Of a stretch of DNA of 64,000 bases, positions 1 to 64,000 are shown piece after piece. Below the pieces are notes generated by a model that saw only the letters and a list, made by a program, of their open reading frames with translations, was not told the origin of the DNA and searched no databases. Numbering within the stretch: the first letter of the stretch is position 1; every line of letters begins with the position of its first letter. The stretch comes from Vicinamibacterales bacterium (GTDB lineage: Bacteria; Acidobacteriota; Vicinamibacteria; Vicinamibacterales; Fen-181), in NCBI GenBank assembly GCA_036504215.1, contig DASXVO010000039.1, positions 1 through 64,000 of the forward strand. The letters are read 5' to 3'. A program made the translations under genes and the position numbers.

Positions 1-1
1 C

Positions 2-532
2 GTGGAGACGATCCAGCGACGCGAGATGTGGACGCATTCGATCCTGGCCGTGAAGCCCCTGGCGTCGAGCGCCATCATGACGAACAACATGAGCGTGGCG
101 TTCACGACATTCGCCCTCGGGATCACCGGCGGTCTCGGCACGATCTACATGATGGTGCTGAACGGCGTGATGATTGGCGTCATCGGGATGGCGTGCTGGC
201 TGGCGGGGATGAGCGTGGCGCTCTGGAGCTTCGTGGCGCCGCACGGCGTCCTCGAACTCCCGGCGATCTTCATCGCCGGCGGTGCGGGGCTGCGGGTCGG
301 CCTCGGCCTGCTGTTCCCGGGCACGTTGCCGCGTCGCGACTCGCTGGCCTCGGCCGGCACCGAAGCCGTGCGGCTGCTGGTCGGCGTCGTGCCAATCCTG
401 ATCCTCGCCGGCATCATCGAGGCCTTCATCTCGCCGACCGCCCTCGCGCCGTCGCTCAAGTTCCGAATGGCCGCCGCGCTGTTCGTCCTTCTGGTGTTCT
501 ACCTGTTCCGTCCGCTCGAATCACGGAGCTGA
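2..532 (+). CDS. SpoIIM-family (DUF95) integral membrane protein, 5' partial
   Basis: The gene enters from the left edge, so the true start lies outside the window. About 176 C-terminal residues are visible. They carry the family pattern: an NN-x-V-A-F-x-x-F-A-L-G-I-x-G-G-L-G-T segment near residue 28, then PHG-x-LELPA, an AGLRVGLGLLFPG stretch, and hydrophobic helices. SpoIIM-type proteins outside endospore formers usually sit beside MoxR/DUF58/DUF4350/DUF4129 genes, and exactly those genes lie just downstream here, but on the opposite strand and converging on this one. The role is unknown; participation in the same membrane complex is inference. Confidence 0.85.
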   Translation: METIQRREMWTHSILAVKPLASSAIMTNNMSVAFTTFALGITGGLGTIYMMVLNGVMIGVIGMACWLAGMSVALWSFVAPHGVLELPAIFIAGGAGLRVGLGLLFPGTLPRRDSLASAGTEAVRLLVGVVPILILAGIIEAFISPTALAPSLKFRMAAALFVLLVFYLFRPLESRS

Positions 533-548
533 CAAAGAACTCGCGGAG

Positions 549-643
549 CGCGCAGAGTCGGACGGATCCATGTCCGGTTGTCGCTTGTCCGAGTGCCTTG
601 GTGTCGAGGTCGCTGCAACGGATCCGTCCCTGCGTCCTCTGCG
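549..643. terminator. Inverted repeat between converging genes, possible bidirectional terminator
   Basis: A perfect 10-base inverted repeat (GGACGGATCC at 560-569, GGATCCGTCC at 620-629) is flanked by a second matching pair (CGCAGAG at 551-557, CTCTGCG at 637-643). Together they can fold into an interrupted stem filling the 129-base gap between two convergent genes. There is no clear U-tract, so the terminator role is inferred from position. The left arm also resembles low-complexity intergenic sequence seen elsewhere in the window. Confidence 0.4.
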
Positions 644-661
644 AGGTCTGTGCAGTTCTCC

Positions 662-2044
662 CTACAGCTGGTTGCGTGCCTTCACCGACAGGTAGGAATT
701 CACCAGCGTGGGCGACAGGGTGGCGGAGTCGGCTTCGAGCGCCAGAAGGCCCCGGTCGCGGAGGCGCGCCAGGAGCAGGTCGCGGCGCTGCAGCACTTCC
801 TGCGCGGCGGCCGCCTGGAACATCGCCGTCTCGTTCTCCGGATTGCGCGCGGCGAGCTCTCGCATGTCGGGCTGGCCGATGACGACGAAGAGGACGAGAT
901 GTCGAGGCATCATGCCCGAAGCCGCGTCGATGACTTCCGGCGTCATGGCCGTTTCGGCCAGGTCGGTCAGCCAGACGATTAGGCTGCGCCGCTTCTGGTC
1001 GCTGAGCAGGCGTCCGGCGGCCTGCAGATGATCGGCCTCGCCGGTTTCCTCCCGCACGGTGGCCAGTTCCGCCATCAGATTGCGCAGATGTGCGCTGCCG
1101 CGCGCGGCGGGTATCCGATTGCGGATTTCGCGGCCGTAGGCGAGCAGCCCGACGCGATCGCCAGACGCCAACGCGACCTGCGACAGGCCCAGCGCGGCGT
1201 TGACGGCGTAGTCGAGCTTGGTGAGATGGCCGACGCGGGCGCGCATCAGGCGGCCGGTGTCGATGACCAGCCAGACGGTCTGGCTGCGCTCGACCTGGTA
1301 GGTTCGCGTCACGAGCTTGCCGCGCCGCGCCGCCGCGGTCCAGCAGATGTCGCGGAACTCGTCTCCCTCGCGGTACTCGCGCAGGCTCTCGAACTCGCGG
1401 CCGGCCCCGCGCACCCGCATGTGGCGCTTCTCGAGCGCGATCTGCCGGCTTCTCACGAGATAGACCGACTGCCGCTTCGCCTCTTCGAGATTCGGATAGA
1501 CCCTGACCATCTGCGGCAACGCCGCACGCAGCCAGCGTTCGGCGAGTCGGAGCGGGCCCTGGCAGCGCAGGAACGCATCCCCGATCGGAACGTCACCGCG
1601 CGCGGTCGGCCGGATCGAGTACGACGCCGACGCCTGGCCCCGCGGCCTCACGGTCATCGTGACGAGCGGCGGCGCTCCGCGCAGCATGCTCGGCACGGCG
1701 TCGACGATCCCGACATGGACGAGCGTGGCGGATCCGTTGCGCAGCACCAGTGTGACAAACGACTCGACGGACAGCGCAGCCGGGGCGATCCAGCGCCGTT
1801 CGACGACCAACGGGCGGGCACGGAAGACCTGCGCGAGGTCGATCGCCCACGCCAACAGGACCAGGGCGTCCCATGCGAGCATCGCCCAGATCAGACGCAG
1901 GTCGAAAAACGCGGGCAGCGACCAGAACAGACCGGCGCCGAGCAGCAGGAGCACGCGGCGGCCGAACGCCACCCCACACCACGTGTGTGGCCGCGCCTCC
2001 GCCTCCACCGCCGGCGCGATCAGCCGGTCGGACGCGGCGTTCAC
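662..2044 (-). CDS. DUF58 domain-containing protein (MoxR partner)
   Basis: This 460-residue protein has two hydrophobic segments near residues 28-70 and then a beta-rich region. The DUF58 core follows: GREFESLREYREGDEFRDI, then W-T-A-A-A-R-R-GKLV-x-R-x-Y-x-V-E, leading into a VWA-like fold with W-L-V-I-D-T-G. DUF58 proteins are co-encoded with MoxR AAA+ ATPases and are thought to be their clients or adaptors. The ATG overlaps the moxR stop by four bases (ATGA), so the two are translationally coupled. The protein probably sits in the inner membrane. The family is clear; the process it serves is not. Confidence 0.9.
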   Translation of the reverse strand: MNAASDRLIAPAVEAEARPHTWCGVAFGRRVLLLLGAGLFWSLPAFFDLRLIWAMLAWDALVLLAWAIDLAQVFRARPLVVERRWIAPAALSVESFVTLVLRNGSATLVHVGIVDAVPSMLRGAPPLVTMTVRPRGQASASYSIRPTARGDVPIGDAFLRCQGPLRLAERWLRAALPQMVRVYPNLEEAKRQSVYLVRSRQIALEKRHMRVRGAGREFESLREYREGDEFRDICWTAAARRGKLVTRTYQVERSQTVWLVIDTGRLMRARVGHLTKLDYAVNAALGLSQVALASGDRVGLLAYGREIRNRIPAARGSAHLRNLMAELATVREETGEADHLQAAGRLLSDQKRRSLIVWLTDLAETAMTPEVIDAASGMMPRHLVLFVVIGQPDMRELAARNPENETAMFQAAAAQEVLQRRDLLLARLRDRGLLALEADSATLSPTLVNSYLSVKARNQL

Positions 2045-2988
2045 CGCGGGACCTCGACCGCGCGGATCACGTCCTGCAGCACCTGGTCCGGCGTGAGACC
2101 CTCGAGGTCGGCCTCGGGCTTGAGCACGATGCGGTGTCTCAGCACGGGCCCCGCCGCCGACTTCACGTCATCGGGGATCAGGTAGTCACGGCCGTCCATC
2201 GCCGCGATCGCCTTCGATACCGCCATCAGGCTGACGGCGGCGCGGGGGCTCGCGCCGAGCGACAGCGAGGGCCAGTCGCGCGTGCGCCGGACGATTTGCA
2301 CGAGGTAGGTGAAGAGCGCTTCCTCCACCGTGACAGCGTGAACCTCCTTCCGGGCCTCCGCGAGAAGCGCCGGCTCGACGGCCGAGAGCGACATCTGATC
2401 GAGCAGGCGCGAATCGAACCCGGCCTGCACGTTGGCCAGCAACTGGACCTCCGCGGTCGCCTCGGGATACGGCACACGGATCTTCAGCAGGAAGCGATCG
2501 AGCTGCGCTTCCGGCAGCGGGTAGGTGCCCTCGAACTCCACGGGATTCTGTGTCGCAAACACGGTGAACGCCGCACCGAGCGGGTAGCGCGTGCCGTCGA
2601 TCGTCACCTGCCGCTCTTCCATGCACTCGAGCAGCGCCGCCTGCGTACGGGGCGGCATCCGGTTCACCTCGTCCACGAGCAGCAGGTCGGTGAAGACCGG
2701 TCCCTGATGGAGCTGAAACGTGCTGGTGGCCAGGTTCAGGACGTTGGTGCCGACGATATCGGCCGGCATCAGGTCGGACGTGCACTGGATGCGCTGGAAT
2801 TCCAGCTTCAGCAGGCGCGACAGCGTCTTGACCGCCAGCGTCTTCGCGATGCCAGGCACCCCTTCGACCAGCGCATGTCCCTGGCAGAGCAACGCCACGA
2901 GGCACTGGTCGCACAACTGCTCCTGCCCGACAACGACGCGAGACATCTGGGCCCGCACATGGTCAACGAGGACGGAAACGGAAGACAT
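2041..2988 (-). CDS. MoxR-family AAA+ ATPase
   Basis: This 315-residue AAA+ ATPase has a Walker A variant GVPGIAKT at residues 43-50, Walker B LLLVDEVNR near 102-110, and the MoxR-typical segment P-P-R-T-Q-x-A-L-L-E-x-M-E-E immediately after it. FATQNPVEFEGTYPLPEAQLDRF contains the sensor region. MoxR ATPases are chaperone-like remodelers that act with VWA/DUF58 proteins. It overlaps the DUF58 gene by four bases. Upstream, toward DUF4350, the intercistronic gap is filled by a long snap-back repeat array, so co-transcription with the upstream genes would have to pass through a large RNA hairpin. Confidence 0.93.
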   Translation of the reverse strand: MSSVSVLVDHVRAQMSRVVVGQEQLCDQCLVALLCQGHALVEGVPGIAKTLAVKTLSRLLKLEFQRIQCTSDLMPADIVGTNVLNLATSTFQLHQGPVFTDLLLVDEVNRMPPRTQAALLECMEERQVTIDGTRYPLGAAFTVFATQNPVEFEGTYPLPEAQLDRFLLKIRVPYPEATAEVQLLANVQAGFDSRLLDQMSLSAVEPALLAEARKEVHAVTVEEALFTYLVQIVRRTRDWPSLSLGASPRAAVSLMAVSKAIAAMDGRDYLIPDDVKSAAGPVLRHRIVLKPEADLEGLTPDQVLQDVIRAVEVPR

Positions 2989-3005
2989 GAATACTCCCTT
3001 ACGAT

Positions 3006-3236
3006 GTTGGTGCTGAAGGTGCTGGAGGTGCTGCGGGTGCTACGGGTGCTGGTGCTGGGGGTGCCGGGGGTGCTGCGGGTGCTGCAGGTGCGCAGCCGGC
3101 AGCACCGCACCTGCAGCACCAGCAGCACCAGCAGCACCAGCAGCACCTGCAGCACCCGCAGCACCAGCAGCACTTGTAGCACCTTCAGCACCGCACCTGC
3201 GGCACGATCAGCACCTGTAGCACCTTCAGCACCTGT
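3006..3236. repeat. Snap-back minisatellite array A (GGTGCTGNN units)
   Basis: About nine 9-base units of the form GGTGCTGNN run rightwards from about 3008 to 3094. The sequence then switches to the reverse complement form (NNCAGCACC) for about fifteen units up to about 3236, followed by a run of ten or more C. The two halves can pair into a long imperfect hairpin. The array lies between moxR and the DUF4350 gene on the minus strand. The last codons and the stop of the DUF4350 gene fall inside it (TGA at 3228-3226). Arrays of the same build occur near 52.6 and 62.4 kb. The function is unknown. Confidence 0.85.
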
Positions 3237-4401
3237 CCCCCCCCCCCGCCCTCCGTGCAGCCTGAGTCCCTCCGGCCAGCCGATAGAGCGCCTGCACCAT
3301 CCGCAGCGCCTCTTTTGCGCCGAGGTTCGGGTTGTCGCGCGCCGCTTGGCAACGGCGGAGCGTCGGAGCGAACGAGTCGTCCTCGACGTGCCAGCGTTCG
3401 CGAAGCGCGCGTTCCAGATCTTCGACGGGTGTGTTGATGGCCATCCCGAGCCGCCGGCACAGCTGATAGCGAAAGCGCTGGTGGCAGATGTCCACTGCCA
3501 CCGAGGCCGCGTTGGCGTGCTGGTACAGCCCCCCGAGCGTCTGCACGAACTCGAGCGGCGACAGCCGCACGTCGGCGAGTGGCGCCAGCACGGGACCGCT
3601 GCGCCTGGCGAAGGTCACGAGCACCGCCAGCGCCAGGATCGCGCCCTGCGCGCCGAGCCAGACGAGCGGCGTTCGAACGGCCGACCGGCCGGTCGATTCC
3701 TGGTAGCCGTGGAAGTACTCGTCCCACAGGATCTGCCGGCCCTCGCGCTCGCCGAGGCACGCCAGGAAGAACTCGAGGTTCGCGGTCTCGCGGAGGCCCG
3801 CGTTGGTGAGTGGCGTGGCCGACGCCCACCAGATGATCTCGCCCTTCCCCATGCCGTATCGCACGGCCACGATTCGCCGTTCCGCGGTGTAGAGCGGTGT
3901 CGCCGACGTCTGCTCGGCCCAGTAGGCGCGGGCGACGAGCGTAATCTCGCGGGCCGCGCGTGTCGGGCCGGCTGGTGACACGGCCGTGGCCTTCTCCCAC
4001 GTGAGCACCCACGGGCGCGGCACGATGGACGCCTCGGGCAGGAAGGCTCCGGCCATCGGGCCGGTGGCCACCACGCGCCCCCCTGACTCGACGAAGAGAC
4101 GAAGTCGGGCGGTATCCCGCTCGGTCGGTGCGCCCGTCGGCTCCGCGAGCACGAGCGTCGTCCTGCTCGGATCGGGCAGTTGCCGCAACTCGCGCTCCCA
4201 CCGCGTGACGCGGTAGCCCATGTCCTGCAGCAGGAGGTATGCAGCCCTGGCACCCGCCGATGCCGTGGAATACGTCGTCGGCACCTCGCTCTTCACGCCC
4301 TGGCCGGGCGTGAGGAAGATGGCGCCCATGACGAGGGCCAGGAACACCAGGCCGACCATCAGCAGCGTCCGGCGGTCGCTGCGATTCAGCGCGGTCGACA
4401 T
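3226..4401 (-). CDS. DUF4350 domain-containing membrane protein
   Basis: This 391-residue protein has one N-terminal transmembrane helix (about 11-31). Next comes a periplasmic domain resembling DUF4350: Y-S-T-A-S-A-G-A-R-A-A-Y-L-L-L-Q-D-M-G-Y, then LRLFVESGGRVVATGP. A second helix lies near residues 245-262 and a cytoplasmic tail follows. It belongs to the MoxR/DUF58/DUF4129 locus. Its start overlaps the end of the DUF4129 gene by 16 bases. The final residues (G-D-R-C) and stop are supplied by the C-tract and edge of repeat array A, so the repeat has probably reset the 3' end of this gene. The biochemical role is unknown. Confidence 0.85.
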   Translation of the reverse strand: MSTALNRSDRRTLLMVGLVFLALVMGAIFLTPGQGVKSEVPTTYSTASAGARAAYLLLQDMGYRVTRWERELRQLPDPSRTTLVLAEPTGAPTERDTARLRLFVESGGRVVATGPMAGAFLPEASIVPRPWVLTWEKATAVSPAGPTRAAREITLVARAYWAEQTSATPLYTAERRIVAVRYGMGKGEIIWWASATPLTNAGLRETANLEFFLACLGEREGRQILWDEYFHGYQESTGRSAVRTPLVWLGAQGAILALAVLVTFARRSGPVLAPLADVRLSPLEFVQTLGGLYQHANAASVAVDICHQRFRYQLCRRLGMAINTPVEDLERALRERWHVEDDSFAPTLRRCQAARDNPNLGAKEALRMVQALYRLAGGTQAARRAGGGDRC

Positions 4402-5336
4402 CCGAGCTTCTCCAGACTCGAGATGGCGCGTTCGAACGTCCCGCCGTCCGCGGCCTGCCGTGCATACCAGGCTAGCTCGAACGTGCGGGTGAGCGCCGAG
4501 AGCGCGGGCCGATGCTCGTGGTCGACGGGAAGGAGGCGCAGGTATTCGCGCGGCGTGCGCGCCCGGTCCGGCGGCCAGACGCGCGTCGATTCGAGGAACG
4601 AGATGCCCGCCCAGTACGCCAGGCGAACGGCGTCACGCCAGCGGCCCTCATCGGCGGCAGCCCTGGCGTCGGCCAGCCAGAGACTCCACCCCCTGGCAGA
4701 GACGGGGAGCGCCTCCGGCAGGATCGACTCGACGCGGGCCGCCCGCCGGAAGCCTCGGTAGACCCAGACCGCCATGACGATCACGGCGACGACGGCCAGT
4801 CCGTAGACGACGACGCGTCCGATCGTCGGGATCGCGGACGATCCCATCATCCGTTCCAGCAGGCCGACGACCAAGCCGAGGGCCGCCTGCTTGAGGCGCT
4901 CGATCCACGTGGGGCCGTGGATCCCCGCGAACTCCGGCCGCGAGAGGATCTGCTCGAGCCGCGCGCGGACCGGCCGAGCGTCGGCGGGCGCCGCCTGGTA
5001 GGCATCGAGTTCGTCACGCAAACGGAGCATCCGCTCCCGGATCGCCAGGACCCGCCGAGCGCCGGGCCGCTGCTGCAGCTCGCGAAGGTCGCGACGCAGC
5101 GAGGCGGTCGAGATCTCGAACACCGTCGAGCCATCGCGGATCTGCCAGGTGTCCGGGAGGCTGGCGACGATCGCGGGCACCTCGGATGGGCGCTGTTCGA
5201 CCCGGTCACACGCCGCCAGCACGCGATCGAGTTCGGCGCGGTAGGCGGCTGGCGACAGGGGTGCTCCGGCGCCCTGGGCGCCGACGGGTAACAGCAGCAA
5301 GACGACGAGCGGGCAGGCGCTCAGGGTGGCGTTCAT
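4386..5336 (-). CDS. DUF4129 domain-containing membrane protein
   Basis: The 316-residue product has an N-terminal signal peptide (VLLLLPVGAQGAGA). A periplasmic helical region follows, then one transmembrane helix near residues 180-200 (VVVYGLAVVAVIVMAVWVY). The cytoplasmic tail has DUF4129-like features: a W-R-D-A-V-R-L-A-Y-W motif, then R-T-P-R-E-Y-L-R-L and F-E-x-A-W-Y-A. A longer upstream reading frame exists but is an out-of-frame shadow of the next gene. The ATG at 5336 overlaps that gene's stop (ATGA), which supports this start. DUF4129 is a regular member of MoxR/DUF58/DUF4350 operons. Confidence 0.85.
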   Translation of the reverse strand: MNATLSACPLVVLLLLPVGAQGAGAPLSPAAYRAELDRVLAACDRVEQRPSEVPAIVASLPDTWQIRDGSTVFEISTASLRRDLRELQQRPGARRVLAIRERMLRLRDELDAYQAAPADARPVRARLEQILSRPEFAGIHGPTWIERLKQAALGLVVGLLERMMGSSAIPTIGRVVVYGLAVVAVIVMAVWVYRGFRRAARVESILPEALPVSARGWSLWLADARAAADEGRWRDAVRLAYWAGISFLESTRVWPPDRARTPREYLRLLPVDHEHRPALSALTRTFELAWYARQAADGGTFERAISSLEKLGCRPR

Positions 5337-6166
5337 GCGCCCGTGAACGGTGCCGGCGCGCCGTCGGCTGGCCGGCCGTCGATGGCTGACATCATCAACT
5401 CGAGGTCGAACGCTTCTTTCCGGACGCGTTCGTCGTAGTACAGCAGCGAGAACGCGATCGTCATGAGCGGTCCGACCAGGCACTGCGTGAGGAACGACCC
5501 GACGGCCGACGCCACCTGCACCCACGCGTTCACGGCCGTCATATCGCCGCCCGAGTAGAGGAATCCGATGATGCCGATCGGCACGTTGACGACCATCGAG
5601 ACGATCCAGACGAGCACCACGAAGAGGACGTAGATGACCGCCACGCGGCCGCGGTCGCCTTTTGTCAGATCCGCGCTTCGGCTGGCGGCATCGAGCATGC
5701 TGCGCTCCTCGAGGACCGCGACGGGGATGGCCACGGCCCACATCAGCGACAGGATGATGCCGGGGACGATGAGCAGGATCAGGCCGAGGGCGACGCCCAG
5801 GCCGATCACGATCATCGTGATGGCCAGCGACACGATGCGCCCGCGGATGTGCGACAGCGCGTCCACGACCGTGACCGGGCGATCGAGGTAGACGTGCGAG
5901 ACGGCCACGACGGTCGCTCCCTGCGATGCCGCGGTGACGGCCAGCATGGTCAGGAGAGTCACCGGCAGCCACAGCAGGGTGGCGCCGAGGTCCAGGGGAC
6001 CGGCCGGCTTGGGCAGGATCGCGATGCCGACGAGCTGCACCGCAAGGATGACGAGGTGCGTGACCGCAATGATGCCGACAAACAGCGGGAAGTGGCTGCG
6101 GTAGAGCAGGAACGTCCGGTCGAGGAGTTCGCCGGTGCTGAGCGGGCGGAGGGCGGGTGTGGGCAT
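5333..6166 (-). CDS. Multi-pass membrane protein resembling the GlpQ membrane-domain family
   Basis: The product is about 277 residues with roughly six hydrophobic helices. The N-terminus reads LSTGELLDRTFLLYRSHFPLF, which is typical of proteins annotated as glycerophosphoryl diester phosphodiesterase membrane domain or DUF975-like. Near the middle is VPGIILSLMWAVAIPVAVLE. No catalytic domain is present. It appears to be the first gene of the minus-strand operon leading to the DUF4129, DUF4350, MoxR and DUF58 genes. The ATG at 6166 was chosen; a GTG at 6184 is also open. The role is unknown, possibly a membrane scaffold of the locus. Confidence 0.75.
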   Translation of the reverse strand: MPTPALRPLSTGELLDRTFLLYRSHFPLFVGIIAVTHLVILAVQLVGIAILPKPAGPLDLGATLLWLPVTLLTMLAVTAASQGATVVAVSHVYLDRPVTVVDALSHIRGRIVSLAITMIVIGLGVALGLILLIVPGIILSLMWAVAIPVAVLEERSMLDAASRSADLTKGDRGRVAVIYVLFVVLVWIVSMVVNVPIGIIGFLYSGGDMTAVNAWVQVASAVGSFLTQCLVGPLMTIAFSLLYYDERVRKEAFDLELMMSAIDGRPADGAPAPFTGA

Positions 6167-6197
6167 TGGGGCGGATAGTAGCACAGAGAATAGGGTG

Positions 6198-6206
6198 TGC
6201 TATCCT
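6198..6206 (+). promoter_or_regulatory. Extended -10 element for the C69 peptidase gene
   Basis: TGCTATCCT fits the extended -10 pattern TG-n-TAnnnT and lies 45 bases before the start codon. No good -35 box is visible at 17-18 bases. The same TGnTAnnnT form recurs before several other genes in the window. Confidence 0.4.
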
Positions 6207-6250
6207 CTGCGGCGACTGCGACGGTTCGACCGATTCCGCAAGGAGTTTCC

Positions 6251-7843
6251 ATGCGTCATCAGCGTGTGTCACTGGCCTTCATCGTAGTGGCGGCGGCCGG
6301 CCTGGTCGTCATGCCGGGGACGGCGGCCAGGCAGCAGGACCAGAGTGTTCTCACCTGTCCCACCTGCGAGAGTTGCACGAGCGTACTGGTCGGGAAGGCG
6401 GCGTCGGTTGACGGGGCGACGATGACCTCGCACTCGTGCGACAGCACGACCGACCGCACCTGGATGAACATTGTCCCGAACCAGAAGCACAAGCCCGGTG
6501 AGATGGCGAAGGTGTACTACGAGCCCAAGCGCACGAAGGGGCCGGACGAGCCGGATCGCGTCGAGACGGGGGAGATCCCACAGGTGCCGGAGACGTACGC
6601 GTACTTGAACTCCGCCTACCCGATCATGAACGAGCACCAACTCGCCATCGGCGAGACGACGTTCGGCGGGAAGCGGCAGATGGTCAGCGACAAGGGGATC
6701 ATCGACTGCCCGGAGTTGTATCGACTCGTGCTGGAGCGGGCGAAGACTGCGCGCGAGGCGATCCGGATCGCCGACGAGCTGACGAGGAAGTACGGCTACA
6801 ACGACTACGGGGAGGCCTTCACATTCGCCGATACCAAAGAAGTCTGGATCTTCGAGATCGTCGGGCCGGGCCCGGGCAAAGTGGGCGCGGTGTGGGCGGC
6901 CGTTCGGATCCCTGACGATCACGTGTTCGTGTCGGCCAACGCGCCACGAATCCGCAAGCTCGACCTGAACGACAAGGACCACTACCTGGCCTCGGACAAC
7001 ATCCTCACGGTTGCCGAGGAGTTGGGTTTCTGGAGCCCGAAGAGCGGCGACGCGTTCGAGTTCTGCACGGTCTACGGGGCGCGGACGGCGATGGGGAGCC
7101 GCCGGCGCGAGTGGCGCGCGCTCAGCCGGATTGCTCCGTCGCTGAAACTCGATCCGAACTCGGAGAACTACCCGCTGTCGGTCAAGGCCGAGAAGAAGCT
7201 GTCGGTGAAGGACGTCCTCGACATCTTCCGGGACACCTACCAGGACACGCCATTCGACATGACGCGATCGCTCATCAAGGTGTCGAAGGACGGGAAGGTC
7301 GGGAAGAACCCAGTCGCCAATCCCTTCATGAGCAACGACTATCTCGAGATCTTCAACATCACCTCCGAGCGGACGATCGCGTGCAAGCGCGCGACCTATC
7401 TGCAGATCACGCAGTCGCGCGACTGGCTGCCGAATCCGGTCGGCGGCGTGGTGTGGCTGGGCTACGACAATCCGATGACGACGCCGCATACGCCGTTCTA
7501 CATCGGGATTGCGCAGATGCCGGCGTCCTACATGGTCGATGGGCGCGAGCGCTTCCGCCGAGACTCGGCCTGGTGGGCCTATCGCCAGGTGAGCCAACTG
7601 GCGACGCTGCGCTGGCAGGATATGGTCAAGGACGTCCAGCAGGTCTGGGAGCCGATCGAGACGAAGGCGTTCGCGGATCAGGTCAAGGTCGAGGAAGAGG
7701 CCGTGCGTCTGTTGAAGCAGGATCCGCAGAAGGGGCGCGAGTACCTCACGAAGTACTCGCACGACATCGCCAACAACGCGGTGAACGCCTACTGGAAGCT
7801 GGCGGACGATCTCTGGACGAAGTACACGAACTACTTCCACTGA
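6251..7843 (+). CDS. Secreted C69-family dipeptidase (U34/PepD-like)
   Basis: The 530-residue product starts at an ATG preceded by AAGGAGTTTCC, a strong ribosome binding site. Residues 1-27 form a signal peptide. The segment S-C-T-S-V-L-V-G-K-A-A-S-V-D-G-A-T-M matches the start of mature PepD-type dipeptidases, where the Cys (here Cys42) becomes the N-terminal nucleophile after processing. Farther on, AYPIMNEHQLAIGE and the GEAFTFADTKEVWIFE stretch are also family features. It probably hydrolyses dipeptides in the periplasm or outside the cell. Two more Cys pairs before Cys42 are unusual. Other secreted peptidases follow, which suggests a protein-scavenging lifestyle. Confidence 0.9.
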   Translation: MRHQRVSLAFIVVAAAGLVVMPGTAARQQDQSVLTCPTCESCTSVLVGKAASVDGATMTSHSCDSTTDRTWMNIVPNQKHKPGEMAKVYYEPKRTKGPDEPDRVETGEIPQVPETYAYLNSAYPIMNEHQLAIGETTFGGKRQMVSDKGIIDCPELYRLVLERAKTAREAIRIADELTRKYGYNDYGEAFTFADTKEVWIFEIVGPGPGKVGAVWAAVRIPDDHVFVSANAPRIRKLDLNDKDHYLASDNILTVAEELGFWSPKSGDAFEFCTVYGARTAMGSRRREWRALSRIAPSLKLDPNSENYPLSVKAEKKLSVKDVLDIFRDTYQDTPFDMTRSLIKVSKDGKVGKNPVANPFMSNDYLEIFNITSERTIACKRATYLQITQSRDWLPNPVGGVVWLGYDNPMTTPHTPFYIGIAQMPASYMVDGRERFRRDSAWWAYRQVSQLATLRWQDMVKDVQQVWEPIETKAFADQVKVEEEAVRLLKQDPQKGREYLTKYSHDIANNAVNAYWKLADDLWTKYTNYFH

Positions 7844-7950
7844 TCACGGTTTCGACACTGAGGCTCGATTCCCCCTGTCCTTTGCGGCTGCCGGCCGACC
7901 GCGCGGACAGGGCTCTGCGTGCTCTGTGTCATTCGCAAGGGGAGATCCAC

Positions 7951-9279
7951 ATGCGCGGGATGACGTGGCTGGTGGCGATCGGTCTGGTCGTGGTGTTGTC
8001 AGGCCCGGCCGTCGCGCAGGAGGCCGGGTTCTCGGCGGCCGATTTCACCGCTCGCCGCGACAAGCTCATATCGCAGATAGGCGACGCGGTGGCCGTCGTC
8101 CCGCCTTCGAATGCCGACGTGTGGTATCTGAGCGGCATCGAGGGTCGCGAGGTCGGCCTCATCCTCGTGCCGCCCGGGGCCGCGCGCCGGGCCCCGAATC
8201 CCGAAGCCTGGAAGACCACCGCCTACCTGCCGGCGCGTTCGCCGCGCGCCGGCGTGTGGAACGACACGCTCACGTCGGTGGGGGACGACATCAAGGCGCA
8301 GACCGGCATCGACAACACGGCCCCGGTCTCACGCCTGCTCGCGGATGTCGCGAAGCTCGCCCTGATTGCCGACACCATCTACATTCCCTATCGAAGCGCT
8401 CCGGCGGGAGACGGCGAGCTGGCGGCCGATCTGAAATTCGTGGAGTCGGTGCGCCGCATGCTGCCCGAGGTCCGGATCAAGAACCTCGCGCCGCTCATCA
8501 CCGACATGCGCTGGGCAAAGTCGGCCGCCGAGATCACGGTGATGAGAAGAGCCGAGGCGATCACCGCTGACGCGTTCATCGACGCGGCGAAGCGGGCGGC
8601 GCCCGGCATGTTCGAATACGAGATCGAGGCGGGCATCAACCACATCTTCCGCGCGCGCGGCTCTTCGCGACCGGCGTTTCTCATCATCGGATCCGGTCCG
8701 AACTCGTGCATCCTGCACCACATGTCGAACGATCGGCAGATGAGGCAGGACGAGTTGCTCCTGATCGACATCGGCACGGTCTACAAGCACACCGAGACCG
8801 ACCTGACGAGGACGATCCCGGTGTCTGGCACGTTCACGCCAGAGCAGCGGAAGATTTACGACATCGTCCTCGAGGCGAACAAGAAGGCGATTGCGGCCGT
8901 GAAGCCGGGCATGACCCTGGCCGACGTGCACCGGGTCGCCTACGACGTGATCGACAAGGCCGGCTACGGGAAATACCTGATTCACGGCACCAACCACACG
9001 CTGAACGGCGGGTCGGAGCGGTTGCCCCATGGGTCGGGCCTGGTGCCCGATCGGACGACGCGACCTGGCTTCAGCAACGACAAGCCGATCGTGCCGGGCA
9101 CGATGTTCACGATCGAGCCCGGAATCTACATCCCGGAAAAGAACCTCGGTATCCGCATCGAGGACGACGTCCTGGTCACCGACACCGGGTGCGAGGTGCT
9201 GACGGCCGGTGCGCCAAAGGAGATTGCGGAGATCGAAAAGCTGGTGAGGAGTGGAAAGCCTGGGGTGACGCGACACTAG
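7951..9279 (+). CDS. Secreted M24-family (Xaa-Pro aminopeptidase-like) metallopeptidase
   Basis: The 442-residue product has a cleavable signal peptide (MRGMTWLVAIGLVVVLSGPAVA) and an AAGGGGAG-like ribosome binding site. An N-terminal creatinase-like domain precedes the pita-bread fold. Metal ligands are recognisable: Asp in LLLIDIGT, Asp in TETDLTRT, His in IHGTNH, Glu in FTIEPGIY, and Glu in GIRIEDD. The loop after the first His (T-L-N-G-G-S-E-R-L-P-H-G-S-G) departs from the usual H-x-L-G-L-x-V-H-D, so substrate preference may differ from classical aminopeptidase P. It follows the C69 peptidase in the same direction. Confidence 0.88.
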   Translation: MRGMTWLVAIGLVVVLSGPAVAQEAGFSAADFTARRDKLISQIGDAVAVVPPSNADVWYLSGIEGREVGLILVPPGAARRAPNPEAWKTTAYLPARSPRAGVWNDTLTSVGDDIKAQTGIDNTAPVSRLLADVAKLALIADTIYIPYRSAPAGDGELAADLKFVESVRRMLPEVRIKNLAPLITDMRWAKSAAEITVMRRAEAITADAFIDAAKRAAPGMFEYEIEAGINHIFRARGSSRPAFLIIGSGPNSCILHHMSNDRQMRQDELLLIDIGTVYKHTETDLTRTIPVSGTFTPEQRKIYDIVLEANKKAIAAVKPGMTLADVHRVAYDVIDKAGYGKYLIHGTNHTLNGGSERLPHGSGLVPDRTTRPGFSNDKPIVPGTMFTIEPGIYIPEKNLGIRIEDDVLVTDTGCEVLTAGAPKEIAEIEKLVRSGKPGVTRH

Positions 9280-9354
9280 ACATCTTCCAGGTGTCAGAGC
9301 GTGACGAATGAAGCACGGTCTCGCGCCTCGCTTCCGCCCCTTGAAGATGTCGAT

Positions 9355-9375
9355 GACGACGCCGGAGGCGTCGTC
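9355..9375. terminator. Perfect 9-bp hairpin between convergent genes
   Basis: GACGACGCC and GGCGTCGTC form a nine-base-pair stem around a three-base loop. It sits between the M24 peptidase gene and the convergent DUF697-like gene. There is no T-run on either side, so it is only terminator-like. Nothing else is evident in 9280-9464 apart from further GC-rich partial inverted repeats. Confidence 0.4.
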
Positions 9376-9464
9376 CAGAAACCACGTGGGCGAAGCGAGT
9401 TCGGCGGTGTGAGGCGACGCTTCGCTGGCCGGCCCCGCAGCCTTGTCACGCCGAAGCGGCGGGT

Positions 9465-10451
9465 CTAGAAATAGTCGTCCGACCGCTTCATCCTGCGCGC
9501 GACTGCGCGGCCGCGGGTCAGGCCCTCGCGCGAGAGTTCACGGAGCCGCGCCGTGGTGAGCTTGTCACCCTGCGTCGCCCACAGCAGCACCGCGCGCCCG
9601 ATGGCCCACGTGCCACCGTACGCGACGGCCACCTTCGGCACGATGCCGATCACTGGAAGCAGACCGACCAACTGCCGCGCGATCTGCCGGAAGAGCAGGC
9701 CGCCGCCGAGCACCCCGATGATCTCGCCGATGAGATCCCGCGCTTGGCCCCGTTTGCCCGAAGCCAGTGCGATGCGGTAGCTCATCATCAACTGGTTCTT
9801 GGTCAGCACGATCACGTCGCCGATGTTGAGCGGGATGTTGAGCAGCGGGACCACCTCGGCCAGGCCGGTGCTGAACGCGTAGCCGGCATTGGTGCGGGCC
9901 GTTTCGTCGATCAGCGCGTCGACAATCTTCCGCCGCAGCAGCGGGAACTCGCGCGCGAGCGCCAGGCGCCGCTCGGGTTCGACGACGGTGAGGAGGGCGT
10001 CCACCGCATGTCCCACCCCCTGGGCGTCGAGGCGGTCCACCGCCACACGCGCGGCGCTGCCCTGGGTGTGCACCTTGCCAGGACGCTCGTCCGTGCCAAC
10101 GGCGACCGTCACGAGCCTCACGCCCCGCTTCAGCCACATCTCGCGCGCGGTCCGCAATTCCGCCGACATGCCCGTGCCCCGCGCCAGGATGAAGACGATG
10201 TCGGGGCCGTCGACGACCGGAGCTTCCCGTTGCCCTCCGGGCGGACCGGCCAGCGAGGCATCGATGGCGGTGAGCCACATGATCGCTTCGGTCAGGCCCT
10301 CGGCCAGCAGGACCGCGAACATGTCGGCTTCCGCCGTCGTTTCGCCGACGATGAGCAGTCGGACCTGCCGGTCCGCTTCGCGGCGGATCGCATCGAGGTC
10401 CACTTCCTTGAGAATGCGCCACACGCGGGCGAGCGTCAGGGGACTGGTCAT
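9465..10451 (-). CDS. DUF697/YcjF-like membrane protein with degenerate GTPase-like N-terminus
   Basis: The 328-residue product has two parts. Residues 1-160 look like a G-domain remnant: a beta strand RLLIVGETTAEADMF sits where a P-loop GxxxxGKS would be expected, but the Gly-Lys-Ser is absent. Residues 175-290 resemble DUF697, with LAEVVPLLNIPLNIGDVIVL, a GEIIGVLGGGLLFRQIARQL helix and LLPVIGIVPKVAVAYGGTWAIGRA. DUF697 domains are membrane-inserting and are often fused to Era-like GTPases. The loss of the nucleotide-binding residues suggests a non-enzymatic membrane role. It is divergent from the desulfhydrase gene. Confidence 0.65.
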   Translation of the reverse strand: MTSPLTLARVWRILKEVDLDAIRREADRQVRLLIVGETTAEADMFAVLLAEGLTEAIMWLTAIDASLAGPPGGQREAPVVDGPDIVFILARGTGMSAELRTAREMWLKRGVRLVTVAVGTDERPGKVHTQGSAARVAVDRLDAQGVGHAVDALLTVVEPERRLALAREFPLLRRKIVDALIDETARTNAGYAFSTGLAEVVPLLNIPLNIGDVIVLTKNQLMMSYRIALASGKRGQARDLIGEIIGVLGGGLLFRQIARQLVGLLPVIGIVPKVAVAYGGTWAIGRAVLLWATQGDKLTTARLRELSREGLTRGRAVARRMKRSDDYF

Positions 10452-10472
10452 ATTCAGATTCTACACGCCACG

Positions 10473-10481
10473 TGGTAGCCT
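10473..10481 (+). promoter_or_regulatory. Extended -10 element upstream of the desulfhydrase gene
   Basis: TGGTAGCCT fits TG-n-TAnnnT and lies 28 bases before the start codon, close to a CCACGTGG palindrome at 10468-10475. The -35 region is weak. Confidence 0.4.
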
Positions 10482-10509
10482 GTAACGGCCCTCGAGGAGT
10501 CATACATCC

Positions 10510-11505
10510 ATGCACCTTGCACGATTTCCCAGGCGACGTTATACCCAGGGTTGGACACCGCTCGAGCAGATGGAGCGTCTTTCGCAGCGGCTCGGCGGTC
10601 CAAACCTCTATATCAAGCGAGACGACCTGCTCGGCCTCGCCGGCGGCGGCAACAAGACGCGCAAGCTCGAATTCCTGGTAGCCGACGCGCTCGCGCATGG
10701 CGCCGACACGCTCGTGACCTGCGGCGCCGTCCAGTCGAACCACTGTCGGCTGACCCTGGCGGCCGCGGTCAAGGAAGGCCTGAAGTGCCGGCTGGTTCTC
10801 GAAGAGCGCGTGGCGAACAGCTACACCCCGGACGCGACCGGCAACAACTTCCTGTTCAGGCTGCTCGGCGTCGAAGCCATCACCGTCGTCAAGTCCGGCG
10901 TGGACCTCGCGGCTGAGATGCAGAAGGTGGCCGCCGAGGTGTCGGCGCTCGGGCGCAAGGCCTACATCATTCCCGGCGGCGGATCGAACCCGATTGGGGC
11001 GCTCGGCTACGTGGCGTGCGCCGAGGAGATTCTCGCCCAGACCTTCGAACTCGGGCTGCGACTCGATCACATCGTGTGCGCGAGCGGGAGCACCGGCACC
11101 CACGCAGGACTGCTGGCGGGCTTGGTCGGCAACAACAGCCACATTCCATTGACGGGCATCAACGTCCGCCGGACGCGCGAAGAGCAGGAGCCAAACGTCC
11201 ACAAGCTCGCGCAGGAAGTCGCTGCCAAGCTGGGGATTCCGGGCGGCATTCCTCGCGAGGCGGTGACCGCGCTTGGAGACTGGGTTGGTCCAGGCTACTC
11301 GCTGCCGACGCCCGAGATGGTGGAGGCCGTGCGCATGGTGGCGCAGGTCGAGGGGATCCTGCTGGACCCGGTCTACACCGGCAAGACGATGGCCGGCTTG
11401 ATCGGTCTCATCCGGCGGGGGACGTTCAAGGCGGGCGAGAACGTGCTGTTCGTGCACACCGGCGGGTCGCCGGCGCTGTATGCGTATCAGTCGGTGCTGG
11501 TGTAG
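10510..11505 (+). CDS. PLP-dependent D-cysteine desulfhydrase / L-cysteate sulfo-lyase family
   Basis: The 331-residue enzyme is a fold-type II PLP protein of the ACC deaminase/DcyD/CuyA group. The PLP lysine is Lys49 in GGGNKTRKLEF, preceded by YIKRDDL. TCGAVQSNHCRLTLAAA binds substrate and phosphate, and IIPGGGSNPIGALGY and VHTGGSPALYAY complete the family pattern. The start follows GAGGAGT at a suitable distance. Candidate reactions are release of pyruvate, ammonia and sulfide from D-cysteine, or of sulfite from L-cysteate; the sequence alone does not settle this. No sulfur-metabolism partner is adjacent. Confidence 0.85.
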   Translation: MHLARFPRRRYTQGWTPLEQMERLSQRLGGPNLYIKRDDLLGLAGGGNKTRKLEFLVADALAHGADTLVTCGAVQSNHCRLTLAAAVKEGLKCRLVLEERVANSYTPDATGNNFLFRLLGVEAITVVKSGVDLAAEMQKVAAEVSALGRKAYIIPGGGSNPIGALGYVACAEEILAQTFELGLRLDHIVCASGSTGTHAGLLAGLVGNNSHIPLTGINVRRTREEQEPNVHKLAQEVAAKLGIPGGIPREAVTALGDWVGPGYSLPTPEMVEAVRMVAQVEGILLDPVYTGKTMAGLIGLIRRGTFKAGENVLFVHTGGSPALYAYQSVLV

Positions 11506-11518
11506 CAGCAGGCGGTGT

Positions 11519-11577
11519 GGGGGCGGGTCTCACGCCTTCGCCGAACGGCTTCGGCGATGCGAGTCGGACCCGCCCGT
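11519..11577. repeat. Nested hairpin in the leader of the small secreted protein
   Basis: The outer stem is GGGCGGGTC at 11521-11529 with GACCCGCCC at 11567-11575. The inner stem is CGCCGAA at 11539-11545 with TTCGGCG at 11550-11556. The element lies between the desulfhydrase stop and the ribosome binding site of the next gene. It could be a REP-type palindrome or act as an attenuator/terminator; it has no U-tract. Confidence 0.5.
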
Positions 11578-11593
11578 GACGATCGGAGGCTCC

Positions 11594-12049
11594 ATGCGCA
11601 GTGGTCTGACAGCGTTTGCGTTCGTCGTCGCCGCGGCGGTGGCGTTCGGCGTGTCCACCGCGGCCTTTGCACAGGCACAACAGGGGCAACAGGCGCAGCA
11701 GGGGCAACAGGCGCCGCCCGACAAGGAAAAGGACAAGGCTGCTCCGGCGGATCCGATCTCGGGCGACTGGGATGGTCTGGTGGACATGCCGGACGGAGCC
11801 ATGGGATTCAGCCTGGCGCTGAAACTCGACAAGGACAAGCTCACCGGTGAGGTCGGCAGCAACCAGGGCGTGACCCCCATCAAGGAAGGCACCTGGGCCG
11901 ACGGGAAGCTGACCATCAGCTTCATCTACGTTGACGGCCAGCCCGTGACGATGGCCGGAACGCTCAAGGACGACACGCTCAACGGGTCGCTCAGCTACGG
12001 CGGCGGCCAGATGGTGGCGAACTGGGGCGCGAAGAGGAAGACCAAGTAG
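11594..12049 (+). CDS. Small secreted protein of unknown function
   Basis: The 151-residue product starts at an ATG four bases after GGAGG. Residues 1-28 form a signal peptide ending near AAAFAQA. A short Gln-rich repeat follows ([12 protein letters not shown]) and a charged linker. The rest is a compact beta-rich domain, starting [10 protein letters not shown] and ending [12 protein letters not shown]. The alternating strands suggest a small barrel or lipocalin-like fold, but I do not recognise the family. It is probably periplasmic. Confidence 0.75.
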
Positions 12050-12126
12050 GTTGAACGGGGTCCTTGGCTGCAGTACCATGGTCTGTTGCGGCAGCCACGA
12101 GATTGCCGCCAGTGGACCCTGTTCTC

Positions 12127-15100
12127 ATGTCTGAGACTACCGCCGGCGCCAGCGCGGAACTCGTCATCCGCGGCGCCCGCACGCACAATCTCAAGAACAT
12201 CGATCTCACCCTTCCGACCAACGCGCTGGTGATCATCACCGGCGTCAGCGGGTCAGGGAAATCCTCGCTCGCCTTCGACACGATCTACGCCGAAGGTCAG
12301 CGGCGCTACGTCGAGTCGCTGTCGGCGTACGCCCGGCAGTTCCTCGAACGGATGGAGAAGCCGGACGTTGACCAGATCGACGGCGTCTCGCCCGCGATTG
12401 CCATCCGGCAGAAGAACAGCATCCGCAACCCGCGCTCGACCGTCGGCACGACGACCGAAATCCACGACTATCTGCGCCTCCTCTATTCGCGGGTCGGCCG
12501 GACGTTCTGCCGGAACTGCGGGCAGGAGGTCATTCGCGAGAGCCCCGAGGTGGTCGCCCGGCGCCTGGCGACGCTTCCCGAGGGGACCCGGCTCATCATC
12601 GGGTTCGAGATGCCGGTCGTGGCCGCCCCGAAGGCCGGACCCGCGGAAGGCCCAGACACGCCCGAGACCTCCGACGAGGTCGCGGAGGCCGCCGCTGCCG
12701 ACGCGGACCTCCTGAACGGTCGCGGCGGGCACGACCAGGCCGACCGAGACGGCAGCGGGGATGGCGGCGGGAATGGGCACGGGGCCAACGGCAACGGCAC
12801 GAACGGCCAGAGCGCGGACCCGGTGACGGCAACACTCGAGGCCCTGCGCCGCCGGGGGTTCGGCCGACTGCTGATTGGCGGACGCGCCGCGGTGTCGTTC
12901 GACGATGTGGAGGTGGCGCTGCTCGAGGACCGGTCGACCCTGCACGTCGTCGTCGATCGGTTGCGGATCCAGCCCGACATGCTGACGCGTCTCACCGATT
13001 CGATCGAGACGGCGTACGGCGAAGGCGGCGGGGCGGCGTTCGCACTCGAGGTGCCGGAGACCGGTGGGCGCGAGGCGTCCTCCGGGCCGGGCGCCGGCAC
13101 GCGGCACGTGTTCTCCGAGCGCTTCGAGTGCCGCGCGTGCGGCATCGCGTACGAGGACCCGCAGCCACGCCTCTTCTCGTTCAACAATCCGTTCGGCGCC
13201 TGTCCGACGTGCCACGGATTCGGCAACATCATCGAACTCGACATGGATCTCGTCGTGCCGGATCCGACGCGGTCGATCCAGGACAACGCCATCGAGCCGT
13301 GGAGCAAGCCCCACTACCGGACGAGCCTGGCAGAGCTGAAGCGGGCGGCACGACAGCACGACGTGCGCCTCAACGTTCCGTGGGCCGACCTCACACCGGA
13401 GGAGAAGCGGTTCGTCGTCGAAGGTGATGGCGCGGAGTACGAGGGCGTCCGCGGCTTCTTCGCGTGGCTGGAGCGGAAGAAATACAAGGTGCACGTCCGG
13501 GTGTTTCTGAGCCGTTACCGCGGCTACCAGACGTGTCCCGATTGTGGCGGGGCGCGGCTCCGGCGCGAGGCCCGCGACGTCCGCGTCGGCGGCCGGACGA
13601 TCGACGAGGTCTGCCGTCTGACCGTCCGCGAGGCGCAACGCTTCTTCGGTGAGCTGCAACTCGGCGCGCGTGAAGCCACGATTGCCGAGAAGGTGCTGGC
13701 CGAGGTTCGCCGGCGCCTGTCCTTCCTCGGCGAGGTGGGCCTGGACTACCTGACGATCGACCGGCTGTCGTCGACGCTGTCCGGGGGGGAATCCCAGCGG
13801 ATCAACCTCGCGACCTCCCTTGGCTCGGCGCTGGTCGGGACGCTCTACGTGCTCGACGAGCCGTCGATCGGCCTGCACCCGCGCGACAACCTGCGGTTGA
13901 TCGAGATCCTCCGCCAGTTGCGCGACCAGGGCAACACGGTGCTGGTGGTCGAGCACGACGCGGACATGATTCGGGTGGCCGATCACATCGTCGATCTCGG
14001 GCTGGGTGCGGGCGAACAGGGAGGGAAGGTCGTCTACTCGGGGACGTTCGACGGCCTGCAGCACGAGCAGCGGTCGCTGACCGCCCGATACCTGCGGGGC
14101 GAGCTGTCGATTCCCCTGCCCCACGAGCGGCGTCGCGGGACGGGACAGCGGCTGCGAATCCTGGGCGCGAGCGAGCACAACCTGAAGAAGATCGACGTGA
14201 CGATCCCGCTGAATACGCTGACGTGCGTCACCGGCGTGAGCGGGTCCGGGAAGTCCACGCTCGTCCACGACATCATCTACCCGGCGATCAAGCGGCTCAA
14301 GGGTGATTGGGAGAAGAAAGTCGGCTCACATCGCGGAGTGTCGGGGGCCGAAGCGATCACCGATGTCGTGCTGGTGGACCAGGCACCGATCGGCCGGACG
14401 CCGCGCTCGAACCCGGTGACCTATCTCAAGGCGTTCGACCCGATCCGCGAGCTGTTCGCGTCGACCAAGGACGCGCGCTCACGCGGCCTGACGGCCAGCC
14501 ACTTCTCGTTCAACGTGCCCGGCGGCCGCTGCGAGACCTGCGAGGGCGAAGGGCAGATTCGCGTCGAGATGCAGTTCCTGGCGGACGTGTTCGTGCCGTG
14601 CGAGCAGTGCGACGGCAAGCGGTTCAAGCCGCAGGTACTCGACGTGCGCTACCGCGGCAAGAACGTGCACCAGGTGCTGGACCTGACGGTGCGCGAGGCG
14701 CTGACGTTCTTTGCCGGATCGGCAAAGGTCCTGCGACGGCTGCACGTGCTCGACGAGATTGGCCTCGGCTACCTGCGACTCGGCCAGCCCGCGACGACGC
14801 TCTCGGGCGGAGAGGCCCAGCGCATCAAGATTGCCGCGCACCTCGCGTCGCGCACGGGCGATCGGCTGCTCTACATCCTCGACGAGCCGACCACCGGCTT
14901 GCACTTCGACGACATCGCGAAGCTGCTCGCCGCCTTCCGCAAGCTGCTGCAGGCGGGCCACTCGTTGCTCGTCATCGAGCACAATCTCGATGTCATCAAG
15001 ACCGCCGACCACGTGATCGACCTTGGGCCCGAGGGCGGCGAGGACGGCGGCTGGATCGTGGCCGTCGGCACGCCGGAGGAAGTGGCCGCCATCGACGCCT

Positions 15101-15144
15101 CCCACACCGGCCGCTACCTTCGGCCTCTCCTCAGCCGGGAGTGA
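12127..15144 (+). CDS. uvrA: Excinuclease ABC subunit A
   Basis: The 1005-residue product is UvrA, the damage-recognition ATPase of nucleotide excision repair. The first ABC module has Walker [15 protein letters not shown] near residue 40 and signature [17 protein letters not shown] with [15 protein letters not shown]. The second has [13 protein letters not shown] and [17 protein letters not shown] with [12 protein letters not shown]. Zinc-binding pairs are visible (CRACG...CPTCHG and CETCEG...CEQCDG). It is longer than the usual roughly 940-960 residues because of a Gly/Asn/Asp-rich insertion at about residues 162-238 in the first module. uvrC lies 9 kb downstream. The ATG at 12127 was preferred over an upstream extension that lacks homology. 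Confidence 0.97.
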
Positions 15145-15153
15145 AATCGGGAA

Positions 15154-15162
15154 TGATAGGAT
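15154..15162 (+). promoter_or_regulatory. Extended -10 element, possibly giving a leaderless transcript
   Basis: TGATAGGAT fits TG-n-TAnnnT and ends eight bases before the ATG at 15170. Initiation at the usual distance would begin the mRNA at or next to that ATG. No Shine-Dalgarno sequence is visible there. Confidence 0.35.
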
Positions 15163-15169
15163 GGTGCGG

Positions 15170-16456
15170 ATGAGACGCGTCCTTCCGTTCCTCGTTGCCA
15201 TCGCCTGCGCTGCCGGAGTTCACGCGCAGCAGCTGTCGTTCGAACAGGTCGTTGCACAACTCAAGGCACCGGAGGCTGCGGCTCGGATGGATGCCCTCAG
15301 GTTGCTCGAGGAGTCCGGTTATCCCGAGGCGGGCGGGCCCATTGCCGCGCTGCTGAAGGATCCGGACGAGCGCGTGATGCGGCGCGCCGTGTATGCGGAG
15401 CTCGGCCTGTACACCGGTTCGCGGATCGAGCCCAAGAAACGTGTCGCCATGGTGGTCGAGGTCCGCGATTCCCGGCCGGCCGCCCGCGCGTTCGACACCG
15501 GCGGCTGGTCGGCGCTTCCGATCGCACCCGTACCACCGGAGATCGTGTCGGGTCTGCTCGCCGCCGCACAGTCACCCGATGTCGCCTTCCGCCTCGAGGT
15601 GCTCTACGCGCTCGGCATCCTCGCGCAGGTGGACGGGACGCCGCCGCTCCCGAGCCACCGAGAGGTCGTGAACGCCATGGTGGAGGGCCTCGGCGACCCG
15701 GCTTCCGCCGTGCGGGCGACGACGGCACGGGTGGCGGGCCGCATCTTCCGCCGGTGCACCGCGCCGTGCGCAGGCATCGGGATCGAGCGCCTCGGCGACG
15801 CCCTCGTGCACGTGCTGAACGATTCGGAGGCCGGCGTTCGCGTGTCCGCGATGGAGGCTCTCGGCGACCTCCGGTGGGAGCGCGGTGTGCAGGCGCTGAC
15901 GACCAGCTACGAGTACTACAAGAAGGGGAACGACGCGTTGGCGGCGCTCGCGACGCTCGCGCAGATCGGTCACCCGTCGTCGCTTCCATTGTTCCAGAGC
16001 GTGATGGCGCGGAACGACGACGACCTCCGACGCGAGGCCATCGAGGGGATCGGCCGGACAGGTGACACAACCGCCGTGGCGGCCCTCGAGCCACTGCTGG
16101 CGTCCGAACGGTCGGTTCCGCTGCAACTGGCCGTCGCGTTCGCCTTGCACCGTGCGGGCCGAGGCTCGCACATCGACGTGCTCGTTCAGGCGGTCGGCAC
16201 GCGTGTGAACCGGTTGCAGGCGCAGGACTACCTCGTCGAACTCGGTCCTGCCGCCGCGGGTCCGGTCGCCGCCGCGCTGCAGTCCGAAACGCTGCACGCG
16301 GATTCGCCCGAGGCTCGGATCGCGCTGATCGAGGTGCTGAGCGCCGTCGGCGGCACGGCCCAGGTGCCGGCGATCGACATCCTGCGCAGCGACAAGAACG
16401 CCAGGCTGGCGAGCGTGGCGGAGCGGACGTCCCTCAGGCTCAAGGCGCGGCAGTAG
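15170..16456 (+). CDS. Secreted HEAT-repeat protein
   Basis: The 428-residue product has a signal peptide (MRRVLPFLVAIACAAGVHA) and then serial alpha-helical repeats of HEAT type. Examples are LLKDPDERVMRRAVYAELG, VNAMVEGLGDPASAVRATTA, LVHVLNDSEAGVRVSAMEALG and VMARNDDDLRREAIEGIG. Such repeats form a solenoid used for protein contacts. An ATG at 15161 is also in frame, but 15170 fits the -10 element and gives a cleaner signal peptide. The gene is followed two bases later by the glycosylase gene, so they may be co-transcribed although their functions look unrelated. Confidence 0.8.
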   Translation: MRRVLPFLVAIACAAGVHAQQLSFEQVVAQLKAPEAAARMDALRLLEESGYPEAGGPIAALLKDPDERVMRRAVYAELGLYTGSRIEPKKRVAMVVEVRDSRPAARAFDTGGWSALPIAPVPPEIVSGLLAAAQSPDVAFRLEVLYALGILAQVDGTPPLPSHREVVNAMVEGLGDPASAVRATTARVAGRIFRRCTAPCAGIGIERLGDALVHVLNDSEAGVRVSAMEALGDLRWERGVQALTTSYEYYKKGNDALAALATLAQIGHPSSLPLFQSVMARNDDDLRREAIEGIGRTGDTTAVAALEPLLASERSVPLQLAVAFALHRAGRGSHIDVLVQAVGTRVNRLQAQDYLVELGPAAAGPVAAALQSETLHADSPEARIALIEVLSAVGGTAQVPAIDILRSDKNARLASVAERTSLRLKARQ

Positions 16457-16458
16457 CG

Positions 16459-17052
16459 GTGGCAATCCGGAGATCGTTCTACGATCGTCCCACGCTCGCC
16501 GTCGCGGCCGATCTGATCGGCAAGGTCCTCGTGCACCGCGCCCCGGAGGGGACGTCCTCCGGCGCCATCGTGGAGGCCGAGGCCTACATCGGCGAGAACG
16601 ATCCGGCGTGCCACGCAGCCCCGGGTCCGACGGCCCGCAACCAGCCGCTCTACGGCCCACCGGGCCACGCCTACGTCTATCTCAACTACGGCATTCACTT
16701 CCTCTTCAACGTGGTGACCGAGGGCGACGGACGACCAGCGGCAGTCCTGGTCCGAGCGCTCCAGCCGATCGACGGCCTCGATCTGATGCAGCGGCGGCGG
16801 GCGCCCGACCGGCGCGGCGCGGTGATTCCGCACGACGAATTGTGTCGCGGGCCGGGCAACGTTGCCCGTGCGATGGGCATCACGCTCGCGCACAACAGAA
16901 CGGACCTGTGCGGGCGGACGATCTATCTCGAGGATCGCGGGCTCGTCGTCGAAGAGATCGCGTGGGGCCCGAGGATCGGCATCAGCGTGGGGATCGACCG
17001 GCCGTGGCGCTGCTACGTTCCGAGTCATCCTGCCGTGTCGGGGCGGAAGTGA
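16459..17052 (+). CDS. DNA-3-methyladenine glycosylase (Mpg/AAG family)
   Basis: This 197-residue base-excision glycosylase removes alkylated purines. The family pattern is clear: VEAEAYIGENDPACHA near residues 38-53 with the catalytic Glu at about 41. This is followed by Y-V-Y-L-N-Y-G-I-H-F-L-F-N-V-V near 73-86 and LCRGPGNVARAMGI. It starts with GTG two bases after the HEAT-repeat gene. The last 71 bases overlap, tail to tail, with the M1 aminopeptidase gene on the other strand. Together with uvrA and uvrC it adds to the DNA-repair content. Confidence 0.93.
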   Translation: MAIRRSFYDRPTLAVAADLIGKVLVHRAPEGTSSGAIVEAEAYIGENDPACHAAPGPTARNQPLYGPPGHAYVYLNYGIHFLFNVVTEGDGRPAAVLVRALQPIDGLDLMQRRRAPDRRGAVIPHDELCRGPGNVARAMGITLAHNRTDLCGRTIYLEDRGLVVEEIAWGPRIGISVGIDRPWRCYVPSHPAVSGRK

Positions 17053-19666
17053 GCGTGAGCCAGTCCTTGAGTCTGCCGGCCAGCCGCAGCCGCGTGTCCC
17101 GGCAGGCGTCGATTCTCTCCAGCGTCAACTGAAGCGAACGCGATCCCTGCGACATCGCACCGAAGAACTTCTGCACCCTGTCGCGAGACTCCGAATCACA
17201 GAACGAGCCGGCGGCCGGTGCGATGACAGACAGGGCCGACCCCTGGCCCGCCTTCCGCGCCACCTCTGCCCAGCGAGAGGTGACGAAGCTCCAGGTGGCG
17301 TTTCTCGCGGAGGGGTTTTCCAGCGCGACGGCCAGCAAGGGAGCCACGTCCTGCCCGCGGACCTCATCCGACAGCGTGGACGCGAGCAGTCGTCCGACCA
17401 GTGTCGGATCCTGCCCACGAGCCAGCGCGAGTCGCATGGCCGTCTGGATGGCGGGCGGCGCCGTGTTGGCCGCGTCCTGCACGCGCGCGAAGAGGTCGGC
17501 GCCCTCGCCCGACGCCGCCAGCCTGATGACGACCTCCAGCAGCGATGGGTCGAGGCGAAGGCTGCCGTCCAGATGCGCTGTGAGCATCTGCCTGGCCTTG
17601 GTCGCCACCTCCGGGTCCCGGCCGATCTCACCGACGATGCCCAGCACGACCGCACGCAGCCGAAGTCGGTCGCCGGAATCGTCGGCCGCAGGCGACCAGC
17701 CGAGTGACGCGAGCACCGGGGCGAATGTCGTGCGCACCCACCCCTCGAACATCGCGCGATCGTTGTCGGCCACGACCCTGTCGTGCAGGAACGCCAGGCC
17801 ATCGGCAGCTTCCTCGAGAACCTCCGGAGTCGCATCGCCAGCCAGCGCGCCCACCAGCCCGAGATAGTCGCCCGGCCCGTGGGTTCCGGCGCGCGCCAGC
17901 GCCCACTCGTCGTCGATCAGCCGAAGCCGCTCGGCCGGCGTGAGCCGCTCACGGGCCACCGCGGCCAGCCGTGACACGACTCCGGCGGTGTACGACACGC
18001 GGTAGTAGCCGCGGGCGCCAGCATTCGCGAAGATGAGTGGTGCGCAGCCGGGGATGGTGGCGGTCTGTCGCGCGGCGGACAGGAGGAGCGGGGTCGTACT
18101 CGTGCTGGCGGAGCGATCGTCGATTGACCGCAGTCCGATGGGAATCTGCCAGCCTCCCCCCGCGACCGGCCGACTCGGCGCCTCCACCGCAAACCGACGC
18201 TGAGCCAGATCGACGACCGTTCGGTCGGTGCCGTCGCACCCGCTGGCCACCGAGACCACCGGCACGCCGCTCTGGTCGATGAACCGGGCCATCACCCGAT
18301 CGGCAGGCCGGCCCGACGTGCGCGCCAGCTCGTTCCAGAAATCCTCGGATGTCGCGCTCCCGTAGGCGTGCGCACGCAGGTAGGCGTTGACGCCGGCGCG
18401 GAACGCGTCGGCGCCGACGTCGCTCTCGACCATGCGCAGGATGGCTCCGGCCTTCGAGTAGGCAAACGCGTCGAATGCCTCGTCGATCTCGGCGGGGGTC
18501 GTGAGCGTCGTCCGGATCGCCCGGGCCGACCGGAGCGTGTCGAGATCCATCACCCGGCCGGTCTCCGCGATGTCGGCCAGCTCCGCGTGCCACTGCGGTT
18601 TCCACGCCACAAGTGGCTTCGAGGCCATCCAGGTGGCAAATCCCTCGTTCAGCCACAGGTCGTCCCACCAGCGCATCGTCACCAGGTCACCGAACCACTG
18701 GTGCGCAATCTCGTGCGCGATGACAGACGCCACCGTGACCTGATTGGCCTGTGTGGCGGTCGCTTCGTCCAGGAGGAGATCCTGCTCGCGGAAGAAGATG
18801 GCGCCGGTGTTCTCCATGGCGCCCGCATCGAAGTCGGGAACGGCCACGAGGTCCAGCTTGCGGAACGGATAGCGGATCGAGAAGTAGTGATTGTAGAAGC
18901 GCAGGACGTTCTCGGCGGCGTCGAGCGCGAACCGTCCGAGCTGCCGGCGGTCGGGTGTGGTGCACACTCGAATGGGGATCGAATCGGCACCTCCCTCGAC
19001 GCACGCGAAGTCGCCGACGGCCAGCGCAGCCAGGTACGACGGCATCTTCTGCGTCGTGCTGAACTTGAGTGTGTGCTTGCCGGCCTTCGGCCCCGGCGTG
19101 TCGGAGAGCAGTGGGCCGTTCGAGATGGCCGTGTCGTGTTCATCCACCACCGCGGCGATGGTGAAGCTCGCCTTGACGGCCGGTTCGTCGAAGCAGGGAA
19201 ACGCGCGCCGCGCGTCGGTGGCCTCGAACTGGGTGATGGCGTACTTCTTCCCGTTCGCGCGGCTCAGGTAGAAGCCTCGCAACTCCGAGTTGAGGCGGCC
19301 GCCGTAGCGGAGTTGCAGCTTGATCGTTCCCTGCGACAGCTTCCTGGGCGTCGTGAACGTCACCGTTTGGTGAGGCGGATCGGTCGAGACCGTGGGCGTC
19401 AGCGTCCGGTCGTAGGGCAACAACACGATCGCGTCGTAGACCTCGAGGTCGACCGCGTTCAGGACAATCTTGTTCGTCGCCTTGTCCACGCGGAGGTCGA
19501 TCGTCAGATCGCCATCGAAGCTGGTCGTCGTGAAGTCGGGAGCGAGGGTGAGTTGATAGTGGAGGGGAATGACGTCGAGGGGCAGGCGCTCGGCGACGGC
19601 CGCCGTCGCGATGAGACAGCAGGCCGCGAACGACACGACGGTGCCCAGTTGACGGAGGATAGACAT
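16982..19666 (-). CDS. Secreted M1-family aminopeptidase
   Basis: The 894-residue gluzincin has a signal peptide (residues 1-25). The exopeptidase motif GAMEN is at 282-286, the zinc site HEIAH at 318-322, and the third ligand Glu at 341 in WLNEGFATW. The C-terminal half is the helical ERAP1-like domain. It should remove N-terminal residues from peptides in the periplasm. Its ATG directly follows the HtrA-gene stop, so the two are probably one transcript. The last 24 or so codons overlap the glycosylase gene on the opposite strand, an unusually long convergent overlap. Confidence 0.95.
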   Translation of the reverse strand: MSILRQLGTVVSFAACCLIATAAVAERLPLDVIPLHYQLTLAPDFTTTSFDGDLTIDLRVDKATNKIVLNAVDLEVYDAIVLLPYDRTLTPTVSTDPPHQTVTFTTPRKLSQGTIKLQLRYGGRLNSELRGFYLSRANGKKYAITQFEATDARRAFPCFDEPAVKASFTIAAVVDEHDTAISNGPLLSDTPGPKAGKHTLKFSTTQKMPSYLAALAVGDFACVEGGADSIPIRVCTTPDRRQLGRFALDAAENVLRFYNHYFSIRYPFRKLDLVAVPDFDAGAMENTGAIFFREQDLLLDEATATQANQVTVASVIAHEIAHQWFGDLVTMRWWDDLWLNEGFATWMASKPLVAWKPQWHAELADIAETGRVMDLDTLRSARAIRTTLTTPAEIDEAFDAFAYSKAGAILRMVESDVGADAFRAGVNAYLRAHAYGSATSEDFWNELARTSGRPADRVMARFIDQSGVPVVSVASGCDGTDRTVVDLAQRRFAVEAPSRPVAGGGWQIPIGLRSIDDRSASTSTTPLLLSAARQTATIPGCAPLIFANAGARGYYRVSYTAGVVSRLAAVARERLTPAERLRLIDDEWALARAGTHGPGDYLGLVGALAGDATPEVLEEAADGLAFLHDRVVADNDRAMFEGWVRTTFAPVLASLGWSPAADDSGDRLRLRAVVLGIVGEIGRDPEVATKARQMLTAHLDGSLRLDPSLLEVVIRLAASGEGADLFARVQDAANTAPPAIQTAMRLALARGQDPTLVGRLLASTLSDEVRGQDVAPLLAVALENPSARNATWSFVTSRWAEVARKAGQGSALSVIAPAAGSFCDSESRDRVQKFFGAMSQGSRSLQLTLERIDACRDTRLRLAGRLKDWLTLTSAPTRQDDSERSSATAGRSPR

Positions 19667-20833
19667 CTACCGCGTCCGGGGGGCGCTTCGCCCGACCACC
19701 GGCACCTTGATCTGCATCTTGCGGCCTTCCCGCAGGATGTCGATCGTCGCCGTGCTGCCGATCTTGGTATCCGACAGCGAGCGCCGGAACCGTGCATCGT
19801 CTTCGACGGCCTGGCCGTTGAAGCCGACGACGACGTCGCCCGGCCGCAGGCCGGCCTGGAAGGCCGATGACGCGCGCGCCATCTGGGTGATCAACGCCCC
19901 GCGGACGTTGGGTACGCCCAGTTGCTCGGCCCACTCGGGCGTGAGCGCCTCGATGCGCAGTGCGCCGATCGACCCGCGCCGCACTTCGCCGAATCTGATC
20001 AGATCGTCCGCGACGCGTCGCGCGAGGTTGCTCGGCACCGCGAACCCGACGCCCTGGTAGCCGCCGCTCTGGCTGAGAATCGCCGTGTTGATCCCGACGA
20101 CCTCGCCTCGTGCGTCGAGCAGCGCGCCGCCGGAATTACCCGGATTGATTGCCGCGTCGGTCTGGATGAAGTCCTCGTAGTCCGCGACCCCGACTCCCAT
20201 CCGGCCGGTCGCGCTGACGATCCCGAGCGTCACCGTCTGGTTCAGCTGGAACGGGCTGCCGATCGCCAGGACCCATTGACCGACCTTCAACCTGCTCGAA
20301 TCGGCCCACGGTACGACGGGGAGGCCGGTGGCGTTGATGCGGACGACGGCGATGTCGGTCGTCGGATCACGACCGACAATTTGTCCCTTCACTTCGCGCT
20401 TGTCCGGCAACACCGCCGTGATCTGCCGGACGTTCCCGCTGACGACGTGATTGTTCGTGACGACGTAGCCGTCGGCGGAGATGATGACGCCCGACCCGAG
20501 GCTCTGCTGCGGCCGGTTGCGCCCGCCGAACCAGTCCTCGTCCTCGCCCAGGAACTGGCTGAAGAACGGGTCGTTGGCAAACGGGGACGTCGAGCGGACG
20601 ATGCTCTCGGCCGAGATGTTGACGACCCCGCTGACACCCCGGGCGGCGATCCCGCTGAAGTCAGGCAACCCCGACGGAGCGAGCGCGTTCGGCTGCGTCG
20701 TGGCGGCCGCGCGCGTGGCTGCCTGCGGTGCCGCAGTGGAGTCGGTGGTCTGGTGGAAGCGTCCGGTGACGACAAGGCCGGCAGCGAAGCCGGCGAGGAC
20801 GAACATCAGGCCGAAGAACAGATTTCGGTGCAT
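19667..20833 (-). CDS. HtrA/DegP-family periplasmic serine protease with one PDZ domain
   Basis: The 388-residue product has an N-terminal membrane anchor or signal (residues 5-23) and a trypsin-like domain. The catalytic triad is His129 in TNNHVV, Asp160 in TDIAVV and Ser234 in GNSGGALL. A single PDZ domain covers about residues 285-375, so it is closer to DegS-like enzymes than to two-PDZ DegP. Its likely role is periplasmic quality control or regulated proteolysis. It is followed without a gap by the M1 aminopeptidase gene, and a small heat-shock protein gene lies upstream on the same strand, which suggests a protein-stress group. Confidence 0.94.
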   Translation of the reverse strand: MHRNLFFGLMFVLAGFAAGLVVTGRFHQTTDSTAAPQAATRAAATTQPNALAPSGLPDFSGIAARGVSGVVNISAESIVRSTSPFANDPFFSQFLGEDEDWFGGRNRPQQSLGSGVIISADGYVVTNNHVVSGNVRQITAVLPDKREVKGQIVGRDPTTDIAVVRINATGLPVVPWADSSRLKVGQWVLAIGSPFQLNQTVTLGIVSATGRMGVGVADYEDFIQTDAAINPGNSGGALLDARGEVVGINTAILSQSGGYQGVGFAVPSNLARRVADDLIRFGEVRRGSIGALRIEALTPEWAEQLGVPNVRGALITQMARASSAFQAGLRPGDVVVGFNGQAVEDDARFRRSLSDTKIGSTATIDILREGRKMQIKVPVVGRSAPRTR

Positions 20834-21009
20834 GTGGAGAACCTATCGGGCTGACACGGGTGCCCGCACAGATAGCGTAGCAACAGAACGCGAAATGAAG
20901 AATCGAAAACGAGACACGGACGAAACCGACGACGGCGGGCGGGCCGATGTGAAGTCGCGAAACCCGAGCACGAACAGCGGACAGCTGAGAAAGAGCGACG
21001 AAGGCGGGG

Positions 21010-21423
21010 CTACTGGACGTCGATCCGGCGGAGATCGAACAGTTTGGGGACGGTGATCGTCAGGATTCCGTTGTCGAGGTCGGCGCTGATGCTCGCGACG
21101 TTCACGGCGTGCGGAAGGACGAACGTGCGGGCGAACCGGCCGTGCCCCCGCTCGACGCGTTCGAAGCGGGGCGACGGGATGTCGCGCGCCGGCCGTTCTC
21201 CGCGCAACGTCAGCTTGCCGTCCTGAAATTGAATCTGGATGTCGTCGCGTGAGAGTCCCGCCACCTCGGCGGTGACGACGTAGCCTTCGGGGGTTTCGTA
21301 CAAATCGACGGGCGGCATCCATCCGGGTTCGTCGGCGCCGGCGAGACGGTTGATGCGCTCGTGCAGCGCCAGCAGGTCCTGGAGCGGATCCCAGCGTGTG
21401 AAGGCCACAGCCCATCGTAGCAT
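21010..21423 (-). CDS. Hsp20 / alpha-crystallin small heat-shock protein
   Basis: The 137-residue protein has a short N-terminal arm (F-T-R-W-D-P-L-Q-D-L-L-A-L-H-E-R-I-N-R-L). The alpha-crystallin domain runs from about PPVDLYETPEGYVV to LDNGILTITVPK. The latter carries the G-x-L dimer/oligomer signature. It acts as an ATP-independent holdase. A GTG at about 21405 could also serve as start; no strong ribosome binding site separates the options. The 176-base gap to the HtrA gene (20834-21009) is A/G-rich low-complexity sequence with no evident gene. Confidence 0.93.
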   Translation of the reverse strand: MLRWAVAFTRWDPLQDLLALHERINRLAGADEPGWMPPVDLYETPEGYVVTAEVAGLSRDDIQIQFQDGKLTLRGERPARDIPSPRFERVERGHGRFARTFVLPHAVNVASISADLDNGILTITVPKLFDLRRIDVQ

Positions 21424-21502
21424 ACGCGCCGGGTGGGGGCAGCAGGCGGCCGCCGCGGCGTTGGCAGCGGGTGGGCGGGTCGGCGGCTCACGCGGCCGGC
21501 TG

Positions 21503-21511
21503 TGCTACACT
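21503..21511 (+). promoter_or_regulatory. Extended -10 element upstream of efp
   Basis: TGCTACACT fits TG-n-TAnnnT. It implies a leader of about 115 bases before the efp start codon at 21632. No clear -35 box. Confidence 0.4.
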
Positions 21512-21631
21512 TACTAACTTCGACTCTTGCGACTTCTTGAAGGCGTGGCGCAATGAGTCGCGGGTAAGGCCTGCCGTTGGAGCTCCCGCCAGGACCCGAA
21601 GTCCCCAGTGACCGACACGCCAGGTGGTGAC

Positions 21632-22186
21632 ATGCAAGCGACAAGACTCCGTAAGGGAATGTTGATCAAGATGGGCGCGGATCTGATGCGCGTCATCGAA
21701 TTGCAGCACGTGACGCCCGGCAACTTGCGCGGCTTCGTCCGCGTGAAACTGCGGAACATCCGGACGACCGCGCTGGCGGATCAGAAGCTGCGGTCGGAAG
21801 ACGAAGTCGAGCGCGCGACGCTCGACGAGAAGTCGATGCAGTACCTCTACCACGACGGCTCGGCGTACCACTTCATGGACACCGACACGTACGAGCAGAT
21901 CCAGCTGACCGACGAGGTCCTTGGGGATGCCGTGGGCTATCTCGTGTCGGAAGCCGTGATCAAGATGGAGTTCTACGGCAGCGAGCCGGTCGGCATCGAA
22001 CTCCCGCAGACCGTGGATCTGAAGGTGGTGGAGACGGCGCCCGCGATCAAGGGGGCGACGGCGAGCGCACAGCTCAAGCCGGCCAAGCTCGAAACCGGTC
22101 TGGTCGTGCAGGTGCCTCCGTTTGTCAACGAGGGCGAGAAGATACGCGTCGTGACGGAGACGGGCGAGTATCAGTCGCGAGCCTAG
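21632..22186 (+). CDS. efp: Translation elongation factor P
   Basis: The 184-residue protein has the three EF-P beta-barrel domains. It relieves ribosome stalling at polyproline stretches. Domain I has the tip loop T-P-G-N-L-R-G-F at residues 28-35. The position that is Lys34 in E. coli, where beta-lysylation occurs, is Asn31 here. The later pattern MQYLYHDGSAYHFMD and LGDAVGYL is normal. The ATG follows AGGTGGTGA; an upstream in-frame start lacks support. The loop places it in the subfamily with PGN-type tips, whose modification, if any, is uncertain. Confidence 0.95.
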   Translation: MQATRLRKGMLIKMGADLMRVIELQHVTPGNLRGFVRVKLRNIRTTALADQKLRSEDEVERATLDEKSMQYLYHDGSAYHFMDTDTYEQIQLTDEVLGDAVGYLVSEAVIKMEFYGSEPVGIELPQTVDLKVVETAPAIKGATASAQLKPAKLETGLVVQVPPFVNEGEKIRVVTETGEYQSRA

Positions 22187-22219
22187 GCTCGGGGCTCAGG
22201 ACTCGGGGGGAGCACGCGA

Positions 22220-22804
22220 GTGGACGTTCCACGCACACAACAAGCCGGCTGGATCGAGGTGATCACCGGCAGCATGTTCAGCGGCAAGAGCGAAGAATTG
22301 ATCCGGCGGCTTCGCCGCGCGCAGATCGCGCGCCAGAAGGTACAGATCTTCAAGCCCACCTTCGATAATCGGTACAGCGAGCACCACATCGTGTCGCACA
22401 GCGACATGCGGATTGCGTCGGAAGCCGTCGCGAATTCCCGCGGGCTGATTGCCGAGGTCGATGACGACACGGAGGTCGTCGGGATCGACGAGGGACAGTT
22501 CTTCGACGCAGACCTGCCGGCGGTGTGCAACGAGCTGGCGAACAAGGGCAAGCGGGTGATCGTCGCTGGGCTCGACCAGGACTACCTCGGCAAGCCCTTC
22601 GAGCCGATGCCGCAACTGCTTGCGATTGCCGAGTACATCACCAAGACGCTGGCCATCTGCATGGTGTGCGGCAGTCCGGCCAATCACACGCAGCGCCTCG
22701 TGGCGAGTCAGGACCGTGTCCTGCTGGGCGCACAGGGGACCTACGAGGCCCGGTGCCGCCGCTGCTTCGACCCGTCTCTCGCCTCGGTCTCCGAGCCCGT
22801 CTGA
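22220..22804 (+). CDS. tdk: Thymidine kinase
   Basis: The 194-residue type II thymidine kinase phosphorylates thymidine to dTMP in the salvage route. Walker A is [10 protein letters not shown] at residues 17-26, and the catalytic DEGQFFD is at 90-96 (Glu91). The zinc site uses Cys147, Cys150, Cys179 and Cys182. It starts with GTG after a GGGGGGAG ribosome binding site. The 33-base gap to efp consists of short GGCTC/GGACTC repeats, and the two genes may share a transcript. Confidence 0.95.
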
Positions 22805-22817
22805 GGTCGGCCGGCCC

Positions 22818-23363
22818 ATGGCTCGGCTGCTGCTGCTCTTCGGCCTCGGCTTCCTGATCGCTGACGTGCGCGCGCTCGTCGAGCAGGTGCGCTACTGGCA
22901 GCGTCGGCGCACCGCGCTGCTCACGTGGCCCGCGGCGCGCCCGCCGTTCTTCGTGCTGCAGGTCGGCATCGGCGTCGCGATCGGCGTGCTGTTCGTCTTC
23001 AACCTGCTCTTCCGCCCGGCCGCCGCCGAGCAGCTCTTCGGCGAGGGCATGATGCTCCTCTACTACGGCTACGTCGTCCCGATGTCCACGCGGATCGAAC
23101 GCGGCTTCTACCGCGACGGCGTCTGGACCGACCGGCGGTTCATTCGGTACGGTCGAATCGGTGCCGTCACCTGGCGCGAAGGCCGGGATCCCGTGCTGCT
23201 ACTGGCCGCGCGCACGGATCCGACGGCGGCCTTGATGGTCGTGCCGAGCCGTTTCTACGGCGCCGTCCGCCGGATTCTGCGCGATCTCATCGGCACGGGT
23301 GTCCTGAAGCTTGCAGATACCGGTCTGCATCTCGGTCTCAAGGATTACCGGGAAGACGTGTAG
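22818..23363 (+). CDS. Two-helix membrane protein of unknown function
   Basis: The 181-residue product has hydrophobic helices at about 3-20 and 45-66. A soluble C-terminal part follows, with RIERGFYRDGVWTDRRFIRYGRIGAVTWREG, a pattern reminiscent of small membrane-linked PH-like domains. I do not recognise a named family with certainty. It follows tdk by 13 bases and converges with the phosphatidyltransferase gene, leaving a seven-base gap. Confidence 0.7.
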   Translation: MARLLLLFGLGFLIADVRALVEQVRYWQRRRTALLTWPAARPPFFVLQVGIGVAIGVLFVFNLLFRPAAAEQLFGEGMMLLYYGYVVPMSTRIERGFYRDGVWTDRRFIRYGRIGAVTWREGRDPVLLLAARTDPTAALMVVPSRFYGAVRRILRDLIGTGVLKLADTGLHLGLKDYREDV

Positions 23364-23370
23364 CGGCGGG

Positions 23371-24162
23371 TCAGTGCCCCAGCAGCCAGCCGATCAATCC
23401 GGGGCCGCTGGTCATCGGGTCACCGATCCAGGCGGGCGGGGTCAGCCAGGTGAACGCGAGGATGGCGATGACCCACAGGTCGTACTGCCAGGTGGCGCGC
23501 TCGTCGGTCCAGAAGAACGCGCGCCAGAAGACCAGCGCCGGCAGCGACTTCTTGCTCTCCCTCACCCCGTTCAACTCGCGCCACGTGAAGTAGATTCGAT
23601 CCGCCACGGTGACGATGGACAGGATCAGGATGACCCACAGGACCGCGGCCATCCGGTTCGTGAAGGCGCCGATCATGAACAGCACGATCCGCTCGGGCCG
23701 TTCCATGAATCCCACCTTGCACTTCTCGATGATCGACTCGGCGCGGGCCCGTGTGTAGCTGGTCATCACCGAGAACATCATCGCCAGTGCGGCGATGATG
23801 ACGTAGTCGGCGCGCCCTGCCTTCGTATACAGATAGACGAGACCGATGTACAGGGTGATGTCCGAGAAGCGATCCATCACCGAGTCCCAGAAGGCGCCGA
23901 ACAGCGTCTCGCGGTCGCGCGCCCGGGCGACCTTGCCGTCGATGAAGTCGAAGATGTTGGCGGCCAGCATCACGAAACCGGCCGTACGGAACGCCTTGAC
24001 GCCCAACAGCCAGGCGGCCGTGATGTTGACGACGACGCCGGTGAACGTCAGGACGTTTGGCGAGATCCGTAGCGCGACACACGTCGCGATGATCGCGCGG
24101 AGCGGCCAGTTGCAGACCTTTCCGATAGCGCCCGTAAACGTCATCAGCGGTTCAGGCTCCAT
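23371..24162 (-). CDS. CDP-alcohol phosphatidyltransferase family protein
   Basis: The integral membrane enzyme of about 263 residues transfers a phosphatidyl-type group from a CDP-activated donor to an alcohol. The motif DFIDGKVAR, eight residues, then G-x3-D-x3-D fits the family consensus D-x2-D-G-x2-A-R-x8-G-x3-D-x3-D exactly. Several transmembrane helices surround it. The acceptor (glycerol phosphate, inositol or another alcohol) cannot be told from the sequence. The ATG at 24162 was chosen; a GTG at 24171 and an ATG at 24144 are alternatives. Confidence 0.88.
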   Translation of the reverse strand: MEPEPLMTFTGAIGKVCNWPLRAIIATCVALRISPNVLTFTGVVVNITAAWLLGVKAFRTAGFVMLAANIFDFIDGKVARARDRETLFGAFWDSVMDRFSDITLYIGLVYLYTKAGRADYVIIAALAMMFSVMTSYTRARAESIIEKCKVGFMERPERIVLFMIGAFTNRMAAVLWVILILSIVTVADRIYFTWRELNGVRESKKSLPALVFWRAFFWTDERATWQYDLWVIAILAFTWLTPPAWIGDPMTSGPGLIGWLLGH

Positions 24163-24244
24163 CGCCGGCACTACCCGGCGCCCACGCGGCCGCGGCTATA
24201 ATCGAAGACCGGCCGACCGTGCGAAAAACGCAACATAGTAGTCC

Positions 24245-26098
24245 ATGCCCATCTGTGATCTCAAGAGCCGGATCGATCGATTGCCCGAACAGCCGGGTGT
24301 CTACCTGTACGCAAATGCTGCTGGGGAAACGATTTACGTCGGCAAGGCACGTTCTCTTCGGGATCGTGTTCGCAGCTACCTCGGGGCCTATGGCACCAGC
24401 CCGAAGACCGATGCCCTGCTCGACGAGGCGGACGGGCTGGAGTTCATCGTCACCGACTCGGTGGTCGAGGCGCTGGCGCTCGAGAACAATCTCATCAAGC
24501 AGCGGATGCCCAAATACAACATCCTGCTGCGCGACGACAAGAACTACCCCTACCTCCGGCTGACGACGACCGAACCGTTCCCGCGGGTGCTGGTTGCGCG
24601 AAGTGTCGAGCGCGACGGGGCGGTCTACGCCGGACCGTTCATGCCGGCGAGCCTCGCGCGCCGGGCGATGTCGCTCAGCCACCGGCTGTTTGGTATCCGC
24701 TCGTGCAACGAGGAAATCAACGGGCGGCGCGGCCGGCCGTGCCTCGAATACGACATCAAGCGATGCCTGGCGCCGTGCGTCGGATCGCTGTGCACCGAGG
24801 ACCGGTACGCCCGTGCAGTGGAGGACACGCGGCTGTTTCTCGAGGGCCGGACCGACGAGTTGCTGGAGGAACTGAGGAGCCGAATGGCGGCCGCCGCGGC
24901 GGATGAGCGCTTCGAGCAGGCGGCGCAGTTGCGCGACGCCGCGCGAACGGTCCAGACGCTGCGCGACCGCCAGCAGAAGATGGCGTCGGTCGAACTCGGC
25001 GACCGCGACGCGTTCGGTGTGAAGATCGGCCCCGCCGGCGCGGCCATCCAGGTCTTCCAGGTCCGCCACGGCCGCGTCGTCGAACGCGTGGGCCTGTTCG
25101 CGGAATTGGGGTCGGGACCATTTTCCGAAATGGGTTCCGGGACTGTCGGCGCGACCGATACCCTGCAGGCGACTCTGCCTCAGTTCTATCTGGATCGCGA
25201 GGCGCCGCCGGAGATCCACCTCCCCGTTGAACTGCCCGAGGCCGAGGCGACCGAGGCCTGGTTGTCGGCGCGGGCGGGCCGTCGGGTGCGGCTGGTCGTG
25301 CCGAAGCGGGGCGAGAAACGCGGTCTGCTCGACCTCGCCGCCCGCAATGCGGCGATCGCGTACGAGTCGCGCCACAATCAGGGACAGGCGGCCCACTACG
25401 ACGGGCTCGACACGCTTCGCGTCGTCCTCGGCCTGCCCGGCGTACCGCTCCGCATCGAGTGTTTCGACATTTCCACCATCCAGGGAAGCGAGACGGTGGC
25501 GTCGATGGTGGTGTGCGAAGACGGGAGGATGAAGCGGGGAGACTACCGGAAGTTCCGGATCAAGTCCGGACTGAAGACCGGCCGCTACCTCGACGACTTC
25601 GCAGCCATGAACCAGGTGGTGATGCGACGGTACCAGCGTGTCCTGGAGGCGGGCGGGCCGTTCCCCGATCTGATTCTGATCGACGGCGGCAAGGGGCAGC
25701 TGTCGGCCGCGTACGCGGCGCTCGAGGAACTTGGCCTCGCGAATCTCGTAGCCGTCGGCCTCGCCAAGAAGGAGGAACTCGTCTTCACGCGCGACCGCGA
25801 CGAACCGCTGGCCCTCCCGCGGGCGGATGCCGCGCTGCTGCTCCTCCAGCAGATTCGCGACGAAGCTCACCGTTTTGCGGTGACGTTCCACCGACAGGCC
25901 CGCCGGATCAGGGACCTCACGTCCGAACTCGACGGCGTCCCCGGCGTCGGGCCTCGCCGGCGGCGGGCGCTGCTCACGGCGTTCGGCAGCGTGGCCGGCC
26001 TGCGACGCGCCAGCCGCGAGGAGTTGACGGCCATCGTCGGCCCGAAGGTCGCCGACACGGTACTCGCCTATTTCGCCGCCCTTGGCCGGTCGGGTTGA
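24245..26098 (+). CDS. uvrC: Excinuclease ABC subunit C
   Basis: The 617-residue product is the dual-incision nuclease of nucleotide excision repair. The GIY-YIG domain begins GVYLYANAAGETIYVGKA (residues 18-35). Then come a Cys-containing linker (RPCLEYDIKRCLAPC), a UVR motif near 200-240, and an RNase H-like nuclease domain (IECFDIS with catalytic Asp, and LILIDGGKGQL). Tandem helix-hairpin-helix motifs close the protein (GVPGVGPRRRRALL). The length is normal. TATAAT at 24197-24202 upstream could be its -10, though no -35 is visible. Confidence 0.97.
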   Translation: MPICDLKSRIDRLPEQPGVYLYANAAGETIYVGKARSLRDRVRSYLGAYGTSPKTDALLDEADGLEFIVTDSVVEALALENNLIKQRMPKYNILLRDDKNYPYLRLTTTEPFPRVLVARSVERDGAVYAGPFMPASLARRAMSLSHRLFGIRSCNEEINGRRGRPCLEYDIKRCLAPCVGSLCTEDRYARAVEDTRLFLEGRTDELLEELRSRMAAAAADERFEQAAQLRDAARTVQTLRDRQQKMASVELGDRDAFGVKIGPAGAAIQVFQVRHGRVVERVGLFAELGSGPFSEMGSGTVGATDTLQATLPQFYLDREAPPEIHLPVELPEAEATEAWLSARAGRRVRLVVPKRGEKRGLLDLAARNAAIAYESRHNQGQAAHYDGLDTLRVVLGLPGVPLRIECFDISTIQGSETVASMVVCEDGRMKRGDYRKFRIKSGLKTGRYLDDFAAMNQVVMRRYQRVLEAGGPFPDLILIDGGKGQLSAAYAALEELGLANLVAVGLAKKEELVFTRDRDEPLALPRADAALLLLQQIRDEAHRFAVTFHRQARRIRDLTSELDGVPGVGPRRRRALLTAFGSVAGLRRASREELTAIVGPKVADTVLAYFAALGRSG

Positions 26099-26112
26099 TG
26101 TCGCCGGTGTCT

Positions 26113-26142
26113 TTGACAGCCCACGGAACCCGGTGTTAGCCT
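26113..26142 (+). promoter_or_regulatory. Sigma-70-type promoter of the M50 protease / trpS group
   Basis: TTGACA at 26113-26118, an 18-base spacer, and TAGCCT at 26137-26142 preceded by TG at 26134-26135 make a good extended promoter. The start codon is at 26164. It probably drives the M50, trpS and scpA genes. Confidence 0.65.
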
Positions 26143-26163
26143 GATTAGCTCTCGGCTCAACAC

Positions 26164-26802
26164 GTGGACATCAACTTCGGTCAGGTCTTCATTTCGTTTC
26201 TCGTGCTGGTGTTTTCGCTGACGGTCCATGAATCGGCCCACGCGTGGGCCGCAGACCGCCTCGGCGATCCCACCGCCCGTCTGCTCGGACGCGTGTCCCT
26301 GAACCCGCTGGTTCACGCCGATCCGATCGGCACGCTCCTCTTCCCCCTGGTCGGCCTCGTCACCGGGGCGCCGCTCATCGGATGGGCAAAGCCGGTACCG
26401 GTGGCCACGTGGCGGTTCGACCATCCGCGGCGCGCGTATCTCCTGGTCGCGGCGGCCGGTCCAATCAGCAACCTGCTGCTGGCGTTCATCGCGGCCGCGG
26501 TCATCCATGTTCCGCTGCCACTCGCCCCTGGGAGTTCAACGAGCGCGGTCATCATCCCCATGTGGAAGATGGTGGCGGTCGCGCTCCAGGTCAACCTGCT
26601 CCTGGCGATCTTCAACATGCTGCCGATTCCGCCGCTCGACGGAAGTTCGGTGCTCGCGGGTGTGTTGCCCGAGCGCCTGGCCGCACAGTTCGATCGCCTT
26701 CGCCCGTACGGATTCGTCCTGCTCTACGCGCTGCTGCTATCGGGTGGCTTCAGCATCGTGGTCGGCCGGCCGTACCATCACCTGCTATCGTGGCTACTGT
26801 GA
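26164..26802 (+). CDS. Site-2-protease (M50) family membrane metallopeptidase
   Basis: The 212-residue integral membrane protein has the zinc motif HESAH at residues 22-26 in the first helix. The third ligand motif is NMLPIPPLDG near 151-160 (Asp159). It lacks a PDZ domain, as do many short bacterial M50 proteases. Its likely role is intramembrane cleavage; the substrate is unknown. It begins with GTG and ends in a four-base overlap with trpS. An M50 gene next to trpS and scpA is a common arrangement in Acidobacteriota and some Deltaproteobacteria. Confidence 0.92.
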   Translation: MDINFGQVFISFLVLVFSLTVHESAHAWAADRLGDPTARLLGRVSLNPLVHADPIGTLLFPLVGLVTGAPLIGWAKPVPVATWRFDHPRRAYLLVAAAGPISNLLLAFIAAAVIHVPLPLAPGSSTSAVIIPMWKMVAVALQVNLLLAIFNMLPIPPLDGSSVLAGVLPERLAAQFDRLRPYGFVLLYALLLSGGFSIVVGRPYHHLLSWLL

Positions 26803-27827
26803 AACCTCGCGTTGTTTCGGGCATGCGCCCGACCGGCAGACTCCATCTCGGCCATCTGGTTGGCGCGCTCAGGAACTGGGCGACGCTCCAGGATCAGTAC
26901 GAGTGCTTCTACTTCGTGGCGGACTGGCACGCGTTGACCAGCGAGTACGCCGACACGGCCTCGCTGACCGAGAACGCGTACGACAACGCCGCGGACTGGA
27001 TTGCGGCCGGCATCGACCCGGAGCGATCCACGCTGTTCGTGCAGTCGCTCGTGCCCGAGCACGCCGAGTTGTTCCTCTTACTGTCGATGGTGGTGCCGAT
27101 TCCGTGGCTCGAGCGCGTGCCGACCTACAAGGAGCAGCGCGAGCAGTTGTCCGAGAAGGATCTCTCGACAATTGGGTTCCTGGCTTATCCGCTGCTGCAA
27201 ACGGCTGACGTCGCGATGTACGACGCGAAATTCGTCCCGGTGGGCGAGGACCAGGTGCCGCATCTCGAGCTGTCCCGCGAGGTGGTTCGCCGTTTCAACA
27301 ACTTCTACGGCGAGAAGATCGGCGTACGCGACGGCGAGACCACGGGGAAGGACGTCCTCGTCGAGCCGCAGCCGCTGCTCACCTCGTTCGCGCGCCTGCC
27401 CGGCCTCGACAACCGCAAGATGAGCAAGAGCTACGGTAACGCGATCGACCTGACCGACGATGCCGAGGCCGTGCGCAAGAAGGTGATGAGCATGTATACC
27501 GACCCGAAACGGATTCGGGCGGACATCCCTGGCACGGTCGAAGGCAATCCCGTCTTCCTCTACCACGATGCCTTCAACAGCAACGTCGAGGAGGTCGAGG
27601 ATCTGAAGTCGCGCTACCGGCTCGGCAAGGTGGGCGACGTCGAGGTGAAGAAGAAGCTGGTGGCCGCCCTGAACGGTGTCCTCGAGCCGATGCGGGCGCG
27701 GCGCGTCGAAGTCCTGTCGAAGCCCGGCCGCATTCGCGAGATCCTCTTCGAGGGCTCCGCCCGCGCACGTCTGGTCGCGAAAGAGACGATGGAGCGGGTC
27801 AGGGAAGCCGTGCGGGTCAGGTACTAA
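26799..27827 (+). CDS. trpS: Tryptophanyl-tRNA synthetase
   Basis: The 342-residue class I synthetase charges tRNA-Trp. The HIGH-type motif is RLHLGHLVG near residues 13-21, and the KMSKS loop is NRKMSKSYGNAI. The active-site segments FYFVADWHAL and GEDQVPHLEL are also present. The GTG start at 26799 overlaps the preceding stop; another GTG at 26790 is possible. The length is normal for bacteria. Confidence 0.96.
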   Translation: MKPRVVSGMRPTGRLHLGHLVGALRNWATLQDQYECFYFVADWHALTSEYADTASLTENAYDNAADWIAAGIDPERSTLFVQSLVPEHAELFLLLSMVVPIPWLERVPTYKEQREQLSEKDLSTIGFLAYPLLQTADVAMYDAKFVPVGEDQVPHLELSREVVRRFNNFYGEKIGVRDGETTGKDVLVEPQPLLTSFARLPGLDNRKMSKSYGNAIDLTDDAEAVRKKVMSMYTDPKRIRADIPGTVEGNPVFLYHDAFNSNVEEVEDLKSRYRLGKVGDVEVKKKLVAALNGVLEPMRARRVEVLSKPGRIREILFEGSARARLVAKETMERVREAVRVRY

Positions 27828-27849
27828 ACTCGTCAAGGTGCGAGCAGGA

Positions 27850-28608
27850 ATGGAACCTCCGGTCGAGGAATTCGAGTCGTCGCTCGACAGTTATTCGGTG
27901 AAGCTCGATCAGTTCGAGGGGCCTCTCGATCTCCTCATCCACCTCATCAAGCGGAATGAGGTGAACATCTATGACATCCCGATCGCGCTCATCACCAACC
28001 AGTACCTCGGGTACCTGGAGCTGATGCAGGATCTGGACCTGGATGTGGCGGGCGAATTCCTCGTGATGGCGGCCACGCTCATCCACATCAAGTCGCGGAT
28101 GCTGCTGCCGCGGCCGGATCCGTCGCAGGAAGATCCCGAGGAGGACCCCCGAGAGGCGCTGGTCCGGCGCCTGCTCGAGCACCAGCGCTATCGGCAGGCG
28201 GCAGAACTGCTGCACGAACGCGAGACGCTGCGCGACGCGCAGTGGCAGCGACCCGACGGCCGCGTCGCGCCGATAGCCGGCGAGGAATACGAACCGGAAC
28301 TCGAGGTCGACCTGTTCAGCCTGATGGCCGCGTTCCGCGCGGTGATCGAGCGGGCCAAGCACCGACCGAAGGTCGTTCTGCCGGTCGAGCAGATCCCGAT
28401 CGAGACCCGGATCGAACAGTTGCTCGCGCGGCTGTCGGAAACCGAGGCGTGCGGATTCGAGGATCTGTTCGACGACGTGCAGTCGAAGGGCGACATGATC
28501 GTGACCTTCCTCGCGCTGCTCGAGATGATTCGAATGAAGGTCGTGCGCGTGTTCCAGGCTGGCAGCTTCGGCCCGATCCGAATCTACAAGGCGAAGAAGA
28601 GCGGTTAG
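27850..28608 (+). CDS. scpA: Segregation and condensation protein A
   Basis: The 252-residue kleisin of the SMC-ScpAB condensin has the N-terminal pattern FEGPLDLLIHLIKRNEVNIYDIPIA and then AGEFLVMAATLIHIKSRMLLP. The C-terminal winged-helix part is VTFLALLEMIRMKVVRVFQ. It bridges SMC heads and binds ScpB, encoded next. The ATG at 27850 was chosen; a GTG at 27838 is also possible. Confidence 0.95.
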   Translation: MEPPVEEFESSLDSYSVKLDQFEGPLDLLIHLIKRNEVNIYDIPIALITNQYLGYLELMQDLDLDVAGEFLVMAATLIHIKSRMLLPRPDPSQEDPEEDPREALVRRLLEHQRYRQAAELLHERETLRDAQWQRPDGRVAPIAGEEYEPELEVDLFSLMAAFRAVIERAKHRPKVVLPVEQIPIETRIEQLLARLSETEACGFEDLFDDVQSKGDMIVTFLALLEMIRMKVVRVFQAGSFGPIRIYKAKKSG

Positions 28609-28637
28609 CGGCTGGTTGAGGGTGGCGGCGGTAAGAC

Positions 28638-28759
28638 GGTGGAGTGACGCGGGCGGCCACGGTGGAGTGCGACGGGCGGCCATGGTGGAGTGGCACGGGC
28701 GGCCACGGTGGAGTGGCACGGGCGGCCATGGTGGAGTGGCACGGGCGTCTCGCCCGTGC
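28638..28759 (+). repeat. 23-bp tandem repeat ending in a hairpin, upstream of scpB
   Basis: Four full copies of a 23-base unit (GGTGGAGTGGCACGGGCGG plus CCAC or CCAT) start at 28638, 28661, 28684 and 28707. A partial fifth copy at 28730 runs into the palindrome GCACGGGCG-TCT-CGCCCGTGC at 28739-28759. The array fills the scpA-scpB gap. The palindrome type is familiar from intergenic regions of Acidobacteriota and Planctomycetota, which is recollection rather than a search result. Confidence 0.85.
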
Positions 28760-28776
28760 GCAAGGACGACCAGGAC

Positions 28777-29559
28777 ATGAGCGTGGATAGCGAGAAGAAG
28801 CAGGACGAGATCGCCGAACCAACCCCCGCGGCCGGGTCAGAGGCGACCGCCGCGACCGCCGAGCCGACCGAATCGGCAGCGGCCGACCCCGGCGAGTCCG
28901 ACCAACCCTATGTCGGCAAGGCGTCTGACGAGTTGAAGGCCGTCATCGAGGCACTGGTCTACGCGTCGCCCGATCCGCTCACGCCCAAGACATTGTTCAA
29001 GGTGCTCGAATCCGAGCCGAAGGAAGACGTGCAGGCGTCGCTCGACGCACTGCGCGTGGACTACGAGCAGGGCCGCGGCGGGCTGCACCTGGTCGAGGTC
29101 GCGGGCGGGTTCCAGATTGTCACCCGCCCCGAACTGTCCGAGTGGGTGCGCCGCCTGTTCCACGAGCGCAAGAGCTCGAAGCTCTCGGTGGCGGCGCTCG
29201 AGACGCTGGCCGTGATCGCCTACAAGCAGCCGATTACCGCACCTGAGATCACCGAGATCCGCGGTGTCAACACCTCGGGCGTCGTGGCCACGCTGCTCGA
29301 GCGCCGCCTGACGAAGATCGCCGGGCGCAAGCAGGTCGTCGGCCGCCCGTTCCTCTACGCGACGACGCGCGAGTTCCTGATCCGCTTTGGCTTGAAGGAC
29401 CTGAACGACCTGCCGAAGATGGAGGACATGGCCGACGTCCTCGGCTTCGAGCCGCCGACGGGCCTGGCCGAGGCGGGACCATCCGAAACGCTCCTGCCGC
29501 TCGACGGGGCAGTGGACCCGGACAAGACGCTGTTCCCGGAACCGGAAGAGCAGAGCTGA
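28777..29559 (+). CDS. scpB: Segregation and condensation protein B
   Basis: The 260-residue product has a low-complexity acidic, Ala/Pro/Thr-rich N-terminal tail of about 45 residues. The paired winged helices of ScpB follow: LKAVIEALVYASPDPLT, GGFQIVTRPELSEWVRRLF, and SVAALETLAVIAYKQPITAPEI with IRGVNTSGVV. It acts with ScpA and SMC in chromosome compaction. The start at 28777 places the upstream 23-bp array outside the coding region, although the frame stays open through the array. Confidence 0.94.
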   Translation: MSVDSEKKQDEIAEPTPAAGSEATAATAEPTESAAADPGESDQPYVGKASDELKAVIEALVYASPDPLTPKTLFKVLESEPKEDVQASLDALRVDYEQGRGGLHLVEVAGGFQIVTRPELSEWVRRLFHERKSSKLSVAALETLAVIAYKQPITAPEITEIRGVNTSGVVATLLERRLTKIAGRKQVVGRPFLYATTREFLIRFGLKDLNDLPKMEDMADVLGFEPPTGLAEAGPSETLLPLDGAVDPDKTLFPEPEEQS

Positions 29560-29580
29560 GATCGGACAGCCGCCAGTCCT

Positions 29581-30366
29581 ATGCAGATCCGCCTTCAGAA
29601 GATCCTCTCTTCGGCTGGTGTCTCGTCTCGCCGCGCCGCCGAGCGTTTGATGGCGGAAGGGCGCGTGTCGGTCAACGGCCTGGTCGTGCGCGAGCTCGGG
29701 ACCCGGGCCGATCCCGAGGCTGACGACATCCGCGTCGATGGATGCGCAATCAAGCGTACGGCACGGCGTCTGTACCTGCTCCTCAACAAACCCCGAGGCT
29801 ACGTCACCACGCGATCGGACCCCGAAGGGCGGCCGACCGTCCTCGACCTGCTGCCCGGCATCCACGACTACGTCTTTCCCGTCGGACGCCTCGACTACGA
29901 TTCTGAAGGCCTGCTGATCCTGACCAACGACGGCGAGCTGGCCGCCGGGCTCACGCATCCGAGTCACGAGGTGGCCCGGGAGTATCACGCGCGCGTCCGC
30001 GGCATCCCCGACGCGCATGCGCTTCGTCGTCTGGCCCACGGCGTCGTCATCGAGGGCCGCAAGACCGCGCGGGCCGAGGTGGCGCTGGTCGACGCTGGTC
30101 TGGGCCAGAATCGCGACCAGGGACTCGTCTCCTTCATCCTGCACGAAGGACGAACGCGTCAGGTTCGCGACATGTGCGAGGCCGTCGGTCACCCGGTGGT
30201 GAGGCTCCGTCGCGTGCGGATCGGGCCAATCGAGGATCCGAGGCTGAAGTTGGGATCGTTCCGACACCTGACGAGCAGAGAGGTGGCGGTGCTGAAGAGG
30301 GCGGTACAGCAGCCGTCGGGGCGGGTTGAAACCCGCCCTACATCATCATCCCCGCCCAGAACCTGA
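29581..30366 (+). CDS. RluB/RsuA-family rRNA pseudouridine synthase
   Basis: The 261-residue enzyme has an S4 RNA-binding domain (residues 1-50, [19 protein letters not shown]) and a pseudouridine synthase domain. The catalytic Asp is 105 in [12 protein letters not shown]. It most resembles RluB, the modifier of 23S rRNA, but RsuA-like specificity is possible. It continues the scpA/scpB group, a common order. The last 15 or so codons run through a hairpin repeat at 30319-30338 and overlap the convergent hydrolase gene by 29 bases, so its C-terminus may have been extended by that repeat. Confidence 0.93.
30319..30338. repeat. Near-perfect hairpin at the junction of two convergent genes
   Basis: GGGCGGGTT and AACCCGCCC form a nine-base-pair stem with a two-base loop. 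The element lies within the 3' coding end of the pseudouridine synthase gene and abuts the hydrolase stop codon at 30338-30340. It resembles dispersed REP-type palindromes and may work as a two-way terminator. Confidence 0.6.
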
Positions 30367-31510
30367 TCAACTCCACCACTTCGTTCGTCTGCGCCGGGCG
30401 ATCGACCTCCGCATGGCTGATGAGCGGAGTGAGGAGCACGCGGACCGCGGTCCCGGCCCGGAGGTGCTCCGCCAGGATGAGCGTCTCCACCGCCGGCACC
30501 ACGTTGTCCTCGATGCCGTGCAGCAGGAACACCGGGGCGTCGGGCGCGGGGGACTGGTCGGGGGACAGCGCCGGGTCGCTGCCGAGATCGCCGACGTAGG
30601 GCAGCAGTTTCGGCCCGAGTGCCTGCGCGTCGCGGATGTTCACGAGGTGCATGAACGTCCGCCCCGGTTCCAGCATCGCCGCCTCCATCGCGCGCGCCTC
30701 CGCAAACTCCGCCTCCGCCTTCTTCTGATCGAACAGCGCGAGATGTGACGCGTGGAGGAATTTCAGGATGCCCCGGCGGAGCGGTTCCACCTGCTCGGGA
30801 GGCGCCAGCCGCTCGACCAGATCCAACGTGACGATCGCGACGCTGTAGTCGTGCGGAGCCGGCGTCCTGCCGGGTGCGGCCACGCCCGGCGGGACAGGTT
30901 CGACGCCGGTGCACAGATAGTGGACGACCCGCGGGAAATTCGAGTGGCCGCCGAACGAGAACACGAAGGCCAGTCGGCCGCGCAGGGCCGGCCGGCCCGC
31001 CGCCGCCACCGACAGTCCGCCGGCGAAACTGATGCCCGCGAGCCCAACGCGCGTCCCGCGCGTGAGGTCCGTTCGGTTCGAGAACCAGAGGGCCGCATCT
31101 TCGATCATGTCGGTGGACCGCGCGGTGATCCGGTACTCGCTGAGGTCGGGCAACTCGGGCGTCAGCACGAGGAATCCCGTCGAGGCGATGTGGCGCGCAA
31201 ACGCCACGAGCCTCGGCTCGTCAATGCCCAGGGCGTTGACGCCGGGTGTGAGCAGCAACGCCCCGTCGGTATGCAGCTTGGGCGTGTAGATCTTCGCCCG
31301 GAGTGGACCGTAGCGCGACGGTACGGTTTCCCTGCGCTCGGCGACGGCGTCGGTCTGCAGGGCCGCCAGTGTGGGATGCTGCCGTTCGAGGCCGGCACTC
31401 CGCACGATGAGCGAGGTCGCTCGCACGTACGGCCGCGCGATCAGCCGAACGCCAACCAGGACCGCAGCCAACAGGAGCAGGACGACCGTCCACCGGAGAG
31501 GAGCTCGCAT
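30338..31510 (-). CDS. Membrane-anchored alpha/beta-hydrolase (dienelactone-hydrolase-like)
   Basis: The 390-residue product has an N-terminal membrane anchor ([19 protein letters not shown]). The hydrolase core has [25 protein letters not shown] and the nucleophile elbow [12 protein letters not shown] (Ser in GISFAG). Asp in [12 protein letters not shown] and His in LISHAEVD complete a plausible triad. The substrate is unknown. The start at 31510 excludes an upstream in-frame stretch without hydrolase features. It splits the housekeeping cluster and is divergent from cmk. Confidence 0.75.
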
Positions 31511-31519
31511 GGTCGAAGA

Positions 31520-31528
31520 TGTTACACT
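31520..31528 (+). promoter_or_regulatory. Extended -10 element upstream of cmk
   Basis: TGTTACACT fits TG-n-TAnnnT and lies 60 bases before the cmk ATG. A short G/C-rich repeat (GCGAAGGCGC type, 31553-31588) fills the leader. Confidence 0.35.
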
Positions 31529-31588
31529 GTCCGGCCGCGGGCGTCCCTGCCCGCGAAGGCGCGAAGGCGCGGAGGCGGAGAGGCGGAC

Positions 31589-32254
31589 ATGCGGAAGCGG
31601 TGGGTGATTGCGATTGACGGGCCTTCGGGAGTGGGCAAGGGAACGGTCGCGCGTGCGGTTGCCGCGGCGCTCGGGTACCGGCACATCGACACGGGCGCGA
31701 TGTACCGCGCGGTGGCGTGGCGGGCGATTCGGGACAGGATCGATTTCGATGACGAGCGGCGCCTGACCGCGCTCGCCGCGTCGGTTGCGATTCGGGCGTC
31801 GGACCGCGTCCTCGAGGTGGACGGCGTGGATGTGACCACGGCGCTTCGGACGCCGGCGATCGACCGGGGCGCGGCCCGCGTCGCGCGAATTGCCGGCGTG
31901 CGAGCTGCGCTCGTCGAGCAGCAGCGGGCGATGGGCGCGGCTGGCAGCGTCGTGATGGAAGGCCGCGACATCGGGACGGTCGTCTTCCCCGCCGCGGAGG
32001 TGAAGATCTACCTGGATGCATCAGCCGAGGAACGGGCGCGGCGACGGGCCAACGACCAGGCGCACAACGGGGCGGGTGACGTGACGCAGGTTGCCAACGA
32101 AATGGCCGCCCGCGACGAATCGGACCGCACCCGCGCGGTCGGCCCACTCGCCGTGGCTCCCGACGCCCACCTCGTCGACACGACCGGGCTCACGATCGAC
32201 GAGGTCGTGGCGCGCGTCCTGGGCATCGTCGAACGGACACAGGTCAACAGGTAG
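31589..32254 (+). CDS. cmk: Cytidylate kinase
   Basis: The 221-residue enzyme phosphorylates CMP and dCMP. The P-loop is GPSGVGKGT (residues 11-19), followed by YRHIDTGAMYRAVAW. VVMEGRDIGTVVFP and the ARRRANDQ stretch complete the family pattern. The ATG follows GGAGAGGCGG. Its place just before rpsA is conserved in many bacteria. The 3' end overlaps the convergent DUF6335 gene by 11 bases. Confidence 0.95.
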   Translation: MRKRWVIAIDGPSGVGKGTVARAVAAALGYRHIDTGAMYRAVAWRAIRDRIDFDDERRLTALAASVAIRASDRVLEVDGVDVTTALRTPAIDRGAARVARIAGVRAALVEQQRAMGAAGSVVMEGRDIGTVVFPAAEVKIYLDASAEERARRRANDQAHNGAGDVTQVANEMAARDESDRTRAVGPLAVAPDAHLVDTTGLTIDEVVARVLGIVERTQVNR

Positions 32255-32765
32255 TCGACTTCCTGGTCTTCCTGCCTTTGATCCGTTCCGGGTAATCCTC
32301 CGCGGAGGCCGGGTCGAGTTCCCAGCGGTGCCGGTCGCGATCCTCGATCTTGTCGGCCGCCTGGAGTTCTTCCTCGTCCGCGTAGGCCACGCCCAGCGCC
32401 CGCCCCATGTCCTCGACGACGGCCTGGTCCGGCGTCGGGTTGTCGCCGCCGGGTGCCTCGTCGCCCACGCTGTAGGCCGAAGGCCAGTCGGCGTCGACGT
32501 CGCCCCCGGTCATGCTGGGATCGGTCTCGTGGTGCTCGCGGAACCGCTCAGCCAGCTCGGCGCGGCCGCTCCTGGCCGCCGAGGGGCGCCGGTCGAAGTC
32601 GAGCGATGAAGGCAGGGTTGGCTGTGCCGCCATCCGGGTGGCCTTGGGCACGGCCGCTGAAGTGGACTTCTCGGTACCGCTGCTCCGGACTTGCCCCGCA
32701 CGTTTCGAGGGTTTCCTGCCGGCCGCCGCGCGGCCGGGTCGCGTCGCGACCTTGCGCTTGGCCAT
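32244..32765 (-). CDS. DUF6335-like protein
   Basis: The 173-residue protein has a basic, Lys/Arg/Ser-rich N-terminus. A C-terminal region resembles DUF6335, seen in Cyanobacteria and Acidobacteriota: DVDADWPSAYSVGDEAPGGD, then PTPDQAVVEDMGRALGV and RDRHRWELDPASAEDY. No enzymatic motif is visible and the function is unknown. It lies antiparallel between cmk and rpsA. Confidence 0.8.
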   Translation of the reverse strand: MAKRKVATRPGRAAAGRKPSKRAGQVRSSGTEKSTSAAVPKATRMAAQPTLPSSLDFDRRPSAARSGRAELAERFREHHETDPSMTGGDVDADWPSAYSVGDEAPGGDNPTPDQAVVEDMGRALGVAYADEEELQAADKIEDRDRHRWELDPASAEDYPERIKGRKTRKSTTC

Positions 32766-32788
32766 GGTACCCGGTCCTTTCCGTTTTC

Positions 32789-32818
32789 TTGACAGTCTGG
32801 CGATAACTATCCTAAAAT
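32789..32818 (+). promoter_or_regulatory. rpsA: Sigma-70 promoter of rpsA
   Basis: TTGACA at 32789-32794, an 18-base spacer and TAAAAT at 32813-32818 make one of the best housekeeping promoters in the window. Transcription would start near 32825, leaving a leader of about 80 bases before the rpsA start codon. Confidence 0.7.
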
Positions 32819-32906
32819 GAAATGCTTATCGCCATTGAGCGATTCGCTACTTCAGCCCGCCGGTGCTGTGAACCGGCAAATCTCGATAGAGGAGGACGCG
32901 CAATTC

Positions 32907-34697
32907 ATGGCGAACGCCAACACCGCCAACGGCACGAAACTGGGTACCCAGAGTACGACCGACCCTGAGGCCCAGCACAAAGGAGGTGAGCCGACACCGG
33001 CCGCCGGGACACCCACGGAGCCCGGAGACCAGCTCGACACCGACTCTGCGGAATACGCCCAGCTTCTTGACTTCTACGATAGCAGCTTCCGCAACATCGC
33101 GGAAGGTGAAGTGGTCAAGGGGACGGTGCTGAAGGTCACCGATTCCGAGGTCATCGTTGACGTCGGGTACAAGTCGGAAGGCATCATCGGCGTGCAGGAA
33201 TTCTTCGACGAGAACGGTCAGGTGACCGTTCAGCCCGGCGACATCGTCGATGTCCTGCTCGAGCGGACCGAGGACCGCGACGGATACGTCGTCCTCTCCC
33301 GCGAAAAAGCGGAGAAGATGAAGATCTGGGACGACGTGGAGAAGGCCTTCGCGGACAAGAAGGTCGTGATCGGCCGCGTCATCGAACGGATCAAGGGCGG
33401 TCTGGCGGTGGACATCGGCGTGCGGGCGTTCCTGCCCGGCTCGCAGGTGGACGTCCGGCCGGTGCGGAACCTGGACGCGCTGCGCGGTCAGGAACTCCGG
33501 ATGCGCGTCATCAAGGTCAACAAGAAGCGCGGGAACATCGTGCTCTCCCGCAAGGTCCTCCTCGAGGAGGAGAACGCCGAGAAGAAGAAGCACACGCTCG
33601 AGACGCTGGCCGAGGGCAAGGTGCTGCGCGGCGTGGTGAAGAACATCACCGACTACGGCGCCTTCATCGACCTGGGCGGCATCGACGGCCTGCTGCACAT
33701 CACCGACATGTCGTGGGGCCGCGTCGGACACCCGTCCGAACTGTTCAAGGTCAACGACGAGATCGACGTGATCGTCCTGAAGTACGACCCGGCGACCGAG
33801 CGCGTCTCGCTCGGGTACAAGCAGCTCTCGGCAGACCCCTGGTCGGCCGTGGCGGAGCGGTATCCGGTCGGCGGCCGCGTCGCGGGCAAGGTCGTGAGCC
33901 TGACCGACTACGGTGCCTTCATCGAGCTCGAACCAGGCGTCGAGGGGCTCATCCACGTCTCCGAGATGTCGTGGAGCAAGCGGGTCAAGCACCCGTCGAA
34001 GATCCTCAACGTCGGCGACACGGTCGAAGCACTGGTGCTCGGCCTCGATCCGCAGGCCCGGCGCATCTCGCTCGGCCTCAAGCAGATCGGGTCCAACCCG
34101 TGGCAGGAGCTCGCGGACCGGTACCCGGTGGGTTCGCGCATCGTCGGCAAGGTGCGCAACCTGACGGAGTTCGGCGCGTTCGTCGAGGTCGAAGAGGACA
34201 TCGACGGCCTGATCCACATCTCCGACATGTCGTGGAGCAAGCGCGTCAAGCACCCCTCCGAGGTGCTGAAGAAGGGCGACAAGGTCGAGGCCGTCGTCCT
34301 GAATATCGACGCGGAGAATCAGCGCCTGTCACTCGGGCTCAAGCAACTCGCCACCGATATCTGGGACGAGTTCTTCACTCGGCACCAGGTCGGTGACACG
34401 GTCGAAGGCAAGGTCGTACGGCTGACCAACTTCGGCGCCTTCGTGGAACTGGCCGAGGGGATCGAGGGGCTGATCCACATATCGGAGTTCGATGACACGC
34501 AGGGCGGCGAGAAGATCGAACTGCAGGTCGAGCAGAACTATCCGATGAAGATCATCAAGCTCAGTCCCGGCGAACGAAAGATCGGGCTCAGTCTCCGGGC
34601 GCTCCGGATGGACCAGGAACGGGCCGATTGGCAGAACTACACGGATGGTGGCAGTGTCGGTGCGACGATTGCGGAACATCTGAAGAACGTGGAGTAG
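32907..34697 (+). CDS. rpsA: 30S ribosomal protein S1
   Basis: The 596-residue protein has six S1 RNA-binding repeats after a variable N-terminus. The repeats start near EGEVVKGTVLKV, KKVVIGRVIERI, EGKVLRGVVKNITDYGAF, GGRVAGKVVSLTDYGAF, GSRIVGKVRNLTEFGAF and GDTVEGKVVRLTNFGAF. It helps mRNA bind the 30S subunit. The ATG at 32907 follows AGAGGAGGACG at an ideal distance. The N-terminal 60 or so residues (Thr/Asn/Pro-rich) extend beyond the E. coli protein. Confidence 0.96.
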   Translation: MANANTANGTKLGTQSTTDPEAQHKGGEPTPAAGTPTEPGDQLDTDSAEYAQLLDFYDSSFRNIAEGEVVKGTVLKVTDSEVIVDVGYKSEGIIGVQEFFDENGQVTVQPGDIVDVLLERTEDRDGYVVLSREKAEKMKIWDDVEKAFADKKVVIGRVIERIKGGLAVDIGVRAFLPGSQVDVRPVRNLDALRGQELRMRVIKVNKKRGNIVLSRKVLLEEENAEKKKHTLETLAEGKVLRGVVKNITDYGAFIDLGGIDGLLHITDMSWGRVGHPSELFKVNDEIDVIVLKYDPATERVSLGYKQLSADPWSAVAERYPVGGRVAGKVVSLTDYGAFIELEPGVEGLIHVSEMSWSKRVKHPSKILNVGDTVEALVLGLDPQARRISLGLKQIGSNPWQELADRYPVGSRIVGKVRNLTEFGAFVEVEEDIDGLIHISDMSWSKRVKHPSEVLKKGDKVEAVVLNIDAENQRLSLGLKQLATDIWDEFFTRHQVGDTVEGKVVRLTNFGAFVELAEGIEGLIHISEFDDTQGGEKIELQVEQNYPMKIIKLSPGERKIGLSLRALRMDQERADWQNYTDGGSVGATIAEHLKNVE

Positions 34698-34709
34698 GGA
34701 ACGTGGATG

Positions 34710-34740
34710 GGCCGCCGCCGCGCGGTGGCGGCGGCCTTTC
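34710..34740 (+). terminator. Rho-independent-type terminator of rpsA
   Basis: A ten-base-pair GC stem (GGCCGCCGCC at 34710-34719, GGCGGCGGCC at 34727-34736) with a seven-base loop is followed by TTTCC. It lies 12 bases after the rpsA stop. Confidence 0.7.
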
Positions 34741-34835
34741 CAACCGTTGACCGTTCGGAGCGCCAGTCTCGATCGAGTGACCGTTCGACCCGTGCCTGTT
34801 CCAGGAGGAGTGAGCCTGTGGTACCAGGGGGCAGC

Positions 34836-35174
34836 ATGACGAAGGCGGAGCTCGTGGAGGAAGTGTCACGAGTCTCGGACCTCACCAAGAAGCACTCGGA
34901 GGTCATCGTCGATACCGTCTTCCGCAGCATCATCACGGCGTTGCAGCGTGGTGAGAAGATCGAGCTTCGGGGTTTCGGCAGCTTTCGCCTCCGCCGCCGG
35001 GAACCGCGCAAGGGGCGGAACCCGAAGACCGGCGACAAGGTGGACGTACCGCCGAAGAAGGTGCCGTATTTCAAGCCGGGCAAGGAGTTGAAGGAACTGA
35101 TCAACCGTGCCTCGGCGACCGAGGAACTGGAACTGGCTCCCGGGCCGACCGAGCCGGTTTCGACAGGGATCTAG
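34836..35174 (+). CDS. HU/IHF-family DNA-binding protein
   Basis: The 112-residue nucleoid protein starts MTKAELVEEVSRVSDLTKKHSE and carries ELRGFGSFRLRRREPRKGRNPKTG, the DNA-binding arm. The VPPKKVPYFKPGKELKELIN end is also typical. The central arm reads like IHF-beta or HU variants. About 15 extra C-terminal residues follow the core. A GTG at 34818 with a better ribosome binding site (GGAGGAG) could add six residues. Confidence 0.92.
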   Translation: MTKAELVEEVSRVSDLTKKHSEVIVDTVFRSIITALQRGEKIELRGFGSFRLRRREPRKGRNPKTGDKVDVPPKKVPYFKPGKELKELINRASATEELELAPGPTEPVSTGI

Positions 35175-35181
35175 CCGCCTC

Positions 35182-35682
35182 ATGTCCTTCGAGCGATTGT
35201 GGTCCCCCTGGCGGCTCGCCTACGTCAGCGGCAGCGGCGAGTCGGATGGGTGCGTCTTCTGCGACGCGCAGGTGCAGGAAGACGCGGCGCCCCTCGTGCT
35301 CTTCCGTGGCGCGACCTGCTTTGTCATCCTCAATCTGTTCCCTTACAACAACGGCCATTTGATGGTCGTGCCCAACCGCCACATCGCGACGCTCGCCACG
35401 GCGACGCCCGACGAACTCTCCGAGATGATTCGGCTGACGCGGTGCGCCGAGATGGCGCTGACCGAGGCCTACCATCCGCAGGGTCTGAACGTCGGGATGA
35501 ATCTGGGGCGGCCGGCCGGCGCGGGCGTGGCGGACCACATGCACATCCACGTCGTGCCGCGCTGGGCGGGCGACACGAACTTCATGTCCGTCGTGGGAAA
35601 CGTGCGCGTCGTGCCAGAGGAACTCGAGGCCACCGGGAACCGCCTCCGGCCGCTCTTCGAAACCCTGGTCCGGACGGCCTAG
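35182..35682 (+). CDS. HIT-family hydrolase/adenylyltransferase-like protein
   Basis: The 166-residue HIT protein has the catalytic triad motif HMHIHVV at residues 119-125 and the N-terminal zinc pair Cys24/Cys27. It begins FERLWSPWRLAYVSG, typical of the ATP/Ap4A-type HIT branch found in Acidobacteriota and Actinobacteria. It probably acts on a dinucleoside polyphosphate or nucleotide derivative. It follows the HU/IHF gene by seven bases. The 159-base gap to the next gene holds low-complexity sequence including a run of eight C. Confidence 0.9.
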   Translation: MSFERLWSPWRLAYVSGSGESDGCVFCDAQVQEDAAPLVLFRGATCFVILNLFPYNNGHLMVVPNRHIATLATATPDELSEMIRLTRCAEMALTEAYHPQGLNVGMNLGRPAGAGVADHMHIHVVPRWAGDTNFMSVVGNVRVVPEELEATGNRLRPLFETLVRTA

Positions 35683-35841
35683 CGACCGCCTTCTCCGTCC
35701 ATCGTCCTCCGGTCTGCGTTCCTAGCTCTCCACCGTATAAGGCACGAGGACGGTGCGCCGCGCCCCCCCCGCGTCCGAGATTCAATCGCGGGTCGGGACG
35801 TTACAACCGGGCCGCTCCCCGCCAATAACACAATGATGGCG

Positions 35842-37008
35842 TCATCCCAGCAGCTGCTTGGCAAGCGTCTGCAACTGCATGTTCGATGTGCCTTCGTAGA
35901 TCTGGCCGATCTTCGCGTCGCGGAACAGCTTCTCGACGGGGTAGTCCTTGACGTAACCGTACCCGCCGTAGAGCTGGACAGCCAGCGACGTGACTCGTTC
36001 GGCAACCTGCGACGAGAACAGCTTGCACATCGCCGCCTCGTTCAGGAACGGCCGGCCGCAATCGCGGAGGCGCGCCGCGTTGTACACGAGCAGCCGCGCG
36101 GCCTCGAGTTCGGTCGCCGCCTGGGCCAGCTGGAACTGCACGGCCTGGAAATCGGCGATGGCCTTGCCGAACTGCCTTCGCTCCTTCGTGTACGCGACCG
36201 CGTGATCGAGGGCCCCTTGCGTCAGGCCAATCATCTGGGCGCCGATGCCGATGCGGCCTTCGTTCAGCGTCTCGATGGCGACCTTGTAGCCCTTGCCGAC
36301 CTCACCGAGCACGTTCTGCCCAGGGACGATGCAGTCCTCGAAGAGCAGCTCGCACGTGCTGCTCGCGCGAATGCCGAGCTTGTCCTCCTTCTTGCCGACC
36401 GTGAAGCCGGGGCAGCCGCGTTCGACGAGGAACGCCGTGATTCCGCGATAGCCGGCGTCGGGCTTCACGTTGGCGAAGACGATGAACAGGTCGGCTTCAT
36501 TGCCGTTGGTGATCCAGAGTTTCTGACCGTTCAGGCGGAAGCCGTCGCCGCTTTCGACGGCCCGCGTCGCCATCGCGAACGCATCGCTGCCCGATCCGGC
36601 CTCGGAGAGCGCGTAGGCACCCACCGTGCGGCTGGCGAGCGCCGGCAGGAACCGCCGCTTCACGTCGTCGGTGCCCCAGCGCATCAATGCGTTGATGACG
36701 AGCGTGTTGTGAACGTCCACGAGAACGCCGATGGAGGGGTCGACCTGTGACAGCGCTTCCACGGCGAGCACCGCGTGAAAGAAGCGCGCGCCGGCGCCGC
36801 CGAAGCTCTCGGGGATCTCGATGCCCATCACCCCGAGCGCGAACAGGTCATCGACGAGCGGCCGACCAACCTTGGCATGTTCGTCCATCTCGCGGACGAG
36901 GGGCCGGATGCGCTGCTGCGCGAACTCGAGCACGCTGTCACGGAAGAGTTGCTCGTCCTCGGCGAGAACGGTGAGGGGAACGCCGCTCTGGAGCGATTCC
37001 TGGTCCAT
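35842..37008 (-). CDS. Acyl-CoA dehydrogenase (short/medium-chain type)
   Basis: The 388-residue flavoprotein introduces a trans-2 double bond into acyl-CoA. The FAD-site segment AYALSEAGSGSDA is at 131-143, LWITNGNEADLF follows, and the catalytic base is Glu372 in IYEGTSNMQ. The EGTS motif is typical of short-chain, glutaryl and related enzymes. The ATG at 37008 has an AGGAG at good distance, whereas the upstream ATGs are too close to it. It is divergent from the VWA gene over 66 bases. Confidence 0.95.
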   Translation of the reverse strand: MDQESLQSGVPLTVLAEDEQLFRDSVLEFAQQRIRPLVREMDEHAKVGRPLVDDLFALGVMGIEIPESFGGAGARFFHAVLAVEALSQVDPSIGVLVDVHNTLVINALMRWGTDDVKRRFLPALASRTVGAYALSEAGSGSDAFAMATRAVESGDGFRLNGQKLWITNGNEADLFIVFANVKPDAGYRGITAFLVERGCPGFTVGKKEDKLGIRASSTCELLFEDCIVPGQNVLGEVGKGYKVAIETLNEGRIGIGAQMIGLTQGALDHAVAYTKERRQFGKAIADFQAVQFQLAQAATELEAARLLVYNAARLRDCGRPFLNEAAMCKLFSSQVAERVTSLAVQLYGGYGYVKDYPVEKLFRDAKIGQIYEGTSNMQLQTLAKQLLG

Positions 37009-37036
37009 TGGCATGTCTCCTGGGAAGAACACATAA

Positions 37037-37045
37037 TGTTATCAT
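37037..37045 (+). promoter_or_regulatory. Extended -10 element for the VWA gene
   Basis: TGTTATCAT fits TG-n-TAnnnT and lies 29 bases before the ATG at 37075. It overlaps an alternative ATG at 37036, which argues that the downstream ATG is the real start. Confidence 0.45.
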
Positions 37046-37074
37046 CAACGTATCCAGACAATCGGGCTCTCCCT

Positions 37075-41171
<4,097 letters not shown>

Positions 41172-41186
41172 AATACCTGCATGTCC

Positions 41187-41223
41187 GGTGGCGCGGGGCC
41201 CCTCTCCCGCGCCACCGCCTTTT
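41187..41223 (+). terminator. Rho-independent terminator of gdhA
   Basis: GGTGGCGCGGG (41187-41197) pairs with CCCGCGCCACC (41206-41216) in an eleven-base-pair stem with an eight-base loop, followed by GCCTTTT. It lies 15 bases after the gdhA stop and just before the next gene. Confidence 0.8.
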
Positions 41224-41241
41224 CGTTCCCTCACACCCGTC

Positions 41242-44205
41242 ATGGCCGAAATCGCACCAGAGACCGGCGCGCTCGCCTTCGGCCGTTTTCGCGGCTTCCA
41301 GGATCTCGCCCAGCATCGCATCGAGAACATCCTGCTCGTCAGCAGCGTGTACGACTCGTTCATCCTCGCGGAGGACGGACAGCTCGGCGAGGTGATTCTC
41401 GGAGAGTTTCTCGACCTGAGCTTCCGTCACAGCCCGGGGATCACGCGCGTGTCGTCAGGCGTCGAGGCGCTGGAACTCGCGGCCGCCGGCCGCTTCAACC
41501 TGATCATCTCGTCCATGCACGTCGGTGACATGGACGCGCTCACGCTGGCGCGGCGCGTGCGGGCGGCCGGGCTCGACATTCCGGTCGTGCTGCTCGCCTA
41601 CGACAGCCGCGAGCTGTCGCTCTTCCTTGCGCGCCACGACGCCCGCGACCTCGAGCGCGTCTACCTCTGGCAGGGCGACACGACGATACTGCTCGCCATC
41701 GTCAAGGACATCGAGGACCGCCGCAACGTCGCGCGCGACGCCGCCCTGATGGGCGTGCAGGTGATCATCGTCATCGAGGACAACGTCCGGTACTACTCGT
41801 CGTTCCTGCCGGTGATCTACGCGGAACTGATGCACCAGTCGCAGCAACTCGCGCCGGAGGGCGTGAACCTCTCGCATCGGCTGATGCGAATCCAGGCGAG
41901 GCCGAAGATCCTCCTCTGCGGGACGTTCGAGGAGGCATGGGATGCGTTCTCCCGGTACCAGGAAAACGTGCTCGGCGTCATCTCCGACATCGAATTCCCG
42001 ATGAACGGTGCGGTGTCGCCCGAGGCCGGCGCCGAATTCGCGCGCCAGGTGCGCGCCGTGCATCCCGACGTGCCGGTCATGCTCCAGTCCAGCATTCCGG
42101 AGAACAGGCTGGTCGCCGAGTCGGTGGGTGCGGCGTTCGTCCTCAAGGATTCGCCGGTGCTGCTCCACGAGTTGCGCCAGTTCATGGTGGAGAACTTCGG
42201 GTTCGGCGACTTCGTCTTTCGGCTGCCGGACGGCGACGAGGTGGGCCGCGCGACCGATCTGCGGTCGCTGGAGGAGCTGCTCCACACGGTGCCAGGGGAG
42301 AGCATCGCCTACCACTCCGAGCGCAACCACTTCTCGAAATGGCTGAAGGCGCGCACCGAGTTCGCCGTCGCGCACCACATGCGCCCGCGCAAGGTGTCCG
42401 ATTTTCCCGACGATGAAGCGCTGCGCCGCGATTTGATCGACTCGATCGAGCGGTACCGCGAACAGCGGGAGCGCTCCGTGATTGCCGACTTCGATCGCCA
42501 TACCTTCGACCGTCGAAGCCGGTTCACGCGGATCGGCGGCGGCTCGCTCGGCGGGAAGGCTCGCGGCCTGGCGTTCGTGAACATGCTGCTCGATCAATAC
42601 GCCGTCCGCGACAGCTTCCCCGACGCGCGGGTGACCGTGCCCCCCTCGGTCGTGGTCGCGACCGACGTCTTCGATCGGTTCCTCGACGAGAACGGGCTGC
42701 GCGGCTTCGCGATCGGCTGCGACGACGATGATGAAGTTCTGAGCCGGTTCCTGGATGCGCCGCTGCCCGATGACATCGTCGTGAATCTCGACGCGTTCCT
42801 CGATCTGATCCGGTACCCGCTGGCCGTGCGTTCGTCGAGTCTGCTGGAGGATTCGCAGTACCAGCCCTTTGCCGGGATCTACTCGACATTCATGCTGGCC
42901 AACGACGATGCGGATCCGCGGGTGAGGCTCGGACAGCTCCAGGACGCGATTCGGCGCGTGTTTGCGTCCACCTTCTCGCAGCACGCGAAGCGGTACCTGA
43001 GTGCGACACCGTACAGGCTCGAGGAAGAGAAGATGGCGGTGATCCTGCAGAAGCTCGTGGGCACCCCGCACGGCCCGCGCTTCTATCCGGACTTCGCCGG
43101 CGTGGCCCGGTCGCACAACTTCTACCCGGTGCCCCCGCTCGGGGCGGCCGACGGCGTGGCCGCCGTGGCGCTCGGCCTCGGGATGACGGTGGTGGACGGA
43201 GAAGCCTGCCTGCGGTTCTGTCCGCGCTACCCGCACCACCTCCTGCAGTTCTCGTCGGTCAAGCTGGCGCTCAGGAATTCCCAGCGGCAGTTCTACGCGC
43301 TCCAGCTCGGCGAACCCGGGGAGGGCGATGGGCCGCGCGGCGGCGAGCTCACACGCTTCGGGCTCGACATCGCCGAAGCCGACGGCACGCTGGCGATGCT
43401 CGCCTCGACCTACTCGAGCGAGAATGACGCCATCTACGACGGCACCTCGCGTCCGGGCGTTCGACTCATCAGCTTCGCGCCGATCCTCAAGCACGGGTTC
43501 TTCCCGCTCCCGGAAATCCTGACGCGCATGCTGGAGATCGGTGAGGCGGGCACCAGCTCGGCCGTCGAGGTCGAATTCGCGGTGACCTTCCCGCTGAGAC
43601 CCGGTGAGCCCGCGGAATTCGCGTTCCTCCAACTTCGGCCGCTGGCCTTGTCGCGCGAGGCAGCGGAACTGGCCATAACCGACGAGGACCGCGCCGCGGC
43701 CATCTGTCACAGTCGGTCGGTGATGGGCAATGGTCGGCTCGATACCATCCGGGATATTGTCGTCGTCGACTTCCATCGGTTCGAACGCGAGCGCAGTCAG
43801 GACGTGGCGTTCGATGTCGCGCGGTTCAACCGCCAGTTGCTGGCGGACAACGTGCCGTACGTGCTGGTCGGTGTCGGACGATGGGGATCGAGCGAGCCGT
43901 TCCTGGGGATTCCCGTGGCCTGGGATCAAATCGCCGGCGCGCGTGCCATCGTCGAGGCCGGCTTCCGCGACTTCACCGTCACGCCGTCTCAGGGCACGCA
44001 CTTCTTCCAGAACCTCACCTCGTCGAACGTGGGGTACTTCACGGTGAACCCGGATGCCGGTGACGGATTCGTGGACTGGGATTGGCTGGCAGCGCAGCCG
44101 GCGGTTGCCGAGGCGTCGTGCGTCCGTCACCTCCGCTTCGGGACGCCACTGGTCGTGAAGATGAACGGCAAGACGAACGAAGGCGCCATTCTGAAGCCGG
44201 CGTAG
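41242..44205 (+). CDS. Receiver-receiver-PPDK_N (PEP-synthase-like ATP-binding) protein
   Basis: The 987-residue protein has two N-terminal response-regulator-like domains (about 28-155 and 172-320). The second has VIIVIEDN and VISDIEFP with Asp249 as the likely phospho-acceptor site. From about residue 425 comes a PPDK_N/PEP-synthase ATP-grasp region: IGGGSLGGKARGLAFVN (Lys439), then YPLAVRSSSLLEDSQYQPFAGIYSTF and VEVEFAVTF...FAFLQLRPL. The phosphohistidine swivel domain and PEP-binding barrel of true PEP synthase are missing, replaced by about 150 other residues. It may be a kinase-like relay enzyme rather than a pyruvate enzyme. It follows gdhA but has its own start after the terminator. 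Confidence 0.82.
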   Translation: MAEIAPETGALAFGRFRGFQDLAQHRIENILLVSSVYDSFILAEDGQLGEVILGEFLDLSFRHSPGITRVSSGVEALELAAAGRFNLIISSMHVGDMDALTLARRVRAAGLDIPVVLLAYDSRELSLFLARHDARDLERVYLWQGDTTILLAIVKDIEDRRNVARDAALMGVQVIIVIEDNVRYYSSFLPVIYAELMHQSQQLAPEGVNLSHRLMRIQARPKILLCGTFEEAWDAFSRYQENVLGVISDIEFPMNGAVSPEAGAEFARQVRAVHPDVPVMLQSSIPENRLVAESVGAAFVLKDSPVLLHELRQFMVENFGFGDFVFRLPDGDEVGRATDLRSLEELLHTVPGESIAYHSERNHFSKWLKARTEFAVAHHMRPRKVSDFPDDEALRRDLIDSIERYREQRERSVIADFDRHTFDRRSRFTRIGGGSLGGKARGLAFVNMLLDQYAVRDSFPDARVTVPPSVVVATDVFDRFLDENGLRGFAIGCDDDDEVLSRFLDAPLPDDIVVNLDAFLDLIRYPLAVRSSSLLEDSQYQPFAGIYSTFMLANDDADPRVRLGQLQDAIRRVFASTFSQHAKRYLSATPYRLEEEKMAVILQKLVGTPHGPRFYPDFAGVARSHNFYPVPPLGAADGVAAVALGLGMTVVDGEACLRFCPRYPHHLLQFSSVKLALRNSQRQFYALQLGEPGEGDGPRGGELTRFGLDIAEADGTLAMLASTYSSENDAIYDGTSRPGVRLISFAPILKHGFFPLPEILTRMLEIGEAGTSSAVEVEFAVTFPLRPGEPAEFAFLQLRPLALSREAAELAITDEDRAAAICHSRSVMGNGRLDTIRDIVVVDFHRFERERSQDVAFDVARFNRQLLADNVPYVLVGVGRWGSSEPFLGIPVAWDQIAGARAIVEAGFRDFTVTPSQGTHFFQNLTSSNVGYFTVNPDAGDGFVDWDWLAAQPAVAEASCVRHLRFGTPLVVKMNGKTNEGAILKPA

Positions 44206-44218
44206 ACGCGGCGTCGGC

Positions 44219-44452
44219 TCAGTTGTGGGCGGTCTTGTCGAGATAGGCGCGCAGTCGGAGCCGCAACTCCCGGGGCAAGTCCTCCTCTCGAAGCGAGTGG
44301 AGAAGGCCGACCGTGGCGCGATAGGTGGACAGGGCCGCCTCGCAGCCCGGGCAGTCGCTCAGATGGCGCTCGAGGCTCCGACGCTCCCGCTCGGGCAGGC
44401 GCCCTTCCAGGAAGTCGGCCAGCAGCGCGAGGATCTCAGGGCAGGAGGGCAT
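44219..44452 (-). CDS. Small zf-HC2 zinc-finger protein, anti-sigma-like
   Basis: The 77-residue protein has the pattern Cys4...His-x3-Cys-x2-Cys (SCPEI, then HLSDCPGC), the zinc site of ZAS-type anti-sigma factors. It has no transmembrane segment and no sigma gene directly adjacent. It may be a soluble anti-sigma factor or a regulator of the outer-membrane gene upstream. The region before it (44453-44573) consists of low-complexity repeats. Confidence 0.75.
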   Translation of the reverse strand: MPSCPEILALLADFLEGRLPERERRSLERHLSDCPGCEAALSTYRATVGLLHSLREEDLPRELRLRLRAYLDKTAHN

Positions 44453-44465
44453 GAGGACAGAGTAG

Positions 44466-44545
44466 ACGGAAAACGGAAAACGGGGAACGGAGAACCGAAA
44501 ACGGCATCTTCGACCCGTTCTCCGTCCCTCGTCCCCCGTTCCTCG
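44466..44545. repeat. A/G-rich low-complexity repeat with inverted second half
   Basis: The left part repeats ACGGAAAACGG and GGGGAACGGAGAAC (44466-44504). The right part carries the reverse complement sense (GTTCTCCGTCCCTCGTCCCC, about 44517-44545). The layout is again snap-back. Weaker relatives are seen at 35691-35725 and 20881-20960. Confidence 0.55.
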
Positions 44546-44573
44546 ACTCCCGCCGCGGCCGCCGAGCGGCTGG

Positions 44574-47500
44574 CTACCAGTCGTACCCGATCCAGAACGC
44601 GAAGCGTGGCTTGCGCCAGCTGGCGGCGGCGCTGTCGCCGAAGAGCGCGTTCTCCCAGTTCTTGTTGAACAACGTCCGCCACGACCAGTCGAAGTGGATC
44701 GGGAAGCCCAGCATGAAGGTCTCGACGCCGACGCCATACGAGGCCCGGCCGTCGCGCAGGCGGAACCCGCTGACCGTGCGCGCGTCGCCGTAGACAGGTA
44801 TGAGATTGCCCTGCGCGTCCTGAGCCGAGCCCGTGAGCGGCGTGAAGGTCTCCGGCTGCGACGTCGCGAACTTGAACGGCGTGCCGTTGTACCAGCCGCC
44901 GCCGATGTCGAAGAAGAACGTCCCGCGCACGCCGCCCATCACGCCAACCGGCGTGAGCATGGCCTCGATGATCGGGAACCGCAGTTCGGCGTTCGCGTAC
45001 AACGCGTTGTGTCCGATGAACTCGAGGTAGTCGTACCCCCGCATGTCGGAGTTTCCGCCGAAGTAGGTGTAGTCGGGATAGTCGCCCCAGCTCTTGAACC
45101 CTCGGAACCGCAGCGCAAGCACGCCGTTGGTTGCCAGACGCTGGTAGTACCGCAGGTCTGCATCCACCGTCTGGCGTGACAGGAGGCTGCCAATCTTCGG
45201 CGAGACATCGTACGAGAGAGAGAGGGTGTTGCCCGCCAGGGGCCCGTACTCCCGGAAGACCGTCGTTTCCTGGACGAACCGCACACCGAGCGGCATCGTC
45301 GTCCCGTTATTGAGGAGCGTCCGGCCATAGAGCGACTGCTGGTACTGGTTCGAGTAGTCCTGCAGCGCGGGATCGTTGAACTCCTCGCTGTAGTAGACCA
45401 GTCCGCCCGACAATTCGACGCGTCGATAGGTGTCGAGCGGGTAGATGCCAAACACGGTGCCGCCGCGCATCGTCCGCGTGGCGGTCGCATCGCTGCGGCT
45501 CAGGAACTGCGTGTACACAGGGTCGTAGTACGCGCTGTTGCCGTAGAAGAACTGCTTCTGCTGGAAGCCCTGGACAGCCCACTGGAGGCGGTGAGAGACG
45601 TCCTGGTACGATCCGGCAAACGTCGTGTACTGCTGGATCGCTCCCACGGTGAACGTGAACCGGTGGTCACCGAGCACGTCGCTCAGCGCGAGTTCCGTCC
45701 CGCCGAACACGTCCCAATTGCTGGTGACGCCCACCGCGATCGGCGGCCGCCCTTCCATGAACATCTTCTCGAACTTGCCCTTCTTCTTCTGGTTCTGCGC
45801 GACCAGCGTGTGGCTGAGGGGCGCCTGGAAGTCGATGATGGGCCCGGGCGCGCCGAAGTCCGCCGTCGTCGCCGTCTTGAGGGGCTTGGTCAGATCCATC
45901 GCGTGGAGGCCGTACTCACCCTTGTAGTAGGTGATGAACGCGACCTTCGAGTTCTTTCCCTCCTTGAGGATGACCGGCGACGTGTTGCCGCCGAGTGAGT
46001 CGGTGAACTGCTTCAACTCGCCGTTCTTCAGGTTCAGCGTCCACAGATTGTAGATGTTGCCGTTGCGCGCCACCTCCGGGTCGACCGACTGGGTCGGATC
46101 GATCGCGGTCGACGCGAAGACGAGCGTCTCGGCGTCGAGGAACCGCGCGGCGGCGTCGTCGTGCGTGCCGAAGGTGAGTTGCGTCTTCTTCTTGGTGTCC
46201 AGGTCGAAGCGGAAGAGTTTCTCGTTGCCGCTGACGCGCGCCAGGTACACGAGGTACTTGCCGTCGGGCGAGAAGGTCGGCGCGTAGTTGTAGAACTGGT
46301 CGGCAGTGATGTTCGTGATCGCGCCGTCGCCGAGATTCACGCTGAAAATGTCGCTCTTCGCGTTTCGAAGGCCCGAGAAGACGATAGAGCGTCCGTCGGG
46401 CGAGAAGCACGGCGACTCGGGCTCGTCCACGCTCAGCGGGATCCGCTGCACGGTCTTTCGCGAGACGACATCCTCGACGATGAGTCCCTTTTCCTTGCCC
46501 ATGCGGACGACGTAGGCGAGGCGGTCGCCACCTGGGGCCCAGCCCATCCACGGGACCGTGTTCCATCGCGTGCCCGGGATCGAGATCGAGTCGAAGCCCC
46601 GATCCTGGTCGAAGCCGGGCGTCAGGTTGCGCACGACCTGACCGTCCTTCGACGAGATGAGGATGATGTCGTACTCGCGGTCCTTGCGGTTGCCGGTGAA
46701 GATGGCGATGAGATCGCCGGACGGAGACGGCTCGGCCGACAGCGCGCTGACGTACCGTGTCTTCTCGGGGTTGGGCGCGAGGTCGCGGCCGTAGTCCGCG
46801 GGCCGTTCCTTGTCGCGGAACGGCTTGAAACGATCCTTCAGGTACTTCTCGAATTGCAGGTCGAAATCCTCGGCCTTCAGCTTGAAGGCCTCGTCGTACG
46901 CGCTGTCACCGCCACCGATTACGCTCTTGCGGAGAGAGAACAGGAACTGGCGGATGCCTTCCTTGCCCCAGCGCGACTCCATGAACTCGAACGCCGCGTG
47001 TCCGAGGTTGTAGATGAGGCGCGGGTTGGAGAAGTTGCCGTATCCCTCGAGTTTGCTCATCTTCGGCACGATGTCCGCGACCGCGGCGTCGCGGACGGTG
47101 GCCAGGTCGAGCGGCGCCCAGAATCCGGTCTCGTAGTCCGACAGGCCCTCGTTGATCCATAGCGGGGCCTCGCGGCGGATCAGCGACTGCGGAATGATGT
47201 CGAACTCGAAGATGTGCGTCAGTTCGTGGGTGATCGTCCGGTAGAGCAGATCGGGCGGCTCGTCGAGCGGCAGCAGCATGCGGTTGCGCGTCGGTTCGGC
47301 GAACGCGGCCACGCCTTCCTGGGCGGCGCCCGGGATGACGTTCTGCTGCTCGAACTCCACGTGCGTCTTGAACAGGATCAGCGGCACCTTGAACGCCAGG
47401 TCGTGTTTCAGGTCGGCGCTGACCTGCTGGTACCCGCTCTCGGCGTAGCCGGCCACGCGTTCGAGGTGCGTCGCCACCTCGCTGTAGTAGTAGATCTCGA

Positions 47501-47675
47501 AGTGGTCGGTCGCGTAGATGTGCCAATCGAAGTTGCCGTAGTGAACCAGGTTCTTGCCGTAGTAGGGGACGAAAGGCGTCTGTGCGCTCGTCACGCCGAC
47601 GGCGCCAGGGAGGGCCAGAGTCAGGGCGCAGGCGACGAGCATCGCCGAAAACGCACCCTTGGTGCGCGTACGCAT
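44574..47675 (-). CDS. Outer-membrane fusion: zinc peptidase, TolB-like propeller and beta-barrel
   Basis: The 1033-residue protein has a signal peptide (1-32). A gluzincin-like peptidase domain follows, with HELTH at residues 150-154 and WINEGLSDYE carrying a third ligand at Glu176. Next come WD40/PD40 repeats from about 310 to 600 (SPSGDLIAIFTG, FSPDGRSIVFSG, FSPDGKYLVYLA). The C-terminal half resembles a BamA/surface-antigen beta-barrel, with YFGGNSDMRGYDYLEF and a terminal strand FAFWIGYDW ending in aromatic Trp. The combination suggests an outer-membrane protein with a periplasmic or surface peptidase; activity is inferred from motifs only. The start follows GAGGTGACC. Confidence 0.85.
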   Translation of the reverse strand: MRTRTKGAFSAMLVACALTLALPGAVGVTSAQTPFVPYYGKNLVHYGNFDWHIYATDHFEIYYYSEVATHLERVAGYAESGYQQVSADLKHDLAFKVPLILFKTHVEFEQQNVIPGAAQEGVAAFAEPTRNRMLLPLDEPPDLLYRTITHELTHIFEFDIIPQSLIRREAPLWINEGLSDYETGFWAPLDLATVRDAAVADIVPKMSKLEGYGNFSNPRLIYNLGHAAFEFMESRWGKEGIRQFLFSLRKSVIGGGDSAYDEAFKLKAEDFDLQFEKYLKDRFKPFRDKERPADYGRDLAPNPEKTRYVSALSAEPSPSGDLIAIFTGNRKDREYDIILISSKDGQVVRNLTPGFDQDRGFDSISIPGTRWNTVPWMGWAPGGDRLAYVVRMGKEKGLIVEDVVSRKTVQRIPLSVDEPESPCFSPDGRSIVFSGLRNAKSDIFSVNLGDGAITNITADQFYNYAPTFSPDGKYLVYLARVSGNEKLFRFDLDTKKKTQLTFGTHDDAAARFLDAETLVFASTAIDPTQSVDPEVARNGNIYNLWTLNLKNGELKQFTDSLGGNTSPVILKEGKNSKVAFITYYKGEYGLHAMDLTKPLKTATTADFGAPGPIIDFQAPLSHTLVAQNQKKKGKFEKMFMEGRPPIAVGVTSNWDVFGGTELALSDVLGDHRFTFTVGAIQQYTTFAGSYQDVSHRLQWAVQGFQQKQFFYGNSAYYDPVYTQFLSRSDATATRTMRGGTVFGIYPLDTYRRVELSGGLVYYSEEFNDPALQDYSNQYQQSLYGRTLLNNGTTMPLGVRFVQETTVFREYGPLAGNTLSLSYDVSPKIGSLLSRQTVDADLRYYQRLATNGVLALRFRGFKSWGDYPDYTYFGGNSDMRGYDYLEFIGHNALYANAELRFPIIEAMLTPVGVMGGVRGTFFFDIGGGWYNGTPFKFATSQPETFTPLTGSAQDAQGNLIPVYGDARTVSGFRLRDGRASYGVGVETFMLGFPIHFDWSWRTLFNKNWENALFGDSAAASWRKPRFAFWIGYDW

Positions 47676-47982
47676 AGCGGTCACCTCGTTCAACGGATTT
47701 CGGGTACCGAGGACCGATGGGAAGCCCATGGGCGAATCTTACTGTTCACAACCAACGCGCTGCAACCGGATGGATCGGTCCCGAAGGCGGTGGAGCAAGA
47801 CTGATACCAGACGCGGCATTCCATTTTCGGCCTGTCTCGATGTCCTCTGTCCCCAATCGTTTTCGCCGTTCGTGCCTCGCAGGTGACAGCCCGCCTTTGC
47901 AGCCGGGCCGTCGTATGAAAGAATCTCGGGGGGGAATAATCCGGGCAACGGTGGGGTTCTACAAACCAGGCCCGGCAAGACG
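47676..47982. other. 307-base divergent intergenic region
   Basis: This gap separates the outer-membrane fusion gene and the ECF sigma gene. I see no gene or RNA in it. GGAATAAT at 47933-47940 followed after 15 bases by GTTCTA at 47956-47961 resembles ECF-type promoter boxes and could allow sigma autoregulation; this is weak evidence. Confidence 0.3.
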
Positions 47983-48552
47983 ATGGTGTTCACGCGAGGT
48001 CGTCGAGCGGGGCCGGCTGATGGCGGAACCGCGTCTGCCTTCGAGCGGGAGGCACTCGCGTGCCTGGACGGCCTGTATGGCACGGCAATCCGGTTGACCG
48101 CCAACCCAGCCGATGCCGAGGATCTGGTGCAGGACACCTATCTCAAGGCGTTTCGCGCGGTGGACCAGTTCGAACCCGGCACCAATCTGAGGGCTTGGCT
48201 GTTCACCATCCTGCACAATACGTTTCTCAACCGGCTTCGGCGCGCGGGAAAGGAACCGGTTGCGGTCGAGCCCGACGAGATAGAACGTACGGTGACCGCG
48301 ATGCTCGCCGGGCAGGCCGAAACTCCCGAGCAACTCCTGTTGCGCGACACGCTCGATCTGGACCTGCGCCGGGCGCTCGACGCGCTGCCGGCAGCGTTTC
48401 GCCAGGCGGTCTGGTTGCGCGATGTCGAGGAGTTCACATACGCGGAGATCGCCGGGATGCTGAATGTCCCGATCGGCACCGTGATGTCGCGCATTTCGCG
48501 GGGACGCCGGATGCTGTACGACCGTCTGAGTCCCGCGCCGCGTGAACAGTAG
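47983..48552 (+). CDS. ECF-subfamily RNA polymerase sigma factor
   Basis: The 189-residue product has region 2 ([29 protein letters not shown], then [20 protein letters not shown]) and region 4 ([44 protein letters not shown]). This is a group IV sigma of the SigE/RpoE-like kind. The next gene encodes its probable membrane anti-sigma factor. Envelope stress or redox control is plausible given the TlpA-like protein downstream. Confidence 0.94.
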
Positions 48553-48598
48553 ACGCGGCACGATGCCCGTACGACGCGGCCTGTCGTTGGAAGCTGAG

Positions 48599-49363
48599 AT
48601 GGCGACTTGTCAGGACACGGAGCGGCTGCTGACGCCGTACCTCGATGAGGAAGCGGCCCCGGCCGATCGGGCGGCCGTGGAGGCGCACCTGGCGGCGTGC
48701 GCGGCGTGCGCACGGCGGGCGTCAGCCGAATCAACCGTGCGCCGCGTGTTGCACGTGCGGGCGCGCCAGCTCGTGGCCCCGGCGCCGCCGGCCCTCCGGG
48801 CGCGATGTGCCGGACTCGCGCTGCGGCAGCCGGAGGTGTCGGCATCTGCCGGGGCGTGGTTCCTCGGCTGGCGAGGCCTCAGCCTGGCCGGCGCCAGCCT
48901 CGTCGTGCTCGCTCTTTGCAGCGTCCTGGTCTACGGGGCCATCACCCATTCGCCCGCCATCGTGGTGGCCGAGTTGACGCTCGACCATCTCAAGTGCTTC
49001 GCGCTGTTCGAACCGTCGACACCGGCCGCCAGTTCGCAATCCGTTGCGGCGCAGCTGCAGGCCGACTACGGTTGGCGGTTGCCGGTGCCCGGCAGCCTCG
49101 CGCGAGAACGGCTGACTCTGCTCGGTGCCCGCCGATGCTACTCGACCGACGGGAGCGTGGCGCACGTCCTCTATCGACACGGCGGCAGACCGCTCTCGCT
49201 GTTCATGATGTCCCAGACGGCTCGGGGGGACGCTCAGATGTCGATCGCCGGCCACGTCGCGCGCATGTGGTCGCGCGGCGCAACGACCTTCGTGCTGGTG
49301 GCCAGCGAAACGGCCCCCGACATCCAGCCGATTGCCAAGTACTTCGAATCGGCGCGATACTGA
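48599..49363 (+). CDS. Membrane anti-sigma factor with zinc-finger domain
   Basis: The 254-residue protein starts with a ZAS/zf-HC2 domain: Cys4, then HLAACAAC with the His-x3-Cys-x2-Cys pattern. One transmembrane helix lies near 98-120 (LSLAGASLVVLALCSVLVYGA). The periplasmic domain has LKCFALF, RCYSTDG and a VLYRHGGRPLSLFMM strand. It should bind the preceding sigma factor on the cytoplasmic side and sense the periplasm. The ATG at 48599 was chosen; an in-frame upstream GTG overlaps the sigma gene. Confidence 0.88.
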   Translation: MATCQDTERLLTPYLDEEAAPADRAAVEAHLAACAACARRASAESTVRRVLHVRARQLVAPAPPALRARCAGLALRQPEVSASAGAWFLGWRGLSLAGASLVVLALCSVLVYGAITHSPAIVVAELTLDHLKCFALFEPSTPAASSQSVAAQLQADYGWRLPVPGSLARERLTLLGARRCYSTDGSVAHVLYRHGGRPLSLFMMSQTARGDAQMSIAGHVARMWSRGATTFVLVASETAPDIQPIAKYFESARY

Positions 49364-49472
49364 CACCGATCGGTGGCTTTCCGAATCCATGGAGTTGAAC
49401 GGCTGGCGGAAGGGGCGCAATTCGTCGGCCCCCCGCGAGGCTCACATCCCGCCCGTTTGAGATGAGGTTCCG

Positions 49473-50027
49473 ATGAAGATGCGATGGGTCGTGGTTGCGG
49501 CGCTCGGCGTGCTGGTGCTCGCGTTGCTGACGCCGCTGCCCGAGCGGATGATCGAGTGGTTCTCGGACGGGACGTCCGCGGAAGCGGCGGGCGGCGGCTG
49601 CTCGGTCAGCGCGACGCCGGCGAACTTGGCCTTCACGCTCAAGGACATGAACGGCAAGGATGTGAAGCTGAGCGATTTCAAGGGCAAGGTCGTTCTGCTC
49701 AACTTCTGGGCGACTTGGTGTCCGCCCTGCAAGATGGAAATCCCGTGGTTCGTGGCCTTGCAGGAGAAGTACAAGAGCAAGGGGTTCCAGGCGATTGGCG
49801 TGTCGGTGGACGACACCCCGGACAAGCTGCCGCCCTTCGCACAGCAGTTCAAGATCAACTATCCGCTGCTCGTCGGACTCGATCGCGAGGACATTCAGAA
49901 CGCGTACGGGCCGATCTTCGCGGTACCCGTGACCGTCATCATCGGGCGCGACGGGAAGATCTGCGTGAAGCATCTCGGCCCGGTCAGCAGGGAGCAGTTC
50001 GAGAGCGAGATCAAGGCGCTGCTGTAG
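49473..50027 (+). CDS. TlpA/ResA-like periplasmic thioredoxin
   Basis: The 184-residue protein has an N-terminal membrane anchor (residues 5-22). The thioredoxin domain has WCPPC at 82-86 (Cys83/Cys86) in NFWATWCPPCKMEIP. It continues with GVSVDDTPDKLPPFAQQF and the cis-Pro segment VPVTVIIGRDGK. It reduces periplasmic disulfides, for example during cytochrome c maturation. It lies downstream of the sigma/anti-sigma pair in the same direction and may belong to its regulon. Confidence 0.93.
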   Translation: MKMRWVVVAALGVLVLALLTPLPERMIEWFSDGTSAEAAGGGCSVSATPANLAFTLKDMNGKDVKLSDFKGKVVLLNFWATWCPPCKMEIPWFVALQEKYKSKGFQAIGVSVDDTPDKLPPFAQQFKINYPLLVGLDREDIQNAYGPIFAVPVTVIIGRDGKICVKHLGPVSREQFESEIKALL

Positions 50028-50090
50028 TATGATCTCTCCTGTAGGACACGCGCGGTCACGCGTTGGCCGCGTGCGGAGAGGTAGTCAGTC

Positions 50091-50315
50091 ATGTTGAAGG
50101 GGTTCACGCACGCCCGGCTCGCCTGTGGTTGCCTGATTGGCTTCCGTGAAGGCGTCGAAGGCAGTCCGGTCACGATCGTCGTCGAAGGAAAAGCGCCCGG
50201 GTGCGTGTCGCCGCTCCACGTTCGCGATCTGCCGTTGTTCGATCACCGCGAGGCGCTGCGCGCGCCGACGCGGTTACTTCCCGCCGAAGAGGGAGAGTTC
50301 GAGGAAGAAGGCTGA
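50091..50315 (+). CDS. Small protein of unknown function
   Basis: The 74-residue product starts MLKGFTHARLACGCLIGFREGVEGSPVTIVVEGKAPGC and ends in a Glu-rich tail. A GGAGAGG lies upstream at a slightly long distance. No domain is recognised. It has codon usage like its neighbours and fills a gap that would otherwise be empty, which supports it being real. Confidence 0.55.
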   Translation: MLKGFTHARLACGCLIGFREGVEGSPVTIVVEGKAPGCVSPLHVRDLPLFDHREALRAPTRLLPAEEGEFEEEG

Positions 50316-50341
50316 TTCGTCCGAGAGTCTCCTGCCTCGCG

Positions 50342-50461
50342 CTACGCCCCGCCCCGCCGGCCGATTCTCCTGGCCAGCACGAAGCCAAGTAGAACTGTAA
50401 GCAACGCGATCACCACGCCCAGTGCGACCACGGCTCCGACGAGACTCGACACGGCCGTCAT
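50342..50461 (-). CDS. Possible 39-residue single-span membrane microprotein
   Basis: An ATG at 50461 opens a 39-codon frame ending TAG at 50344-50342. The product has a hydrophobic span (LVGAVVALGVVIALLTVLLGFVLA in two overlapping parts) followed by a basic tail RRIGRRGG, an ideal inside-positive membrane helix. No strong ribosome binding site is visible, and it could also begin a few codons upstream. Prediction only. Confidence 0.4.
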   Translation of the reverse strand: MTAVSSLVGAVVALGVVIALLTVLLGFVLARRIGRRGGA

Positions 50462-50602
50462 CACGACGGCGGCGGCCGCCGCTCCTCGGTTCTGAGGTCT
50501 TCCACACCCTCCGGGCGGCACGATCGGGGCGGCATGAAGATGGCCTGGCTCCGGCGACGACGGGTCTCCGGCTACCGAGGTGGTGACGTGCCGGCAGGGG
50601 TC

Positions 50603-50800
50603 TCACACGGTGTTTCCGCCGCCGCGGGACGAGGAGCCGGGCGGACGCAGGGACTTTGCCCGCCCGCCGTCCCGCAGCGCCTTCATCAGCAGGAACTCGA
50701 TCTGTCCGTTCAGGCTCCGCACCTCGTCGTTCGCCCATCGCTGGAGCGCGTCGAACAGGGCCGGATCGAGACGAAGCAGAAACGGTTTGCGCTCGGCCAC
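50603..50800 (-). CDS. Arc-like ribbon-helix-helix protein
   Basis: The 65-residue product starts at a GTG: V-A-E-R-K-P-F-L-L-R-L-D-P-A-L-F-D-A-L-Q-R-W-A. It continues DEVRSLNGQIEFLLMKALRDGG. The strand plus two helices with S-L-N-G-Q-I-E is the Arc/MetJ DNA-binding pattern. A longer reading frame to 50899 overlaps the SPFH gene without homology. Its position right after the SPFH gene suggests that it regulates that operon. Confidence 0.8.
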   Translation of the reverse strand: MAERKPFLLRLDPALFDALQRWANDEVRSLNGQIEFLLMKALRDGGRAKSLRPPGSSSRGGGNTV

Positions 50801-50844
50801 GTTGATTCTCTGCCGCCAGGTGAACGCCGCCACGCTGGCGGCGG

Positions 50845-51744
50845 CTATTGATACAAGGTTCCGGCGTTGATGACCGGCTGCGCCGCGCGTTCGCCGCACA
50901 ACACGATCAGCAGGTTGCTCACCATCGTCGCTCGCCGCTCCTCGTCGAGTTGAAGCAGTGCCTTCCCCGACATCCGCTCGAGCGCCATCTCGACCATGCC
51001 CACGGCGCCCTCCACGATGCGCTGACGTGCCGCAATGATCGCCCCCGCCTGCTGTCTCTGCAGCATCGCCGCGGCAATCTCCGCCGCGTACGCCAGGTGG
51101 CTGATCCGCGCCTCGATCACCTCCACACCGGCCTTCGCCAGACGGTCCTGAATCTCGGTCTTCAAGTGTTCGGCGACCGCAACTGTCTGGCCGCGAAGCG
51201 AGGTGATCTTGTCGTCGTGCGCATCGTACGGATAGCTGGTGGCCAGGTTGCGGAGCGCCGCCTCGCTCTGCACGTGCACGAAGTTCTCGTAGTTGTCCAC
51301 CTCGAAGCTCGCTTCCGCGGTCTCGACGACTCGCCAGACGACGACCGCCGCAATTTCGATGGGGTTGCCCTCGATGTCGTTCACCTTCAACCGCTGGCTC
51401 TCGAAGTTACGCACGCGCTGCGAGATCCGTTTCTTCGTGTAGAACGGGCTCGCCCAGCGGAGCCCCGGCACCTTGACCGTGCCGATATAGCGGCCGAACA
51501 GTTGGAGAACCTGCGCCTCGTTCGGGTTGACGACGAACAGCCCGCCCAGGCACACGCCACCTGCAGCGGCCAGGAGGGCGTAGGCGATGATGTGCCAGGC
51601 AACGACGTCAGGGCCGCGTCTGGCTTCGACGACGATGAGGCCGGCCAGCAGCACGAGCAGGGGCAGCAGAATCGCAAGGACGAGCCCGCCCGAGAGCGCG
51701 GCCGTTTGTTTCTCCCGGATGATGGTCGAATTGTCGAGCGTCAT
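50845..51744 (-). CDS. SPFH/Band 7 domain membrane protein
   Basis: The 299-residue product has two N-terminal helices (about 18-40 and 50-72). An SPFH domain follows: [54 protein letters not shown] and [21 protein letters not shown]. It should form membrane rings or microdomain scaffolds, as flotillin-like proteins do. The ATG follows CAAGGAGGG. A strong promoter lies directly upstream, and a ribbon-helix-helix gene follows 44 bases after the stop. Confidence 0.92.
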
Positions 51745-51774
51745 CGTGGCACCCTCCTTGGTGGTGCTATTAAA

Positions 51775-51803
51775 ATGATATCATATTGAAATCATCATGT
51801 CAA
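51775..51803 (-). promoter_or_regulatory. Consensus promoter with palindromic operator for the SPFH operon
   Basis: On the minus strand, TTGACA (51803-51798), a 17-base spacer and TATCAT (51780-51775) preceded by TGA form an extended sigma-70 promoter. The -10 lies inside the perfect palindrome ATGATATCAT (51775-51784), and a second ATGAT half-site occurs in the spacer. Short ATGAT half-sites are typical of Arc-type repressors, so autoregulation by the downstream ribbon-helix-helix protein is plausible. Confidence 0.65.
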
Positions 51804-51804
51804 C

Positions 51805-51895
51805 TGCTGAGCACCACGTGCGACGCGCTCGGTGCGCGGGGAGGCGCCAGGTGCCGAGCGCCGAACGCGGTGCCGGGTGCGGTGTGAGGTGGGTT
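51805..51895. repeat. Degenerate GGTGC-rich low-complexity stretch
   Basis: The gap before the lipoprotein gene carries irregular GGTGCCGGGTGCGGTG-type and GAGCGCCGAACGC-type repeats. It is related in composition to the large GGTGCTG arrays, but no regular period or clear snap-back is evident. Confidence 0.45.
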
Positions 51896-51902
51896 GCGAA
51901 GC

Positions 51903-51911
51903 TGCTATAGT
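51903..51911 (+). promoter_or_regulatory. Extended -10 element, possibly leaderless lipoprotein transcript
   Basis: TGCTATAGT fits TG-n-TAnnnT and ends eight bases before the ATG at 51919, so transcription would start at or beside the A of the start codon. No ribosome binding site is visible. Confidence 0.4.
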
Positions 51912-51918
51912 GTCGGCG

Positions 51919-52275
51919 ATGAAGACGCGTACGCTTGCGTGGGCCGCGCTGGCCCTCCTGGTGGTCACGATGGTCGTGGCCTGTCGCGGCGAGGAACCGG
52001 AGTCGATTGTGGTTGCGGCCGACCGCGTCACGGTCTTCAACCGCACGGCCGGCCGGTGGACGGAGGTCGACGTCTGGCTGAACGACCACTACAGGGTGCA
52101 GGTCCGGGAACTGGCGGCGGGGCAGCGGCTCGATGTGCCGATCACCGTGTTCGTGGCCGGCTTCGGTCAGCGCTTCGACACCAAGCGGCAGTCGGCGTTC
52201 GGCGTCGAGGTGACGGCTCGCGACGGCGCGGGCACGCCGGTGCGTCTCACGTGGGGCAAGGGACGACGGAGGTAA
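51919..52275 (+). CDS. Small putative lipoprotein
   Basis: The 118-residue product has a basic N-terminus, a hydrophobic stretch (LAWAALALLVVTMVVAC) and a lipobox-like V-V-A-C. The mature part is a beta-rich domain: VVAADRVTVFNRTAGRWTEVDVWLN, then PITVFVAGFGQRFD. The fold is not recognised. It precedes the zinc-ribbon gene by six bases and may be co-transcribed. Confidence 0.7.
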   Translation: MKTRTLAWAALALLVVTMVVACRGEEPESIVVAADRVTVFNRTAGRWTEVDVWLNDHYRVQVRELAAGQRLDVPITVFVAGFGQRFDTKRQSAFGVEVTARDGAGTPVRLTWGKGRRR

Positions 52276-52281
52276 CCAAGC

Positions 52282-52587
52282 ATGGCCAAGCTCGAGTCCG
52301 AACTGGAAGTGACCTGCCCGTGCTGCAGCGCTGTTCTGGTGTTCGACACGAACCTCGGCCGGGTCATCTCGCACAGTGAACCCGAGCGAGAGGACAAACC
52401 CGATCTGGATGCCGCGCAGCAGATTCTCGCTGAAGAGAAAGCCCGCCGCGAGGCGGTGTTCCTGCAGTCGGTCGAGGCGGAGAAGACGCGAGGTGACGCG
52501 CTCTCCAAGCGGTTCGAGGAAGCCTTGCGGCAGGCCCGCGAGGGCCCCGTCGGCCCGCCACCGAAGCGGGGGTTCGAGCTGGACTGA
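52282..52587 (+). CDS. Zinc-ribbon protein with helical tail, function unknown
   Basis: The 101-residue product begins MAKLESELEVTCPCCSAVLVFDTNLGRVISH, where Cys12, Cys14 and Cys15 could bind a metal or Fe-S cluster. A charged helix follows (A-A-Q-Q-I-L-A-E-E-K-A-R-R-E-A-V-F), ending in a basic Pro-rich tail. I know of similar uncharacterised proteins in Acidobacteriota but no function. The array at 52599 starts right after its stop. Confidence 0.7.
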   Translation: MAKLESELEVTCPCCSAVLVFDTNLGRVISHSEPEREDKPDLDAAQQILAEEKARREAVFLQSVEAEKTRGDALSKRFEEALRQAREGPVGPPPKRGFELD

Positions 52588-52598
52588 GACGGGAATCG

Positions 52599-52780
52599 GG
52601 TGCTGAAGGTGCCTCGGGTGCCATAGGTGCTGAAGGTGCGGTGCCGGGGGTGCTGAAGGGGCCGGGGGTGCCGCACCTCAGGCACCGCACCTTCAGCACC
52701 AAGCGTCGCCAGCACCTTCAGCACCTTCAGCACCGCACCTTCAGCACCCGTAGCACGTCCAGCACCCGCAGCACCTGTAC
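52599..52780. repeat. Snap-back minisatellite array B (GGTGCTGNN units)
   Basis: Units such as GGTGCTGAA, GGTGCCTCG and GGTGCCATA run from 52599 to about 52670. They then switch to the complement form (TTCAGCACC, CGCAGCACC) up to about 52776, followed by a C-tract. The array lies between convergent genes, and the C-tract supplies the 3' end and stop region of the transglutaminase-like gene. Structure and right flank match array A closely. Confidence 0.85.
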
Positions 52781-52786
52781 CCCCCC

Positions 52787-53437
52787 TCATCCCCCCTCCG
52801 CCAGGTCCGTCCAGTGTTCCCGGCCGCGGTAGTCAACGGGCTTGCGACCCGGGTTCTCACGTCTGAACGCGAAATAGCGGCGTCGAAGCCGGTCGATCCG
52901 CGCGTCGGACGACCGGATGGGACGGTGCGGGTACTCGAGCAGCAACCGCTCGATCTTCCAGACGTTCTTCTCCGAGAGCCGCCAGTCGTAGTCGCCCAGG
53001 ACTCGCAGATCCACGACGGCGTAACCGGTGATCCGCCCCGTGAAATCGACGTACGGTTCCTCGTAGCTTCGCGCCAGCGCCCGCGCCGTCCGGAACACCG
53101 GCTTGCGCCCGTGCAGGCCCGGATCGCGCGACCGTCCGACTGAGCCCCACCGGCCCTGGCGTCGATACACGAACAGCACGTGATCCAGCTCGTCGATCGA
53201 CTCGAAGCTGAGGACGAGCGGCGGGTAGCCGTGCGCCTCGAGAATGACGGCTGCCGCCAGCGCGGCCTCGAGACAGTGCGCCGTGCCGAGCCGCACCACC
53301 TGCCTGAAGCTCCTCAATGTCGGGCCCCCGGGCGGGGGCTCGGTGTTGTACGGCAGCGAGTTGAGATAGCACTGGACCCGGTCCGGCGTCGGCAGGCGCC
53401 GCACCAGGGCACGTTCGGACGAAGAGAACTCAGCCAC
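52787..53437 (-). CDS. Transglutaminase-like cysteine protein
   Basis: The 216-residue product has a segment like the transglutaminase core: GTAHCLEAALAAAVILEAHGYPPLVLSFES with nucleophile Cys, then DELDHVLFVY with His, and SRDPGLHGRKP with a possible Asp. The C-terminal part is basic and aromatic. It overlaps the end of the acyl-CoA ligase gene by eight bases (GTG start at 53437), so it is coupled to the aromatic amino-acid operon, though its role there is unclear. Its last codons derive from the C-tract flank of array B. Confidence 0.72.
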   Translation of the reverse strand: MAEFSSSERALVRRLPTPDRVQCYLNSLPYNTEPPPGGPTLRSFRQVVRLGTAHCLEAALAAAVILEAHGYPPLVLSFESIDELDHVLFVYRRQGRWGSVGRSRDPGLHGRKPVFRTARALARSYEEPYVDFTGRITGYAVVDLRVLGDYDWRLSEKNVWKIERLLLEYPHRPIRSSDARIDRLRRRYFAFRRENPGRKPVDYRGREHWTDLAEGG

Positions 53438-55664
53438 GTCCCTGTCGCGCCGCCACGAAGACGTTGAACAGGCGCAGGGCGGTGTCGGCGGCACGGAACG
53501 TCGGGACGCCGTGGCGCTCGAGCAGCGCGGCGAGCGGATCGTAGAGGGCGCCGGCATCGATCACCGCCACCCACGCCTTCGACAATTCCCGCTTCAGCCG
53601 CACGAGCCGCGGCCCAATCGCGTCCGGCTTGGTGAGGTCGTCGCGGTGGCCGTCGCCGGCGGGCAGGCTGTTGAGCGCCGAGGTCAGCGGCACGCAGCCA
53701 ACGATGCCGACGTCGACGTTGTCGGCTTCCATCACCGCACGCACGACGTGTTCGTAGGCGGCATCGCCGGTCATCGGCGTCAGGTCGATCGGATTGTGGA
53801 CGTCGACGACCGAGTCGATTCTGGCTTCGCGATAGATGGCCTCGAGCCGCGCCGAGGTGGCCGCGTCGAAGGTCGGCAGTTCGAACCGGCCGAGCGTGTC
53901 GGCGATCGCCACGCACTCGAACCCCGCGTTCGAGATGGCGCCGAGACGGGTTCCATCGGCGCGCTTGCCGCGGAGGAACGTGAACAGTCGGACGAGTTCC
54001 TCGAAGTCCCCGATGGACTCCGCGACGACGACGCCGGCCGCCCGGGCCAGTTCCCGCGTCACCGTGTAGTCGCCGGCGATGGACGCCGTGTGGCTGGCCG
54101 AGGCCTTGGCGCCTGCCGCGGTGCGACCGGCGCGGTACAGGATCACGCTGCGCCCGCTCGCGGTGATCTCCCTCGCCGCCCGCAGGAAGGTCAGCCCATC
54201 CAGCTTCGCGAACCCCTCGATGTAGACGGCGAACACCTCGAGACTCGGGTCGTCCTTCAGGTAGGTCAGGTAGTCGCCAACCGTCAGGTCCATCTGGTTC
54301 CCGCACGTGATGGCGTATTTCGGGTTCAGCATCCCGAGCTTGCTCATGCGGGCCACGGCGAACGCGCCGCTCTGCGACACGAAGGCGACCGGCGAGACCT
54401 CGCCCGAGGGCACCGGCAGCTTGTACTCCGGAATGAACATCGTGTCGTAGTGGCCGGGCAGCGACCGAACACCGAGACAGTTGCCGCCGTTGATGAGCGG
54501 TCCCTGCCACGTGCTGGCGCGCGCCGACGCCAGTGACTCGCGCATGCGTCCGACAATGGCCTCGGTGCCGGACTTCTCTTCGAGGCCGCCCGGAATCACG
54601 ATGATGCTCTCGGCCTTCTGCCCCTCGACGATGTCGGTGATCGCCTGTGGCGTCTGCGCGGCGGAGACGGCCAGGATGAACAGATCCACCGTGCCGGGGA
54701 TCGACACGATGTCCGGCACGCATCGGCAACCTTCGATGTCGGCGCTGCCAGGCTTCACGACGACGATCCGGTCGCGTGGAAACCCCTCGCGGATCAGGTT
54801 GTTCAGGATGATGTGACCGGGGTTCAGCTTCTCGCTCACGCCGATGATGGCCGCCGAGCGGGGCTCGAGCAGGTGTTTCAGCTTGCCGAGCGGCCGAGAC
54901 GGCTGTGCGGGCACCTGCCCGGTGCCGAGCTTCACGAGGATGTCGAGCGCCGTCAACCGGCCGTCGCTGATGACGAGCGGGTTGATCTCGCACTCGACGA
55001 TCTCCTCGGGCGCGAACGCGCTGGCGAGCGCCGTGAACCGCCGGACCGCGTCGACGATGGGGGCCACGGCGATGCGCGGCGCCTGGCCCCTCAGCCGCCC
55101 GGTCGCCAGGCGTCCGACGGCCAGCCGCGCGATGGCTTCGCGAATCTCGTCATCGTGCGTGACGGTGGGGGAGAAGATGCCGATCTCGCGTCCGGGCTTG
55201 AAGTTCTCCGCCAGGAACTCGGTATAGATCCCGCCTGCGCCGAGCGTGACGACCGGGCCGAAGTCATCCGTCCACCGGAGCCCGAGGATCAACTCGTTGC
55301 CGAGCGAGGTGTCGTATCTGGCAAACTGGTTGATCGTGAATCCGACGACGTGCGGGCCGCCCAGGCGCGCCTCCATGTCGCGGATCGTCGCGGCGATTGC
55401 GTCGCGCCGGTGCTCCACGATCTTCACGCCGCCCACATCGCTCTTGTGCAGAATCTCCGGCGAGATGACCTTGATGACGACACGATCGCCAGCGAGCGCC
55501 GTCGTGTCGGCCTGCGCCGCCTGCTCCGCATTCGCGACGAACACGTGCGCCGGCGCGCCGATGCCAATCGCCTGCAGCAGTTCCAGCCCCTCGGTCTCGA
55601 GGAGGACGCTGCGCGGGCGTGCCGAGGCGATGACCTGTGCAATCCGCCCGGAGTCGATCGTCAT
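53430..55664 (-). CDS. NDP-forming acyl-CoA ligase (fused ACD-type)
   Basis: The 744-residue protein fuses both parts of NDP-forming acetate/aryl-CoA ligase. It starts with an ATP-grasp domain (VVIKVISPEILHKSDVGGVKI, GAGGIYTEFL). A CoA-binding Rossmann domain follows (LEPRSAAIIGVSEKLNPGHIILNNLI), then succinyl-CoA ligase-like domains (SPVAFVSQSGAFAVA, KASASHTASIAGD with the phospho-His region). It makes ATP or GTP from an acyl-CoA and releases the acid. The four-base overlap with iorB suggests that it works on arylacetyl-CoA from the indolepyruvate oxidoreductase. Confidence 0.92.
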   Translation of the reverse strand: MTIDSGRIAQVIASARPRSVLLETEGLELLQAIGIGAPAHVFVANAEQAAQADTTALAGDRVVIKVISPEILHKSDVGGVKIVEHRRDAIAATIRDMEARLGGPHVVGFTINQFARYDTSLGNELILGLRWTDDFGPVVTLGAGGIYTEFLAENFKPGREIGIFSPTVTHDDEIREAIARLAVGRLATGRLRGQAPRIAVAPIVDAVRRFTALASAFAPEEIVECEINPLVISDGRLTALDILVKLGTGQVPAQPSRPLGKLKHLLEPRSAAIIGVSEKLNPGHIILNNLIREGFPRDRIVVVKPGSADIEGCRCVPDIVSIPGTVDLFILAVSAAQTPQAITDIVEGQKAESIIVIPGGLEEKSGTEAIVGRMRESLASARASTWQGPLINGGNCLGVRSLPGHYDTMFIPEYKLPVPSGEVSPVAFVSQSGAFAVARMSKLGMLNPKYAITCGNQMDLTVGDYLTYLKDDPSLEVFAVYIEGFAKLDGLTFLRAAREITASGRSVILYRAGRTAAGAKASASHTASIAGDYTVTRELARAAGVVVAESIGDFEELVRLFTFLRGKRADGTRLGAISNAGFECVAIADTLGRFELPTFDAATSARLEAIYREARIDSVVDVHNPIDLTPMTGDAAYEHVVRAVMEADNVDVGIVGCVPLTSALNSLPAGDGHRDDLTKPDAIGPRLVRLKRELSKAWVAVIDAGALYDPLAALLERHGVPTFRAADTALRLFNVFVAARQGRG

Positions 55665-56233
55665 GCCGCCGCCTCCCGCCCCGACCGAAACGCCTCGAGG
55701 TTCGTCTCGACGATCTTCTCGCCCTTCGCGGCGAACACGGTCTGGATGTAGTGCTCGAGCGTTTCGACCTTCACTGGCAGGTGATGCGAGGCGGCGCCGA
55801 CCATGACCATGTTGGTGGCGCGCGCCGAGCCGGCGGCCCGCGCGAGCTTCTCGCCGTCCACCAGCCGGGCGTGCGGCAGCGCCCGAATATGCCCCAGCAG
55901 CTCCTCGAGGTCCGGGTAGTCCGGGATGTTGACCATCGGGTTGGTGGACGTGATCACCGCGCCGTCGGTCGACAGGTACTTCAGGTACCGCAGGCTCTCG
56001 AGCGGTTCCATGCTCAGGATCATCGACGCGGATCCGAGCGGGATCAGGTCGCTGGCAATCGGCGCGTCGGCGAGCCGCAGGTTCGCGAGCACGGCGCCGC
56101 CGCGCTGTGACATGCCGTGGACCTCGGACTGCTTCACGAACAGCCCTTCCTTCATCGCGCTCGACGCGATGATGGCCGAGACCGAGAGCACACCCTGTCC
56201 TCCGACGCCGGCAAGGATGATGTCGTATTTCAC
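55661..56233 (-). CDS. iorB: Indolepyruvate oxidoreductase subunit beta
   Basis: The 190-residue gamma-type subunit begins YDIILAGVGGQGVLSVSAIIA, with the family segment KQSEVHGMSQRGGAVLANLRL. It pairs with IorA to decarboxylate indolepyruvate and related aryl pyruvates to aryl-acetyl-CoA. GTG start after AGAGGTCACC. A longer upstream reading frame is a shadow of iorA. The 53-base gap to iorA carries a small GGCTCCA repeat. Confidence 0.93.
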   Translation of the reverse strand: MKYDIILAGVGGQGVLSVSAIIASSAMKEGLFVKQSEVHGMSQRGGAVLANLRLADAPIASDLIPLGSASMILSMEPLESLRYLKYLSTDGAVITSTNPMVNIPDYPDLEELLGHIRALPHARLVDGEKLARAAGSARATNMVMVGAASHHLPVKVETLEHYIQTVFAAKGEKIVETNLEAFRSGREAAA

Positions 56234-56245
56234 TGGTGACCTCTT

Positions 56246-56287
56246 CAGGCTCTGGACTCCAGGCTCCAGGCTCCAGGCTCTGGGCTC
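56246..56287. repeat. Short CAGGCTC(C/T) tandem repeat between iorA and iorB
   Basis: Copies of CAGGCTCT, CAGGCTCC and CAGGCTCT follow one another in the iorA-iorB gap; on the coding strand they read GGAGCCTGGAGCC. Similar GGAG-rich repeats precede the starts at 22220 and 63812. Confidence 0.6.
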
Positions 56288-57882
56288 TACGCCTTCTTCT
56301 TCGACTTCAGCGTCTCGATGCACTCGCGGACGGCGATGATCACGGACAGGCCCGTGTGCTCGATTTCCTTGCGCATGATCTCGCGGTTGGCCTCGGTGTG
56401 CCGATGGTGGGCCGTGATCACGTGGCAGTGCGCCGGGGCCACGCCGAGGCCCAGCACCAGCTTCTCGATCCGCGTGGGCGGCAGGATCGTCGGCTGACCG
56501 CCCGTCATCGCGGTGGTCTCGTTGTCGAGGATGATGAGCGTCATGTCCGTGTCGGCCGCCACCGCATCCATCAGCGGCGTGACGCCCGAGTGAAGGAAAG
56601 TGCTGTCGCCGATGAGCGCGACCGCCGGCCTGAGCCCTGCATCGGACGCGCCTTTGGCCATGCCGACCGACGCGCCCATGCAGACGCACGATTCGACCGC
56701 CGAGTACGGCGGCAGCGCGCCGAGCGTATAGCAGCCGATGTCGGACGTGACCACCGGCGTCGCGAAGCCCGCCAGCGCCAGCTTGATCGCGTCGAACGAA
56801 TCGGCGTGCGGGCAGCCCACGCACAACTGCGGCGGTCTGTTGGGCAGCGTGATGTCCGGCGCGTCGAGGCCCTTGCGTGCCTTCAAGCCGAGCGAACGCC
56901 GCACGATGTCAGGTGTCAGCTCGCCATCGGGCGGCACGTGTCCCGACTCCTTCCCGAGGATCTCCAGGTCGGGCGACACGATCCCTCGCAGCATCCGTTC
57001 GACGAACGGATAGCCCTCCTCCAGCACGAGCACGCGGCCCACGTGCCCCACCAGCCGGCGAACGAGCTCCACCGGCGCCGGGTAGGCGCCGATGTGCAGG
57101 TGCGAGGGCTGAAAGCCGAGCTCGTCCAGGTTCTCCAGGTAGTAGTTGCGGCCGATCCCGGTGGTGATCACGCCGAGATCCCGACGGTCCTCGTTCAACC
57201 GCAGGTGGTTGAACGGGGAGGCCTCGGACCATTCGAGGAACGTCGGCTGGCGCGCGAGCAGGTCGTGCCACTGCTTTCGGGCGTTGGCCGGCAGGAGGAT
57301 CCACGACGACGGCTCGGAAGCCTTGCGGACGGGCTGTTGCGGGCGCGCATCGCGGACACGCACGACGGCACGGCTATGGGCCAGCCGCGTCACGATGCGG
57401 ATGAGCACCGGGATATGGAAGCGTTCCGACAGGTCGAACGCCTCGCGGGTCATCTCGTAGGCTTCCTGCTGGTTCGCCGGCTCGAGGCAGACGATGCGCG
57501 CGAAGTCGGCGTAGTAACGGGTGTCCTGCTCGTTCTGCGAGCTGTGCATGCCCGGATCGTCGGCCACCACCACGACGAGTCCCCCGTTGATCGACACGAT
57601 CGCGGAGTTCATGAACGGGTCCGCGGCCACATTGAGGCCGACGTGCTTCATCGAGGTCATCGTGCGGCGGCCCGCAAACGACACGCCGAGCGCGGCCTCG
57701 TAGGCGGTCTTCTCGTTCGTGCACCAGGCGGCCTTGGGCGCGCCATGCGCCTTCTCGTACCGCACGAGGTACTCGAGGATTTCCGTGGAAGGCGTGCCGG
57801 GATATGCGTAGGCGGCAGTCAGGCCGGCGTGGACGGCGCCGAGCGCCACAGCCTCGTCGCCAAGCAGCACCATGTCGGTCAT
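56287..57882 (-). CDS. iorA: Indolepyruvate oxidoreductase subunit alpha lacking the ferredoxin domain
   Basis: The 531-residue thiamine-diphosphate enzyme has the N-terminal pyrimidine-binding part (LLGDEAVALGAVHAGLTAAYAYPGTPST). The central motif LCVGCPHADSFDAIKLAL and the ThDP-Mg site GDSTFLHSGVTPLMDA follow, then LDNETTAMTGGQPT. Most IorA proteins end in a domain with two CxxCxxCxxxC clusters; here the protein stops soon after SVIIAVRECIETL, so the [4Fe-4S] domain is absent. Electron transfer may need a separate ferredoxin. The start follows GAGGATCT. Confidence 0.9.
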   Translation of the reverse strand: MTDMVLLGDEAVALGAVHAGLTAAYAYPGTPSTEILEYLVRYEKAHGAPKAAWCTNEKTAYEAALGVSFAGRRTMTSMKHVGLNVAADPFMNSAIVSINGGLVVVVADDPGMHSSQNEQDTRYYADFARIVCLEPANQQEAYEMTREAFDLSERFHIPVLIRIVTRLAHSRAVVRVRDARPQQPVRKASEPSSWILLPANARKQWHDLLARQPTFLEWSEASPFNHLRLNEDRRDLGVITTGIGRNYYLENLDELGFQPSHLHIGAYPAPVELVRRLVGHVGRVLVLEEGYPFVERMLRGIVSPDLEILGKESGHVPPDGELTPDIVRRSLGLKARKGLDAPDITLPNRPPQLCVGCPHADSFDAIKLALAGFATPVVTSDIGCYTLGALPPYSAVESCVCMGASVGMAKGASDAGLRPAVALIGDSTFLHSGVTPLMDAVAADTDMTLIILDNETTAMTGGQPTILPPTRIEKLVLGLGVAPAHCHVITAHHRHTEANREIMRKEIEHTGLSVIIAVRECIETLKSKKKA

Positions 57883-58051
57883 AGATCCTCATCAGGCCAT
57901 GGATCGCCCGTTCGGACACCCCTCGCGCGTCCTCGTCGTCGATCCCGGCCCCGGCTCCTGGGTTGTACGCGAGTGGTGGGACCAGAGCGATTGCGATGGC
58001 TCAGGACTCAGCATGCCTGCCGCGGCGGCCGGCAGACAGCCAGACATTCTT

Positions 58052-58954
58052 CTACGAAGCGTTCACGGAGGCAAGTGCCGCGATGACCTGGCCGGGCACC
58101 CACCCGTTTCCGTCGCGAATCTGGACGAGCCGGCCGTGGCGGTCGATGATCACCGTCCGGAGGTTGTGCGTGATGTCGCTCGGGTCGGTCGCGTCGCGGA
58201 TCACACTCAGGCCGAGCCGGGCAGCCCACGGATCGAAGCTTTGCCGCAGCCCCGCCGCATAGGTCCAGACGGTCGGGTCGGCGCCGCGCAGGGCGGCGTG
58301 GGCCTTCAGCACGGCAGGCGTGTCGAACTCGGGATCGAACGAGATCGACAGCAAATGGACTTTCCCTGGAATTCGACCCTCCTTGACGGCCTTCTGCACG
58401 GCGCTGAACCAGGCATCCATGCGCGGGCAGAAATCCGGAATCGGACACCGGGTGTAGATGAACGTCAGCAGGATCGCGGAGCCCCGCAGCGACGACAGCC
58501 GGAAGGCGCGGCCATCCTGGTCCAACAGCGTCTGGTCGGGCACCTCGTCGCCCGGTTTCAGCAACTCGACGGCAGGCAGCTCGACGGTCCGCCGCTCGGG
58601 CAGTGGCGCGTGGCCGGTCTTCTCTATCTGCTCCAACCACGCCTCATCGTCGGTCACGCAGAGCGTGGCCTTCACCTCGTCGCCCGGCGCAAGTACTTTG
58701 GTCGCAGCCGCTTCCTTGACCTTGAAGGGCATCGTCATCGCGGGCATGAAGCCCTTGATGTCGTGGTGGCTTATCGTAATCTCCGTTCCGTCTGGGCGGA
58801 CCGCAAGTACTTGTCCCGCCAGAGGATAATGCCGAGCTGGCGGCCGGCGGCTGCAGCCAGGCAGGGCTGGCAGCAGTCCGAGGATGACGCTGAATGCCAG
58901 GAGCCACGTGACCGGACGGGACGGGTAGGTGCAGCGCATGTTCCATTTTCGCAT
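58052..58954 (-). CDS. SCO-family copper lipoprotein with CusF-like domain
   Basis: The product of about 300 residues has a lipoprotein signal (WLLAFSVILGLLPALPGC). A CusF-like copper-binding region comes first: HYPLAGQVLAV, then HHDIKGFMPAMTMPFKV. A SCO1/thioredoxin-like domain follows, with the pair CPIPDFCP (C-x5-C instead of the usual C-x3-C) and His in ITHNLRTVIID. It probably delivers copper to the CuA site of cytochrome c oxidase. ATG 58939 is an alternative start. No oxidase genes are near. Confidence 0.87.
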   Translation of the reverse strand: MRKWNMRCTYPSRPVTWLLAFSVILGLLPALPGCSRRPPARHYPLAGQVLAVRPDGTEITISHHDIKGFMPAMTMPFKVKEAAATKVLAPGDEVKATLCVTDDEAWLEQIEKTGHAPLPERRTVELPAVELLKPGDEVPDQTLLDQDGRAFRLSSLRGSAILLTFIYTRCPIPDFCPRMDAWFSAVQKAVKEGRIPGKVHLLSISFDPEFDTPAVLKAHAALRGADPTVWTYAAGLRQSFDPWAARLGLSVIRDATDPSDITHNLRTVIIDRHGRLVQIRDGNGWVPGQVIAALASVNAS

Positions 58955-58984
58955 GGCTTTATGGCTGGCTTGACACGGAAGTTC

Positions 58985-58993
58985 TGGTATACT
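58985..58993 (+). promoter_or_regulatory. Extended -10 element of the RRM gene
   Basis: TGGTATACT (TG-n-TATACT) lies about 150 bases before the RRM start codon, implying a long leader. A TTGACA at 58970 is only 12 bases away from it and so is unlikely to be its -35. Confidence 0.45.
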
Positions 58994-59141
58994 CTCGCAG
59001 CCATAGTGGAAGCCGCTCGTTCGCCTGTGCGTCGCCACGTCGGCCGAGTGAGCTTTCCCGAGCGTGTGTCCCGAGCGCGCGGGCCCTCTCGTCGATGCTT
59101 ATGATTTCGCGCGGACTACTTTCGCAGGAGTGACTCGAAGC

Positions 59142-59492
59142 ATGGGTCGGAGACTGTACGTCGGCAACCTTCCGTACAAGACGACGGACGAAGATCTACG
59201 GGCACTGTTCAGCCAGGCTGGCGGAGTGGACAACGTTCAGGTAATGCGCGACAGCGTCACGGGAAGAGCGCGTGGCTTTGGCTTCGTCGAGATGGTAGCC
59301 GACGAAGACGCCCAGAAGGCGGTTGCGCAGTTTCACCAGCACGCCCTTGAAGGCCGCGCGCTGGTCGTGAACGAAGCTCGGCCGAAGACCCCCGGTGGTG
59401 GCGGCGGCGGACGCGCCTATGCCGGTGCCGGACGCTCGGATTACGGCGACAGCGGCGGCGACTACGGCCGCGGTCGCGAACCGCGCTGGTAA
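59142..59492 (+). CDS. RRM-type RNA-binding protein
   Basis: The 116-residue protein has one RRM: RNP2 LYVGNL at residues 5-10 and RNP1 RGFGFVEM. The C-terminal tail is Gly/Arg/Tyr-rich (GGGGGGRAYAGAGRSDYGDS). It resembles the cold-induced Rbp proteins of Cyanobacteria and other bacteria. The ATG at 59142 follows GCAGGAG. The leader of about 140 bases suggests post-transcriptional control, but I do not recognise a motif in it. Confidence 0.93.
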   Translation: MGRRLYVGNLPYKTTDEDLRALFSQAGGVDNVQVMRDSVTGRARGFGFVEMVADEDAQKAVAQFHQHALEGRALVVNEARPKTPGGGGGGRAYAGAGRSDYGDSGGDYGRGREPRW

Positions 59493-59560
59493 GAGGTCAC
59501 ATCCGGCGGCCGGAAGGTCCACTCTTTCGGCCGCCCCGGTCTCACTGTGTGCTCCCGCCC

Positions 59561-60631
59561 TCAACGCTGGTGGTTTGCTTTCTCGGCGGCCTCCTGAATT
59601 TCTCCTGACCGCATTCTCGCCGCAGTTTCCAGGACAGACGACGCCGATGCGTGCTGGCGTGCGAAGCGCACGACTTGGGCTTCGGCCCAGTACCCGTCGG
59701 CGGACCTGCCGTCGGCGCGGGCGGCGATGAAGCCACAGTGGCCGCCGTGGGGAGTGATGACGAGGGTGATCGCGGGATTCCCGGTGACGACCGGGGTCTG
59801 GAATGGTCCGACCGGGATGAACGGATCGTCGGCCGCCGTGAGGATCAGGGTCGGGACGCGGACCTTGTCGATCACGCGCAGCGAACTGGCCCGGTGGTAA
59901 TAGTCGGCCGCATCCCGGTAGCCGCTCATCGGGGCCGTGTAGGCATCGTCGAACTGGCGGACCGTCCGGATGCCGCAAAGCGGTGCGGTGGAGTAGATCG
60001 CGGGGTAGAGCCGCGCCTTTCGACGCATCCGGCGCTTCAGGGACACCAGGAAATTCAGCTCGTAGAGCCGATTGGCCCGGCGCTCGAGGGCGTCGATGCA
60101 CGCGGCCAGATCGAGCGTGGGCGACACCGCGGCAAACGCCTTCACCTCGGGTGGACCGTCCTCGCCGTGTTCTCCGGCGAGCTTGAGCGTGATGTTGCCG
60201 CCGAGCGAGTAGCCGGCGACGACAATGGCGGAGAGTCGATCGCGTGCGATCAGTTCGCGGATGACCGCGGCCGGGTCGGCGGTGAGCCCCGAGTTGTAGA
60301 CGCCGACCGAGAGGTGATCCGTCCCGCCGCAGTTGCGCTGGTTGAGGCGGACCACGTTGAACCCGCCCGAGAACGCCTTCTCCGCCATGCCCCGCATGTA
60401 GTGCGCATCGGCTGATCCCTCGAGACCGTGCAGGAGCACGAGCGTCGGATGATCTGTCGGCGATGGCTGCCAGTGACACTTGGCGAGCACGCGCGCATCG
60501 GGCGCCACGTCGAACAGGCGCACATCCGCATCGGGGAGCCCGGGGAACCGCCGGGGGCGTCCCCACGTGAATATCGTCATCCGGTGCCCGCCAGCCAGCC
60601 ACGGCGGCGGGACGTAGTCATCGAACGCCAT
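59561..60631 (-). CDS. YheT-family alpha/beta-hydrolase
   Basis: The 356-residue hydrolase starts with PPPWLAGGHRMTIF, then LVLLHGLEGSADAHYMRGMA. The nucleophile is Ser142 in GYSLGGNITLK. Asp in LTAADDPFIPVG and His in TPHGGHCGF complete the triad. Members of this group are annotated as esterases or membrane-lipid hydrolases; the substrate is uncertain. The 68-base gap to the RRM gene contains a GC-rich stretch from the end of that gene. Confidence 0.9.
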   Translation of the reverse strand: MAFDDYVPPPWLAGGHRMTIFTWGRPRRFPGLPDADVRLFDVAPDARVLAKCHWQPSPTDHPTLVLLHGLEGSADAHYMRGMAEKAFSGGFNVVRLNQRNCGGTDHLSVGVYNSGLTADPAAVIRELIARDRLSAIVVAGYSLGGNITLKLAGEHGEDGPPEVKAFAAVSPTLDLAACIDALERRANRLYELNFLVSLKRRMRRKARLYPAIYSTAPLCGIRTVRQFDDAYTAPMSGYRDAADYYHRASSLRVIDKVRVPTLILTAADDPFIPVGPFQTPVVTGNPAITLVITPHGGHCGFIAARADGRSADGYWAEAQVVRFARQHASASSVLETAARMRSGEIQEAAEKANHQR

Positions 60632-60718
60632 CGCTTTCAGTGTACCGGATCTATTCTTCCCTCCTCATTCCGCGTTCCCCTGATCTACACTACGCGCGCC
60701 CCTCCACAAGGAGTTTCC

Positions 60719-62353
60719 ATGCGCGCCAGTCGTGTGTTGCTGATGATGCTACTGATCATCGGGTTGAGCGGTGTGCTGTTTGCCGCGCCGCCGCAGAAGC
60801 CCGTGAAGGGCAAGGCGTCCGTCGTCGCGCCCGTCGATGCGCGGCTCGAGGTATTGAAACGCGACCTCGCGACGGAGATCGACGGGCTGAAGGATCTCAC
60901 CCAGCAGATGGTCGATTCGATCTTCAGCTTCGGGGAAGTGGGCTTCCAGGAGTTCGAGACGAAGAAGTACTGCGCCGGCATCCTGAAGTCGAACGGGTTC
61001 GCGGTCGACGAGAACGTGGCAGGGATGCCGACCGGGTGGACCGCGCGGTGGGGGTCGGGCAAGCCGGTGATCGCGCTCGGCTCCGACGTGGACGGTCTGC
61101 TCGGGACGTCCCAGAAGCCTGGCATTCCGCGCCACGAACCGTTCATCGAGGGCGCGCCGGGCCACGGCGAGGGCCACAACACGGGCATCCCGTTGAGCAT
61201 CACGGCGGCGCTCGCGCTGAAGAAGGTCATGGAGCGCGAGAAGATCCCGGGGACGATCGTGGTCTGGCCGGGCATCGCCGAGGAACTCGTCGGCGGCAAG
61301 GCGCAGTACGTGAAGGCCGGAGTGTTCAAGGACGTGGACATCTGCCTCTTCTCGCACATCTCGTCGAACTTCGGTGTGAGCTGGGGTGATTCGAGTGGCA
61401 CGGGCCTCGTGTCGGTCGAGTACTCGTTCACCGGGCAGAGTGCGCACGCCGGCGGCGCGCCCTGGCAGGGGCGCAGCGCGCTCGATGCCGTCGAGTTGAT
61501 GGATGTCGGCTGGAACTTCCGCCGCGAGCACCTGCGCTTGTCGCAGCGCTCGCACTACGTGATCACCGACGGCGGCGGCCAGCCCAACGTCGTGCCACCG
61601 ACGGCGAGCGTGTGGTACTACTTCCGTGAGATCGACTACCCGCACATCAAGGACATGTGGAGCCTCGGCAACACGATGGCCGAAGGCGCGGCGATGATGA
61701 CGGGCACCACGGTGACGTCGCGGCTGCTCGGGTCGGCGTGGCCGCAGCACATGAACAAGACGGTGGCCGAGACGATGTACGCGAACATCCAGAAGGTCGG
61801 GATGCCCCCTTGGAGCGAGGCGGACCAGGCGTTCGCGAAGATCGTGCAGCGGGCGATGAAGGTGAAGGACCAGGGGCTCCTGAAGGAAGTCGGGAAGCTC
61901 GAAGGCCCGGTCAAGCTCGAGGACAACCGCGGCGGCGGCTCCGATGACATCGGCGACGTGTCGTGGACCGTCCCGACGGTCACGCTCCGGTATCCGGGCA
62001 ACATTCCAGGCATGACCGGCCACCACTGGTCGAGTGCGATCGCGGAGGCGACGCCCGTCGCCCACAAGGGCGTGACCACCGGTGCGAAGGTGGAGGCGAT
62101 GACGGCGATGGATCTGCTGGTCAAGCCGGAGCTGGTCCAGCAGGCGTGGGAGTACTTCAAGAACGTCCAGAGCAAGGATGTGAAGTACCAGCCGTTCCCG
62201 GGCGAGAAGGACAAGCCGGCCACGTGGCTGAACGAGAAGCTGATGATGCAGCTTCGGCCCGAGATGCGGAAGTTCTACTACGAGCCGGGAAAGTACAAGA
62301 CGTACCTCGAACAGCTGGGCATTGCGTACCCGCCGGCCGAGACGAAGCAGTGA
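60719..62353 (+). CDS. Secreted M20-family amidohydrolase/peptidase (AbgB-like)
   Basis: The 544-residue product has a signal peptide (MRASRVLLMMLLIIGLSGVLFA). The M20 core has FSFGEVGFQEFETKKYC, IALGSDVDGLLGT and APGHGEGHNTGIPLSITAALAL with ligands His and Asp. EELVGGK carries the catalytic Glu, and the dimerisation domain is EYSFTGQSAHAGGAPW. It resembles AbgB-type amide hydrolases. The ATG follows AAGGAGTTTCC, the same sequence as before the C69 peptidase. Array C starts right after its stop. Confidence 0.9.
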   Translation: MRASRVLLMMLLIIGLSGVLFAAPPQKPVKGKASVVAPVDARLEVLKRDLATEIDGLKDLTQQMVDSIFSFGEVGFQEFETKKYCAGILKSNGFAVDENVAGMPTGWTARWGSGKPVIALGSDVDGLLGTSQKPGIPRHEPFIEGAPGHGEGHNTGIPLSITAALALKKVMEREKIPGTIVVWPGIAEELVGGKAQYVKAGVFKDVDICLFSHISSNFGVSWGDSSGTGLVSVEYSFTGQSAHAGGAPWQGRSALDAVELMDVGWNFRREHLRLSQRSHYVITDGGGQPNVVPPTASVWYYFREIDYPHIKDMWSLGNTMAEGAAMMTGTTVTSRLLGSAWPQHMNKTVAETMYANIQKVGMPPWSEADQAFAKIVQRAMKVKDQGLLKEVGKLEGPVKLEDNRGGGSDDIGDVSWTVPTVTLRYPGNIPGMTGHHWSSAIAEATPVAHKGVTTGAKVEAMTAMDLLVKPELVQQAWEYFKNVQSKDVKYQPFPGEKDKPATWLNEKLMMQLRPEMRKFYYEPGKYKTYLEQLGIAYPPAETKQ

Positions 62354-62356
62354 CGC

Positions 62357-62526
62357 AGGGGTGCCGGGGGTGCCAGCGGTGCTGAGGGTTCTCGAGGTGC
62401 AGTGCTGAAGGTGCTGGACCTTCAGCACCGCACCCTCAGCACCGCACCCTCAGCACCCCCCGCACCTTGGGCACCTGCAGCACCGCACCCTCAGCACCCC
62501 CAGCACCCTGGGCACCTGCAGCACCT
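62357..62526. repeat. Snap-back minisatellite array C (GGTGCTGNN units)
   Basis: Units such as GGTGCCGGG and GGTGCTGAG extend from about 62359 to 62415. The sequence then folds back at TGCTGAAGGT / ACCTTCAGCA (near 62403-62427) and continues as CAGCACC units to about 62526. It lies between the M20 peptidase stop and the promoter of the deoxyhypusine-synthase-like gene. Same unit and layout as arrays A and B. Confidence 0.85.
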
Positions 62527-62537
62527 TCCTCTATAAT
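62509..62537 (+). promoter_or_regulatory. Promoter of the deoxyhypusine-synthase-like gene at the edge of array C
   Basis: TATAAT at 62532-62537 is a perfect -10. With a 17-base spacer, the -35 position (62509-62514, TGGGCA) falls in the last units of array C. The start codon at 62576 leaves a leader of about 30 bases. Confidence 0.5.
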
Positions 62538-62575
62538 GTGACAACTCACTTTCACGTCCGGAGCGGATTGATCAC

Positions 62576-63787
<1,212 letters not shown>

Positions 63788-63811
63788 TCAGGAGCCAGGA
63801 GTCAGGAGTCC

Positions 63812-64000
63812 ATGTCAAAGATCTCTCCCAAGCACCTCCAGTCCCTGGCTGCCGAGCACGGCACGCCGCTCGTGGTCGTGGACCACGACGCGATCCGGCA
63901 GAACTACGCCACCTTCAAGCGGCACCTGCCCCGCGTGCAGGCGTACTACGCGGTGAAGGCGAACCCGGCGCCCGAGATCGTGCAGACGCTCTACAAGTCC
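63812..64000 (+). CDS. Fold-type III PLP decarboxylase, 3' partial
   Basis: The first 63 residues are visible before the window ends. The start is MSKISPKHLQSLAAEHGTPL, and the PLP lysine is Lys49 in YYAVKANPAPEIV. This is the alanine-racemase-like ornithine/lysine/diaminopimelate/carboxynorspermidine decarboxylase group. The neighbour upstream suggests ornithine or carboxynorspermidine as substrate. Short GGAGTCA repeats at 63789-63810 supply the ribosome binding site. Confidence 0.85.
   Translation, partial: MSKISPKHLQSLAAEHGTPLVVVDHDAIRQNYATFKRHLPRVQAYYAVKANPAPEIVQTLYKS

What the first reader, a model, noticed from the sequence alone, without database searches (positions are those of the whole stretch)
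3006..3236. Dispersed snap-back minisatellites of GGTGCTGNN units at three gene 3' ends
Arrays at 3.0, 52.6 and 62.4 kb share a nine-base unit, and in each the tandem run switches to its own reverse complement in the middle, so each can fold into a hairpin of about 80-110 base pairs. Arrays A and B also share a C-tract right flank. In all three, one arm starts within a few bases of a gene's stop codon. This looks like a genome-wide element class and may act as a 3' mRNA element or as a cruciform-forming DNA repeat. I do not know a described family with this layout.
Basis: seen in the sequence. Interest (0 to 1): 0.75.

Follow-up and report, generated by a model that had tools for sequence, protein, structure and literature searches.

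The report
Dispersed G-rich nine-base repeat arrays
Short gaps between genes in this bacterium have been filled, at about 30 places, by arrays of the nine-base unit GGTGC+NNNN that sometimes sit in facing pairs; it is a new, unusually ordered variant of a repeat type already described in Xanthomonas, and its fixed starting point and preserved five-base core suggest it is more than random stuttering of DNA.

Summary
The three arrays are real and belong to a genome-wide class. About 31 arrays (40 arms) were read, 29 of 30 with gene context being intergenic. Four congeners lack the family, a second genus of the same family has it (>35 places), and GGTGC-N4 arrays recur patchily in the order Vicinamibacterales. 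Only about a third of arrays are inverted, they are not enriched at convergent gene ends, and facing arms match no better than arms from unrelated loci (random pairings fold as well, P=0.71). So the 'snap-back' is two separately founded arrays facing each other, nearly always G-rich arm first (33:1 over eight genomes, heptamer arrays included). The layout is not undescribed: Rehm et al. 2015 report facing pairs of GGGAATC arrays in Xanthomonas. New here: most arms start at a fixed point with a five-core 41-bp block (4x9+5); the GGTGC core is ~98% kept while N4 is randomised between loci; and some orthologous spacers carry unrelated repeat motifs in different species. Best reading: a block-structured dispersed tandem-repeat family copied into permissive spacers, hairpin incidental. 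RAYT, IS91-type and RT mobilisers do not track it.

The parts
3009..3091 (+). array A, left arm (G-rich strand +); first block 4x9+6
3102..3233 (-). array A, right arm (G-rich strand -); first block 4x9+5 starting ACA|GGTGC; its first unit supplies the TGA stop of the DUF4350 gene 3226-4401(-)
3237..3247 (+). C-tract flank of array A (a G-run just 5' of the arm start on the - strand)
   Evidence: G-runs of >=5 in 8 of 40 arm 5' flanks vs 2.6% of background spacer 30-mers
52599..52671 (+). array B, left arm; 11 bp after the stop of ORF 52282-52587(+)
52673..52775 (-). array B, right arm; 11 bp from the stop of ORF 52787-53557(-). Orthologous spacer empty in G001/G002, other repeat motifs in G003, G005, G006
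52780..52786 (+). C-tract flank of array B
62360..62414 (+). array C, left arm (degenerate); 6 bp after the stop of ORF 60734-62353(+)
62425..62525 (-). array C, right arm, two 41-bp blocks plus a partial one; 50 bp upstream of the deoxyhypusine synthase ORF 62576-63787(+)

Best explanation
A lineage-restricted family of dispersed, G-rich intergenic tandem repeats. The real unit is a 41-bp block of five GGTGC cores (four nonamers GGTGC-N4 plus a last GGTGC), not the nonamer. Copies begin at a fixed 5' end (CA|GGTGC here, TCGTGC in the sister genus) and have a ragged 3' end; they then lengthen in place by duplicating whole blocks. They enter permissive gene spacers, where congeners have no array or an unrelated repeat. 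Facing pairs arise when both edges of one spacer receive an array, each with its G-rich strand reading inward, away from the neighbouring gene. The potential hairpin is a by-product of that layout. Shown: dispersal, block structure, fixed start, local duplication, an empty or differently filled orthologous spacer, independence of the two arms. Inferred: copying from a fixed start as the mode of spread, and the absence of a needed host function.
For: Genome-wide dispersal and absence from congeners. In 34 of 40 arms the first block is exactly 4x9+5/6; by the strict count 28 of 40 first positions against 35 of 333 internal positions. Runs of exactly five cores dominate: 51, versus 13 of four and 3 of six. 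22 of 40 arms are preceded by CA versus 6% background. Adjacent blocks of one array are 77% identical at variable positions, different loci 51%. Facing arms are not matched. Orthologous spacer B is about 20 bp in G001/G002 and carries other motifs in G003, G005, G006. Arrays have no bias to convergent spacers. In L027 an array plus about 200 bp of downstream sequence is duplicated with its left break at the array start.
Against: No copying machinery identified: RAYT, IS91-type and reverse-transcriptase genes do not follow the arrays. Pure neutrality does not by itself explain why the GGTGC core is kept while N4 is randomised. The species compared are roughly 70-90% identical in the matched genes, so exact insertion points and target duplications could not be read. 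The fixed start in G005 holds in 9 of 22 arms by strict scoring, more only if single-base slips and extra leading units are allowed. In one-armed arrays the rule that the G strand reads away from the nearer gene is only a tendency.
Confidence: 0.55

Rival explanations
1. The GGTGC cores are binding sites: the five-core 41-bp block is a multi-site platform for a DNA- or RNA-binding protein, and arrays are kept because of it.
For: Core ~98% identical between loci while N4 is at its random expectation; the five-core quantum is the mode in G000 (51 runs) and G013 (9 runs, none of three or four); GGTGC-N4 arrays recur in several families of the order with lineage-specific N4.
Against: No consistent strand, gene arrangement or distance to genes; congeners do without any such array. 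Recurrence of GGTGC across lineages was found by searching for GGTGC, so it is partly ascertained.
Confidence: 0.2
2. The inverted arrays are selected hairpins: 3' mRNA stabilisers, bidirectional terminators or cruciforms.
For: Very stable folds (z -10.1, -9.1, -5.0); several facing pairs meet at GGTGC-N-GCACC; strong G-arm-first rule (33:1).
Against: Two thirds of arrays have one arm; arms do not match and random arm pairings fold as well (P=0.71); no enrichment between convergent genes; no T-tract after the stems of A, B or C; some arrays lie in divergent spacers.
Confidence: 0.15
3. A non-autonomous transposable element (MITE-like) moved by a transposase present in the array-bearing genomes.
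For: Fixed 5' end, ragged 3' end, empty orthologous site, duplication starting at the array edge.
Against: No target duplication or unique internal sequence seen; Y1 (RAYT) 1 in G000 and 0 in G005/G013; Y2 (IS91) 0 in all three; RVT_1 1 in G000, 0 in G005. Other transposase classes were not tested.
Confidence: 0.1

Closest known systems
GGGAATC / GGGGA(C/T)T heptamer arrays of Xanthomonas and Nostoc (Rehm et al. 2015, PMC4692102)
   Same: Dispersed G-rich tandem arrays, about 90% intergenic in Xanthomonas, aligned-gene spacers commonest, close to the ORF on the 5' side of the G strand, 70-75 convergent inverted pairs per Xanthomonas genome; function unknown.
   Different: Unit 7 nt there; 9 nt with constant pentamer and free N4 here, grouped in 41-bp five-core blocks. 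Xanthomonas positions are mostly conserved between two species; here congeners lack the arrays. GG tracts with 7-nt loops make quadruplexes less likely here (inference).
Mycobacterial interspersed repetitive units (MIRU) (from memory)
   Same: Dispersed intergenic units, tandem at a locus, often in operon spacers touching stop or start codons.
   Different: No 9-bp substructure, no facing pairs, sequence not compared here.
TAACTGA direct repeats of Beggiatoaceae, cyanobacteria and Bacteroidetes (PMC4679880)
   Same: Short dispersed intergenic direct repeats, patchy in phylogeny.
   Different: Two to six copies of one fixed heptamer, mostly in forward orientation to a downstream start, one inverted case only.
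Short tandemly repeated repetitive (STRR) sequences of heterocystous cyanobacteria (from memory)
   Same: Dispersed heptamer tandem arrays.
   Different: Not known to me with a fixed start block or facing pairs.
Tandem repeats of archaeal Borgs (PMC9879509, abstract only)
   Same: Rapidly evolving tandem repeats; in genes they create disordered stretches, compare the in-frame array in L025.
   Different: Borgs are extrachromosomal; repeats there arise independently rather than as one dispersed unit.

Membership tests
Xanthomonas-type G-rich dispersed SSR arrays (Rehm 2015) | G-rich tandem array, mostly intergenic | tested here: met
   29 of 30 arrays with gene context intergenic
Xanthomonas-type G-rich dispersed SSR arrays (Rehm 2015) | facing (convergent) inverted pairs | tested here: met
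   about a third of arrays; G-rich arm first 33 vs 1 over 8 genomes
Xanthomonas-type G-rich dispersed SSR arrays (Rehm 2015) | heptameric unit | tested here: not met
   418 of about 530 core spacings are 9 bp
Xanthomonas-type G-rich dispersed SSR arrays (Rehm 2015) | array positions largely shared between related species | tested here: not met
   four congeners have no such arrays; site B empty in G001/G002
Xanthomonas-type G-rich dispersed SSR arrays (Rehm 2015) | G-quadruplex formation in vitro | not testable with these tools
   needs CD spectroscopy
REP/BIME with RAYT | RAYT (Y1_Tnp) present with the repeats | tested here: not met
   PF01797: 1 in G000, 0 in G005 and G013, 2 each in array-free G003 and G006
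MITE | terminal inverted repeats with target site duplication | tested here: inconclusive
   one-armed arrays have no terminal inverted repeat; no target duplication recognised, but spacers are too diverged to align
IS91/helitron-type rolling-circle element | Y2 transposase in bearing genomes | tested here: not met
   PF04986: 0 in G000, G005, G013; present in array-free G001-G004 and G006
intrinsic terminator | stem followed by T-tract | tested here: not met
   flanks of A, B and C read directly
curated structured RNA | match to an Rfam family | tested here: not met
   no match in the window at gathering score

The most novel reading that the evidence does not exclude
The 41-bp five-core block is a discrete genetic module, recognised through its GGTGC cores by an unknown factor of Vicinamibacterales that writes or copies blocks into gene spacers from a fixed start; each species has its own motif set, and old arrays in the same spacers are replaced by the current motif.
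Probability: 0.15. Interest if true: 0.85.

Novelty: new variant of a known kind. Interest (0 to 1): 0.5.

Why it matters
Dispersed 7-9 base arrays occur in many bacteria, and how one motif reaches dozens of unlinked spacers is not known. This family gives that question handles: a fixed start, a countable block, a core that is kept while its neighbours drift, absence from congeners, and orthologous spacers that carry other motifs in other species. It also corrects a tempting inference: a strong predicted hairpin here is no evidence of hairpin function.

Tried and rejected
RAYT/REP, IS91-type and reverse-transcriptase mobilisation: genes do not track the arrays. Snap-back copying of one arm into the other: facing arms unmatched. 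Enrichment at convergent gene ends: absent. Known RNA family: none. Sense-strand G-richness relative to genes: mixed by eye (about 7 G-sense, 9 C-sense among one-armed arrays in tandem spacers). The genome contigs and viral contigs pattern scans allowed a 6-bp shift, which keeps reading frame, and mostly caught what look like Gly-Ala coding repeats; they served only to name G005 (JARKSS01, Vicinamibacterales; sequence identity checked). Papers naming Vicinamibacter together with intergenic repeats: none held.

Full report
OBSERVATION. The three arrays exist as described. Array A (3009-3233), B (52599-52775) and C (62360-62525) are runs of GGTGC cores 9 bp apart that change to GCACC part-way. 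Their predicted RNA folds exceed all 200 shuffles (z -10.1, -9.1, -5.0), C being much the weakest. In A the first unit of the right arm supplies the stop codon of a DUF4350 gene; B and C begin 11 and 6 bp after a stop.

GENOME-WIDE. The window is part of a 5.92-Mb, 90-contig genome (G000). GGTGCTGNNGGTGCTG occurs 139 times against 1 for the reversed control. Reading 1.19 Mb of it, chosen around the arrays plus unselected stretches, gave about 31 arrays with 40 arms. Roughly a third are inverted, always G-rich arm first; the rest are one-directional. With a simple dicodon gene finder, 29 of 30 are intergenic: 24 between tandem, 3 divergent and 2 convergent genes, not significantly different from all spacers. 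The one array inside a gene, a HerA-like ATPase ORF, has a 6-bp phase shift and stays in frame.

BLOCK STRUCTURE. Arms are not simple nonamer repeats. Runs of exactly five cores dominate (51, versus 13 of four and 3 of six), joined by 5- or 6-bp steps. Thirty-four of 40 arms begin with exactly 4x9+5/6; on strict scoring 28 of 40 first positions versus 35 of 333 internal positions do so. The two bases before the start are CA in 22 of 40 (background 6%). In the sister genus G005 most arms start with TCGTGC and many show the same first block. Adjacent blocks within an array agree at 77% of variable positions, different loci at 51%, which is about what the column frequencies predict by chance, while cores agree at 98%. 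Arms are found by their cores, which inflates that last figure, but mutated cores would appear as 18-bp gaps and only a handful do.

THE TWO ARMS. If the second arm were copied from the first, or if pairing were selected, facing arms should match. At variable positions their first blocks agree at 0.37 on average against 0.51 for unrelated loci (six pairs), and real pairs fold no better than shuffled pairings of arms (P=0.71, eight pairs). The arms are therefore best read as separately founded arrays facing each other. The G-arm-first rule holds across repeat families: in eight genomes, 33 facing pairs of period 5-12 repeats have the G-rich arm first, one the reverse, six neither (a few are overlapping detections of one array). 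Ordinary spacer hairpins lean the same way only mildly (30 vs 17).

RELATIVES. Four congeners and a third genus of the family have no GGTGC-N4 arrays; G005, identified as JARKSS01 of Vicinamibacterales, has more than 35 places. In the order, further bearers are G013 (GGTGCGGGA), G030 and G103 (GGTGCCTNN) and a few weak ones; outside the order only single, probably coding, loci were seen. The array-free relatives have heptamer arrays instead, many facing. At spacer B, G001 and G002 have about 20 bp, G005 a facing CAGGAGT array, G003 a GGCGGTA-type array and G006 other repeats; the spacer at 56233-56287 has a different heptamer in G000, G002, G003, G004 and G005. Over 28 orthologous spacers, the number of species pairs sharing an array-bearing spacer exceeds permutation (14 vs 4.8 pairs, P=0.0016), though the number of spacers with two or more bearers is not raised (3 vs 3.3, P=0.79), so the effect rests on about two spacers.

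MECHANISM. The facts fit copying of a block-structured element from a fixed 5' end with a ragged 3' end, followed by local duplication of blocks, into spacers that tolerate it. An event in L027 is suggestive: an array plus about 200 bp of downstream gene sequence is duplicated 5 kb away, the left break lying at the array start. No mobiliser was found: Y1, Y2 and RVT genes do not follow the arrays. Whether the kept core means function (a binding platform) or a property of the copying is open; I put 0.2 on the former.

KNOWN KINDS. The layout is known: Rehm et al. 2015 found G-rich heptamer arrays in Xanthomonas, about 90% intergenic, near the ORF on the 5' side of the G strand, with 70-75 facing inverted pairs per genome, and could assign no function. 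The present family differs in unit length, constant core with free N4, block structure and rapid turnover between congeners. It is a new variant of that known kind.

Noticed in passing
window 44466-44552: Facing heptamer pair ACGGAAA... then ...CCGTCCC, purine-rich arm first, an unrelated motif with the same layout.
   Followed up: partly
window 56246-56287 and 63786-63810: Short heptamer arrays CAGGCTC and AGTCAGG at gene ends; orthologous spacers carry other heptamers in relatives.
   Followed up: partly
window 28636-28747: About five copies of a 23-bp unit ACGGTGGAGTGGCACGGGCGGCC followed by its partial complement; similar GTGGCACGGGC-type repeats recur in L010, L014, L026, L029.
   Followed up: no
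L027:9736-10152 and 14712-15137: A 426-bp segment (facing array pair plus part of an isochorismatase-family gene) duplicated 5 kb apart, 97% identical, left break at the array start.
   Followed up: partly
L013:8436-10018: 1.58-kb stretch with several arrays where G001 and G002 have about 90 bp; no confident gene inside.
   Followed up: partly
L025:15120-15238: Array inside a HerA-like ATPase ORF, frame kept, encoding a Gly-Ala stretch.
   Followed up: partly
L071, L073, L077, L078, L079, L110, L111 (G005), just 3' of arrays: A REP-like palindrome (GCCTGCCGCGCCGTAGCCGCG...CGCGGCGAAGGCGGG) often follows the array.
   Followed up: no
L080:5222-5402 (G005): Facing nonamer array CACAAAGAA / TTCTTTGTG, an A-rich exception to the G-rich families.
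   Followed up: no
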